Notes under the pieces: generated by a model
Told to the model about the DNA's origin: nothing
The model's database searches: none
Seen by the model: the letters and a program-made list of their open reading frames with translations, nothing else
Origin: Coriobacteriia bacterium
GTDB taxonomy: Bacteria; Actinomycetota; Coriobacteriia; Anaerosomatales; JAAXUF01
Length of the DNA stretch: 49,825 nt
Reading direction: 5' to 3'
NCBI GenBank assembly: GCA_013336165.1
Contig: JAAXUF010000012.1
Location: 1 to 49,825, forward strand
In this document: positions 1 through 49,825 of the stretch, in pieces
Layout: each line of letters opens with the position of its first letter
Numbering within the stretch: the stretch's first letter is position 1
Made by a program: the position numbers and the translations under genes

Positions 1-1
1 C

Positions 2-547
2 GGAGGAGCGAACGGGCCGTTCAACCCGGCAACCGTCATTTCGGACTCGGCATTCTTGGCCTCAGGGTCATTGAGCGCTTCCGGTATTCAGACGTTCCTC
101 AACGCGCAGTCCGGAACGCTCAAGTCGTACTCGGCACCGGACCACAATGGCGTCACCAAGACCGCCGCGCAGATCATCGCCGACGCGGCCCAGGCATGGG
201 GAGTTAGCCCGAAGGTCATTCTGGTGACGCTGCAGAAAGAGCAGTCGCTCCTCGCCGCAACATCGCCGAGTCAGTATGCGTACGACTGGGCGATGGGATG
301 CGGCAAGACCGACAGTACCACCTACCCGCAGTATCAGGGCTTCGGCAACCAGGTCTGGTTTGGCGCCAAGACGCTCTCCGTCAACCGCGCATACTGGCAG
401 CAGGGTGTGTCTATCAACGTGGACGGAGTCCCGGTCGCCCCGACCAACGCCTCTACGTTCTCGCTCTACCTCTACACTCCGCACTTCGCCGGAGTGACCT
501 CCTTCTCGGGGCTCTATCGGCTGTACTTCGGAGATCCCACCCAATAG
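2..547 (+). CDS. C-terminal part of a secreted lysozyme-like protein (5'-truncated by window)
   Basis: The frame is open to the left edge, so this is the 3' part of a longer gene; the TTG at 56 is probably internal. The visible 181 residues contain a segment (AWGVSPKVILVTLQKEQSL) followed by an aromatic/Gly-rich stretch with YDWAMGCG and GFGNQVWFGA. This resembles the lysozyme-like domain at the end of large secreted actinobacterial proteins, where the Glu of the KEQSL segment would be the candidate catalytic acid. The role is presumed peptidoglycan cleavage or surface binding outside the cell. The domain assignment is from memory of the family. A perfect hairpin terminator follows the stop. 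Confidence 0.55.
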   Translation, partial: GGANGPFNPATVISDSAFLASGSLSASGIQTFLNAQSGTLKSYSAPDHNGVTKTAAQIIADAAQAWGVSPKVILVTLQKEQSLLAATSPSQYAYDWAMGCGKTDSTTYPQYQGFGNQVWFGAKTLSVNRAYWQQGVSINVDGVPVAPTNASTFSLYLYTPHFAGVTSFSGLYRLYFGDPTQ

Positions 548-577
548 TTGAAAGATGCGGATATGCGCGAAATCAAG

Positions 578-605
578 AGGGACGCCCTCACGTGCGGGCG
601 TCCCT
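578..605. terminator. Bidirectional hairpin terminator
   Basis: A perfect 10-bp stem (AGGGACGCCC at 578-587 with GGGCGTCCCT at 596-605) and an 8-nt loop lie between the convergent lysozyme-like gene and the ABC exporter gene. There is no long U-run. Confidence 0.75.
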
Positions 606-632
606 AGGGTATCGGCTCAATCAACCTGCGCT

Positions 633-2621
633 CTACATGGCCTCGTCGAACGAGTCGAGGAACTGGCTGTTGTAGAGATCGTAGTAGAACCCGTGCTTGC
701 CGAGCAACTCCTCGTGCGTTCCCTGCTCGATGATCTTGCCCTCGTTCATCACGAGAATCGTGTCGGCGTCGCGGATCGTCGAGAGCCTGTGGGCGATGAC
801 GAAGCTCGTGCGGTTCTTCATGAGCTCGGACATCGCCTTCTGGATGAGCACCTCGGTTCGGGTGTCCACGGAACTCGTGGCCTCGTCGAGAATCAGTATC
901 TCCGGGTCGGCCAAGAACGCCCGCGCGATGGTGAGCAGTTGGCGCTCGCCCTGCGAGATGTTCGAGGCGTCATCGTCGAGAACCGTGTCGTAGCCGTCGG
1001 GTAGTGTTCGCACGAAGTGGTCGACGTAGGCCGCCTGTGAAGCGGCGAGGATCTGCTCTGGGGTGGCGCCTTCCGCCCCGTAGGCGACGTTGTCTCGGAT
1101 CGTGCCGGAAAACAGCCACGCATCCTGCAGCACCATGCCAAAGGTCTTGCGCAGGTCGTCGCGCGTCATCTGGCAGATGTCGACGCCGTCGATGAGTATG
1201 CGGCCGTGGTCAACCTCATAGAAACGCATGAGGAGGTTCACGAGCGTGGTCTTGCCGGCGCCCGTAGGTCCGACGATTGCGACGGTCTGACCAGGTTTGG
1301 CCTCGACGCTGAGATCGGTGATGAGCGGCTTCTCGGGCTCGTAGCGGAACGATACGTCCTCCAGCACCACATGACCTTCAACGCGCGTCAGGACAGCCGG
1401 ATGCGCATGGTCCGGGCTCTCCTCGGCTTCGTCAAGGAGTTCGAAGACGCGCTCTGCTGAAGCGACCGCCGATTGCAGCACGTTGGCGATGCTCGCCGTC
1501 TGCGTGATCGGCTGGGTGAACTGCCGAGAGTACTGAATGAACGCCTGTACATCGCCGAGAGACAGCGTGCCCTGCGCAACGCGCAATCCGCCGATGACCG
1601 CGATAGCGACGTAGTTCAGGTTGGTGATGAAGGTGATGGAGGGCATGATCGTGCCGGAGATGAACTGCGCCTTGAAGCTGGCTTCGTAGAGCCCGTCGTT
1701 CTCCTCTTCGAACTTCTCGATCGCTTCTTCCTGATGCCCGAACACCTTCACGATGCTGTGGCCCGTGTGCATCTCTTCGACATGGCCGTTGAGTGTGCCG
1801 GTACGCTCCCATTGGGCGGCGAACTGCTTCTGCGAGCGTTTGGCGATGAACATCGTCACAACCACGGCGGCCGGGAGGGTGAGAAGCGAGATCAGCGCGA
1901 GCTGCCAGCTGATCGAGAACATCATTGCCAAGACGCCGATAATGGTCAGCAAGGCGGTGATCAGCTGCGTCAGGCTCTGCTGCAGCGAGTTCGCGATGTT
2001 GTCGATGTCGTTGGTGACTCGGCTTAAGATGTCGCCGCGCGAATGGGTGTCGAAGTACTTCAACGGGAGACGCGCGAGTTTGTCGTCAACGCTGCGCCGC
2101 AGTTGGTATACCGTCCTTTGTGAGACGCCCGCGGTTATGTACTGCTGCAGCCAGCTGAAGAGCGAACTGAGCACATAGATGCCGAGGAGCAGGAGCAGGA
2201 TCTGGCCGATCTTGTTGAAGTCCACACCCACTCCCGGCGTGAAGTTCATGCTCGAAAGCATCTGCACCAGCTGGGTCTGTCCGGCGGCATTCAAGGCATC
2301 GATTGCCTGTGCCTTGGTGGCACCCGGCATCATCGCCCCTACCTGCTTGCCGATAACGCCTTCAAACAGCATGTTCGTCGCTTGGCCGAGTATCTTCGGT
2401 CCGGCAATACTCAACGCGACGCTGAAGATTGCCAGAACGACGACCAGGATGATCTTGGGTTGCTCAGGCTTGAGGTGCCCTGCCAGCCTCTTGAGTGACC
2501 CGGCGAAATCTTGGCTCTTCTCGGTGGACGCCATCATCATGCCACCATGACCGCCGCCAAAACCTCCGCCACCGGGCGGGCGGCGTCGGGGCGTAGGTGC
2601 TGCCTCGCGTGGCTCGCTCAT
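633..2621 (-). CDS. ABC exporter half-transporter, consensus-site subunit
   Basis: This 662-aa protein has an N-terminal six-helix transmembrane domain and a C-terminal nucleotide-binding domain, the layout of a multidrug/lipid ABC exporter half. Residues 1-30 are Pro/Gly-rich (GGGGFGGGHGG), as often seen in such actinobacterial proteins. Walker A (GPTGAGKTT) is near residue 451. The signature is SQGERQ in place of LSGGQ, Walker B is LILDEATSS with the catalytic Glu present, and the H-loop His is present (IAHRLSTI). The gene overlaps its partner by 4 bp (ATGA at 2618-2621). Together they look like a heterodimeric exporter of the LmrCD/YheIH type, with this subunit carrying the active catalytic Glu/His. 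The substrate is unknown. A PadR regulator begins the operon. Confidence 0.9.
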   Translation of the reverse strand: MSEPREAAPTPRRRPPGGGGFGGGHGGMMMASTEKSQDFAGSLKRLAGHLKPEQPKIILVVVLAIFSVALSIAGPKILGQATNMLFEGVIGKQVGAMMPGATKAQAIDALNAAGQTQLVQMLSSMNFTPGVGVDFNKIGQILLLLLGIYVLSSLFSWLQQYITAGVSQRTVYQLRRSVDDKLARLPLKYFDTHSRGDILSRVTNDIDNIANSLQQSLTQLITALLTIIGVLAMMFSISWQLALISLLTLPAAVVVTMFIAKRSQKQFAAQWERTGTLNGHVEEMHTGHSIVKVFGHQEEAIEKFEEENDGLYEASFKAQFISGTIMPSITFITNLNYVAIAVIGGLRVAQGTLSLGDVQAFIQYSRQFTQPITQTASIANVLQSAVASAERVFELLDEAEESPDHAHPAVLTRVEGHVVLEDVSFRYEPEKPLITDLSVEAKPGQTVAIVGPTGAGKTTLVNLLMRFYEVDHGRILIDGVDICQMTRDDLRKTFGMVLQDAWLFSGTIRDNVAYGAEGATPEQILAASQAAYVDHFVRTLPDGYDTVLDDDASNISQGERQLLTIARAFLADPEILILDEATSSVDTRTEVLIQKAMSELMKNRTSFVIAHRLSTIRDADTILVMNEGKIIEQGTHEELLGKHGFYYDLYNSQFLDSFDEAM

Positions 2622-4360
2622 GCTACTTCCTCCTCGCTGAGCTGTGAGTACACGATCTCGCGGTACGTTTCACAGCACTCCATGAGTTCCTTGTGCGTGC
2701 CCATGCCCGCGATGCAGCCCTTGTCCAGAACAACGATGCGATCCGCGGTCATGATGGTGCTGACGCGCTGGGCGACGATGATCACCGTCGCGTCGTGTGT
2801 CTCGTGCTTGAGCGCGGCCCGCAGCATGGAGTCGGTGCGGAAGTCGAGCGCCGAGAAGCTGTCGTCAAACACGTAGATCTCGGGCTTCTTGACGAGCGCC
2901 CTAGCGATGGCCAGACGCTGCCTCTGTCCGCCAGATACGTTCGTGCCGCCTTGGGTGATCGGCGCTTCGAGTTCGCCCTCGGTCTCTGTGACGAACGTCT
3001 TGGCCTGAGCGACTTCAAGGGCATGCCAGACTTCCTCGTCTGTTGCGTCGGGCTGGCCGTAGCGGATATTGCTGCCGATGGTGCCGCTGAACAGGAACGC
3101 TTTCTGGGGGATGAAGCCGATCTTGCCCCACAGTCGATCCCGGTTCATGTCGCGCACGTCTACGCCGTCAACGCGGATTGTGCCGCCTGTGACGTCGTAG
3201 AAGCGGGGGATCAGGTTGACGAGCGTCGTCTTGCCGCTGCCTGTGCTGCCCACGATCGCGAGGGTCTCACCCGGGGACGCCGAGAACGATATGCCTCGCA
3301 ACACCAGGTCCTCGGCGCCGGGGTAGCCAAACCTCACGTCGTCGAATTCGAGGTAGCCGCGGGATCCGGTTTCCTCGGCGGGGGTGATGGGATCGATCAC
3401 GGATGGTTCGGTCAGGAGCACTTCTTGGACGCGGTCGGCTGAGGCGGCTGCGCGTGGGATCATCACGAACATGATGGTCGCCATCATGACCGACATGAGA
3501 ATCTGCATGACATAGGACAGGAATGCGGTGAGGTTGCCGATTGGCATCGCGCCGCTGTCGATCCGCAGGCCGCCGAACCACATGATGGCGACCGTGGAGA
3601 CATTGAAAATGAGCATCAACGTTGGCATCATCACGGCCATGATGCGGTTAACCTTGAGTGAGGTGTCCGTGAGATCGAGGTTCGCCACATCAAAGCGACG
3701 CGCCTCGTAGTCGGTGCGGACAAACGCCCGGATGACGCGGATTCCGGCGAGCTTCTCGCGCATGACCTTGTTGACCTCATCGATCTTCTTCTGCATCGAG
3801 CGGAACAGCGGAAGCGCCTTGACTAGCATGGTGCCGACCACGATCGCCAGCAGCGGAACCACCACCACGATGATCGTCGAGAGCGGCACGTCCTCACGCA
3901 AGGCCATGATCACGCCACCAACCGCCATCATCGGTGCTGCGATCAGCATGTTGAGCATGAGCACGATCACCATCTGGATCTGCTGGATGTCGTTGGTGTT
4001 GCGTGTGATCAGCGTGGCAGTCCCAAACAGATTGACTTCCTTCTGGGAGAAACTCTCCACCTTGCGGAACAGCGCGCTTCGCATATCGCGCCCGAACGCC
4101 ATCGCTGTTCTCGAGCCGAAATACACGGCTACCACGGTGCCGACGGCCTGGATGAGCGTTACGAGCAGCATCAGTCCGCCGCGGCGCAGGATGTAGTCCG
4201 TATCACCGGCCATGACGCCATTATTGATGATGTCGGCGTTGAGCCGCGGTAGATACAGGTTCGCGACCGACTGCCCCAACTGGAGAACCCCCACGAGAAT
4301 CAGAGCCTTCCAATAGGGCTTAAGGTACCTAATCAGGAGTTTGAGCATATGCTTCTTCAT
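2618..4360 (-). CDS. ABC exporter half-transporter, degenerate-site subunit
   Basis: This protein is about 580 aa, with six N-terminal membrane helices and a C-terminal ATPase domain. Walker A (GSTGSGKTT) is near residue 371 and the signature is VSGGQRQ. The residue after Walker B is Asp instead of the catalytic Glu (VFDDSFSALD), and the H-loop His is Gln (VIIVAQRVSTI). These two changes mark the non-hydrolysing site of heterodimeric exporters, so it should pair with the 633-2621 product. The start was set at ATG 4360 (MKKHMLKLLIRYLKPYW). In-frame alternatives are TTG at 4411 and ATG at 4348, and no start has an ideal Shine-Dalgarno. It lies 56 bp after padR on the same strand. Confidence 0.88.
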   Translation of the reverse strand: MKKHMLKLLIRYLKPYWKALILVGVLQLGQSVANLYLPRLNADIINNGVMAGDTDYILRRGGLMLLVTLIQAVGTVVAVYFGSRTAMAFGRDMRSALFRKVESFSQKEVNLFGTATLITRNTNDIQQIQMVIVLMLNMLIAAPMMAVGGVIMALREDVPLSTIIVVVVPLLAIVVGTMLVKALPLFRSMQKKIDEVNKVMREKLAGIRVIRAFVRTDYEARRFDVANLDLTDTSLKVNRIMAVMMPTLMLIFNVSTVAIMWFGGLRIDSGAMPIGNLTAFLSYVMQILMSVMMATIMFVMIPRAAASADRVQEVLLTEPSVIDPITPAEETGSRGYLEFDDVRFGYPGAEDLVLRGISFSASPGETLAIVGSTGSGKTTLVNLIPRFYDVTGGTIRVDGVDVRDMNRDRLWGKIGFIPQKAFLFSGTIGSNIRYGQPDATDEEVWHALEVAQAKTFVTETEGELEAPITQGGTNVSGGQRQRLAIARALVKKPEIYVFDDSFSALDFRTDSMLRAALKHETHDATVIIVAQRVSTIMTADRIVVLDKGCIAGMGTHKELMECCETYREIVYSQLSEEEVA

Positions 4361-4416
4361 CCCTCTCCGGGCCGCTTCGCGCGGTCCCTTGCTTGACGAA
4401 CCATCCCCCAAAAGAG

Positions 4417-4953
4417 CTATTCGTCCTCGGCCAAGATCCGATAGATACTCTTTCGTGTCTCGCCGAGAACCTCGACCATCTTGCGGACCTGCTCGGGTGA
4501 GCCGGCGTGCAGCACCTGAGACGTGGCGACCATCAGTCCCGTGATAGCTTCGCGGGAGGGAGAGAGGCGCTCGATCTCCGAGGCGAACTCATCCCACGGC
4601 GCTTCGCCGCTTTGCTCGGCGACTTTCGCGCGGCCCTCATCGGTCAGGGAGAACACACGCTTGCCGCCGGCCTGTTCGCTGGTGAGCAGACCCTGATCTT
4701 CGAGCAGCTGCAATGTGGGGTAGACCGAGCCGGGGCTCGGTTTCCAAACGCCGCCACTTCTCTCGGCGAGTTCTTGGAGGATCTGGTAGCCATGCATGGG
4801 CTTCTCGGCAATGAGGCCGAGGATGGCGGTCTGAACGTCGCCACGTCTCGCGCGTGGGTTGCCTCCCAATGGTCCAAGGTTGGCACCCCACGGCGGAGGG
4901 AAGGGAGGGTGGAATCTCGGCTGTGGCTTGCCCGAGTGTTCGCAGTCAAACAT
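4417..4953 (-). CDS. PadR-family transcriptional regulator
   Basis: This 178-aa protein has a winged-helix domain at about residues 38-115 with the PadR hallmarks MHGYQILQEL, PSPGSVYPTLQLLEDQGL and a wing strand ending in SLTDEGR. The first 35 residues are Pro/Gly-rich. The C-terminal helices probably dimerise. PadR proteins of this size usually repress an adjacent multidrug ABC exporter and their own promoter, and bind hydrophobic drugs. Here it is the first gene of the padR-ABC-ABC operon. A palindrome overlapping its predicted promoter (4977-5000) fits autorepression. Confidence 0.88.
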   Translation of the reverse strand: MFDCEHSGKPQPRFHPPFPPPWGANLGPLGGNPRARRGDVQTAILGLIAEKPMHGYQILQELAERSGGVWKPSPGSVYPTLQLLEDQGLLTSEQAGGKRVFSLTDEGRAKVAEQSGEAPWDEFASEIERLSPSREAITGLMVATSQVLHAGSPEQVRKMVEVLGETRKSIYRILAEDE

Positions 4954-4975
4954 AGAGGCCTCGGATCATGTCGGA

Positions 4976-5000
4976 AGTATAACGCGATATATCGTAATAC
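4976..5000 (-). promoter_or_regulatory. padR promoter -10 and overlapping imperfect palindrome (candidate PadR operator)
   Basis: On the minus strand a TATACT -10 box (4981-4976) lies 22 bp before the padR ATG. It is overlapped by a 24-bp imperfect palindrome (4977-5000) of pattern GTATnACGnnAT and its complement, symmetrical at 9 of 12 positions. It contains a perfect inner palindrome CGATATATCG (4985-4994). No convincing -35 is seen. Operator assignment is inferred from position. Confidence 0.5.
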
Positions 5001-5038
5001 CATCGGGAGTGATCTGCAAGGGTGCAGTGCCGGGAGAG

Positions 5039-6493
5039 TTAGCGGGCATCCCAATCCGCGAGGTCCGGAACATCTGTCGCGCCCGGCCCAAGAACGGTTC
5101 TACCTAGACGGCTCGAGGCCAACAGGCGCCCGCCGGTTCTCGGCATGGCGAACAACGGGCTTCGACGCCATGTTTCGCCGAGGGAGCGAAGCCATGCGCC
5201 CTTCACTCTTTCTGCTTTGGCGCCGATTTGAGCATCCGCCTCAGGAACTCTCACGGCGAGCAGCCGGTACACGGTGCCCATCTGCATGCCCAGCAGCACC
5301 CAGAAGAAGATGACCGCGGGAGGGTTCTGAAACGTGTTGTTCGTGAGCGCGGCGAACGCGAAGCCAACGATGGCGATCGTGTAGCCCGCGACCTCGTTTC
5401 GCACGTGACGGTCCGCTGAGGCGATCCTGCCGTAGGCCAGCCCCATGCGGCACACACGCCAGATCAGCCACGCATAGAGCAGGCCGCCGAGAACCCCGGT
5501 CTCGGCGGCGAGCAGCAGGTACGAGTTGTGCGGCGTGATCGCATCGAGGCCGATGCCCAGTGACGGGATAGCCAGCAGCACCAGCTTGGTGACTTCGTCG
5601 TAGCGTCCCAGCCCCACTCCGGTGATGGGGTGTGTCTGAATCATGTGGACCGCAAGGTTCCAAAGGCCCAGGCGCGTATCTGTCGAGTCGTTGACGGTCA
5701 GCCCTGTCACGAGGCGCTGCAACGCTCCGGGAACCGCAAGCAGCAGTACGCCGCCGCTCACAGCGAAGCCGATCAGCGTTCTGAAGCTGATCATCGAGAG
5801 GCCGATCACTGCGCCCACTGCGAGCCCGAGCCAGCTTCCGCGCGTATAGGTGAAGAACAGCGTCACAGTGCCGCATGCAAGCAGCGCACCCGCAAGGTAT
5901 CTGAGTGCGCCGCGCTCCTTCATGGCCAGCACGAGCGCTACTGCGATGTAGAACATCAGATACTCGGAGTAGGGGTTTGGGTTGTGGAACAGGGAGTAGA
6001 CGCGAACCTTGGCCTCGGCATCGACGGCGAACTGCATCGAGGCTGCCGTCGGCACAAGCAGCTGCCAGGCCGCCACGCCCATTGTGACGACGCCGGCGGC
6101 CATGAACGCCCAGGAGAGCAGCCGGCGGTTCTCGGCACGCACGCACGCGGCGGCCACGACCAGCGCCACGACGATGTACATCGCGTAGCGGACCCAAGTC
6201 AGCGCGGAGGAAGCGATCGACGACGAGAAGAGCACCGTGAGCGCCGAGAAGCCGATGAAGGCCAGTGCAGGGATCTCGATGGGGTTTGACGGGAGGCGGC
6301 TTGCACCCAGACGTCGCAGGAAAGGAATCGCTGCGACGATTGCGACCGCCATCGCCAGGATCACCGGCTCGACCGGAACGGAACCGATCTTGACGCGGAG
6401 GTCTGCGATGAGAGGAGCGACCGCGACCAGCAGCACGAGCGCGGCCATGAGGGCCCACTCGGCTTTCGAGCGAACGACGCGCTCTCGGCTCAT
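5039..6493 (-). CDS. O-antigen ligase/polymerase-like membrane protein (second of a pair)
   Basis: This polytopic membrane protein of 484 aa has about 10-12 hydrophobic helices. Motifs of the Wzy/WaaL O-antigen ligase superfamily are visible: YTRGSWLGLAVG in the middle, then a large loop with THPITGVGLGRY and TPHNSYLLLAAETG. This superfamily joins or polymerises lipid-linked glycans outside the membrane. The start is ATG 6493 (MSRERVVRSKAEW), which overlaps the upstream stop by 4 bp and matches the N-terminus of the upstream paralogue (VVRRSKAEL); a longer frame to 6583 lies inside the neighbour. The C-terminal ~60 residues are a polar cytoplasmic tail. The glycan substrate cannot be told. 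Confidence 0.8.
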   Translation of the reverse strand: MSRERVVRSKAEWALMAALVLLVAVAPLIADLRVKIGSVPVEPVILAMAVAIVAAIPFLRRLGASRLPSNPIEIPALAFIGFSALTVLFSSSIASSALTWVRYAMYIVVALVVAAACVRAENRRLLSWAFMAAGVVTMGVAAWQLLVPTAASMQFAVDAEAKVRVYSLFHNPNPYSEYLMFYIAVALVLAMKERGALRYLAGALLACGTVTLFFTYTRGSWLGLAVGAVIGLSMISFRTLIGFAVSGGVLLLAVPGALQRLVTGLTVNDSTDTRLGLWNLAVHMIQTHPITGVGLGRYDEVTKLVLLAIPSLGIGLDAITPHNSYLLLAAETGVLGGLLYAWLIWRVCRMGLAYGRIASADRHVRNEVAGYTIAIVGFAFAALTNNTFQNPPAVIFFWVLLGMQMGTVYRLLAVRVPEADAQIGAKAERVKGAWLRSLGETWRRSPLFAMPRTGGRLLASSRLGRTVLGPGATDVPDLADWDAR

Positions 6494-7851
6494 CGGCGCT
6501 CTCCCCACGGCTCGAGGTCTGCCGCGCCCTCGGCCCCGCGGCCGAGCAGGACCCGCGCTACCTTCGCTCTGAAAGCCGGCCACGCCCCGGTTGCGCCTTG
6601 CGTCTCGCCGCCGTCAGCCTGCGCGGCGTTGGCGCACATCAAGCCGAGAAGCAGCCAGTAGAACACGGCGGCCCGCGGGTTCTGGAAGGAGTTGTCGGTG
6701 AGGGCGTTGGCTGTGTAGCCGATGACCCCCACACTCAGCGCCGCATTGATCAGCCATGCCGCCGAGCCCCGGACCAGCTTCTTTGCGTAGGTGAAGCAGC
6801 TGCGGACCGTGCAGACCACGAACCAGACAAATGCGGCGATACCGAAGATGCCCGTCTCGGCGGCGAGGGTCAAGAAGGAGTTGTGCGCGTTCATCGGGGT
6901 CACGCCGGCGGGGAGCATCGACGGCGTTGCCTTGATCTGCGCCATGAGCGCGGTCACATAGCCGCCCAGCCCAACGCCGGTCCACGGGTGGAGCCGGAAC
7001 ATCTCAACCGCCAGGTTCCACAGCGGGAGACGTACCGATGCGCCGCCTTCGGAGGCGAAGATCGACGTCAGACGCTGCATAGCGCCGGGCACGATCGACA
7101 GAAGCCCGCCGCCGGCCAGGACGAATGCGCCGGCGAGACGCCAGTCGATCATGAGCGCGGCGACGAGAACGCCCAGACCAAGAGCGAGCCAGCTGCCCCG
7201 AGTGTACGTGAGCACGAGCGCACAGGACTGGGCCAGCAGGATCGCCACGGCGCTCCAGCGCCGCCAGTCCTTCTCGGCAAGCGCGAGCGACAGGGTCAGA
7301 GCGAACGCAAGCACGAGGTACTCGGAGTAGGAGTTCGGGTTGCCGAACGACCCCGTTACGCGGGCTCCGACTTCGGCGGAGAATGCGAACGACTTCGCCA
7401 GCGCGTCGGGGCGCGCGAACTGATACGCCGCCTGCGCGACGGTCGCGAGGCTGGTGAGCGCGACGGTCCACGTGAGAAGCCGGCGGTTCTCGGGCCTCAT
7501 GGCCACTGCCGATGCGACCACCAGCAGCAGGATGTAAGTGGCGTAGCGGGTCCACGTGAGCGCCGAACTCAGCACGCCTTCCGAGAACACGACGCTGATC
7601 AGTGTGATGCCGAGGAAGACGAGCGCAGGCAACTCAAGCGGGGAGAAGGGGATTCGGTTGGCTCCAAGGCGACGCAGAAACGGGATCGACAACGCAAGCA
7701 CCAGAGGCGCCGACAACGTTACGGCATCGAGCGGGATGGGCCCCAGCATCACTCGGCCGGGAACGAGGGGCACCAGCACGCACAGGGCCGCAAAGGCGCC
7801 GAGAGCCAAAAGCTCTGCCTTCGATCGGCGTACGACGGCGCCCTGGGTCAT
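6490..7851 (-). CDS. O-antigen ligase/polymerase-like membrane protein (first of a pair)
   Basis: This 453-aa polytopic membrane protein is paralogous to the next gene across its length (YTRGSWLALGLG, LHPWTGVGLGGY, NAHNSFLTLAAETG, NPNSYSEYL). The start was set at ATG 7851 (MTQGAVVRRSKAEL), where it aligns with its paralogue; the frame continues upstream to 7974 without support. A weak AAAGG lies upstream. The ATGA overlap at 6490-6493 implies coupled translation with the paralogue. It probably acts in extracellular polysaccharide or glycoprotein assembly. Confidence 0.8.
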   Translation of the reverse strand: MTQGAVVRRSKAELLALGAFAALCVLVPLVPGRVMLGPIPLDAVTLSAPLVLALSIPFLRRLGANRIPFSPLELPALVFLGITLISVVFSEGVLSSALTWTRYATYILLLVVASAVAMRPENRRLLTWTVALTSLATVAQAAYQFARPDALAKSFAFSAEVGARVTGSFGNPNSYSEYLVLAFALTLSLALAEKDWRRWSAVAILLAQSCALVLTYTRGSWLALGLGVLVAALMIDWRLAGAFVLAGGGLLSIVPGAMQRLTSIFASEGGASVRLPLWNLAVEMFRLHPWTGVGLGGYVTALMAQIKATPSMLPAGVTPMNAHNSFLTLAAETGIFGIAAFVWFVVCTVRSCFTYAKKLVRGSAAWLINAALSVGVIGYTANALTDNSFQNPRAAVFYWLLLGLMCANAAQADGGETQGATGAWPAFRAKVARVLLGRGAEGAADLEPWGERR

Positions 7852-7930
7852 CGTGTGCGTCTGCCTTTCGAATCCAAGTGAACGTTCGTGTCGGCCACGC
7901 TCGAACTGGCCGCTGAAAGCATGCCGAGCA

Positions 7931-7936
7931 AGTATA
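7931..7936 (-). promoter_or_regulatory. Candidate -10 box for the O-antigen-ligase pair
   Basis: TATACT on the minus strand, about 80 bp before the ATG at 7851. No matching -35 was found, so the call rests on the -10 and its position in the divergent intergenic region. Confidence 0.3.
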
Positions 7937-7978
7937 CCGTGTAGTGCGCCGGCGGCGGCAGACGCACGACCCATGGTG

Positions 7979-8027
7979 CCGTCCCGTAATACTGCGGTCG
8001 CGCAACGTGCGAGTTTCTCCGGGACGG
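7979..8027. other. Two-tier hairpin in the region upstream of aspartate kinase
   Basis: The 276-bp gap 7852-8128 contains a perfect 8-bp stem, CCGTCCCG (7979-7986) with CGGGACGG (8020-8027). It encloses a smaller stem, TCGC/GCGA, around 7998-8012. A possible -10 (TAGACT, 8051-8056) for aspartate kinase follows. The structure could be a terminator, attenuator or operator. It matches no riboswitch I recognise. Confidence 0.35.
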
Positions 8028-8128
8028 TGGCGAGCCGGGGCGCTTCCCTTTAGACTGGTCGAGATCCCGGCAGATTCCGGCGACGCCGTCGTGGCGTGTC
8101 GGCACGCATCACACGAGGGGCAAGGCTT

Positions 8129-9412
8129 ATGGCACTGGTCGTAGCGAAGTTCGGCGGGACCTCCGTCGGCAGTACCGATCGAATCCGCGCGGTGGCGCGC
8201 CGCCTGATCGCGCGCAGACTTGCGGGTAACGACGTGGTCGCGGTCGTCTCGGCGATGGGGCATGTGACCGACGAACTCGTGACACTCGCGCGCGAGATAT
8301 CAACGGATCCGCCCGATCGCGAGATGGACATGCTGCTCTCCACCGGCGAGCAGGTCTCGTGCTCGCTTCTTGCGATGGCGATCATCGCCGAGGGGCACGA
8401 CGCGGTGTCGTTCACCGGTGCGCAGGTGGGCATCATGACCGACCTCGTGCACACGAAAGCCAAGATCACCGAGGTGCGCGCCGACCGCGTCAAGGCCGCG
8501 CTCGCCGAGGGCAAGATCGTGATCGTCGCCGGCTTCCAGGGTACGACGCCGGATGGCACCATCACCACGCTAGGCCGTGGCGGCTCGGACACGACCGCGG
8601 TCGCCGTGGCGGCAGGCATCGGCGCCGACGTCTGCGAGATCTACACCGATGTCGACGGCGTCTATACCGCCGATCCGCGGGTGGTTCCCGACGCCCGCAA
8701 GATAGACGCGCTGTCGTATGAGGAGATGCTGGAGATGGCCGCCAGCGGCGCCGGCGTCCTCCAGATGCGCAGCGTCGAGTTCGCGAGAAACCACGGCGTG
8801 GTCATCCACTGCCGTTCAAGCTTCAACGACAACCCCGGCACCATCGTCAAGGAGGCCGACGAAACCATGGAACAGGCGATCATCTCAGGAGTCACCCACG
8901 ACATCTCGGAAGCGAAAATCACCCTCCGAGACGTGCCCGACACCCCCGGTGTTGCCGCGAAGGTCTTCACGCGCATGGCGGCGGAGAACATCAACGTCGA
9001 CATGATCATCCAAAACGTCTCGGAGGCGGGTACGACCGACATCTCCTTCACCGTGCCCAAGGACGACCTGATCCGCACCAAGCGCGCCGTCGGCGAGGTT
9101 GTCGCGGAGCTCGGCGCACGCGACTACTCGGTCGACGAGTCGATCGCAAAGGTGTCCCTAGTCGGCGCGGGCATGAAGACGCATCCCGGCGTCGCGGCCT
9201 CGATGTTCTCGGCGCTTGCCGAGGCGGGTGTGAATCTGTACATGATCTCAACGTCGCCGATCCGCATCAGCTGCGTGATCTCGGCGAATGAAGTCGGAGA
9301 GGCCGTGCGCGCGCTGCACAAGGCGTTCGGGTTGGGCGAAGATGAAGTCAGCGTCGAGGCCGCCCCCGGCTGCGGGTGTGGGTCCGGCTCCTGCTGCGGA
9401 GGTGCGAAGTAA
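8129..9412 (+). CDS. lysC: Aspartate kinase
   Basis: This 427-aa enzyme phosphorylates L-aspartate, the first step to lysine, threonine, methionine and diaminopimelate. The N-terminal kinase domain opens with VAKFGGTSVGS and includes TLGRGGSDTTAVAVAAG. Two C-terminal ACT domains (about 265-400, e.g. VSLVGAGMKTHPGVAASMFSALAEAGVN) should give feedback inhibition. The start at ATG 8129 follows a GAGGGGCAAGG sequence; a longer frame to 8096 lacks support. The last ~12 residues are an unusual Cys/Gly tail (CGCGSGSCCGGAK). An in-frame ATG at 8867 preceded by GGAGG could start a separate regulatory subunit, as in Corynebacterium. The asd gene follows with no gap. Confidence 0.95.
   Translation: MALVVAKFGGTSVGSTDRIRAVARRLIARRLAGNDVVAVVSAMGHVTDELVTLAREISTDPPDREMDMLLSTGEQVSCSLLAMAIIAEGHDAVSFTGAQVGIMTDLVHTKAKITEVRADRVKAALAEGKIVIVAGFQGTTPDGTITTLGRGGSDTTAVAVAAGIGADVCEIYTDVDGVYTADPRVVPDARKIDALSYEEMLEMAASGAGVLQMRSVEFARNHGVVIHCRSSFNDNPGTIVKEADETMEQAIISGVTHDISEAKITLRDVPDTPGVAAKVFTRMAAENINVDMIIQNVSEAGTTDISFTVPKDDLIRTKRAVGEVVAELGARDYSVDESIAKVSLVGAGMKTHPGVAASMFSALAEAGVNLYMISTSPIRISCVISANEVGEAVRALHKAFGLGEDEVSVEAAPGCGCGSGSCCGGAK
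8867..9412 (+). other. Candidate internal start giving an aspartate kinase beta subunit
   Basis: The ATG at 8867 (MEQAIISGVTHDISEAK) is in frame with lysC and begins just before the ACT region. GGAGG lies at 8851-8855, 11 nt upstream. Alpha2-beta2 aspartate kinases of Bacillus and Corynebacterium use such an internal start. Use here is inferred. Confidence 0.4.
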
Positions 9413-10438
9413 ATGGCGTGGGCCAAGATCCTTCCCGAGAACCCCGTCGTCGCCGTCGCCGGCGCTACCGGCGCTGTGGGCCGTGAGATGCTGCTGACGC
9501 TTGAGGGCCGCAACTTCCCCGCATCGCGCGTGATCGCGCTTGCTTCCGCGCGCTCGGCCGGCAGGATGATCCCGTACGCAGGTGGTGAGCTCGTCGTCGA
9601 GGAGATGACGTCGGAGTCGTTTGCAGGCGTCGATATCGCGCTGTTCTCGGCGGGGGCGGGCGTGAGCAAGGCGATGCGGCAGGCGGTTGTGGACGCCGGC
9701 TGCATCATGATCGACAACTCCTCGGCGTTTCGCATGGAGGCTGACGTGCCGCTGGTGGTCCCGGAGGTCAATCCGGAAGACCTTGCGTGGCACTCCGGCG
9801 TGATCGCGAATCCGAACTGCTCGACCATCCAGATGGTGGTGGCCCTGAAGCCGCTGCACGATATCTCGCCGATCAAGCGCGTCGTCGTGTCGACCTACCA
9901 GGCTGCCTCCGGCGCGGGCCAGGCGGCGATGGACGAGCTGTACTCACAGACCGGCGACTTCCTCGAGGGTCGCGAGTTGGTTGTTGACCAGTTTGCGCAC
10001 AGGATCGCTTTCAACTGCATCCCGCACATCGATGTGTTCCTCGAGGACGGCTCGACCAAAGAGGAATGGAAGATGGTCGTCGAGACCAAGAAGATCATGC
10101 ACGCGCCGAGCATCGAAGTCGCTGCCACATGCGTGCGCGTGCCGGTACTGCGCTGCCACTCCGAGTCGGTCAACGTTGAGTTCGACGGTCCGGTCACGCT
10201 TGAAGCCGCCCGCGCGGCGCTTGAGAGCGCTTCCGGGATCACGGTGCTCGACGATCCTGCGACCAAGACCTACCCGATGCCCGCGTTGCTCGAGCGCACC
10301 GACGACACCTACGTCGGTCGCCTCCGCGTCGACCCGACGGTGTCCCACGGTCTCTCGATGTGGGTCGTCGCCGACCAGATCCGCAAGGGTGCTGCGCTGA
10401 ACGCCGTCCAGATCGCCGAGGCTTTGCTCGGCCACTAA
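9413..10438 (+). CDS. asd: Aspartate-semialdehyde dehydrogenase
   Basis: This 341-aa NADPH-dependent enzyme reduces aspartyl-4-phosphate to aspartate semialdehyde, directly after aspartate kinase. An N-terminal Rossmann motif (VAVAGATGAVGREML) is followed by the catalytic Cys at about 136 (ANPNCSTIQ). The HRIAFNCIPHID and VPVLRCHSESVNVEF segments are typical of the family. The ATG directly abuts the lysC stop (TAAATG), so the two are translationally coupled. The length is normal. Confidence 0.96.
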   Translation: MAWAKILPENPVVAVAGATGAVGREMLLTLEGRNFPASRVIALASARSAGRMIPYAGGELVVEEMTSESFAGVDIALFSAGAGVSKAMRQAVVDAGCIMIDNSSAFRMEADVPLVVPEVNPEDLAWHSGVIANPNCSTIQMVVALKPLHDISPIKRVVVSTYQAASGAGQAAMDELYSQTGDFLEGRELVVDQFAHRIAFNCIPHIDVFLEDGSTKEEWKMVVETKKIMHAPSIEVAATCVRVPVLRCHSESVNVEFDGPVTLEAARAALESASGITVLDDPATKTYPMPALLERTDDTYVGRLRVDPTVSHGLSMWVVADQIRKGAALNAVQIAEALLGH

Positions 10439-10450
10439 AGGGATTTATAC

Positions 10451-11026
10451 GTGACCAGAACTCGCAGCATCGCACAGGCGGGGATGATTGCCGCCGTGTA
10501 TGGTGCCCTGACTTTGCTCACCGTCCAGTTTCTCGGCTTCCTGGGATGGGGGCCGATACAGCTGCGCCTGAGCGAGGCGGTCACGGTGGTGGCGTGCCTC
10601 ACGCCGGCCGCTATTCCGGGCCTGGCGCTTGGGTCGGTGGCCGCCAACTTGTTCACGTTTGCGTCGAGCGGGAATCCGCTCGCCTTGCTCGACGTGGTGT
10701 TCGGGTCGCTCGGCACACTTCTGGGGGCGATGTGGACGTGGAGATTCCGCGACCGCCCACGTCTCGCCCTGCTGGGGCCGGTGCTCGCCAACGCTCTGAT
10801 CGTTCCGGCGTACCTGCCGTTGCTGGTCAAGGGACTCGGACTCTACAAGATTCCCCTGTTGGAGTTAAACTTCGAAGGCAAGTGGTTGGCGATGTACCTG
10901 TTTGGCGTGGTGACAATCGCCATTGGCGAGGCCATCGTCGTCTACGGTCTCGGCCTGCCGCTACTGACGGGGCTGAGGCGTCTCGGGCTTGGGGAAGTGC
11001 TCAGAGGGCCCGCTTGGAGGCACTGA
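10451..11026 (+). CDS. queT: QueT-family transporter (ECF S-component-like)
   Basis: This 191-aa integral membrane protein has about five or six helices. The segments WGPIQLRLSEAVTVVACL, GLALGSVAANL and DVVFGSLGTLLGAM match the QueT family, thought to be substrate-binding subunits of ECF transporters for queuosine precursors. The start is GTG 10451 with AAGGGA upstream. It sits 12 bp after asd, so it is probably co-transcribed. No preQ1 riboswitch fits in that gap. The ECF ATPase/transmembrane partners would have to come from elsewhere or from the cobalt/nickel set in this window. Substrate by family only. Confidence 0.8.
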   Translation: MTRTRSIAQAGMIAAVYGALTLLTVQFLGFLGWGPIQLRLSEAVTVVACLTPAAIPGLALGSVAANLFTFASSGNPLALLDVVFGSLGTLLGAMWTWRFRDRPRLALLGPVLANALIVPAYLPLLVKGLGLYKIPLLELNFEGKWLAMYLFGVVTIAIGEAIVVYGLGLPLLTGLRRLGLGEVLRGPAWRH

Positions 11027-11044
11027 GATGAAGAGGGGGGTTGC

Positions 11045-12850
11045 GTGTCGCTAGTAGAACCTAGTACCGATGGTGGCTTCGATGCACCAAGCACGCAGCC
11101 AGAGCCGCTGATCCGCCATTCGCTCTCCGAATGCCCCCATTGCTGGGGATGCGTCCGGTGGTGTCCCGCACACGCGATCCACGTTGTGGGCGGCGTCGCC
11201 GAGATAGACGAGTTGCTGTGCGTGAAATGCGGCATGTGCGTCACCGGTTGCAGTTCCGGCAACTACATTGTGCGCGACGATGTGCCGCAGGTATGCGACC
11301 TACTTGCGAGCGGGGTGCCGGTTGTGGCGATGCTTGCCTCCGAGTACATCGCGGCGCTCTATCCGCGCACTCCCGAGTCGGTGGAGCTGGAGCTTCTCGA
11401 TCTGGGCTTCTCGGCGATCGAGACTACCGTCCTTGGCGAAGAGCTGGTGGCGGCAGCGTACGAGAGGGCCATGACGCAGCGCGCAGAGTCCGACGTGCAG
11501 CTGCGGTCGACGTGCGCGGTAGCGGTCTCCTGGGTGCAGCAGTTTCACCCAGGGCTGGTAGGCGCGCTCGTGCCGATCGTGTCTCCGTACGTCGCGCACG
11601 CCCGGCTCGTCAAGGCGCTCTATCCGCAAGGAACAGCCGTCGTCTATGTCGCGCCGTGCTGGGCCCGAAAGGACGAGGCTCGCAGGAATGAGTTTGCGGA
11701 TGCAATCGACGCGGCCATCGGCTTCGATGAGCTCCTTCGGATGCTGGACGGTGTTTCGCTGCCCGAGCGTGAACCTGAAACGTCGTCGATCTGGCGGCCG
11801 CAGTCTCCCAAGGAGATATCGCTTACCGACGGCTTCCCTCGGCAGGCGTTCGCTGCGAGCGGCACGTACGGCTCCGGCGACCTCGTGGTAGTGCGCGGCC
11901 TCAAAGACATTGATGACCTGTTGGCCGAGATCGAGCGCGGCGATGTGGCTCCCGGCATGGTGGACATGCTTTGCTGTGACGGCTGCATCGATGGTCCTGC
12001 GACCAACCCGGCATTGTCGGTTCATGCGAAGCGCAGCATCGTCGTCGCAGAGCGCGAAAGCCAGCCGCGATCCGTCGTGGACAGCCGTGAGCTTCTGGGA
12101 GCGTTGCCGGAGGTCGAGTTGGCGCGCGTGTTCTCGGCATGTCCGGCATCATCGAGCCGCACGCTCTCGCCGGAGCAGATCGACGACACGCTCGCGGCGA
12201 TTGGGTTCGCAGACATCGACTGTGGTGCGTGCGGCTACGACACATGCGTCGAGCACGCCGCCGCAGTCTGTCTCGGCGTCTCCAGTTGGGAGTTGTGCTT
12301 TCCTGCGCAACGCAAGTTGATGGACAAGGATCGCGCGGAACTCACGCAAAACGCCCTGTCCGATCCTTTGACCGGCTTGGGTAACCGTCGGCTCTTCGAC
12401 GAGCGCCTCGCCGAGGAGGTCGCGCGTGCCGAGCGATACGGAAGCCCGCTCTCGCTGATCATGGGCGACCTCGATGGTTTCAAGGGCATCAACGACGGCT
12501 ATGGACATCTGGCTGGTGATGCGGTGCTCGATCAGTTTGGCGTGCTGCTGCGGGCCGAACTGCGCGTAAGCGATATCGCTTCGCGCTATGGCGGCGACGA
12601 GTTCGCGATCCTCCTGCCCGATACCACGAAGACCGACGCTTGGGCCGTGGCCGAGAAGCTGCGCGCGGCGCTCAGTGGGCAGCAGATCGACGTAGGGGAT
12701 GAGCGGCGGGTGCGCGTCACGAGTTCCTTCGGCGTGGCGGCGCTCGGCGAAGTGCACGCAACGGCACGCGACCTCATCGCCGCAGCCGACACCGCGCTCT
12801 ACCGCGCGAAGCACGGCGGCCGCAACCGCGTGGAGATCGCGCTGGGCTGA
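11045..12850 (+). CDS. [FeFe]-hydrogenase-like sensor fused to a 4Fe-4S domain and a GGDEF diguanylate cyclase
   Basis: This 601-aa protein starts at GTG 11045, behind an AGAGGGGGG sequence. In order: two ferredoxin-type 4Fe-4S motifs (Cys 30/33/36/40 and 59/62/65/69); an [FeFe]-hydrogenase large-subunit-like domain (about 85-330); a 4Fe-4S domain (Cys 393/396/401/409); and a complete GGDEF domain (about 430-600). In the hydrogenase-like part, Cys157 (L1-like), Cys205 (APC, L2-like) and Cys310/Cys314 (MLCCDGC, matching MxCxxGC) correspond to the four H-cluster ligands. The residue before Cys157 is Thr, where catalytic enzymes have the proton-transfer Cys. The cyclase motif GGDEF is at 516-520, with an RxxD inhibitory site (RVSD) five residues before it. 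Expected role: cytoplasmic synthesis of c-di-GMP controlled by redox state, H2 or cluster occupancy. The sensing role is inference. Confidence 0.85.
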   Translation: MSLVEPSTDGGFDAPSTQPEPLIRHSLSECPHCWGCVRWCPAHAIHVVGGVAEIDELLCVKCGMCVTGCSSGNYIVRDDVPQVCDLLASGVPVVAMLASEYIAALYPRTPESVELELLDLGFSAIETTVLGEELVAAAYERAMTQRAESDVQLRSTCAVAVSWVQQFHPGLVGALVPIVSPYVAHARLVKALYPQGTAVVYVAPCWARKDEARRNEFADAIDAAIGFDELLRMLDGVSLPEREPETSSIWRPQSPKEISLTDGFPRQAFAASGTYGSGDLVVVRGLKDIDDLLAEIERGDVAPGMVDMLCCDGCIDGPATNPALSVHAKRSIVVAERESQPRSVVDSRELLGALPEVELARVFSACPASSSRTLSPEQIDDTLAAIGFADIDCGACGYDTCVEHAAAVCLGVSSWELCFPAQRKLMDKDRAELTQNALSDPLTGLGNRRLFDERLAEEVARAERYGSPLSLIMGDLDGFKGINDGYGHLAGDAVLDQFGVLLRAELRVSDIASRYGGDEFAILLPDTTKTDAWAVAEKLRAALSGQQIDVGDERRVRVTSSFGVAALGEVHATARDLIAAADTALYRAKHGGRNRVEIALG

Positions 12851-12917
12851 CACACCGCTAGGTGGGAATACTCCCCCAGGCAGGGATTCTCGGCGCTCAT
12901 TTTCGGAGGGGCCGGCC

Positions 12918-13946
12918 ATGCATGACGCTTTGCTCGGCACGACGGAAGGCGATCGCGTCCGTTGCGGCTTGTGCCCGCATGCGTGTCTCATCGCCGAGGG
13001 CGCGCGCGGCGTGTGCGGAGCGCGCGGGGTTGTGGGTGGCACGCTGCGGGCGCTCACCTATGGGCTCATGAGTTCGATTGCGCTTGACCCCGTGGAGAAG
13101 AAACCGGTCTTCCACTACCGCCCGGGGACGCATGTGATGTCGTTTGGCTCGGTGGGGTGCACCATGCGGTGCGGCCACTGCCAGAACTGGCAGATCTCGC
13201 GTCCCAAGGGAGATGACGGCACGGTGGCGCTGCGTCACGTGGAGCCCGCCGAGGCTGTGCGCATGGCTCTCGACGCCGGGGCCGAGGGCGTGGCGTTCAC
13301 CTACAACGAGCCGGTGATCTGGCTCGAGTGGGTGCTGGATGCGGCGCGGCTTGCTCACCGGCACGGCCTTTTCACCATCATGGTCACCAACGGCTACGTC
13401 ACCTCGGCAGGGCTCGATCTCTTCGCCGAGGTTATCGACGTGTGGCGCGTGGACATCAAGGGGTTCTCGGAAGAGGTCTTCAAACGCATCTGCCACATTC
13501 CACATGCCCAGGCGGTGCGCGAGCAGGCGGTGCGCGCGAAGCATACGCACGGAATGCACGTCGAGTGCGTGACAAACATCATCCCAACCATCAACGACAC
13601 TGACGCTGAACTGGCCGCGATCGCCGAGTGGATCGCAACCGAGCTCGGCGTTGACACCCCATGGCACGTGACCCGCTTCGTGCCGTACCTCGAGTTCGCC
13701 GATCTGCCGATGACGCCTATCGCCACGCTCCGGCGCGCCCGCGAAATCGGTGCCGAGAAGGGGTTGCGCTACGTCTATCTGGGCAATGTGGACGAGCCGG
13801 GAGGCGAGGACACCGTGTGTCCCACGTGTGGCGTGGTAGCCGTGCAACGTCGCGGATACCGGACGAGCATCGGGGCGGTCGATGACAGCGGCGCGTGCTC
13901 GACGTGCGGCACGGATCTCGCTTTGAAGATCGGCAAGTGCACATAG
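12918..13946 (+). CDS. amrS: AmmeMemoRadiSam-system radical SAM enzyme
   Basis: This 342-aa protein starts at ATG 12918 behind a strong GGAGGGG. The N-terminus has CGLCPHAC and the radical SAM cluster motif CTMRCGHC (Cys 81/85/88), followed by QNWQIS. The C-terminus carries two CxxC pairs (CPTCG, CSTCG) plus a final Cys, likely a metal site. This matches the radical SAM member of the AmmeMemoRadiSam group, related to pyruvate formate-lyase activases. Its reaction is not established. No AMMECR1 or MEMO1 partner is in the window. It lies 67 bp downstream of the hydrogenase-like/GGDEF gene on the same strand. Confidence 0.85.
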   Translation: MHDALLGTTEGDRVRCGLCPHACLIAEGARGVCGARGVVGGTLRALTYGLMSSIALDPVEKKPVFHYRPGTHVMSFGSVGCTMRCGHCQNWQISRPKGDDGTVALRHVEPAEAVRMALDAGAEGVAFTYNEPVIWLEWVLDAARLAHRHGLFTIMVTNGYVTSAGLDLFAEVIDVWRVDIKGFSEEVFKRICHIPHAQAVREQAVRAKHTHGMHVECVTNIIPTINDTDAELAAIAEWIATELGVDTPWHVTRFVPYLEFADLPMTPIATLRRAREIGAEKGLRYVYLGNVDEPGGEDTVCPTCGVVAVQRRGYRTSIGAVDDSGACSTCGTDLALKIGKCT

Positions 13947-13989
13947 AATCCGCACAGACTCCGTTACACAATGCTTCGCTCCTGAGCGC

Positions 13990-13995
13990 TATTAT
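13990..13995 (+). promoter_or_regulatory. Candidate -10 box for the glycosyltransferase gene
   Basis: TATTAT about 60 bp before the GTG at 14056, in the 109-bp gap after amrS. TTACAC lies 20 bp upstream, too far for a standard -35. Weak call. Confidence 0.3.
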
Positions 13996-14055
13996 GTACG
14001 GGGTCTGAACGCTTGGTGTTGTGCATGGCCCGCCGACAAGGGAGATCCTGCAACC

Positions 14056-15309
14056 GTGGAACCACTCATCATCATCCCGACGTTCTGGACACGGCCCAAG
14101 TCAAAGCGTGGGCGCTCCCATACGGCTGCGCTGGACGATCTCACCTCAGTATACGATCACCCCACCCCGATCGATGCCGAGAGCACGCTGGGCGACTGTC
14201 TGCGCTCCCTCGAGCAGGTCGAGGGGCTCGGCAGGGTTCTGATCATCGCAGCAGCAACCGACGAAACCATCGAGCATCGCGCCGAGGACCGTGTTCGTGA
14301 GATCGTCGACGACTTCCCTGACATCAACGCGTTCGTCTTCGGCCCCGCCGAGCTGGGCAGCCTGCACAGGCGCCTTGAGCAGCTTGAGTTCGCCGACATG
14401 ATCGACGGCGTCAGACTGCGCGGATACGGCGCGGTGCGCAACGTCGGGCTCATGGCCGCCGCGGTACTGGGCTATGAGGCTGTGGTGTTCTTGGACGACG
14501 ATGAAGTCGTGACTTCGCCGGACTTTCTGAAGAAGGCAATGTACGGTCTGGGCGCGCGCTTCGACGATGGGCGGGCGCTGTTGGCGAAGTCGGGATTCTA
14601 TACGGACACCAACGGCCGTTGGCAGCAGGTCGGCGAGACGCATTGGTCGGACATGTTCTGGCGTCAGCGCGACGCGTTCAACGAGACGATGGCTGTCATG
14701 ATGCGGTCTCCGCGCATCCAACACGCGACGCTTGCCTTCGGCGGTTGCCTTGCACTGCACAGGGACATGTTTGTGAGCGTGTCGTTCGATCCTTGGGTCT
14801 TGCGCGGCGAGGACGCCGACTACGTCATCAATGCCCGGATGCACGGCGGCGGGGTGTATCTGGACAACGAATGGTCTGTCGTGCACATGCCGCCCGAACC
14901 TGTCTCCGAGTCCGTAAGGTTCTCCCAAGACGTCTACCGGTTCATCTATGAACAGCGCAAGATCGAGTTCGCGAAGTCCCAGGTCGACCTGCGTCAAGTC
15001 ACTGCTCGCTCCCTGTCGCCTTATCCTGGTGACTTCATCCATTCTTCCATCGGTCGGCGAGCCACACTGACGGCGTTCTTGCGGGTGCTCCGCGGCGGCC
15101 GCGACTACTTCAACGCAGGCTTGCGCGTGGCACCCAACGCGGGCAAGTATGCGCAGGAGAATTGCCAGAACTACTTTGAGTTCCAGCGTCGCTGGCCGAT
15201 TCTGATGGCGGGTCTGTGGGACGACATCGCTCTGAAGTCGCTCTTCAGTGGTGAGCGCCGAGTAGACCGCACTGCGATCACGGGGAGATTCCCCGTCGTG
15301 CCGACTTAG
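14056..15309 (+). CDS. GT-A-type glycosyltransferase (family 2-like)
   Basis: This 417-aa protein starts at GTG 14056 with GGAGAT 9 nt upstream. The N-terminus LIIIPTFWTR is a typical GT-A opening, and an Asp/Glu-rich motif (VVFLDDDEVV, near residue 140) would bind the divalent metal and nucleotide sugar. A later LRGEDADYVINARM segment resembles the acceptor/catalytic ED region of family 2 enzymes. No membrane anchor is obvious. Sugar donor and acceptor are unknown. The downstream permease begins only 7 bp after the stop. Confidence 0.7.
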   Translation: MEPLIIIPTFWTRPKSKRGRSHTAALDDLTSVYDHPTPIDAESTLGDCLRSLEQVEGLGRVLIIAAATDETIEHRAEDRVREIVDDFPDINAFVFGPAELGSLHRRLEQLEFADMIDGVRLRGYGAVRNVGLMAAAVLGYEAVVFLDDDEVVTSPDFLKKAMYGLGARFDDGRALLAKSGFYTDTNGRWQQVGETHWSDMFWRQRDAFNETMAVMMRSPRIQHATLAFGGCLALHRDMFVSVSFDPWVLRGEDADYVINARMHGGGVYLDNEWSVVHMPPEPVSESVRFSQDVYRFIYEQRKIEFAKSQVDLRQVTARSLSPYPGDFIHSSIGRRATLTAFLRVLRGGRDYFNAGLRVAPNAGKYAQENCQNYFEFQRRWPILMAGLWDDIALKSLFSGERRVDRTAITGRFPVVPT

Positions 15310-15316
15310 GCGACGT

Positions 15317-16150
15317 ATGCGCCAAACCGCCATCACCCTCGGGATCGGATTCGTATCGGGGGTGCTCTCGGGCGCGTTTGGCATCGGGGGCGGCATAGTC
15401 ACCACACCGGCGATTCGTCTGATCTTGGGCGCGCCGGCGCTGATTGCTGTGGGCACTCCGCTCCCTGTCATCCTTCCAAGCGCGCTGACGGGTGCCTACA
15501 ACTACTACCGCCGAGGAATCATCGACGTTCGCACGGCAGTCGCGTGCGGACTGGCTGGTTCGCTGGTGGCGGTGGCTAGCGCCTATGCCACTCGTTTTGT
15601 CGGGGGCGAGGTCGTCCTTATCGCGACGGCGATGCTCATCCTCTATGTCGCTGCCGATGTGATCGTCTCTCTTGTGCGTCCACCTCGCCTCGGGCTTGAG
15701 GGTGGCGAGGAGGCCGAGGCATTCGCAGCCGTGAGTTCGCCGCCGGAGGGAGCGCCGCAGGCGCCCCAATCCCGTCCGGCGTGGGGCTCGCTGCTGGCCG
15801 TCGGTGCGTTGACGGGCTTCTACTCCGGCTTCCTCGGCCTTGGCGGTGGTTTCGTGCTGGTGCCGCTGCTCACCCGGTGGCTCCATTTCGACATCAAGCG
15901 TGCGATAGGGACTTCGCTGCTTGCGATCTCGATTCTCGCGATTCCCGGCACGATCACTCACGCGCTGCTGGGTCACATCGATTGGGCGATCGCGCTTTCG
16001 CTTGCGCTCGGTGTGGTTCCCGGGGCGTGGCTGGGCGCGCGGATCACCTTGGGCGCGAGCGATCGCAGCGTCAAGATCGCTTTTGCCGCCCTACTGGTGC
16101 TGGTCGGCGTGTGGCTGGGCGCGAGCGAGCTCGCCGGGTTCCTGCGATGA
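15317..16150 (+). CDS. TauE/SafE-family sulfite exporter-like permease
   Basis: This 277-aa membrane protein has about eight helices in two related halves, each opening with a glycine-rich helix (GAFGIGGGIVTTPAI and GFLGLGGGFVLVPLL). That duplication is the TauE/SafE (DUF81) signature. The family moves organic or inorganic sulfur anions. The halves are joined by an Ala/Pro-rich cytoplasmic linker (about 120-155). It overlaps the GNAT gene by 4 bp (ATGA at 16147-16150). Confidence 0.85.
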   Translation: MRQTAITLGIGFVSGVLSGAFGIGGGIVTTPAIRLILGAPALIAVGTPLPVILPSALTGAYNYYRRGIIDVRTAVACGLAGSLVAVASAYATRFVGGEVVLIATAMLILYVAADVIVSLVRPPRLGLEGGEEAEAFAAVSSPPEGAPQAPQSRPAWGSLLAVGALTGFYSGFLGLGGGFVLVPLLTRWLHFDIKRAIGTSLLAISILAIPGTITHALLGHIDWAIALSLALGVVPGAWLGARITLGASDRSVKIAFAALLVLVGVWLGASELAGFLR

Positions 16151-16965
16151 GCGCGAATCCCCGGGCTGCGACCGCCGAGGAGTGCGCGCGCCTCTGGCCG
16201 GTCGTGGACGCGGCCCAGCTGATGGGCTCCATCGGCGAGCTGCACGCGTATCAGGCCGAGGCTCCCTGGCGGGTGCGAGTGACTTCGCGCGGAGAGGCGG
16301 CCATTCTCGGCAGGTGGCGGGAGCACAGTAACGTCCTCGCGATCCGCTCCGCGTGGTGCTCCGATCGCCATGTGCCGGCCTTTGTCGCCGACGCCCGTGA
16401 GGTCGCGCGTTCGCGCGGCTTCGACCGCGCGCTATCGCCGCTGTTGCCGGAGCCGTTTCTGGACGGGTACGTGCGGGCCGGGATGCAGGTCGCCAACCGT
16501 CTCGTCGCGATCCAAGGCTCACCGCGTGTGATCTGCCCTGCTGGTCTCCCCTCGGGAGTCCGGCTGCGTCACGGAACCTTCTCGGATCTCGCGGCTCTGG
16601 CGCAGATCGACGCAGACTGCTTCGACGAGTTCTGGCGCTACTCCGAGGACGACCTTGTCGTGTTGACCCGCCGCGAGCGTCTTATGGTCGCCGAGACCGC
16701 CGAAGGCGAACTCATCGGCTATACTCTGGCCACTGCCATGCGGGGTTCGGTATCGCTCGGCAGGCTGTGCACGGCGCCAAGCGCCAGACGCCGCGGACTC
16801 GGCCGGGCACTCCTTGCCGAAACCGCCGCGTGGGCCGCGCATCTCGGCGCGGCGACGCTCACGCTGTGTACGCAGGAAGAAAACGTGGCATCGCGGTCGC
16901 TCTATGTCGGCGCAGGGCTCGGCGAGCTCGACGAGCGCTATGCACTGGCAGTCTGTGACGCGTGA
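16147..16965 (+). CDS. GNAT-family N-acetyltransferase
   Basis: This 272-aa protein carries a C-terminal acetyltransferase domain (about 140-270). SLGRLCTAPSARRRGLGRALL holds the acetyl-CoA-binding R/Q-x-x-G-x-G/A loop, and ENVASRSLYVGAGL is the following family motif. The N-terminal half looks like a second, degenerate GNAT-like fold without that loop. The substrate is unknown. It is coupled upstream to the TauE/SafE gene; the kinase gene start follows at once. Confidence 0.8.
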   Translation: MSANPRAATAEECARLWPVVDAAQLMGSIGELHAYQAEAPWRVRVTSRGEAAILGRWREHSNVLAIRSAWCSDRHVPAFVADAREVARSRGFDRALSPLLPEPFLDGYVRAGMQVANRLVAIQGSPRVICPAGLPSGVRLRHGTFSDLAALAQIDADCFDEFWRYSEDDLVVLTRRERLMVAETAEGELIGYTLATAMRGSVSLGRLCTAPSARRRGLGRALLAETAAWAAHLGAATLTLCTQEENVASRSLYVGAGLGELDERYALAVCDA

Positions 16966-16982
16966 CTCAAAGAGGAGAGCAG

Positions 16983-18281
16983 TTGAACGACAACCGCAGC
17001 TCGCTTGTCGACATCCTTGTGGTCGCCGCCATCGTTGTGTTCTCGGCTATCACGTACGTGGGAATCGTCACGGTGGACGTCGCGCGGTGGGTTCCCATCC
17101 TGGGGCTTACGGGCATCGTCGTCTCGGCTGTGGTGCTGGTCGTCTCGAGATTCGCCTCGCGCCCCGATCACGTTCGGGCACTGCAGTCGCACAAGATGAT
17201 GCGGGTTGCCAACGAAGCGCTGTCGTACATGCGCCGCGGGCTGACTCCGGAAAGCGCACAGGCCGTGTGCGGAATCGTGCTCGCCGAGACAAGCGCCGCC
17301 GCCGTGGCCATCACCAACATGGCGGACGTGCTCGGGTTCGCGGGGATCGGGGAGGATCACCATTCGGTTGGCGGGCCGATCATCACCCGCGGCACGCGCG
17401 AGTCGCTCGAGACCGGTGAGATCCGCATCCTCGCGACCAAGGAGGAGATCGGCTGTCCGAGAGAGGACTGTCATCTCAACGCGGCGATCGTGGTTCCGCT
17501 CATGATGCGCGGTATGCCGGTCGGCACCCTCAAGTTCTACTACACGACGCCCAGCCTGCTCAACGAGACGCAGATCGCCATGGCCGAGGGTCTCGCGGAT
17601 ACGCTTTCGACCCAGCTTGAGCTTTCTGAACTTGAGCGTCAGACAGAGCTTGCGACCCGCATGGAGCTCAAAGCGCTGCAGGCGCAAATCAACCCGCACT
17701 TCCTCTTCAACACGATCAACACGATCGCGTCTCTGATTCGCACGGACCCAACTCGAGCCAGGGTGCTGCTGAGGGAGTTCGCGGCCTTCTACCGGCGGAC
17801 TCTTGAGTCTGGCGAAGAACTGATTCCGCTGGAGACCGAGCTGGAGCAGACGCTTCGCTACCTCACCTTCGAGCAGGCGCGTTTTGGCGAGCGGATCGAA
17901 GTCGAGCAGGCGATTGCGCCCGAGCACCGCCAGCTTCTCGTCCCGGCCTTCATTGTGCAGCCCGTCGTTGAGAACTCGGTCGCGCATGGGATGCGGCCGA
18001 CTGGAGTGCTCACCATCCGCATGTCATCACGTGCGTGTGAGGACGGCAGCGTGTATATCGATATCGCCGACAATGGCGTGGGGATCTCGGCGGCTAGTCT
18101 GCCCCATGTGCTTGAGTCCGGGTACGGGCGGGGACTCGGGATTGCGCTCAAGAATGTTGACGATAGACTTAAGGGGCACTTCGGTCCCGGCTCCGGAGTC
18201 ACGATCGAAAGCACTGAGGGTGCAGGCGCCACTGTTTCACTCGTGCTCGCTCATGTCGGCGATGGAGGCAGCAATGCTTAA
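16983..18281 (+). CDS. LytS-type sensor histidine kinase with GAF domain
   Basis: This protein is about 432 aa. Two membrane helices at residues ~10-55 are followed by a GAF-like domain (about 75-220) with CPREDC in its middle, which could bind a metal or cluster. Then comes the HisKA_LytS phosphoacceptor QINPHFLFN (His239) and an HATPase_c domain (PVVENSVAHG, DNGVGI, GYGRGLGIALKNV). TTG 16983 was chosen because AGAGGAG lies 5 nt upstream; GTG 16962 overlaps the previous stop but lacks such a site. It overlaps the response regulator by 8 bp, so they form a cognate pair. The signal is unknown. Confidence 0.87.
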   Translation: MNDNRSSLVDILVVAAIVVFSAITYVGIVTVDVARWVPILGLTGIVVSAVVLVVSRFASRPDHVRALQSHKMMRVANEALSYMRRGLTPESAQAVCGIVLAETSAAAVAITNMADVLGFAGIGEDHHSVGGPIITRGTRESLETGEIRILATKEEIGCPREDCHLNAAIVVPLMMRGMPVGTLKFYYTTPSLLNETQIAMAEGLADTLSTQLELSELERQTELATRMELKALQAQINPHFLFNTINTIASLIRTDPTRARVLLREFAAFYRRTLESGEELIPLETELEQTLRYLTFEQARFGERIEVEQAIAPEHRQLLVPAFIVQPVVENSVAHGMRPTGVLTIRMSSRACEDGSVYIDIADNGVGISAASLPHVLESGYGRGLGIALKNVDDRLKGHFGPGSGVTIESTEGAGATVSLVLAHVGDGGSNA

Positions 18282-18984
18282 AGCACTGGTCATAGACGAC
18301 GAGGCCCCGGCCCGCTCCGAGCTTCGTTTCCTCCTGAGCGAAGCAGGCGGAGTGGAGGTTGTGGGCGAGGCAGGCAACGCGGTCGAGGCGCTCCAGCTCA
18401 TCAAGGCGATCCCCTACGACGTACTCTTCCTCGATATCCAGATGCCCGGTTTGACTGGCGTGCAACTGGCGGCCGCGCTTTCAGGACTCTCAAAACCGCC
18501 CGCGGTGGTGTTTGTCACCGCCCATAGTGAGCACGCCGTGAAGGCATTCGAGGTCAACGCGACCGACTACCTCATGAAACCGGTCGAGCTCAGCCGCCTG
18601 AAGCAGGCGATCGCACGTCTAGCTCCGGCACTCGAACCCGCGTCAGCCAAGGTCGAGCGGATTCCTGTGGAGAAAGCGGGCAGGAAGCTGCTGATCAGCG
18701 TCGACGAGATCCTCTACGTCATGGCGAAGGACGACTACAGCTACCTTCACACGACGAGCGACAGGTTCCTTTCGACGTTGTCGCTGGCACAGCTCGAGGC
18801 CAAGCTCGACTCGGCGGGATTCTTCCGGATCCATCGCCGCTATCTTGTGAATCTCGCCCGCGTCAAAGAGGTTGCCCCGCTCTACGGGGGTACGCTCGTG
18901 CTTACACTGGCCGATGAAGCGCGCACGCAGATTCCGGTGTCGCGCCGCCGAGTGCCCTCGCTGAAGAAAGCGCTGGGACTTTAG
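18274..18984 (+). CDS. LytTR-family response regulator
   Basis: This 236-aa protein has an N-terminal receiver with phospho-acceptor Asp54 (LFLDIQMPG), preceded by the acidic pair IDDEAP and followed by the conserved KPVE Lys. The C-terminal LytTR DNA-binding domain (about 135-235) includes ILYVMAKDDYSYLHT and FFRIHRRYLVNL. ATG 18274 is inside the end of the kinase gene with GGAGG 5 nt upstream. LytTR regulators often control cell-surface genes; none of the sites here could be assigned to it. Confidence 0.92.
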   Translation: MLKALVIDDEAPARSELRFLLSEAGGVEVVGEAGNAVEALQLIKAIPYDVLFLDIQMPGLTGVQLAAALSGLSKPPAVVFVTAHSEHAVKAFEVNATDYLMKPVELSRLKQAIARLAPALEPASAKVERIPVEKAGRKLLISVDEILYVMAKDDYSYLHTTSDRFLSTLSLAQLEAKLDSAGFFRIHRRYLVNLARVKEVAPLYGGTLVLTLADEARTQIPVSRRRVPSLKKALGL

Positions 18985-19035
18985 GGCCGAGTTCTACGGC
19001 CGACTAGAAATGCCCGCTTACGACCGAGGTGACCC

Positions 19036-19806
19036 ATGACCGCTGAACGACCGGCACCGTTGCTGCAAATAGAGAACCTGCACGTGTGGGTGGGGGAGCG
19101 TGAGATCCTGCGTGGTGTGGATCTCGTCATCCGCGAGGGCGAGACGCACGTGCTGCTCGGCCCCAATGGTGGCGGCAAGAGCACGCTGCTCAACACCATC
19201 GTCGGCCTGCCGGGCTATCGGATCAGCGAAGGCCGCATCCTCTTCAAGGGCGTCGACCTCGCGGAGCTGGAGATCGACGAACGCGCGCGCCTCGGCATCG
19301 GGATCGCGTTTCAGCGGCCGCCCGCCGTGCGTGGCGTGAAGCTGCGCCAGTTGATCGAGGTTGCCTCGCACGGCAAGATCACGGATGCAGACGTCGCCGA
19401 ACTCGATCAGGACCTGAACCTTGGCCATATGCTCGGCCGAGACGTGAACATGGGGTTCTCGGGAGGCGAGGCGAAACGCTCCGAAATGGCGCAGATCCTC
19501 GCACAGTCGCCCGACCTCGCGCTGTTCGACGAGCCGGAGAGCGGCGTCGACCTCGACAACATCGCCGTCGTGGGCGGGGCGATCAATCGGTTGCTCAAGA
19601 GCGGCCGCGTCGCCGAGAAGAAGCGCTCTGGCCTCATCATCACGCACACGGGGCACATCCTGCAGTTCGTGAACCCCGATGTGGGGCACATCCTGTTCGA
19701 TGGCCGGCTTGCCTGCCACGGCAACCCATTCGACCTGATTGAAGAGATCGAACAGAACGGCTACGAGAAGTGTGCGGGGTGTGCGGCATGCATGCAGACG
19801 AGCTGA
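19036..19806 (+). CDS. sufC: SufC-like Fe-S cluster assembly ATPase with C-terminal CxxCxxC
   Basis: This 256-aa cytoplasmic ABC ATPase has Walker A GPNGGGKST (about 43), a signature FSGGEAKRSEMAQIL and Walker B LALFDEPESGVDLDN. The GEAKRSE and PESGVD wording is specific to SufC. It should drive the SufB-like scaffold encoded next, assembling Fe-S clusters. The tail EKCAGCAACMQTS adds a CxxCxxC motif that typical SufC lacks. ATG 19036 has GAGGTG upstream. It overlaps the downstream gene. Confidence 0.9.
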   Translation: MTAERPAPLLQIENLHVWVGEREILRGVDLVIREGETHVLLGPNGGGKSTLLNTIVGLPGYRISEGRILFKGVDLAELEIDERARLGIGIAFQRPPAVRGVKLRQLIEVASHGKITDADVAELDQDLNLGHMLGRDVNMGFSGGEAKRSEMAQILAQSPDLALFDEPESGVDLDNIAVVGGAINRLLKSGRVAEKKRSGLIITHTGHILQFVNPDVGHILFDGRLACHGNPFDLIEEIEQNGYEKCAGCAACMQTS

Positions 19807-21059
19807 TGACAGGCGCCGAAGGGCGTCTCGAAGAGATACGCGCGGCAGCCACGGCTGCGATCGACAAACCCGCCGCCCTTGGGCCGGACATCGACATAAC
19901 CCGCTTCACGACCGTTTCCGAGCAGGACAAGGTTGATTCGCTCGCGTCGCTCGACAAGCAGATCCGAGAGACCGTGATCATGAGCGGCTTCGTCACCGAT
20001 GAAAGTGAGCGCTCGGCTTCGTACTTCCAGCGCGACCGCACGGCGATCTACGAGCGCGTCGAGAAAGCGTTCGACGACGCCATCGAGATCATGGGCACCG
20101 AGGAGGCCCTGCAGCTCTACGGCCCCGAGCTGCTCGAGAAGTACTGGTGGCGCGCGGTCGACCCGGGCAAGGACAAGTACACGGCGCTCGTCGCGCTGCA
20201 CCAGACGGAGGGCTACTTCATCCGGGTCAAGGCCGGCCGCAAGGTCGAGAAGCCGATTCAGGCGTGCCTGCTCGTCAGCGAGAGCAACGTCAGCCAGAAC
20301 GTTCACAACGTGATCATCCTCGAGGATGGCGCCGAGGCCAACGTCATCACGGGCTGCAACATCACGCATAACGTGAAGGAGGGCCTGCACGCTGGCATCT
20401 CCGAGTTCTACGTGGGCAAGGGCGCCAAGCTCACCTTCACGATGGTGCACAACTGGGCCGAGGACTTCACCGTCCGCCCGCGCACCGGCGTGATCGTGGA
20501 AGACGATGGCGTCTACATCAACAACTACGTACTCCTGAAGCCTGTGAAGTCGATCCAAGCGTTCCCCGTTGCGAAGTTGGTGGGGGAGCGTTCGACCGCG
20601 ATCTTCAACTCGATCGTCTATGGGCTGAAGGACTCGATCATCGACCTCGGCAGCGAGGCGCAGCTCATCGGCGAGGGGTCCCGCAGCGAGGCTGTGGCGC
20701 GCACCGTGTCGATGGATCGCTCGACCGTGTACTCACGCGGTCGACTCATCGGCCGGACCAACGACTGCAAGGCTCACTTGGACTGCCGAGGCATCGTCCA
20801 GTCGCCTGAGTCCACGCAGTGGGCGATCCCGGACCTCGCAAGCGTTGGCGCCCCCGGAGCCGAACTCTCGCACGAAGCCGCCATCTCGCCCATCGCCGCC
20901 GAGGAGATCTACTATCTGATGACGCGTGGTGTGCCCAAAGACGAGGCGGTCTCGATGATCACACGCGGGTTCGTCAACATCGACATCCCCGGGCTGCCCG
21001 ACGTCCTGCGCAAGCAGATCGACAAGGCGCTGGGGGAGACTTCGAAGGAAGCGATGTAG
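19788..21059 (+). CDS. sufB: SufB/SufD-like Fe-S cluster scaffold
   Basis: This protein is about 423 aa, with the SufBD beta-helix core (NVIILEDGAEANVITGCN through AQLIGEGSRSEAVARTV) and the C-terminal helical segment (ISPIAAEEIYYLMTRGV) that contacts SufC. Only one SufB/D gene is present, with no SufS, SufU or SufA. This is the two-gene layout called the SufBC-like minimal system, seen in many anaerobes and archaea. The start was set at ATG 19788, inside sufC; GTG 19770 and ATG 19824 are alternatives. Confidence 0.88.
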   Translation: MHADELMTGAEGRLEEIRAAATAAIDKPAALGPDIDITRFTTVSEQDKVDSLASLDKQIRETVIMSGFVTDESERSASYFQRDRTAIYERVEKAFDDAIEIMGTEEALQLYGPELLEKYWWRAVDPGKDKYTALVALHQTEGYFIRVKAGRKVEKPIQACLLVSESNVSQNVHNVIILEDGAEANVITGCNITHNVKEGLHAGISEFYVGKGAKLTFTMVHNWAEDFTVRPRTGVIVEDDGVYINNYVLLKPVKSIQAFPVAKLVGERSTAIFNSIVYGLKDSIIDLGSEAQLIGEGSRSEAVARTVSMDRSTVYSRGRLIGRTNDCKAHLDCRGIVQSPESTQWAIPDLASVGAPGAELSHEAAISPIAAEEIYYLMTRGVPKDEAVSMITRGFVNIDIPGLPDVLRKQIDKALGETSKEAM

Positions 21060-21097
21060 CGATCGCACGCGCTTGCTCGCGATGGAGGTGATGGCCA

Positions 21098-21565
21098 GTG
21101 ATACGCGCGGGGTTGATCTCGGACACGCACGGCTACCTCGACCCGCGAGTGCTGCAGGTGTTTCGCGCCGAGAACGTGGCCGCTATCATCCACGCCGGTG
21201 ACATCGGGCGCGCCGACGTGCTCTGGGAGCTCTCGACCATCGCGCCGGTCACGGCGGTTCTCGGCAACTGCGACCGCGCAATCCCCGGCTGGCTGCTTGA
21301 GGGCGTTGCGCGCATGCGGCTTGCGGGAGTGAGGGTGCTGGCGATCCACAACCTTGCGGATCTCGGCTCGGCGCCCGTCGATGTCGATGTGGTGGTGTAC
21401 GGACACTCGCACATCCCGGTGGTGGGTCGCCGCGACCATGTGCTTGCGGTGAACCCGGGATCGGCAACACAGCGCCGAAGGATGCCGAGCACCAGTGTGG
21501 GGATCCTCGAGGTGGGGGACGACGGGCAGGTCAGTGCACGGATCGTGGAGTTGGGAATGCCATGA
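21098..21565 (+). CDS. YfcE/MJ0936-type metallophosphoesterase
   Basis: This 155-aa protein has the calcineurin-like phosphoesterase motifs in order: LISDTHG, IIHAGDIG, AVLGNCD and YGHSHIP. These bind two metal ions. The length fits the small single-domain YfcE family, which hydrolyses phosphodiesters in vitro; the natural substrate is unknown. The start is GTG 21098 with GGAGG 9 nt upstream. It lies 38 bp after sufB and may be co-transcribed. Confidence 0.85.
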   Translation: MIRAGLISDTHGYLDPRVLQVFRAENVAAIIHAGDIGRADVLWELSTIAPVTAVLGNCDRAIPGWLLEGVARMRLAGVRVLAIHNLADLGSAPVDVDVVVYGHSHIPVVGRRDHVLAVNPGSATQRRRMPSTSVGILEVGDDGQVSARIVELGMP

Positions 21566-21746
21566 TGGACGACGAGAGAGGCTGGCAGCAACATACAAGG
21601 CGTCGATGGGTGGGTTGTGATCGACACTCGAAAATCGGCACGCGCGTGAGCTTGTTGTGTCAGACTGTGTCGAGCGAGTAGCCCTGCGCGGACCTGCCCT
21701 CCGCGTGTGCCAGGATCTGGCCGTATCGATACCAGCCAGGGAGACA

Positions 21747-23231
21747 ATGACTCCGAGTCAAACACCAGACGAGGTGCCGGTGGTGCCGGACTCTGTCGGT
21801 CCCAAGTGGTGGATGCCGATCAGGTACCTTGGGCTCAGCTTCATCATGACCTGGATCTGGCTCACGTCCTCCAGCACGCTGCTCTTCCCGACAGCAGAGT
21901 CTCCGGTCGCATTGGCGCGGCTCTCCTATACGGTCTCGCTTGGTGTTGACGTGGTAGTCTTGCTTGCGGTCGGGCTCTTCTTCACGCGACCGATCTCGTC
22001 ATCGCAGAGGAAGATCCTTCTGATCTTCTCTCCGTTGCTCGTCGCCGTGGGGACCGCCACGATTGCTCTCGTGGGAGCCTCCGCTGGTGACTCGCTGTCG
22101 ATGGTTGTGCTTCTGGGCGCTGCGGCGTTGACCGGAGTCGGGAATGCTCCGCTTCTACTCATGTGCGGGGAGTTCTACGGTTCGATCGGGACCAAGAGGG
22201 CGAGTATCTACATTCCCGCTGCATTTGCGCTTGCGATCGCGCTCTACTTCGTTGTCGTGAATCTGCGCCCGGTAGCAGCGATCATTGCGTTGGCGGCATT
22301 GCCGTTGTGCGCCGCCGGAGTATTGGCTCTGAGTCTGCTTCGGATCCCGGCGGCCATTCCTATCCTGCGCGCTCACAGTACTCGGGTCTTTCCGATCCCC
22401 TGGAGGCTCTCGCTGGCCATCGGGCTCTACGGTGCGGCATTCGGGCTGATGCAGGGACTGATCCTGCCGGGATCCGCCGCCGCGTTCAACTCGACATACG
22501 CGTGGTCGCTTCTCGGGGGAGGTATCGCTGCCGTACTGATCACCTTGGGATCCATTCTCTTCTCGAGAGATCTCGATTTGGGCTTCACTTATCGGCCGGT
22601 GTTACCGTTGCTTGTCGTCGGCTTTCTTCTCCTGCCGTTTCTCGGCGGGTCGCGCAGTTACTTGGCCGGAGCCGCAGTCACCGCCGGCTATGTATGTTTT
22701 GACATTCTCGTATGGATCATGCTTTCCGACTTGGCCAACCGATCCGGGATATCCCCACTGAAGGTCTTCGGGTGCGGAAGGGGCTTGGCCCAAGGCAGCA
22801 TGCTCATTGGCATGCTATTGGGCTACCTTTTCGCGGGTAGGATCGGAGTGGCGTCGGAAGGGTTGACCTGGGTCGCAGTCGGCGCTGTGATCGCGCTCGT
22901 GTTACTCACCTCCATAGTACTCAGCGCGAGAGATGTTCTCGGCGCCTGGGGTCTGGAGGAGGCAAACGCCCTGTCTGCGCCCGACGAGGATCTGCTGATG
23001 CTGAGCTACCATGAGATCTCAGAGCGCGCAGCATTGACCAGGCGAGAGCGCGAGGTCATGGAGCTGTTGGCCAAGGGGAGAAGCCTTGCCTACATCGAGG
23101 GCAAGCTCGTCATCGCCCACGGGACGGCCAAGACGCACGTCTACCGGATCTACAACAAGCTGGGAGTTCACTCCCGACAGGAATTGATCGATATGGTCGA
23201 GAGTAGCATCGAGTGGCATAGGAACTCATAG
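21747..23231 (+). CDS. LuxR-family regulator with a 12-TM N-terminal sensor
   Basis: This 494-aa protein starts at ATG 21747 behind GGGAG. Residues ~25-420 form about twelve hydrophobic helices arranged like an MFS transporter. Residues ~425-490 are a LuxR/GerE HTH (ALTRREREVMELLAKG, VIAHGTAKTHVYRIYNKLGVHSRQEL). Such membrane-bound regulators are abundant in Coriobacteriia and sit beside genes for Tat-exported flavoprotein reductases, as here (convergent at 23332). It probably senses an external substrate and activates that gene; a perfect inverted repeat upstream of the reductase is the best candidate target. The 181-bp gap upstream (21566-21746) shows no clear promoter. Confidence 0.9.
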   Translation: MTPSQTPDEVPVVPDSVGPKWWMPIRYLGLSFIMTWIWLTSSSTLLFPTAESPVALARLSYTVSLGVDVVVLLAVGLFFTRPISSSQRKILLIFSPLLVAVGTATIALVGASAGDSLSMVVLLGAAALTGVGNAPLLLMCGEFYGSIGTKRASIYIPAAFALAIALYFVVVNLRPVAAIIALAALPLCAAGVLALSLLRIPAAIPILRAHSTRVFPIPWRLSLAIGLYGAAFGLMQGLILPGSAAAFNSTYAWSLLGGGIAAVLITLGSILFSRDLDLGFTYRPVLPLLVVGFLLLPFLGGSRSYLAGAAVTAGYVCFDILVWIMLSDLANRSGISPLKVFGCGRGLAQGSMLIGMLLGYLFAGRIGVASEGLTWVAVGAVIALVLLTSIVLSARDVLGAWGLEEANALSAPDEDLLMLSYHEISERAALTRREREVMELLAKGRSLAYIEGKLVIAHGTAKTHVYRIYNKLGVHSRQELIDMVESSIEWHRNS

Positions 23232-23269
23232 AGCCACGCTGGCATCCGCGTTGTCAGGGCGTTCACGAA

Positions 23270-23306
23270 ACAGAGAGAGCCGCCGGTTAGAGGCGACTCT
23301 CTCTGT
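23270..23306. terminator. Bidirectional hairpin between convergent regulator and flavoprotein genes
   Basis: A 15-bp stem with one mismatch (23270-23284 with 23292-23306, arms beginning ACAGAGAGAG and ending CTCTCTCTGT) and a 7-nt loop lies between the convergent genes. Confidence 0.8.
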
Positions 23307-23331
23307 CATTCGGTCACGTATTGTGCCGGAT

Positions 23332-25005
23332 CTATGCCTTGGTGGCTGCCGCGGCCTTACCGGCTAGGCGTCCGAAGGTCACTGCGCGGCTATGGCTCAG
23401 GCCCGCCAGGACGATCGGATAGTCATTGAAGAAGAAGCTGCCCGAGCAGTTGCCTGCGGCCCACAGCCCGGGGATCGGATTGCCGTCCTTGTCAATCACA
23501 TTGAGGTTGTGGTTGATCTGAAGTCCACCCAGAGTCACAAGCAGTTGGGCGCCCATGTGTACTGCATAGAACGGGGCCTTCGTGATTGAGTTGAGGCACT
23601 CCTTGCGCTTACCGAAGTCGGTGTCCACGCCGGCCGCGCATAGCTCGTTGTAGTGCGCAATGGTCGCCTTGGCGGTTTGGGTGTTGAGACCCTTCATCTT
23701 GCCGAGCAGTTCATCGAGCGTGTTGCCCGAAAGAATGGTGCCATCCTTGATGAATGCCTCGATCGCTGCCGGGTCGTGCAGGGCTCCGCGGAAGTCCTTG
23801 CATGAGACCATTCCCATCTTGGGACCCTCGGTCGGCCACTTGCTGTCCCAGACCGTCCACTGCATATTGCGCTTCTGCTGGAACATACCGCGGCAGACAT
23901 ATGCATAAGGCAGATCCTCGTTCTCGAAGCGCTCACCATCATCGTTGAGGTAGAGCCACGGCTGTCTGGTGAGGGGGATCGGACGGTTGCCCGTCTTCCC
24001 CTCGATCGCCTCGTCAAAGTACATCGGGCAGTGGGGGATGGGGTCGATCGCTCCGCCGACCCACGCGCCCATACGGATTCCGTCGCCGGTGTTGCTCGGC
24101 GGGGTCAGTGTACCTATCATCTCGTCGGCATGGCTGGGGATGAAGGCGTCCATCATCTCGGGATCGTTGCCATATCCTCCGGTGCACAGGATCACGCTCT
24201 TCGCATTCAACTGTGTGTAGGTCTTGCTCGCATCTTGCGCCACGACACCGGCGATCGCGCCGCTCTTATCCTTGATCAGCTGTGCAGCTGTCATTGAGTA
24301 CTTGATCGTGACCCCAAGCTTCTGCGCATATGCGCTGTAGGCGTCGGCCCATGCGATCGCGAACGGGGGCTCGTAGGCGGCTTCAGACCCCCTCTGGAGC
24401 TGTTCGGGGCTGGGCACGATCTGGAACGCGTCGCACGCGTAGTGGAAGTACTTCGCGTGCGGTATCTCCTGCATTTCGCGGGGCATCGGCGCGATGGTCG
24501 TCTTCCCATAAGTGACGAGAAGGTTCGCTACCCAGTCAAGCGCCTCGTTGCAGTTGTCGGCCCAGACTTGAAGGACACGTTCGTCGCCGCGTCCACCGGC
24601 CCAGCGCTCCGCTTCCTTCACGATCTCGCTCTTCTGGCTGTTGAGGTCGATGCCTGCGGCCTGCTGGGTCTTGGATGCCAGAGCGGCGTAGTCGATGCCG
24701 CGGAAACTGAGCCTCTTGGTCTTCTCGACAAGGACAACCTTCGCGCCACTCTCCGCTGCGGACATGGCGGCAGCGCAGCCGGCCATGCCGCCACCGACGA
24801 CCACGACGTCGTAGTTCTCGGTCTTCGCAATGTCGGTGATGGCGTTCGGAGCCGTTTCCCACGTGTGCTTGGTCGCGGTCGACGTCGTATTGCTGGCATC
24901 CGCCTTGCCCGAAGCGCAGCCGGCCAGTGCGCCAACGGCAGTAATGGCGCCAACGGCGAGAGTTCCTTTCAAGAAATCGCGTCTGTTGATCTGGATGTTG
25001 CTCAT
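23332..25005 (-). CDS. Tat-exported FAD-dependent reductase (fumarate reductase/UrdA-type flavoprotein)
   Basis: This 557-aa protein has a twin-arginine signal (NRRDFLKG), a hydrophobic stretch and a lipobox (LAGC, Cys about 30), so it is predicted to be a Tat-exported lipoprotein outside the membrane. The FAD-binding motif DVVVVGGGMAGCAAAMSAAESG is near residue 65, and the FAD-closing segment GLWAAGNCSGSFFFND is near the C-terminus. The family reduces C=C bonds such as fumarate or urocanate as terminal electron acceptors. No heme c (CxxCH) or FMN-binding domain is present, so electrons must come from a separate carrier. ATG 25005 has AGGAGGG at 25015-25021. The substrate is unknown. Confidence 0.88.
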   Translation of the reverse strand: MSNIQINRRDFLKGTLAVGAITAVGALAGCASGKADASNTTSTATKHTWETAPNAITDIAKTENYDVVVVGGGMAGCAAAMSAAESGAKVVLVEKTKRLSFRGIDYAALASKTQQAAGIDLNSQKSEIVKEAERWAGGRGDERVLQVWADNCNEALDWVANLLVTYGKTTIAPMPREMQEIPHAKYFHYACDAFQIVPSPEQLQRGSEAAYEPPFAIAWADAYSAYAQKLGVTIKYSMTAAQLIKDKSGAIAGVVAQDASKTYTQLNAKSVILCTGGYGNDPEMMDAFIPSHADEMIGTLTPPSNTGDGIRMGAWVGGAIDPIPHCPMYFDEAIEGKTGNRPIPLTRQPWLYLNDDGERFENEDLPYAYVCRGMFQQKRNMQWTVWDSKWPTEGPKMGMVSCKDFRGALHDPAAIEAFIKDGTILSGNTLDELLGKMKGLNTQTAKATIAHYNELCAAGVDTDFGKRKECLNSITKAPFYAVHMGAQLLVTLGGLQINHNLNVIDKDGNPIPGLWAAGNCSGSFFFNDYPIVLAGLSHSRAVTFGRLAGKAAAATKA

Positions 25006-25050
25006 TGCCTTCAGCCCTCCTATTTGTCCCTTTTTCCTGAGCGTGTCGGT

Positions 25051-25127
25051 TCGCTTCCGCCAGGGCCTTCTCTCTAGCCTCCTCGCATCCTCGTGGCGGT
25101 CCCGTACGTTCTCGGCGGCGGAAGCGG
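25051..25127 (-). other. Long-range inverted repeat in the flavoprotein 5' leader
   Basis: CGCTTCCGCC (25052-25061) pairs perfectly with GGCGGAAGCG (25117-25126), with an added G-U pair outside, enclosing 55 nt. It lies in the predicted ~170-nt leader and could structure the mRNA. Confidence 0.4.
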
Positions 25128-25180
25128 ATCCTCGTAGAGCCTATGGCGAAGGGACCGTCGAGGCGTCCTGAAAAGCGGCG

Positions 25181-25229
25181 TATCTTACGGCTTGCAGGAG
25201 GATTTGTTGTAAGGCGAACCGCCTTACAA
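25181..25229 (-). promoter_or_regulatory. Flavoprotein promoter: -10 plus perfect 10-bp inverted repeat (candidate LuxR operator)
   Basis: TTGTAAGGCG (25207-25216) and CGCCTTACAA (25220-25229) form a perfect inverted repeat with a 3-nt spacer. On the minus strand a TAAGAT -10 box lies at 25186-25181, putting the repeat centre near -44 from the expected start site. That position is usual for an activator overlapping a poor -35. The rest of the 420-bp gap 25006-25425 holds the leader and no convincing gene. Confidence 0.55.
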
Positions 25230-25425
25230 GCGCCGGAGCAACAGCGGCGCATGCGGCAGGGGGCACCCGCGGAGTGGTGATTGATAGCGAGAGGCCATCA
25301 ACACAGATGTGCGCTGACAATGTCAGAGTCGCCGCATCCGAGCAGATCTCGGCGGCTCTGCCCGATGTGATTCCGCAGGCATGACTGTTGGAGCGGGCGC
25401 GGTGGTCCACCCGAACGTGTGCCCC

Positions 25426-27093
25426 TTACCGCTCCCAGGTCACTCCAGCCGCGTCCGTGAGCGCGTGAGCGAATCCTGCCACGGAGTCCTCACCGACGTC
25501 CGGCAGGTCCACATGCAGCACACGCCGTCCAGCGGCTGCGAGCGTCATGAGGTCGCCCTCGGCTTGAGCGCGGTGTAAGGTGCGCAGGCCCCAAGGGCTT
25601 CCCGGAACAAGCGCGTCGGCGGAATCGCGCGTGGTCAACAGCACGAAGACGCCGGAGTTCGGGCCGCCCTTGTGGAGCTGGCCGGTCGAGTGCAGGTAGC
25701 GTGGCCCCAGCTCCAAAGTGATCGCGACGCCGAGTGCGGCCGAGACTCGCGGCACTGCGGCTGTGAGCGGGGCCAGCAGCGAGACGTCCTCGGGAAGGTA
25801 CGCGAGCAGCGCGAAGTAGTCGTTGCGCTGCAGGGCGGCGATCGCGTGCCCCAGCGCGGTTGCGAGCGTGTCGGTGTGGCCAGGGGCGCCGGGTGAGGCG
25901 AGCGTCCCCGCGAACGTGAGCGCAACGCCCTCGGGCGTTACCGTCTGCGCCGTGGGTGCCTCCAGCGTGCCTGCGAGCACGGCCGCAGTCGCCGCCTTCG
26001 CAGAGGCGACGTCGGGCTGCCCCAGTGGGTTGACGCCGAGAAGCGCGCCTGTCAGCGCTACGGCATGCTCCCACAGGACGAACTGCGTGGCGACGTCGTG
26101 GAGGTCGCTCAATGCCAAGTCGTACACGGGGGCCGAATCGGCGAGCAGGTCACGCCAACTGGGGAGCAGGGAATCTCCGGCGAGCCGTACGACGACGACC
26201 GCCCGATCGGGTCCATACCCAAGAGGCATGTCGTCCGACAGCTCGACGACCGGCACGACGCCGATCCCCTCCTTGCCGAGCGACTCGGCGACCAGCTGCT
26301 CGACCCACAGCCCGAACGACGCCAGATCGGGCGAGGTCACGATCGTGAGCTTGTCTCGGCTATGGGCGTGCGCGTCGGCGATGAAGGCGGCAAGGGCGAC
26401 TGCCGGGTTGTGCTCGGCGAGGAGGGCGCAGGCCTGTTCCATCGCGCGGGCGCGGGTGATGAGCTCGGCGACGTCGATGCCGACGAGCGCGGCGGGGGCG
26501 AGGCCGAAGGCCGAGAGCGCCGAGAACCGCCCGCCGACCGTCGGCGGCGTGTTGATGACGCCGCGGAAGCCGGCTTCGCGCGCGAGTGTTTCCAGCGACG
26601 TCCCCGGGTCGGTCAGCGCGAGGAAGCGCCGGCCGGCGGCCTCGCGACCCAGCTCGTTGTCGGCTTCGTCGCGGAAGATGGCGTAGAGCGACATGGGCTC
26701 GATCGTGCCGCCGGACTTGCTGGCCACGAGGTAGAGCGTCTTCGCGGGATCGAGGTCGGCGATAATCCGGTCGACCGAGAGCGGTGCGGTGGTGTCGAGC
26801 ACGTGCAGAGTTCGTTTGCCGGACGCGCCGAGCACCTCGCCCAGCACGAGCGCCGTCAGCGACGAACCCCCCATGCCGAGCAGCACCACGTCGGTGCAGC
26901 CCTCCTCGGAGAGTTCGGAGGCGAGGCGGGAGAGCTCCGGCAGCAGGGAGGGCGCTTCCTCGGCCAGCGTGGTCCAGCCGAGGCTTCCGGCGGTGAGCGC
27001 GAGAGACTTCGGGTCGGTGCCGAACAGGGTGGCGTCGTGCGTGCGCAGGCGCGCGACGGCGTCTAGCTCGATGAGGTGCTGCAAAGCGTCCAT
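25426..27093 (-). CDS. pgi: Glucose-6-phosphate isomerase
   Basis: This 555-aa SIS-domain enzyme interconverts glucose-6-phosphate and fructose-6-phosphate. Recognisable segments are TDVVLLGMGGSSLTALVLGEV, YLVASKSGGTIEPMSLYAIF (substrate phosphate loop) and NTPPTVGGRFSALSAFGL. The sequence looks like the isomerase half of the actinobacterial transaldolase/isomerase fusions, standing alone here. ATG 27093 was preferred over GTG 27105 because GGAGG lies 5 nt before it. It is the only sugar-metabolism enzyme in the region. Confidence 0.9.
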   Translation of the reverse strand: MDALQHLIELDAVARLRTHDATLFGTDPKSLALTAGSLGWTTLAEEAPSLLPELSRLASELSEEGCTDVVLLGMGGSSLTALVLGEVLGASGKRTLHVLDTTAPLSVDRIIADLDPAKTLYLVASKSGGTIEPMSLYAIFRDEADNELGREAAGRRFLALTDPGTSLETLAREAGFRGVINTPPTVGGRFSALSAFGLAPAALVGIDVAELITRARAMEQACALLAEHNPAVALAAFIADAHAHSRDKLTIVTSPDLASFGLWVEQLVAESLGKEGIGVVPVVELSDDMPLGYGPDRAVVVVRLAGDSLLPSWRDLLADSAPVYDLALSDLHDVATQFVLWEHAVALTGALLGVNPLGQPDVASAKAATAAVLAGTLEAPTAQTVTPEGVALTFAGTLASPGAPGHTDTLATALGHAIAALQRNDYFALLAYLPEDVSLLAPLTAAVPRVSAALGVAITLELGPRYLHSTGQLHKGGPNSGVFVLLTTRDSADALVPGSPWGLRTLHRAQAEGDLMTLAAAGRRVLHVDLPDVGEDSVAGFAHALTDAAGVTWER

Positions 27094-27152
27094 GGGTGCC
27101 TCCACATCAGTCCGCAGCGGGCAGGGCTGCGGGTATATGATTCCCTGATCGC

Positions 27153-28142
27153 TCAGGACTTAGTGTCCGTGCGCGCTTCTTCTCCTGCGTCGCCTTCGAC
27201 CCCCGCCGCCTCGAGAGGCACCGGCTCGATCGCGCTTGGCGTCGGCTTCATCTGTGCGATCGTCAGCCCGCCGATGATGACCATCGCGTCGCCGACCACA
27301 GACCACACGCCGAGCGGCTCGGCGAGAAACGCCGCGGCGAACAGCACCGCGCATACCGGTTCAGTGTACGTGAGGACGGCCGCGTGGTCAGTACGTGTGC
27401 GCCGCAAGCCGGTGAGGAAGATGGCGCCAGTAAGCGCAGTCTGGACGATGCCGAGCGACAGGAGTGCCAGGTATCCGGTGAGATGCGTGGGCCCCTGGCC
27501 GCGGCTGGTAAGCACGATCGCGAACGGCAGCAGAATCACGCCCGCGACTACGTATTCGATCAGCATAAGCGCCGGGGCCGAGATGCCGCGGAGGATATTC
27601 TTGCTGCGCAGCATCAGCGTGGCGTACGTCAGCGCCGAGGCAAATGCCAGAAGCGCGCCGAGCGTCGCCCGACCGCTTCCCAGGTTCAGTCCCTGCGGCG
27701 CCAGGATGACCACGATGCCGCCCAGCGACAACCCGAGCGGCAGGATGATCCGCGCATCGAAGCGCTCGCCGGTCACGAACGGCGCCAGCATCGCCACGAA
27801 TACCGGCCCCGTGTAGCCGAGCAGTTCCGCCGTCGCGACGTTGGTCAAGTCCAGCGCCGAGAGGAACAGCACCCAGTTCACGGTGAGGATCACGCCCTGG
27901 AGCGCGACCTGCCCGAGTTTGCGGCGGCTGAGGCCGGTGACTTCGCCGAGGCGGCGAGTGACCAGCATCCAGAGGAAGATCGCCAGCGCAGCGAAGACAA
28001 CTCGGTAGAAGACCTTGACGACCGAGGCGCCGTCGGCCGCTCGAAGTACGAGCGGGATCGTGCCCCACATGACGCCGGCGAAGGCGACGGATGCGAGGCC
28101 GAGGAGGGTTTCTCGGCGGGTGCAGGGGGTGTCGGGAGACAT
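27153..28142 (-). CDS. EamA/DMT-family transporter
   Basis: This 329-aa membrane protein has about ten helices in two EamA repeats (AGVMWGTIPLVLRA in the first, ALTYATLMLRSKNILRGI opening the second). The family exports metabolites or amino acids; the substrate is unknown. The last 25 residues are a charged cytoplasmic tail. The ATG has no Shine-Dalgarno but is preceded by TACACT with 6 nt between, suggesting a leaderless mRNA. Confidence 0.82.
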   Translation of the reverse strand: MSPDTPCTRRETLLGLASVAFAGVMWGTIPLVLRAADGASVVKVFYRVVFAALAIFLWMLVTRRLGEVTGLSRRKLGQVALQGVILTVNWVLFLSALDLTNVATAELLGYTGPVFVAMLAPFVTGERFDARIILPLGLSLGGIVVILAPQGLNLGSGRATLGALLAFASALTYATLMLRSKNILRGISAPALMLIEYVVAGVILLPFAIVLTSRGQGPTHLTGYLALLSLGIVQTALTGAIFLTGLRRTRTDHAAVLTYTEPVCAVLFAAAFLAEPLGVWSVVGDAMVIIGGLTIAQMKPTPSAIEPVPLEAAGVEGDAGEEARTDTKS

Positions 28143-28148
28143 GGGAGG

Positions 28149-28154
28149 AGTGTA
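28149..28154 (-). promoter_or_regulatory. Candidate leaderless promoter -10 for the EamA transporter
   Basis: TACACT on the minus strand, 6 nt before the ATG at 28142, would place the transcription start on the ATG itself. A short CCAGC/GCTGG hairpin (28164-28176) lies between it and the hypE stop. Confidence 0.4.
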
Positions 28155-28184
28155 GCGGAAACACCAGCGAGGCTGGGGAGTTCG

Positions 28185-29195
<1,011 letters not shown>

Positions 29196-29209
29196 GGATG
29201 TGTGTCTCC

Positions 29210-30307
29210 CTAAGAGTTTGCGGTGTCGTGGTCGGTGTAGCGGTAGTAGGCCGCGCACGAGCCTTCCGAGGACACCATGCACGGGCCGATCGGGTGCTCG
29301 GGTGTGCAGCCCTTCGCGAACAGGCGGCACTGGTACGGCAGGATCACGCCTCGCAACACCTCGCCGCACTGACAGCCTTTGATCGCCCGCGGTTCCGGCG
29401 GGGTCACGGGGATGCGCCTCTCGGCGTCGAAGGCCGCGAATTCGGGGCGGATCTTGAGGCCGGTACCGGGGATCACGCCGATGCCGCGCCACGCTGCGTC
29501 CGTGGGCCCGAAGACGCGGTCGACGAGCGCGCGCGCGGTCGGGTTGCCTTCGGGCGAGACGCCGCGCTGATATGCGATCTCGATCTCGGCGCGGCCCTCT
29601 TCGAGCTGCTTCAGGAGCATGTAGATGCCCTGGAGCACGTCGACGGGCTCGAAACCGGTGATGACGCTGGGGATGTGGTAGGTCTCGGCAAGGAATTCGT
29701 AAGGAGCCGAACCGATGATGGTCGAGACGTGGCCCGGCAGAATGAAGGCGTCGATGTGCACCTCAGGGTCGTTCACGATCGCTTCGAGCGCGAGCGGCAC
29801 GGTTTTGTGTGCTGAGAAGACACTGAAGTTGCCCACGCCGTGCTCTTGTGCGCGGATGATGGCCGCGGCGATGAGAGGGGTGGTGGTTTCGAAGCCCACG
29901 CCGATGAAGACAACCTGCTTGTCCGGCTCGCGCTGGGCAAGCGCGATGGCGTCAAGAGGGGAGTACACGATGCGAACATCACGCCCGTCAGCTTTCTCGC
30001 GCGAGAGCGAGCTGTAGCTGCCGGGCACCTTCATCATATCGCCGAAGGTCGTCACGATGACGCCCGGTTGGCGAGCAAATTCGATGGCGGTGTCGATGTC
30101 CTCGTTCGCGGTAACGCACACCGGGCAGCCTGGACCGGAGAGCAGCGTCACACGCTCTGGCATGACTGCGCGCAGGCCGTTGCGGGCGATTGCTACCGTG
30201 TGGGTGCCGCAGACCTCCATGATCTTGACGGGTCCGGTCTTCGTGGCGTTGATCGCGGCGATGAGGTTCTTGGCGATCGTGGGATCGCGGAATGCCGAGA
30301 GATCCAT
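29210..30307 (-). CDS. hypD: Hydrogenase maturation protein HypD
   Basis: This 365-aa Fe-S protein works with HypC to build the Fe(CN)2CO unit of [NiFe]-hydrogenases. Visible are MEVCGTHTVAIARNGLR, LLSGPGCPVCVT, GFETTTPL, and a C-terminal cysteine-rich part (CQCGEVLRG, QCRLFAKGCTPEHPIGPCMV) with the 4Fe-4S ligands. The length is normal. It lies 6 bp after hypC. Confidence 0.96.
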   Translation of the reverse strand: MDLSAFRDPTIAKNLIAAINATKTGPVKIMEVCGTHTVAIARNGLRAVMPERVTLLSGPGCPVCVTANEDIDTAIEFARQPGVIVTTFGDMMKVPGSYSSLSREKADGRDVRIVYSPLDAIALAQREPDKQVVFIGVGFETTTPLIAAAIIRAQEHGVGNFSVFSAHKTVPLALEAIVNDPEVHIDAFILPGHVSTIIGSAPYEFLAETYHIPSVITGFEPVDVLQGIYMLLKQLEEGRAEIEIAYQRGVSPEGNPTARALVDRVFGPTDAAWRGIGVIPGTGLKIRPEFAAFDAERRIPVTPPEPRAIKGCQCGEVLRGVILPYQCRLFAKGCTPEHPIGPCMVSSEGSCAAYYRYTDHDTANS

Positions 30308-30313
30308 GAGATC

Positions 30314-30565
30314 CTACGCTTCCTCGCGCAGCATGCCGTTTTCGTCGCACAGTTCCGGGATCTCCCTGAAGAGATCGAGGGTTTCCTCGGCGTACTGTTC
30401 GTCGACCACCTGGATGGCGAAGCCGGCGTGTACCAGCACGTAGTCGCCGACGACCGCGTCAGGAACGAGGTCGACTGAGACCTTCCGTGTGACACCTAGG
30501 ATGTCGACGGAGGCCATCTTGTCGTCTTCGAACGCGAGAATCTTGGCCGGAATGGCGAGACACAT
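30314..30565 (-). CDS. hypC: Hydrogenase maturation chaperone HypC
   Basis: This 83-aa protein has the family N-terminus MCLAIPAKIL, in which Cys2 binds the iron precursor, and the VGDYVLVHAGFAIQVVDE segment. It shuttles the Fe(CN)2CO group between HypD and the hydrogenase large subunit. ATG 30565 has a strong GGAGG 7 nt upstream. Confidence 0.96.
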   Translation of the reverse strand: MCLAIPAKILAFEDDKMASVDILGVTRKVSVDLVPDAVVGDYVLVHAGFAIQVVDEQYAEETLDLFREIPELCDENGMLREEA

Positions 30566-30614
30566 GGTCAAACCTCCTAATAGGGTGGTACAGCGACTTT
30601 TGGCCGCAGTAACA

Positions 30615-32975
30615 TCAAGCCTTGTGCCGTTGTGCCCAAGCCACGACAGCCTGGCCAAATGAAACGGCGCCGTCATTCATCGGCAGGCGTACGTGGGTGA
30701 GGGGAGTGAGTCCTGCGGACTCGAGTTCGCCGATCGCCTCGCCAAGCACGATCCTGTTCATGAACACGCCTCCAGCGAGAGCTGCGTAGCGAATGCCGGT
30801 ATGCCGCGCAGCAACCTTACCCAGCCGGACTATACACTGCACGACTGCACGGTGGAAGCGCATTGAGATCGCTGGCGCGGGTACTCCCCGCGAGAGGTCG
30901 TCCAGCGCCGCCGAGAGGACTGGCGTCGGGTCGATGACGTACGGCTGCCCTGACTCGGCAGGCCTCTGAAGGTCGAATTCATAGGAGCCGGTCTCGGCGA
31001 GATCGGCCGCGGCCTCGAGGAGGATGGCGGCCTCGCCTTCGTAGCGAGCGTCGTCGGTGATGCCGATGATGGCGGCAACAGTATCGAACAGGCGGCCCAT
31101 CGAGCTGGTGAGCGGCGAGTTCACGCCGCGCTCGATCATGCGCAGCAACATCGCCTCCTCGCCGTCTGCAAGGCGGGAGCGCAGTGGTGCGGCGCCGGGG
31201 TGGTCGAGCAACCCGAGCGTGACCAGCGTTCCGATCGCCATGCGCGCCGGCCGTCGGATGGCTGCTGAGCCGCCCGGCATCGGCACGTACGTTAGGTGGG
31301 CGAAGCGCTCGTAGCCGGCCCAGTCAGCGATGAGGACCTCGCCGCCCCAGATGCAGCCGTCGGCGCCGTAGCCGGTGCCGTCGAATGCGAAGCCGACTAC
31401 CGGATCGCTGATGCCGTGCTCGGCGGTGACGGAGACGATGTGCGCGTGGTGATGTTGGACGCCGATCTTGGGCAAATCGGTCGCGAGTGCCCATTTCGTC
31501 GAGAGGTACTCGGGGTGCAGGTCGTGCGCGACGATCTCAGGCTGCACGCGGAACAGCCGCTCGTAGAGGCAGATGGTCTGCTCGAAGCTCTCAAGCGTCT
31601 CCGCGTTTTCGAGGTCGCCGATGTGCTGCGACACGAACGCGTGCGAGCCGCTGATCAGCGTGAATGTGTTCTTCTGCTCCGGCCCCACCGCGAGGATCCC
31701 CGCGTCCGCCGAGAACGGCAGCGGCAGGGGATACGGCGCGTAGCCGCGCGCCCGGCGCACGAGTTCGGTGCGGCCGTCGACGACGCGCACGACGCTGTCG
31801 TCGTAGCGCGACAGGATCGCGCGGTCGTGCAGTAGGAACGTGTCCGCGATAGGCGCGAGCCGCGAGAGCGCCTCGGCGTTACCTGTCGCGATGGGCTCGT
31901 CGGAGAGATTGCCGGATGTCATCACGAGCGGGCGGCCTACTTCGGCCAGCAGCAGGTGGTGCAGCGGGGTGTACGGCAGCATGACGCCGATCTCGCCGAG
32001 GTCGCCGGTGACGTCGTGGGCGATGGCGCCCGCTGCCGTCTCGCGTCGCTTGCGCAGCAGCACGATCGGCCGCACGGCCCCAGTCAGCAGCGCCTCCTCC
32101 TCGGGTCCCACCTCGGCGACCGCTCGTGCAGCCTCCAGATCGCGCACCATCACCGCGAGCGGCTTCACCCAGCGGCGCTTGCGGGACCGCAGCTGCGCCA
32201 CCGCCTCGGCGCCGGTGGCATCACACGCGAGGTGGAAGCCGCCGAGTCCCTTGATCGCGAGCACCTCGCCCGCGCGCAAGCGTCGCGCTGTGTCGGCGAT
32301 GATGGCGTCGGATCGCGCGGCCTCGGCGTCGCGATCGCGGTGGGGGCGTGGCGCGACCTCGCATTCCGGCGACCAGCGCCAGTCGTCCGGCAGTTCTCCG
32401 TCCTCGGCGACATGGTACAGCCGTGGCCCGCATACGAAGCATGCGTCCGGCTGCGCGTGGAACCGGCGATCCGCTGGGTCTGCGTACTCGGCGGCGCACT
32501 CGGGGCACATCGGGAAGTCGCGCATCGACGTCGACGGGCGGTCGTAGGGCACGTCGTCGATGATAGTGAAGCGCGGTCCGCAGTTCGTGCAGTTGATGAA
32601 CGGGTATCGATACCGCCGGTCGCCCGGCGAAACCAGCTCGCCGACGCATTCAGGGCACGTTGCGATGTCCGGCGACACCAGTGTCATCCGGCCTGCCTCA
32701 GTGTGTGAGGCGCGGATTTCGAAGCCGAGCAACCCCTCAGGTTCGACTTCCTCGGCGATGATCTCGTCGATGACGGCCATCGAGGGGGCGTGCTCGCGCA
32801 GCAGGCGTGGGAACTCCGCGATCGTCTCGGCGTCGCCTTCGACCAGCGCGTAGACGCCGTCGGAGGCGTTGAGCACCCAGCCGTTGAGGCCGTGAGCGAG
32901 TGCGAGGTTGTAGACGAACGGCCGAAAGCCGACGCCCTGCACGATCCCGGTGATGTGGAGCGAGAGCGCTTTCAC
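30615..32975 (-). CDS. hypF: Carbamoyltransferase HypF
   Basis: This 786-aa protein has domains in order: acylphosphatase (about 1-90, GIVQGVGFRPFVYNLA); two Cys4 zinc fingers (about 105-185, CPECVGEL, CTNCGPRFTI, CPECAAEY, CFVCGPRL); a YrdC-like domain with KGLGGFHLACDAT and MTSGNLSDEPI; and a Kae1-like C-terminal domain (HHAHIVSVTAEHG, GFAFDGTGYG). It makes carbamoyl-adenylate from carbamoyl phosphate and ATP and passes it to HypE. An acidic ~35-residue insertion follows the zinc fingers. It overlaps the upstream gene by 4 bp. Confidence 0.96.
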   Translation of the reverse strand: MKALSLHITGIVQGVGFRPFVYNLALAHGLNGWVLNASDGVYALVEGDAETIAEFPRLLREHAPSMAVIDEIIAEEVEPEGLLGFEIRASHTEAGRMTLVSPDIATCPECVGELVSPGDRRYRYPFINCTNCGPRFTIIDDVPYDRPSTSMRDFPMCPECAAEYADPADRRFHAQPDACFVCGPRLYHVAEDGELPDDWRWSPECEVAPRPHRDRDAEAARSDAIIADTARRLRAGEVLAIKGLGGFHLACDATGAEAVAQLRSRKRRWVKPLAVMVRDLEAARAVAEVGPEEEALLTGAVRPIVLLRKRRETAAGAIAHDVTGDLGEIGVMLPYTPLHHLLLAEVGRPLVMTSGNLSDEPIATGNAEALSRLAPIADTFLLHDRAILSRYDDSVVRVVDGRTELVRRARGYAPYPLPLPFSADAGILAVGPEQKNTFTLISGSHAFVSQHIGDLENAETLESFEQTICLYERLFRVQPEIVAHDLHPEYLSTKWALATDLPKIGVQHHHAHIVSVTAEHGISDPVVGFAFDGTGYGADGCIWGGEVLIADWAGYERFAHLTYVPMPGGSAAIRRPARMAIGTLVTLGLLDHPGAAPLRSRLADGEEAMLLRMIERGVNSPLTSSMGRLFDTVAAIIGITDDARYEGEAAILLEAAADLAETGSYEFDLQRPAESGQPYVIDPTPVLSAALDDLSRGVPAPAISMRFHRAVVQCIVRLGKVAARHTGIRYAALAGGVFMNRIVLGEAIGELESAGLTPLTHVRLPMNDGAVSFGQAVVAWAQRHKA

Positions 32976-33616
32976 CGCGCGGAGTCGTCAGTGCGCCGCC
33001 GTTTGGGCCCTGCGACGAAGCGGTTGTTGATCTGCACGAAGAGGGCGTACCCGTCGTCGAGCAGCGCGATCGCTTCGTGCGCGCTCTTCTCGCCGAGCGT
33101 TTCGCGCGTACCTTCGAAGGCGGCGTCGTGGATGAAGGAGTTGCGTTCGGTGCGCAGCAGACGCCAGCGGTGCGGGAAGTCGTGGAAGCCGAACTCATCG
33201 GCTGTGGCCTCGAACTGCCTCCCGGTGAGCGTGGGGAAGAGCTTGCCGATGCGCTGCCCAACCGACCTGAGCGCATCGAGCACGGCGGCGCGCAGCTGCA
33301 CGGTCGCGCCTTGCGCGCCCATGATCCGCGCGAGCATGTCCTCCATAAACGACTCAAGGAATGTCGCCACCAGGATCACGACGATCTCGTGCTCCCCGTC
33401 GGCATGGTAGCGGCGGATGCGCGCGTCGACGCGGCGAAGCCGCTCGGGCGGGAACATGCGGCGGGAGTCGCCCGGCGTCCCGCAGGCGGGGCAGTTCTTC
33501 TTGCCCTGCGGAAAGCTCGGGTCCGCCGAGAGGTACCCACACGCGGGGCACTCCCAGTAGACCGGCCCGTCGGGCGTCCGGTCGCTCGCTGCGTGCGGTT
33601 TTCTCGGCGAGGTCAC
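32972..33616 (-). CDS. Zinc-ribbon protein with HEPN-like RX4H motif
   Basis: This 214-aa protein has an N-terminal Cys4 zinc ribbon (Cys 23/26 and 42/45) and an all-helical domain (about 58-200). A RNSFIH motif (Arg158-His163) is the RX4H arrangement of HEPN ribonucleases and related DUF4145-type proteins. I do not recognise it as a hydrogenase-maturation factor. It is coupled by a 4-bp overlap to hypF. The GTG start has no Shine-Dalgarno and sits 6 nt after an extended -10, so its mRNA is probably leaderless. The HEPN call rests on the motif and helical character only. The partner is unknown. Confidence 0.6.
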   Translation of the reverse strand: MTSPRKPHAASDRTPDGPVYWECPACGYLSADPSFPQGKKNCPACGTPGDSRRMFPPERLRRVDARIRRYHADGEHEIVVILVATFLESFMEDMLARIMGAQGATVQLRAAVLDALRSVGQRIGKLFPTLTGRQFEATADEFGFHDFPHRWRLLRTERNSFIHDAAFEGTRETLGEKSAHEAIALLDDGYALFVQINNRFVAGPKRRRTDDSAR

Positions 33617-33622
33617 GGGACT

Positions 33623-33631
33623 ATTGTAGCA
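33623..33631 (-). promoter_or_regulatory. Extended -10 promoter, leaderless, before the HEPN-hyp operon
   Basis: On the minus strand TGCTACAAT (extended -10) ends 6 nt before the GTG at 33616, in the 49-bp gap after cbiO. No -35 is needed with a TGn extension. It would start a HEPN-hypF-hypC-hypD-hypE transcript at the start codon. Confidence 0.5.
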
Positions 33632-33665
33632 GCGTGGTGCGGGTGTCGTGCACAGTCGTCGCGCT

Positions 33666-34421
33666 TCAGGATCGTGCCGAGCAGATCGGGCAGCCCTGCA
33701 TCACGAGCGGCCGTTCGAGCTGGCAGGCGGCGAGGAGTGTGTCGTCGGCGAAGATCTCGCGCGTTGGGCCGTCGGCGGCGACCTTCCCGTTGCTGATAAC
33801 GATCGTGCGTCCGCACAGGTCGAGCGCCATATCGAGGTCATGCGTTGCGAGGATCTTGGTATGGTCGAACGAGGCAAGCAGTCCGATGAGGCGTCGGCGG
33901 GCCTGCGGGTCGAGGTTTGAGGATGGTTCGTCCAACACCAGCGCGTTTGGCGACATTGCCAGCACGGTGGCAATCGAAACGGCGCGTTTCTCACCGCCGG
34001 AAAGGCGGTACGGCGGACGGTTTCTGAGGTGTAGTGCGTTCACACGTTCGAGTGCGCTTACTACGCGGGCGTCGATCTCTTCTGGCGGCAGACCGAGGTT
34101 CATCGGTCCGAAGGCAACATCTTCATAGACCGTCGGCATGAAGAGCTGATCGTCGGGGTCCTGAAACACCATCCCCACCGATTTGCGGATGTCTTTGAGC
34201 GTGTTCTTGGTCACTGGTGTGTCGCCGATACGAACGCGGCCTCGCGTCGGCGATAGGATGCCGATGAGGTGCATGAGCAGCGTGGACTTGCCGGCGCCGT
34301 TAGCGCCCACGATCGCGACGGACTCGCCATGCGTGATCTCGAACGAAACGCCATCGAGTGCGATCGTTCCGTCAGGGTAAGAAAACCCGAGGTCGGCAAC
34401 GGAGATTCTGTGGTGGCTCAT
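33666..34421 (-). CDS. cbiO: ECF transporter ATPase for nickel/cobalt
   Basis: This 251-aa ABC ATPase has Walker A GANGAGKST, Q-loop FQDPDDQLF, signature LSGGEKRAVSIA and Walker B ALVLDEPSSNLD. The DPDDQLF wording is typical of ECF ATPases. With CbiQ and CbiM it powers Ni2+ (or Co2+) uptake. The C-terminus ends in CPICSARS, a CxxC that may bind metal. ATG 34421 overlaps cbiQ by 4 bp. Confidence 0.92.
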   Translation of the reverse strand: MSHHRISVADLGFSYPDGTIALDGVSFEITHGESVAIVGANGAGKSTLLMHLIGILSPTRGRVRIGDTPVTKNTLKDIRKSVGMVFQDPDDQLFMPTVYEDVAFGPMNLGLPPEEIDARVVSALERVNALHLRNRPPYRLSGGEKRAVSIATVLAMSPNALVLDEPSSNLDPQARRRLIGLLASFDHTKILATHDLDMALDLCGRTIVISNGKVAADGPTREIFADDTLLAACQLERPLVMQGCPICSARS

Positions 34422-35230
34422 GCAATCAACCCCGTGACTATCTGTCCCAGTAGCAGCGGGACGTTGAACAGGCGGAATACCACAAACAGCGCCGACCAAC
34501 CCACCATGAACATCCAGTCGCGTCCGGTGAAGCGCAGCCGCTTCATCACGCGCACGTGTCCGTCGAACCCTCGGCAAAGCATCGCGTCGTACACGCGCTG
34601 GGCGCGGGCGTACGTGCGAAGCAGCAGGTGACCGAGCATCTGGCCGTACGCGCGCATCCCCATGCCGCGCCCCTCGAACGATCGCAGCGCGCGGGCCCTG
34701 ACCATCCGCATGGCCTCCTCGGCGAGGACGAAGATGTAGCGGTACAGGAACATCAGCTGGGTCACGAAGACGTCAGGCGCGCCGAGCCGCTCCATCGCCA
34801 TGCACACGCCCACAAGTCCCGTCGTGCCGATCAGAACGAGTGCCGCCGAGGTGCTGAGCACGAAGCGCTCGAGGATCGAGATGAACGACAGCCAGCCGGC
34901 GCTTATCGGCACGGGGCCGATGTGTCCGGCCAGGATGGGATCTAGGAGCGGGTTGAAGATGCCGATGCCCAACGCGAACGGCGAGGCGATCAAGACGCGC
35001 TTGGCAATGACGCTAAACGGCAAGTTGCCCTCATAGGCGAGTACCAGCGGGAAGATCACAAACGGCAGGAGCGGAAGGACCGCATACCTGTCGAACGACA
35101 CCACGCAGACGATGAAGACGAGCGTCGTTATGAGCTTCGCCCGCGGATCCAGCCGGTGCGCGGGCGTGTCTTGGGCCGCAAGCTGGTCGAGACGGCCGAG
35201 TTCGTAGAGACCCGATTCGATGCTGGGCAC
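34418..35230 (-). CDS. cbiQ: ECF transporter transmembrane subunit for nickel/cobalt
   Basis: This 270-aa membrane protein has about five or six helices and the coupling motifs ARALRSFEGRGMG and DAMLCRGFDGHV, matching the A-R-G pattern that docks CbiO. HRLDPRAKLI near the N-terminus is also typical. The start is GTG 35230, 14 bp after nikR, without a clear Shine-Dalgarno. The MPSIESGLYELGRLDQ leader is short and polar. Confidence 0.9.
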   Translation of the reverse strand: MPSIESGLYELGRLDQLAAQDTPAHRLDPRAKLITTLVFIVCVVSFDRYAVLPLLPFVIFPLVLAYEGNLPFSVIAKRVLIASPFALGIGIFNPLLDPILAGHIGPVPISAGWLSFISILERFVLSTSAALVLIGTTGLVGVCMAMERLGAPDVFVTQLMFLYRYIFVLAEEAMRMVRARALRSFEGRGMGMRAYGQMLGHLLLRTYARAQRVYDAMLCRGFDGHVRVMKRLRFTGRDWMFMVGWSALFVVFRLFNVPLLLGQIVTGLIA

Positions 35231-35244
35231 GGAGGCAGCCGGCC

Positions 35245-35664
35245 CTAAACGAGATCGTTGCCGGTGGTGGTCGCCACGAACTTGCCGTGCTTCACGCCCT
35301 TGGTGCCGATAAGACCGTCCGCAAGGTGTTTGATCTCGCTGGCCTTGCCGCGGAGCACAACGACTTCCAGGCAGTTGTGAGCATCAAGATGGATATGGAG
35401 TGTTGAGACGACTGCATCGTGATGGGAGTGCTGGTGCTCGGTGAGCTTGTCGCCGAGGTCGCTGAAGTGGTGGTCGTAGACAAGGGTGACGGTGCCGACG
35501 GCCTCGGCCTCGCCCAGAGACCACTGCTCTTCGACCAGCGCGTTGCGGATGAGATCGCGAATCGCTTCGGAGCGGTTGACGTAGCCCTTCTCGGCCGAGA
35601 GGGCGTCGAATCGCTCCAAGAGGCGCTCGTCGGTGGAAATGCTGAATCGCACGACTTCCGGCAT
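35245..35664 (-). CDS. nikR: Nickel-responsive regulator NikR
   Basis: This 139-aa protein has an N-terminal ribbon-helix-helix DNA-binding domain ([32 protein letters not shown]) and a C-terminal ACT-like nickel domain. The four E. coli nickel ligands are all matched with the same spacing: His79, His90, His92 and Cys98. It should repress nickel uptake when nickel is plentiful. ATG 35664 has GGAG upstream. It starts the cbiQ-cbiO operon and faces cbiM across a 201-bp control region. Confidence 0.93.
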
Positions 35665-35737
35665 GGCTTCTCCAAAGGCATTGGTGTGCAGAAACGAGAA
35701 AAGAGTAACACAGGGCGCGCATTGTTTGATCAGACCG

Positions 35738-35765
35738 TTGTGATTTCCGAAACGGCAATTCACAC
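35738..35765. promoter_or_regulatory. NikR-type operator
   Basis: TTGTGA (35738-35743), 16 nt, TCACAC (35760-35765). Both half-sites and the N16 spacing resemble the E. coli NikR box GTATGA-N16-TCATAC. It lies in the control region shared by nikR and cbiM, 10 bp before the cbiM -35. Confidence 0.6.
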
Positions 35766-35775
35766 GAATCGCACG

Positions 35776-35804
35776 TTGACCACGCTCAGAACAGGCGGTA
35801 TGTT
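35776..35804 (+). promoter_or_regulatory. cbiM/nikM promoter
   Basis: TTGACC (35776-35781), a 17-bp spacer, TATGTT (35799-35804): a good housekeeping-type promoter, about 60 bp before the cbiM ATG and adjacent to the NikR-type operator. Confidence 0.65.
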
Positions 35805-35815
35805 CTCTGTGTCAG

Positions 35816-35843
35816 TAGCACTATTTAAGAATTCATAGCACTA
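35816..35843. repeat. Two TAGCACTA direct repeats in the cbiM leader
   Basis: TAGCACTA at 35816-35823 and again at 35836-35843, 20 bp apart (two helical turns), just after the expected cbiM transcription start. Possible regulator site. Confidence 0.4.
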
Positions 35844-35865
35844 ATGGGGAAAGGGAGGGTTCTGT

Positions 35866-36927
35866 ATGCATATGGCGGACGCACTGCTGTCGCCAGCAGT
35901 CGGCGGGGCGATGTGGGTTGCCTCAGCGGCGACGGCGGTCTACTGCGCGAAGAAGGTGCGAGAGAAAGGCGACTCGAGCAAGATTCCGTTGATGGGAGTA
36001 GTTGCCGCCTTCATATTCGCGGCGCAGATGATCAACTTCACGATTCCGGGGACCGGATCCAGCGGTCACCTGGGAGGTGGTTTGATCCTCGCGGTCCTTC
36101 TGGGGCCTGAAGCGGGCTTCCTCGCGATCGCCTCTGTGCTGACCGTGCAGTGCCTCTTCTTCGCCGACGGGGGACTACTGGCACTCGGCTGCAACATCTT
36201 CAACCTTGGCGTCTTTCCGATGTTCATCGCGTATCCGATCTTCAAGAGAATTCTCGGCGGGAAGTGGAGTACCGGTCGGGTCGTGGCGGCTAGCATTGTC
36301 GGCGCGGAGATTGGTCTGCTACTCGGAGCGTTTGCAGTCGTGCTTGAGACCACGGCGTCCGGAATCAGTTCGCTTCCCTTTGGCACGTTTGTTCTGATGA
36401 TGCTGCCGGTCCACGCTGCCATTGCTCTTGTCGAGGGTCTCGTGACCGCTGCTGTGATCCTGTTTGTGAGGCAGGCGCAGCCTGAGATGCTGGAGCGCAG
36501 TGTCGCGGACAGGTCGCTTGTAGGCATGAGTCTCAAGCCCGTCATCCTCGGGCTGGTAGCCATGGCTCTCGTAACGGGTATCGGACTGTCATGGTTCGCC
36601 TCTTCGAACCCAGATGGCCTTGAGTGGTCGATTGCCAAGGTGACCGGCAGTGCGGAGTTGGCCGAGGAGACCTCGGTGGCGATCACCGAGTTCGCGGCTG
36701 AGGTTCAAAGCAAGACTGCCTTCCTGCCCGACTATGGGTTCAAGGCCTCCGATGACGCTGCTACCGAGACGGAAGGCGGGGCCACGTGGCCTGCGGTCGA
36801 TGCCGGTACCAGCACGGCGGGAATCGTCGGCGGTGCGCTGACTCTCGGGCTTGCGGGACTGATCGGGTTCGCGCTGAGCAAGCGGCGGCGCGGATCACCT
36901 CCAGCGGACAGTGGCACCGGCGCGTAA
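35866..36927 (+). CDS. cbiM: ECF transporter substrate-binding permease, CbiM/NikM type with NikN-like tail
   Basis: This 353-aa membrane protein begins MHMADALLSPAVGG; in this family the N-terminal Met-His takes part in metal binding. About seven helices follow. The C-terminal part has NPDGLEWSIAKV, the NikN/CbiN-like PDGLE segment, so N and M functions are fused, and a last helix (GIVGGALTLGLAGLIGFAL). It captures Ni2+ or Co2+ for CbiQO. The NikR and hyp neighbours favour nickel. ATG 35866 has AGGGAGGG upstream. Confidence 0.92.
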   Translation: MHMADALLSPAVGGAMWVASAATAVYCAKKVREKGDSSKIPLMGVVAAFIFAAQMINFTIPGTGSSGHLGGGLILAVLLGPEAGFLAIASVLTVQCLFFADGGLLALGCNIFNLGVFPMFIAYPIFKRILGGKWSTGRVVAASIVGAEIGLLLGAFAVVLETTASGISSLPFGTFVLMMLPVHAAIALVEGLVTAAVILFVRQAQPEMLERSVADRSLVGMSLKPVILGLVAMALVTGIGLSWFASSNPDGLEWSIAKVTGSAELAEETSVAITEFAAEVQSKTAFLPDYGFKASDDAATETEGGATWPAVDAGTSTAGIVGGALTLGLAGLIGFALSKRRRGSPPADSGTGA

Positions 36928-36962
36928 CCAGGCAACGCGCAGCCGCATCAGCCGGACACACG

Positions 36963-36995
36963 AAAGGCCCTCCTCGGACCTCCGGGAGGGCCTTT
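36963..36995. terminator. Bidirectional hairpin terminator
   Basis: A perfect 11-bp stem, AAAGGCCCTCC (36963-36973) with GGAGGGCCTTT (36985-36995), lies between convergent cbiM and the small helical gene. Confidence 0.85.
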
Positions 36996-37010
36996 CTGGT
37001 AGACCGTTGT

Positions 37011-37259
37011 CTAGATCAGCTCCACCGTCGTCTTGTCGGTGCTTCTGCCCTCGAGGTCGTCCACAGCTTCCTCAAGCTTTGCCCGTGCCTCGCCGAGAAG
37101 CACTCCGGCCTGCGCGAGCGCGGCGCTCGCTTCCGGCTTGGCGCCGTGATCGGCGAGATGGTGCAGTTGCTCAAGCCACTGCTGGACCATAGCGATCGCG
37201 TCGTTAGACTGCCCGATCGCGAGTTTCATTTGGGCGATGTTGATGCCATGCTCACACAT
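37011..37259 (-). CDS. Small helical protein of unknown function
   Basis: This 82-aa, almost all-helical, acidic protein is rich in Ala, Leu and Glu (residues ~10-75), likely a helical hairpin or coiled coil. It has no membrane segment or signal peptide. ATG 37259 has AAGGAAG upstream; TTG 37265 is an alternative. Codon usage fits its neighbours. No family recognised. It lies downstream of the thioredoxin gene on the same strand, with a 107-bp gap. Confidence 0.65.
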   Translation of the reverse strand: MCEHGINIAQMKLAIGQSNDAIAMVQQWLEQLHHLADHGAKPEASAALAQAGVLLGEARAKLEEAVDDLEGRSTDKTTVELI

Positions 37260-37366
37260 CTTCAACTTCCTTCTCTCGGGGATGCGGCTTCTCCACTGTC
37301 ATAGCACGAATGTTGGAATCGTAACATCCCTGTTCTTCTGTGCGGGCATATCAGGCCGGTCTGCGG

Positions 37367-37690
37367 TTAGCCGATCCAGGAGGAAAGCTCGTCGAGGAGT
37401 TTCTTCTTGGGGACGGCGCCGACGATCTTCTTCTCGACCTTGCCGTTCACGAACACGAGCAGCGTGGGAATCGACAGGATGTCGAATTTGGTCGCTACCT
37501 GAGGGTTCTCATCGACGTTGAGCTTGCCGACGACGATCGCGCCGTGCTCCTCGGCGATTTCGTGGAGTACGGGCTCCATCATGCGGCATGGGCCGCACCA
37601 GGGTGCCCAGAAGTCGAGAACGACCGGCTTGTCGCTGCCGCCGACGGTCGTGTCGAAGTTGGCGTCGGTCACCTGAATCAGGTCTGCCAT
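37367..37690 (-). CDS. trxA: Thioredoxin
   Basis: This 107-aa protein has the active site WCGPC (Cys32, Cys35) in VVLDFWAPWCGPCRMMEPVL and the cis-Pro segment SIPTLLVFVNG. It is a cytoplasmic disulfide reductant reduced by the thioredoxin reductase encoded 30 bp upstream in the same operon. The length is typical. Confidence 0.97.
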   Translation of the reverse strand: MADLIQVTDANFDTTVGGSDKPVVLDFWAPWCGPCRMMEPVLHEIAEEHGAIVVGKLNVDENPQVATKFDILSIPTLLVFVNGKVEKKIVGAVPKKKLLDELSSWIG

Positions 37691-37720
37691 GGGGAAAGCT
37701 CCTCTCGGTTACCTATCTGT

Positions 37721-38668
37721 CTAAAGCGGACAAATCGCGTTCTCGTCGACGTAGCGCAGTGCCTCAAACGCTGCCGAGGCACCCTGCGCGGCCGCCGTGA
37801 TGACCTGCTTGAGCTGGGACTCAGTCACATCGCCCGCCGCGAACAAGCCGGGCACGGACGTCAGCCCATTGTGGTCTACCTTGATGTACCCACTTTCGTC
37901 GGTACCCACGAGTTCGGCGACGAGTTCGTTCATCGGATGGATGCCAACGAATATGAACACGCCGTTAAGCGGGAGATACTCTTCCGCGTCCCCGTTTGTT
38001 GATTCCAGCCGGACTCCCGCGACCTTGCCGTTCTCGCCGACGATCTCGGTGACGACGCGATGGTAATGGAACTCCATCTTCGGGTTGGCGAGGCAGCGCT
38101 CCTGAATGCACTTGGTCGCACGCATTTCGCCGCGTCGGTGGACGAGGTGGACGCGGGCGGCGAACTTCGTCAGGAACATCGCCTCTTCGACGGCTGCGTC
38201 CCCTCCGCCGATGACGGCGACAACCTTGTCCCGGAACAACGCCCCGTCACACGTCGCGCACCAGGACACACCCCGCCCGGTGAACTCCGCTTCGCCCGGC
38301 ACGCCGAGTTTGCGAGGAACCGCGCCCGTCGCCAGGATCACGCAGTCCGCCTCGAAGGACTCGCCGTCGCTCTCCAGTGTGAAGGCTCCGCTGTCTTCGA
38401 CAGTGAGCGAGTCGACAGGTGAGAACGTCCGCACGACTGCGCCGTGCTCCTCGGCCTGCTTGGTCATCAGGTCGCCGAGTTCGGCGCCTGACAGTCCTTT
38501 TGGAAAGCCCGGATAGTTCTCGATCCACTCGGTAGTGACGATCTGTCCGCCAGGGATGCCGCGCTCGAAAACCACGGTCTTCGCGCGTCCGCGCGAGGCG
38601 TACAAGGCGGCGGCAAGCCCTGCCGGACCGCCGCCGATGATGGCGATCTCTATGCGTTCAGAACTCAT
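37721..38668 (-). CDS. trxB: Thioredoxin reductase
   Basis: This 315-aa flavoprotein has an N-terminal FAD motif (AIIGGGPAGLAAALYASRG), redox pair Cys137/Cys140 (SWCATCDG), an NAD(P)H motif (AVIGGGDAAVEEAMFLT) and C-terminal GLFAAGDVTE. It transfers electrons to thioredoxin. The HRRGEMRAT segment after the cofactor motif carries the Arg residues usually tied to NADPH preference. ATG 38668 overlaps the upstream membrane-protein gene by 4 bp. Confidence 0.96.
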   Translation of the reverse strand: MSSERIEIAIIGGGPAGLAAALYASRGRAKTVVFERGIPGGQIVTTEWIENYPGFPKGLSGAELGDLMTKQAEEHGAVVRTFSPVDSLTVEDSGAFTLESDGESFEADCVILATGAVPRKLGVPGEAEFTGRGVSWCATCDGALFRDKVVAVIGGGDAAVEEAMFLTKFAARVHLVHRRGEMRATKCIQERCLANPKMEFHYHRVVTEIVGENGKVAGVRLESTNGDAEEYLPLNGVFIFVGIHPMNELVAELVGTDESGYIKVDHNGLTSVPGLFAAGDVTESQLKQVITAAAQGASAAFEALRYVDENAICPL

Positions 38669-39072
38669 TGGAACATTGCCTCCAGGTGTTTTTGGATCGG
38701 GAACGGAGTGGTCAGGGCCTGCCGGAAGGGAACTCCTTCGCGCATTGCGATGACTGCGCCGACCACCCAAGTGCCGCTGACTTCGGCCCGTGTCGAGAGC
38801 TGCAACCCGGTGCTGTCCTTCTGGTAGCCGTCGATGGTGACACCCAGTCTCTGGGCTTGCGGCGTGAGCTGCAGCATAGTTTGGTCGACGGCCAAGTCCC
38901 GTCCGTTAGCCGAGGCCCACGCGGCGAGTTGGTTCGTCGCGAGGTTCAGCTCAGAGTTTGCGCGGCCCCATCGCACGGCGTCGTTCACGATCGTGGCGAT
39001 GACCGCGATAATGAGTATGGTCCAGACGAATCGTCTCATTGTCTTGCCCACCAGTCTGTCAATTGCTCGCAA
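38665..39072 (-). CDS. Small single-pass membrane protein of unknown function
   Basis: This protein is about 135 aa from TTG 39072 (ATG 39039 would give 124). One N-terminal membrane helix (WTILIIAVIATIVNDAV) is followed by an extracytoplasmic domain of ~95 residues with alternating strand-like segments (VTIDGYQKDSTGLQLSTRAEV). It is translationally coupled to trxB by an ATGA overlap and lies 24 bp after the large secreted protein gene. No family recognised. Context suggests an envelope role linked to redox functions, but that is weak. Confidence 0.6.
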   Translation of the reverse strand: MRAIDRLVGKTMRRFVWTILIIAVIATIVNDAVRWGRANSELNLATNQLAAWASANGRDLAVDQTMLQLTPQAQRLGVTIDGYQKDSTGLQLSTRAEVSGTWVVGAVIAMREGVPFRQALTTPFPIQKHLEAMFQ

Positions 39073-39096
39073 AAGCGATTTGACCCCTACAGCAGT

Positions 39097-41097
39097 CTAG
39101 CGCTCTGCGGCATCCTCGGCATCATCAGGGGCCGCTGAAGAGCTCGAATCGTCGGCCGAACGAACACGTCTCACGATGTAGCCGAGCAGCACGCCAAGGC
39201 CAATCACAATCGCACCGATAATGGCGATGCGGTCCAGATACGACGCATGGACGTCGATGATCTGGCTCGAAACCACCAAGTCGCCCGCCAGAACCTGAAC
39301 CTCAAGCTTGCCGGATGCCGTCGACATCAGGTTCACAGGAACCTGGACGAACGTCTCCTTTGGGGGGAGCGTGGTCTCGATTGACTCGGCCTGCGCCACT
39401 GTGAGGCCCTCGGTTAGCGCGCGGGTCTTGACCGTCACCGACAGCGTCTTCTGCGTGCCGTTGCCGATGGTGATCGGCACGTTGCCGCTCGTTCCGGCAA
39501 GCGTGATGGGTTCACCCTTGAGGTAGATCGTGCCGAGGATGCCTTTGGAGATTCCCAACGAGGTGCTGGCAAACGCCGCGCCACGATCCGCGAGGGTCCA
39601 GTCGCCTTTGAGACCCTTCCATGCCGAGGACTCAGCGAGCAGAGACGGGGTCGTCGCCGCGACGATGTCGGCGTCGCCCGGCTGCAGCGAAGAGCGCAGT
39701 CCCGCAGCGTACGCGCTGGCGCTGTTGACCGTCTGCCAGAAGCTCACGGCACCGGAGTTGGTTGTGTCGAGCATAGTAAGGAGCTGTGTTGAGCCGGTGC
39801 GCGCTGCCGCGTCCCTTGCGAGGACGAGGTTTGCCCAGGGCATCTGCAGAAGCGTTCCGGTGATCTGCTCAAGCACGGCGGAAGCACCCACTCCGCCGTC
39901 ACCGAGATCGACGCACACCGTGAACGGCTGTGTGGTTCCGCTCACCAGCATCCGTTCGAAAGCATGCCGGACGGTCGCAGACGCTTCGCCTGCCGAGAGA
40001 CCCACTCCCGCTTCATGATCGGCGACCAGGGCCGCCAAGCCGGATATCGCGGTCGGGTAGGCGCCGCTTGAAGCCGGCTTGGAGTCAAGCGCCGTCAGAG
40101 CGGAGTCGACCACGACATAGCGGAGGCCGATGTCTGCAAGCTGCTGAAGAACCTTCGAGGGCGCCGCGCCGTTTGCCGGCGCCGTCCCTGCGGAGGGTGT
40201 TGCCCCCAAGCTCGCCAAGATCGCCGAGTATCCGGTCGTGTACTGGAGAGCGGTATCGCTGCCGAGGCCCTGCAGGGCGAGATCGCCCAGATCGGGATCG
40301 GCGTAGCCGAGCGACGTTAGTTCGAGCGCGCCGGAACCCAGCGCTGCCTTGAGACTTGAGAGCGTGTTGGCGTAGGCGCGCGGAGTTGCCTCGGAAGCCA
40401 AGACAGCCTTCCCATTCGGGAGAGTGTAGCCTTGTGCGAGCTGGCGCCATTGCTGCAGAAGGACGGGCGGAACAGCCATGCTGATCTTGGCTTTTGGGTT
40501 CTCGGTGGCGAACCGCACGATAGCATCGACGTCATCGCGTGCACGTGTGTTCTCGGCGGGGTCGGCCACCAACTTGCCGGACGGGTCGGCGAAGGGGGCG
40601 CCGTGCACTCGGAAGACCAGCGCCACCGGCACGGGTGACTTGGCAGCATCGTAGAGCAGCAGCTCGGTGGCTACCGATGTCGTCGAGGTGCTTCCGTTCA
40701 CGGTCGACTTCACGGTCACTTGGACCGGATACACACCCGGAGTGAGTTTGAGGGTGGCTGTGTCCGGGCTGAATGAGAAGGACCGGGTTCCCGTAGCCGC
40801 GTTCTGGATGACCTGGGTGCGCGAGTAGACCGCCGCTCCAGATGGCTTATTGAGCTGCAGCTTAACTTGGAGTTCGTCGACCGCCTTGGGCAGCGTGACC
40901 GTCACCGTATACTTTGCCGTGCTGTTCACGGGGAGTGGACCCCGTGGGGAGTCGAGTGATGCGGTCGGGGGCGTGGTGGCCGGTGGAGTGGCGGCAACAG
41001 CCGCCAGCAACCCGACGGCGGAAAACGCGATCACGAGTGACACTGCTGCCGTCCAGACGGCAGTGCGGCGACGCAATGGTGTGCCAACGACAGTCAT
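39097..41097 (-). CDS. Large membrane-anchored extracytoplasmic protein, DUF6049-like architecture
   Basis: This 666-aa protein has an N-terminal signal peptide (about 12-37), a Thr/Pro linker, a beta-rich domain (about 50-150), a central region starting [12 protein letters not shown] and continuing [16 protein letters not shown] that recalls NodB/glycosidase-like folds, a C-terminal Ig-like domain (about 530-620), one membrane helix ([19 protein letters not shown]) and an acidic Ser/Asp tail. The catalytic residues of a deacetylase are not evident. The architecture resembles actinobacterial DUF6049 envelope proteins; that comparison is from memory and tentative. It is divergent from lon. Confidence 0.6.
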
Positions 41098-41204
41098 CGT
41101 GTGCTCCGAACGGTTTTCCTGCCCTCCCGGGCGACCTGCGGGGAGTGTACCGCCCGCGCCGAACGGGCAGAATGATTATTGCACGAAGAGTCGAAAGGAA
41201 TGCC

Positions 41205-43571
<2,367 letters not shown>

Positions 43572-43575
43572 TAGA

Positions 43576-43593
43576 CCATCCTCCTAAAGGATG
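43576..43593 (+). terminator. Short hairpin after lon
   Basis: CATCCT and AGGATG pair across a 5-nt loop just after the lon stop. A modest terminator candidate without a strong U-run. Confidence 0.35.
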
Positions 43594-43646
43594 ATTGACC
43601 CCTATCAGTCGTCCTTTCTCGATCATCTGGGGGCATGCTTCGTTTT

Positions 43647-43670
43647 GAGGTGCCCTAGAGGGTTCACCTC
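43647..43670 (+). other. Hairpin in the leader of the LPxTG gene
   Basis: GAGGTG (43647-43652) pairs with CACCTC (43665-43670), and inside it CCCT pairs with AGGG. It lies 37 nt before the ATG. It does not match a c-di-GMP aptamer. Confidence 0.4.
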
Positions 43671-43707
43671 GCACTGCATTCAGGTACATGCGATAGGGGT
43701 GAGGGCG

Positions 43708-46365
43708 ATGAGGAAACTGCTGTATCGGCCGAATGGCTTCCGGCGAATGATTTCGGCGGTCATGGCCGTCGTGTTTACCGTGTCCATTGCAGGATCAGGG
43801 CTGATCCTGCCCTCGACGGCCTCGGCGTGTCCATCCAACAAAGCTGAGATTCAGATTCTCAAGTTCAATGACACAAACGCCGACGGAGTGAAGCAGTCGA
43901 GCGAGGCGAAGCTCGGTGGGTTCACGTTCTACATCAAGAACCTCGCTACAGGCCACGTATTCACTGAAACCACTCATAACGGGTCTGGCTTGACCGACCT
44001 TGTCCAGCTTGACGTTGGCAGGTACGAGATTACCGAGCAGGTCAAGAGTGGCTACAAGAACACCACGACCCTGCCGAAGATCGTCGAGATCCTTGCCTCG
44101 GACTTGGGCAAGATCAAGCCGGCCATTGAGATCGGCAACAAGGAAGTCGGCAGCATCAAAGTCACCAAGTACTTGAGTTCTAACGGTTCGAGTGAGAGTG
44201 GACCCAGACTTGCAGGGAACTGGACGTTTTCTCTCTACAAGAACGGCGCCTTGATCGAAACGAAGTCTACAAATGGAGGCGATCACGTTCACTTTGATGG
44301 ATTGTTCGTTGGTGGTGGCTACACGGTTACAGAGGACCTCACCGGGAATACCGGGTACTACCTTGTTACGAGACTAGATCAGAAGACACTGTCAGTGTGT
44401 GCGGGGGATACGACCGATCTCAGTGTCTTCAACGCCAAGTACGCAAAGATCATCGTCACCAAGAACAACGCAGCCGGTGGCACTATCAAGGGCGTGACCA
44501 TGACGCTGACAGGTCCCGGGGGAACGCGTACAGGAACAACCGGCAACGATGGAACATACACGTTCGGCAACCTTCTCCCCGGCACATACACGGTTGCAGA
44601 GACCGTGCCCTCGGGCTGGTACAGTGTGGATCCCAAGACCTCGGTGACGCTGACCGTCAAGACAGGCGACACCGCCTCCTGTGCCTTCACCAACGCGCAG
44701 TTCGCCTCTGTGACGGTAAAGAAGTTCCAAGACTACAACCTGAACGGAACCCGCGACTCCGGCGAGCCGCTGCTCTCAGGTTGGACGTTTGCTCTGAAGA
44801 GTAGCGATACCACCGTTGCCTCTGGAATCACAAATGCCAACGGTGAGGTCACCTTCAGCAACCTTCTCAACGGGACGTACAGCTTGGTTGAGGTGGCGCA
44901 GACCGGTTGGTATGCAACAACTACCCTGCCCATCACTGTTGGGCTGAGCCAGGGACAGAATGCGTCTTTTGAGGTCGGCAACACCTACGACGTCACAAAA
45001 TCCTTCGAGTTCACATATCGCAACATGCCTGCGGGCGCGAAGCTTTATGCCACATACCAAGTCGTCGGCGGCGGGTCGGGCCGAGTGGATCTGGTTCGCG
45101 ACGGAACCACGGATGCCTACAAAGGCTCCGTGAAGCTGCCTGTGATGTCTGTGATCACCGGTAGCTGGATGATCGAGCTTGCCAGTGGCGAGTCCATTGC
45201 CCTGAAGGCACCGTTCGGTCCGGAAACCCTCAGCGCGGATCTGCTCAACAAGAATGATTACTACGATCCGACTCTCTCCGGTCTTAAGTACAACGACCTC
45301 AATGCCAATGGTCAGCGCGATCAAGGCGAGCCTGGCATCGCTGGCTGGGGCATCACCCTTGAGCGCTTGGTTCCCAGCGGTGGGCAGATCCAGCCCAACG
45401 CCGTGGTCGCGACCACGTGGGAGACATGGGCAACCACTACCACGGATGCGAACGGCAACTACTCGTTCATCGACATGCCTCCGGGAACCTACCGCGTGGT
45501 CGAGGAGCAGCGTGCCGGTTGGGTCAATCTTGAGCATCCGAACGGGACCATGGTTGTTGAGAACGGAACCGCGATCACCGGTCTGCTGTTCGGGAACTAC
45601 CAGCCGCCGAGTGTCACCGCACTCAAGTACAACGATCAGAACGGTAACGGCGTGCGCGAGGCCAACGAGCCGGCGCTTTCCGGTTGGACGTTCGCCCTCT
45701 ACAACGGTGAGACCACGGTGACTGTGACGACCGGCGCCGACGGTAAGGCTCTCTTCTCGGATCTCAAGCCGGGAACCTACGTGCTGAGCGAAGTCGAGCA
45801 GGCGGGCTGGTTCAACACGACCGGACTTCCGTACACGTTCACCCTACAGAGCGGCGATGCCGGCACCATTCTCGTCGGTAATGCGCTTGCTCTCGGGTTC
45901 TCGGATGTCACGCTCGTCAAGTCCGCCGATCGCACGAAGGCAAAGCCTGGCGATCTGGTGACCTATACGCTCACGTACACCAACACCGAGCCCCTGACGG
46001 TCTCGGGCCTGACGATCACGGACAACTACGATCAGCGATACATGACCCCCGTGAATGTGGCGGGCGGGATCGACAATGGCGACACCATCAAGTGGGTCGA
46101 CAACACCCCGCTTAAGCAGGGCGAGTCACGCACGATCACCTATACAATGCGCGTGAAGGCAGCGATGCCTGCAGGTACGACGCACATCGGCAACACCGCG
46201 ACGATCACGCCCTACGACCACCAGTCGTCTTGGAACGTTGACGTGACCGTTGACGATCCATTCCTGCCCTTCACGGGCGGCAACTGGTCTCTCATCGGGA
46301 TGTTCGCACTGCTTGCCGCAGGTCTCGGAGTATTCCTCCGCAGGATCGGACGGACTTCGCACTAG
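43708..46365 (+). CDS. LPxTG-anchored SdrD-B/SpaA-repeat surface protein
   Basis: This 885-aa protein starts at ATG 43708 with GGGGTGAGGG upstream. A signal peptide (about 1-42) is followed by a string of Ig-like domains. Four carry the SdrD-B calcium-loop signature (KFNDTNADGVKQSSE, KFQDYNLNGTRDSGEP, KYNDLNANGQRDQGEP, KYNDQNGNGVREANEP). Others look like SpaA/collagen-binding B repeats (GTYTVAETVPSGWY). Then a DUF11-like domain (about 735-850), LPFTG (853-857), a membrane helix and a basic tail. It should be cut by sortase and linked to the cell wall, acting as an adhesin or stalk. The likely enzyme is encoded 1 kb downstream. Confidence 0.9.
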   Translation: MRKLLYRPNGFRRMISAVMAVVFTVSIAGSGLILPSTASACPSNKAEIQILKFNDTNADGVKQSSEAKLGGFTFYIKNLATGHVFTETTHNGSGLTDLVQLDVGRYEITEQVKSGYKNTTTLPKIVEILASDLGKIKPAIEIGNKEVGSIKVTKYLSSNGSSESGPRLAGNWTFSLYKNGALIETKSTNGGDHVHFDGLFVGGGYTVTEDLTGNTGYYLVTRLDQKTLSVCAGDTTDLSVFNAKYAKIIVTKNNAAGGTIKGVTMTLTGPGGTRTGTTGNDGTYTFGNLLPGTYTVAETVPSGWYSVDPKTSVTLTVKTGDTASCAFTNAQFASVTVKKFQDYNLNGTRDSGEPLLSGWTFALKSSDTTVASGITNANGEVTFSNLLNGTYSLVEVAQTGWYATTTLPITVGLSQGQNASFEVGNTYDVTKSFEFTYRNMPAGAKLYATYQVVGGGSGRVDLVRDGTTDAYKGSVKLPVMSVITGSWMIELASGESIALKAPFGPETLSADLLNKNDYYDPTLSGLKYNDLNANGQRDQGEPGIAGWGITLERLVPSGGQIQPNAVVATTWETWATTTTDANGNYSFIDMPPGTYRVVEEQRAGWVNLEHPNGTMVVENGTAITGLLFGNYQPPSVTALKYNDQNGNGVREANEPALSGWTFALYNGETTVTVTTGADGKALFSDLKPGTYVLSEVEQAGWFNTTGLPYTFTLQSGDAGTILVGNALALGFSDVTLVKSADRTKAKPGDLVTYTLTYTNTEPLTVSGLTITDNYDQRYMTPVNVAGGIDNGDTIKWVDNTPLKQGESRTITYTMRVKAAMPAGTTHIGNTATITPYDHQSSWNVDVTVDDPFLPFTGGNWSLIGMFALLAAGLGVFLRRIGRTSH

Positions 46366-46387
46366 CGGGAAACAGCATTCTGGCGAT

Positions 46388-46419
46388 AAGAAAGAGCCGC
46401 GAAGACGCGGCTCTTTCTT
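46388..46419. terminator. Bidirectional hairpin terminator
   Basis: A perfect 14-bp stem (46388-46401 with 46406-46419, arms AAGAAAGAGCCGCG and CGCGGCTCTTTCTT) with a 4-nt loop lies between the convergent adhesin and metallopeptidase genes. The A-rich and U-rich flanks allow termination in both directions. Confidence 0.92.
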
Positions 46420-46440
46420 TGGTCGTACGTAACTCTCGGC

Positions 46441-47097
46441 TTACAGGGCAGGGATGCTCTCGCCCCAGTCGATCACGCCGTTGTCACGCCAGTCGATGAC
46501 GTGGCCGATTTCATGACGAATGATGGTGGCGAGGCTCGCCGTGTGAGTGGCGGAAAGAATGATCCGACCGCTCTGGTAGTAAGTGATCGCCTGATAGCCA
46601 CGAGCGTCCCCGAAGGTGATCGTCGTTCCCGCAAGGATCGGGTACTTGGCGACGTATGAGTCGAGGATGGCCTGAGCCTGCTCCTGCTCGCTCGGACCCG
46701 GAGTGACAACGGGAACCGGGGTCGGCGCAGGGACGGGTTCGGGAGCCGCGGCCGGAGCGACGTTCTCAGCAGCTGGGGTGGGAGCGGGGTTTGTGTTTGC
46801 CGGAGGAGTTGCCGTCGCTTGGTTCGGTGTGTTCAGGGCTGCGGATGGTTCAGCCTGAGCCGGGGTGGTCGCGGACGCAGGCGCGACGGTGGCGACCTCA
46901 GACGATGCCGACGCAACCACTATCGTTGGGTCTGAAGAGGTGATGGCGCCCGGGGAGGAGATTGCGACTGCCTGAGTGCCGGTATTGCTTGTCGGCATGC
47001 CGAGAGCGACGAGCGTCGGCACCGTGGTGAGCGCAAGAGCGGTCATGGCGACGGCGATGATGCGCCCGAGGTGTTTCGGCCAAGTGAACCGCTTCAT
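46441..47097 (-). CDS. Secreted zinc metallopeptidase-like protein (HEIGH)
   Basis: This 218-aa protein has a signal peptide or membrane anchor (about 8-33), a long Ala/Pro/Thr-rich linker (about 40-140), and a compact C-terminal domain (about 145-218). That domain holds the zinc-binding HExxH motif as RHEIGHVIDW (His195, Glu196, His199), ending in IDWGES, which may supply a third ligand. The linker suggests the domain is held across the cell wall. The substrate is unknown; the neighbouring LPxTG protein is an obvious candidate. ATG 47097 has AGAAGGGC upstream. The long leader contains a c-di-GMP-I riboswitch. The domain is short for a full peptidase, so a binding-only role is possible. Confidence 0.75.
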   Translation of the reverse strand: MKRFTWPKHLGRIIAVAMTALALTTVPTLVALGMPTSNTGTQAVAISSPGAITSSDPTIVVASASSEVATVAPASATTPAQAEPSAALNTPNQATATPPANTNPAPTPAAENVAPAAAPEPVPAPTPVPVVTPGPSEQEQAQAILDSYVAKYPILAGTTITFGDARGYQAITYYQSGRIILSATHTASLATIIRHEIGHVIDWRDNGVIDWGESIPAL

Positions 47098-47198
47098 GAT
47101 CGTGTGCCCTTCTGCGAGATGCGAGCACATCGGCCGAGCTTCCCCCCTGCGTAAACACTCGCTGGGCGGAACCTCAGCCGAACGGCTTGGAGATCTCG

Positions 47199-47294
47199 TC
47201 CCGGCGGTCCGGCTGTCGTGGGAAGACGCTTGCCTTCCGTTAGACCCGTGACTTTGCGAGGCGGACTTTCGATCCGCTGTGCCTTTGTCGGGGA
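47199..47294 (-). ncRNA. Cyclic-di-GMP-I (GEMM) riboswitch
   Basis: Read on the minus strand, the conserved elements occur in order: AAAGGCA; a GCGGA/TCCGC stem capped by a C-GAAA-G tetraloop; CGCAAAGTCACGGGTCTAA; a variable stem GGAAG/CTTCC; and GACAGCCGGACCGCCGG, the tetraloop-receptor strand. TCCC (47294-47291) and GGGA (47202-47199) close the aptamer. These match the GEMM-I consensus closely. By my alignment the ligand-contacting G of the GGC element is present, which favours c-di-GMP over cGAMP. It lies about 100 nt before the metallopeptidase ATG. The linker (47098-47198) contains small hairpins (AGCCG/CGGCT, GATG/CATC) and no clear U-run terminator, so the on/off sense is unknown. Confidence 0.85.
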
Positions 47295-47351
47295 ACACGT
47301 TCGATGTGCGGTTTTCAAATCCTTACACTGTGAGTATCGGCAGCGGGCGGT

Positions 47352-47357
47352 AGAATC
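47352..47357 (+). promoter_or_regulatory. Candidate -10 box for the sortase gene
   Basis: TAGAAT about 47 bp before the sortase ATG, in the 306-bp divergent region shared with the riboswitch leader. No good -35. Confidence 0.35.
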
Positions 47358-47403
47358 ATTACAGCTTTGTTCGAAGAAATCGGTCAGTTTCGAGGAGGAT
47401 GGG

Positions 47404-48096
47404 ATGCCGGAAGCGGGGAGCGGCCCTGAGAGGCGGAGCTGGAGGCTGGCAGCTTCTCTTCTCGGCGATGTGTTTCTCGGCATCGCGATCGGGCTGCTCG
47501 GCTACTACGCGGTGACAAACGGGGTCACGGCTGTCGAGCAGCAGGCCCTTCAGGCGCAAATTCCGCAGGTTGCAGACGTGCGTATCGTTCCCAACGAATC
47601 CGGGTCTGTGGTAACCACGGACTCTGCGAATTCAGCCGAGCAGGACAAGGCGTACTGGGGCGGACTTGCCGAGGGTGACGCTTTTGGCCGGCTGGTCATC
47701 GCGCGCATTGGACTGGACGTTGTGGTCGTCAAGGGCGTGAACCGGGACGATCTCATGAAGGGTCCGGGGTGGATCCCCACGACGAGCGTTCCCGGGACCA
47801 CCGGCAACGTCGGCATCGCGGGGCACAGGACGACGTACCTGGCTCCGTTTCGCGACGTCGACCAGCTTCAAGTTGGTGACACAATCGAGTTCTACACGCC
47901 GTACAGCCGCTACACTTATCGGGTGAGCCGTACGCTGATCGTGTTGCCGACGCAGGTGGATGTCATGGACCCGACGCCGTCGCCCATGCTGACGCTTTCG
48001 GCGTGTCATCCTCCGTTCAGCGCCGAGTACAGAATGATCGTTCAGTCCGACCTCGCGAAAGTCGAACGCCTAGCGCCGGCTTCCGCGTCGAAATAG
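47404..48096 (+). CDS. srtE: Class E-type sortase
   Basis: This 230-aa protein starts at ATG 47404 behind GAGGAGG. One N-terminal membrane helix (about 17-42) is followed by a sortase beta-barrel with His141 (GIAGHRTTY), Cys201 (LTLSACHPPF) and Arg210 (AEYRMIV), the catalytic triad. WIPTTSVPGTTGNVGIAGH is typical of actinobacterial class E enzymes. It attaches proteins with LPxTG-like signals to the cell wall; the LPFTG protein 1 kb upstream is the likely substrate, although class E enzymes often prefer LAxTG. Confidence 0.92.
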   Translation: MPEAGSGPERRSWRLAASLLGDVFLGIAIGLLGYYAVTNGVTAVEQQALQAQIPQVADVRIVPNESGSVVTTDSANSAEQDKAYWGGLAEGDAFGRLVIARIGLDVVVVKGVNRDDLMKGPGWIPTTSVPGTTGNVGIAGHRTTYLAPFRDVDQLQVGDTIEFYTPYSRYTYRVSRTLIVLPTQVDVMDPTPSPMLTLSACHPPFSAEYRMIVQSDLAKVERLAPASASK

Positions 48097-48107
48097 GGGG
48101 GCATCTC

Positions 48108-49061
48108 ATGCGCGTTCTCGTTACCGGCGGAGCTGGCTTCATCGGTTCGAATCTCGTTGGCACGCTATTGGCGCGCGGCCATGATGTAGGCGTCGTGGAC
48201 AACCTCTCCACCGGTCGCCGAGACAACCTTGCGCCCGAAGTCTGGTTCCGCGAGCTCGACATCCTGGACACGGCGCTGCAAGACGCGGTCGCCGAGTTCG
48301 CGCCTGAGGCCGTGGTCCACCTCGCGGCGCAGGCCAGTGTCTCGGAGTCACTGCGCGATCCCGAGCGCGACTGGGCCGTGAACGCCGAGGGTACTCGGCT
48401 GGTGGCTGCAGCCGCACGGCAAGTCGGCGTGCAGCGGATGGTCTCGGCATCCTCGGCGGCGGTCTACGGCGAGCCCGACGAGGCCGACTTGCCTCTGAAG
48501 GAGACGGCCCGCAAGGCGCCGGCGAACCCTTATGGCAAGAGCAAACTCGCCGCCGAGGGGCTTATGGCGGCCGAACTCGCCGGAAGCCCAACGGACTTCG
48601 CGTCGTTTCGCTTCAGCAACGTCTACGGTCCGGGGCAGGACGGGGCGGGTGAGGGCGGCGTGGTCGCCATCTTCTGCACGAGGCTGCGGGACGACGTGGC
48701 GCCCGTGATCTACGGCTCCGGCGGTCAGACACGGGACTTCATCTACGTCGGCGACGTGGTTGAGGCGATCATAGCGGCGGCCGAGGCATCGGGGTCGCTT
48801 GCGTCGATGGGTTCTGGGGCAGATGCAGCCTCGTACAACATCTCGACGGGCGCGGAGACGTCCGTGAACGGGTTGCTTGACGCGCTGCGTGCCGCATCGG
48901 CCAAGATGGGGGAGCCGATATTCTTGCCCGCACGCGACGGCGATGTCGACCGCAGTTCGCTCGATCCCGCGAAGGCATTAGGTGCTTTCGGCTGGCATGC
49001 AGTGGCTCCGCTGGAGCGTGGCGTGACGTCGACATGGCGATGGTTTGGCGGACACGCGTGA
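48108..49061 (+). CDS. NAD-dependent sugar-nucleotide epimerase/dehydratase
   Basis: This 317-aa extended-SDR protein has the NAD motif TGGAGFIGSN (about 6-15), an ASSAAVYG serine strand, the catalytic YGKSK (Tyr/Lys near 143/147) and RFSNVYGPGQ. It resembles UDP-glucose 4-epimerases (GalE type) and likely feeds cell-surface glycans. ATG 48108 has AGGGGGG upstream, 11 bp after the sortase stop. It overlaps the next gene by 4 bp (GTGA). Exact substrate not determinable. Confidence 0.87.
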   Translation: MRVLVTGGAGFIGSNLVGTLLARGHDVGVVDNLSTGRRDNLAPEVWFRELDILDTALQDAVAEFAPEAVVHLAAQASVSESLRDPERDWAVNAEGTRLVAAAARQVGVQRMVSASSAAVYGEPDEADLPLKETARKAPANPYGKSKLAAEGLMAAELAGSPTDFASFRFSNVYGPGQDGAGEGGVVAIFCTRLRDDVAPVIYGSGGQTRDFIYVGDVVEAIIAAAEASGSLASMGSGADAASYNISTGAETSVNGLLDALRAASAKMGEPIFLPARDGDVDRSSLDPAKALGAFGWHAVAPLERGVTSTWRWFGGHA

Positions 49062-49660
49062 GTTCACGTACTCCATCCGGAGACGATCCCGGCGCGAACG
49101 GCGCTTCCTCAGGCCTCGCGATCGAGGCCGCCCAGTTACGCGCGCTGCATGAGGGCCGCGCTCTTGCCGAGCTTGCCGAGGCGGATGCGCTCGCTCCGGG
49201 CTCGGATGCGGTCGCGTGGCGCGGATCACTGCTGGCAACGGTCGCGGTCGTGAAAGGGCTTCCGGGGGAGGCCGAGTCCTGCGGGGGTGCTGCACTCAGC
49301 GGCGCGGATGGCCATGCGGCCGAAAGCGCGCTTGAAGCGCTTGGCTATGCGGCGGACACGCTCTTCTACACGCTTTCGCGTCCAGAACCCGGCATCGACC
49401 AGCCGGCACGATCTCGGCGGCTGCGCCGACAGATCGAGGCAGTCGACCCCGCGCTCGTGCTCGCCGTGGACATGGAGGCTGCGCAGGACGTGGCGGCTGC
49501 GTTCGGGATCACGACACCGCCGTTCGGCGCAGCTGTGACCGTGCTTGGCAGGAAGATCGTCGCCGTTAATGGTCTGGAGGCGTCACTTTCGGATCCGGCG
49601 CGAAAGCGGGCGGTGTGGGCCCAGATGCAGGCAGCACGGGCGCGCGGCCCGGTCTACTGA
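49058..49660 (+). CDS. Hypothetical protein, possibly uracil-DNA-glycosylase-like fold
   Basis: This protein is about 200 aa from GTG 49058, which overlaps the epimerase stop; ATG 49034 is an in-frame alternative. It is soluble, Ala/Arg-rich and without a signal peptide. The segment LRRQIEAVDPALVLAVDMEAA, followed by a short strand/loop region, faintly recalls uracil-DNA-glycosylase-type proteins, but no catalytic motif was identified. It appears co-transcribed with the epimerase. The function is unknown. Confidence 0.55.
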   Translation: MSSRTPSGDDPGANGASSGLAIEAAQLRALHEGRALAELAEADALAPGSDAVAWRGSLLATVAVVKGLPGEAESCGGAALSGADGHAAESALEALGYAADTLFYTLSRPEPGIDQPARSRRLRRQIEAVDPALVLAVDMEAAQDVAAAFGITTPPFGAAVTVLGRKIVAVNGLEASLSDPARKRAVWAQMQAARARGPVY

Positions 49661-49698
49661 CGCGAGAGCCTCGGACTCAAAGAGCGGCCCCCTCCGTC

Positions 49699-49825
49699 TG
49701 AACTAGACCCCAAAAGCTGGACGGCTTAATAGGGGTCTCAAGCGGCGTCCACGGACTGGGTCCGGAATTGTTCCGGGCTCAGCCCTTTCAGTTTCGGCTG
49801 GTACCTCTTGGTGTTCCAGTAGCGG
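49699..49825 (-). mobile_element. IS3-family insertion sequence, right part cut by window edge
   Basis: The terminal sequence starts TGAACTAGACCCC at 49699, a typical inverted-repeat end of IS3-family (IS150-like) elements. Inside it is the 3' end of a transposase gene on the minus strand. Confidence 0.75.
49738..49825 (-). CDS. IS3-family transposase OrfB, C-terminal fragment (truncated by window)
   Basis: The last 28 residues are visible: RYWNTKRYQPKLKGLSPEQF followed by RTQSVDAA. This matches the very conserved C-terminus of IS3-family integrase-type transposases (KLKGLSPxQxRTQS). The gene continues past the right edge, so intactness cannot be judged. Confidence 0.88.
   Translation of the reverse strand, partial: RYWNTKRYQPKLKGLSPEQFRTQSVDAA

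Follow-up and report, generated by a model that had tools for sequence, protein, structure and literature searches.

The stretch of DNA analysed in this study (49,825 nucleotides; referred to as the window) raises the question of whether a surface protein gene, a gene for a putative secreted zinc peptidase, a sortase gene and a c-di-GMP-I riboswitch constitute a single circuit, by which an actinobacterium might hold on to a surface or let go of it. Every part named in the initial annotation (an LPxTG surface protein, a HEIGH protein, a sortase and the riboswitch) was found in the window, and the coordinates proved correct. The surface protein gene (P0001; positions 43708-46365, plus strand, ATG at 43708; 885 aa) and the peptidase gene (P0002; 46441-47097, minus strand, ATG at 47097; 218 aa) are convergently oriented, while the peptidase gene and the sortase gene (P0003; 47404-48096, plus strand; 230 aa) are divergent. 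The riboswitch is therefore part of the peptidase mRNA only and does not control the sortase gene in cis. The sortase ORF as listed from 47218 is likely too long, with the ATG at 47404 as the start. The module is bordered on the left by a conserved gene for a Lon-like protease (40914-43571, plus strand), whose listed start codon is probably too far upstream, and on the right by a conserved gene of the NAD-dependent epimerase type (48108-49061, plus strand). The end of the contig (49700-49825) reads like the border of an insertion sequence transposase gene.

P0001 is composed of SdrD_B/SpaA-type repeats (SdrD_B, 2.9e-42; SpaA, 2.9e-41) and DUF11 (1.5e-9), and it ends with a DPFLPFTGG sorting signal. 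It has the features of LPxTG surface proteins, i.e. the LPFTG motif, a hydrophobic stretch, a basic tail and repeat domains, and it is the sole protein of this type in its genome. In 17 aligned relatives the LPFTG motif is invariant, and the PF residues at the two positions preceding it are nearly so. The initial annotation described an LPxTG SdrD-B-type surface protein and also called it an adhesin. No known adhesive domain (N2/N3 type or other) was found in P0001, so the term adhesin is presumptive, and the protein could equally be a pilus-like fibre. A shared cleavage motif or candidate cut site was sought across the surface proteins, and none common to them was identified; just a few residues separate the last folded domain from LPFTG. 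PPxP-like motifs occur sporadically in 36 relatives of P0001, mostly at a distance from the C-terminus, and are absent from P0001 itself. Some of the proteins (L104, L106, L107, L115, L117, L122, L130, L136, L158, L160, L176 and L177) carry extra PFLPFT- or LPYT-like copies without the following G, either as tandem repeats at the sorting signal or just ahead of the last DUF11 domain; these are possible peptidase or decoy sites.

The product of the peptidase gene comprises a hydrophobic N-terminus, approximately 90 residues rich in Pro, Ala and Thr, and an 85-residue domain (residues 134-218) with the HExxH motif in the form HEIGH. This domain has no family match in Pfam or NCBIfam, and protein and profile searches of PDB chains gave no sequence match. 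Residues H62, E63, H66, D69, W78 and E80 (domain numbering) are invariant in a 42-row alignment, and the invariant HExxH motif points to peptidase activity. The AlphaFold2 model of the domain (mean pLDDT 89) consists of a helix, three strands and the active-site helix, followed by a tail with E80 (pLDDT below 50). The best Foldseek hits were the minigluzincins jannalysin, selecase and abylysin (probability up to 1.00, TM approximately 0.6, but a weak E-value, 0.016 at best); the predicted fold has the minimal alpha/beta core of zincins, and its active-site helix carries HExxH. E80, the candidate third zinc ligand, is invariant within the order but falls in the low-confidence tail, and its position is not kept in distant relatives. 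We interpret the domain as representing a new family of minigluzincin-like zincins. Membership of the PPEP/lethal factor (ATLF) family was rejected: there was no ATLF/PPEP match in Pfam and no sequence hit in the PDB, no PPEP entry was named among the 50 Foldseek matches listed, and the minigluzincins ranked first; the neighbouring surface proteins also lack consistent Pro-Pro target motifs close to their anchor. The original proposal that the peptidase is not recognisably PPEP is thus supported.

The sortase domain of P0003 was identified with PF04203 (3.7e-30). Class E scores best, as the initial annotation had it, but the match to NCBIfam NF033747 (134 bits) is below the cut-off of 160, so that class E is the nearest class rather than a formal assignment. 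The genome containing the window (1,987,874 bases) encodes 13 GGDEF proteins and two sortases. The second sortase gene adjoins a gene for a protein ending with LPITS and a hydrophobic stretch (L163, G000:C3:218000-229000, positions 5514-7065), and the two apparently form a separate sortase-substrate pair.

The aptamer (47293-47200, minus strand) was detected with the Rfam covariance model RF01051 (56.7 bits against a gathering score of 35; E-value 1.6e-8 for the whole window). The peptidase ATG follows 102 bases downstream of it, in agreement with the original proposal that the peptidase mRNA bears a c-di-GMP-I riboswitch. It is the only match of this kind in the genome. In c-di-GMP-I aptamers, a conserved CC at the 3′ end and the G of GGCA, which is A in variants selective for cGAMP, have a role in ligand binding. 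Both the G (within AAAGGCA) and the 3′ CC are present in the window and invariant among 30 aligned leaders. The leader is presumed to bind c-di-GMP.

The distribution of the module was analysed in 99 related genomes, nearly all of them draft MAGs. The peptidase domain occurs in 50 of these genomes (55 copies), and a c-di-GMP-I match in 59. In a separate search of genome contigs, a profile query recovered the domain and a single-protein query gave no match. In 45 of the 55 copies, a riboswitch on the same strand precedes the domain by 348-562 bp, and this peptidase family is served by 45 of the 66 riboswitches of these genomes. The frequency of linkage, together with the single match in the window's own genome, led us to reject chance placement of the riboswitch. 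The ten copies without a riboswitch include three at contig edges, three paralogues and four true absences (G008, G018, G021 and G034), the last confirmed by permissive searches. A surface protein of the EPFLPFTG type is faced by 39 of the 42 riboswitch-bearing loci with visible flanks, and by none of seven riboswitch-less copies (the four primary loci and the three paralogues). This association is significant (Fisher p=1.4e-6; 2e-4 when the three paralogues are excluded), with p-values made optimistic by kinship, since three of the four primary absences represent one family. A lack of conservation of the three-gene neighbourhood had been named beforehand as one of the observations that would refute the proposal, and the neighbourhood proved to be strongly conserved.

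The riboswitch without an adjacent surface protein gene was observed in G027, G006 and G023 (rearranged). In G006 (L139), a second sortase gene occupies the place of the surface protein gene beside the peptidase gene, and an EPFLPFTGG protein is encoded on another contig. Across an order-level group of Coriobacteriia (Anaerosomatales), the genes stand in the sequence Lon, surface protein, peptidase with riboswitch, sortase and epimerase in family after family; some ten families of this order have the complete module. Both the peptidase and the surface protein are missing from the two other genomes that belong to the window's family. One locus (L092, G024:C111, 5511-7414) contains two tandem peptidase genes, both equipped with a separate c-di-GMP-I riboswitch, ahead of the surface protein gene. 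Elsewhere in the order or class, c-di-GMP-I switches precede genes for secreted glycosidases, GH26-like (L047, L051, L056, L057) or GH5-like (L049, L052), and in L035 a weakly WxL-like wall protein gene (one representative of each type was tested against Pfam). The role of c-di-GMP riboswitches in this group thus seems to concern the cell surface and the matrix.

A phylum-wide, thin sample yielded nine further genomes with the peptidase domain, and the idea that the peptidase is confined to the order was therefore rejected. In five of the nine, a riboswitch is placed 445-605 bp upstream of the peptidase. The convergent neighbour in L171 and L177 encodes a protein of SdrD_B type whose sorting motif reads EPFLPYTG or NPFLPFTG, and a sortase is adjacent in L174 and L176, the latter additionally with an LPYTG protein. 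The pairing of riboswitch and peptidase thus recurs in other actinobacterial families, which indicates for this association either an origin before the order or a mobility that reaches beyond it. The expression platforms differ: SD capture without a terminator inside the order, mostly terminators outside it. A search of IMG/VR gave one short marginal match.

On the minus strand, the elements of the leader of the window follow one another (5′ to 3′) as U1 (47301-47310), the anti-SD strand (47291-47303, immediately 5′ of the aptamer), the aptamer, X1, the Y hairpin (47131-47180), U2 (at about 47125-47133, the complement of U1), X2, the Shine-Dalgarno region AGAAGGGCACACG (47101-47113) and the ATG. 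Helix X, formed by CGAGAT right behind the aptamer and ATCTCG right ahead of the SD, encloses the Y hairpin, which lies between the aptamer and the SD. RNAalifold applied to a MAFFT alignment of leaders recovered the aptamer hairpins and the Y hairpin only, being limited by spacers of varying length. We therefore used a swap test on 33 leaders, in which the pairing of a strand with its own partner is compared with its pairing with the partner of other species (the tree is not modelled). Own pairing was stronger for anti-SD:SD (-16.2 versus -13.1 kcal/mol), helix X (-17.6 versus -13.5 kcal/mol) and the Y hairpin (-31.3 versus -25.3 kcal/mol), with p=0.0002 in each case. For U1:U2 (-14.9 versus -11.3), the p-value was 0.0002 in one narrow window, 0.009 in another, and 0.10 in the first, wider windows. 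Control combinations of segments gave p-values from 0.24 to 0.99; the one exception was the significant pairing of anti-SD with U2, which is probably explained by the overlap of these windows with U1 and Y2.

Since U1:U2 crosses both anti-SD:SD and X, the two sets of helices are mutually exclusive. In predicted full-length folds, the SD is paired with the anti-SD strand with a probability of more than one half in 23 of the 33 leaders, and near one half in several more; in the predicted intermediate preceding transcription of X2 and SD, U1:U2 is formed in 20 of 33. No intrinsic terminator was found in the leader of the window, so a transcriptional terminator was rejected as its platform. Complementarity for a classical P1 within the order does not exceed chance (own -7.3, shuffled -7.3 kcal/mol; 33 leaders). 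Cd1 of C. difficile is also devoid of P1 (PMC9262584), and its absence does not disqualify these RNAs as members of the c-di-GMP-I class; the coupling of ligand binding to SD pairing is, in consequence, one that we infer.

On balance, we lean towards a reading in which the peptidase is switched on when c-di-GMP is low and then trims the surface protein or sets it free, as an analogue of PPEP-1. The sortase would anchor the long, repeat-built LPFTG protein to the wall, as its sorting signal and the linkage of the genes suggest. At high c-di-GMP, the strand flanking the aptamer would pair with the SD, closing the junction needed for ligand binding and leaving the peptidase mRNA untranslated, so that in sessile cells the anchored protein would stay intact. 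At low c-di-GMP, the competing U1:U2 helix would free the SD, and the peptidase, once made, would cut the anchored protein, its presumed substrate, and allow the cell to let go of the surface. What the analysis documents directly is the genes, the riboswitch, their linkage across the order, an HExxH motif without exceptions, and covariation both in the helices that sequester the SD and in the one that competes with them; the 13 GGDEF proteins of the genome also fit this reading.

A different outcome may be envisaged for the sign of the switch. Because the anti-SD:SD helix lies at the place of P1, ligand binding would be expected to promote closure of the SD. In the distant relatives L171, L175, L176 and L177, an intrinsic terminator is located downstream of the aptamer, and strong complementarity exists between the strand flanking the aptamer and the terminator's loop and 3′ arm in L175 (z -3.6), L176 (z -6.1) and L177 (z -4.8), but not in L171 (z -0.9). 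The antiterminator of the first three would conflict with ligand binding, which again predicts an OFF switch. Vc2, a c-di-GMP-I riboswitch, is a translational OFF switch (PMC9262584), and the class I switches of C. difficile, including that of PPEP-1, are OFF as well (PMC11477304). It is likely, judging from these leader sequences, that c-di-GMP represses the peptidase. If, on the contrary, a ligand-stabilised P1 captured the anti-SD strand and freed the SD, c-di-GMP would turn the peptidase on, and the surface protein would be matured or processed as cells become sessile. In favour of this, most predicted full-length folds hide the SD by default; formation of P1 would expose it, since the anti-SD strand is found where the P1 5′ strand would be; and the window allows a 4-bp UCCC:GGGA P1. 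Against this stand the chance-level P1 complementarity in the order, the terminator/antiterminator layouts of the distant relatives and the precedents just cited, and we regard an ON switch as rather unlikely.

It is also conceivable, though improbable in our estimate, that the peptidase is secreted and controlled by c-di-GMP but acts on another target (the matrix, pili, another wall protein or the sortase), its neighbours being merely a conserved cluster of surface genes. The peptidase is kept without an adjacent surface protein in G008, G018, G021, G027 and G034, and three of these genomes (G008, G021 and G034) retain a match to an LPFTG-type C-terminus elsewhere; the secreted glycosidases downstream of other c-di-GMP-I switches in the order also fit such a role. 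Yet the riboswitch is gone in four of these five primary loci, and 39 of the 42 loci that have it and show their flanks face a surface protein, which ties the regulation to that neighbour. Finally, the HEIGH protein may be a zinc-binding or scaffolding surface factor without peptidase activity, as might be suspected from a domain shorter than known minigluzincins with an uncertain third zinc ligand. An inactive protein should lose its catalytic residues, and the invariance of the catalytic Glu and both His in 42 sequences makes this explanation highly improbable.

The initial interpretation as a whole is thus partly supported, and convergence on a stick-or-release switch, with release of the surface protein at low c-di-GMP, is its best reading. 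More tentatively, and with somewhat less than even confidence, we suggest that an undescribed mini zinc peptidase family, with a riboswitch architecture peculiar to it (SD replacing the P1 3′ strand), an LPFTG protein and a sortase may form a release circuit that arose independently of PPEP-1 and is ancient in this actinobacterial order, with terminator platforms in other lineages. In the papers searched, c-di-GMP control of peptidase-driven surface release is well described in Gram-positive bacteria only for C. difficile, and a full-text search of openly licensed papers found no earlier report of the present module. Peptidases that are unrelated to each other appear to have come under the control of one second messenger and to be directed at similar targets, a convergence that is directly testable. 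The hosts are little-studied, anaerobic, free-living subsurface actinobacteria, whose cultured members bear appendages resembling pili and gather in clusters on iron minerals (PMC9686372). What is gained is a putative new family of small proteases and a riboswitch that keeps its gene while its platform (terminator or SD capture) differs between lineages.

Each component may be compared with known systems. P0001 and the sortase resemble SdrD_B-SpaA surface proteins and pilins and class E sortases in their domain content and LPxTG signal, and differ in the lack of a detected N2/N3 domain and in the sub-threshold class E score. The peptidase domain shares with jannalysin, selecase and abylysin the minimal alpha-beta-beta-beta-alpha(HExxH) core, but it is shorter, is secreted with a long linker and has 13-17% identity to them. 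The riboswitch belongs to the same aptamer family as Vc2 (PMC9262584), and in both a strand flanking the aptamer controls access to the start of the gene; here, however, it is the SD itself that is bound by the strand lying 5′ of the aptamer, with the inserted XY hairpin between the two, a classical P1 is not detectable in the order, and the competing U1:U2 helix is located outside. The closest functional parallel is PPEP-1 (CD2830/Zmp1) of C. difficile, described with its substrates CD2831 and CD3246, a secreted metalloprotease with a class I c-di-GMP riboswitch (PMC11477304). Both systems place a secreted metalloprotease gene under a class I switch, with a sortase-anchored surface protein as the (here presumed) target. 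They differ in the peptidase itself, which Pfam, PDB sequence and fold searches do not recognise as PPEP, and in the surface proteins, where PPxP motifs are sporadic in the relatives and missing from P0001. No riboswitch was found on the surface protein gene, which leaves no place for inverse class II control. The order has instead a platform of SD sequestration without a terminator, and a linked sortase that belongs to the cluster.
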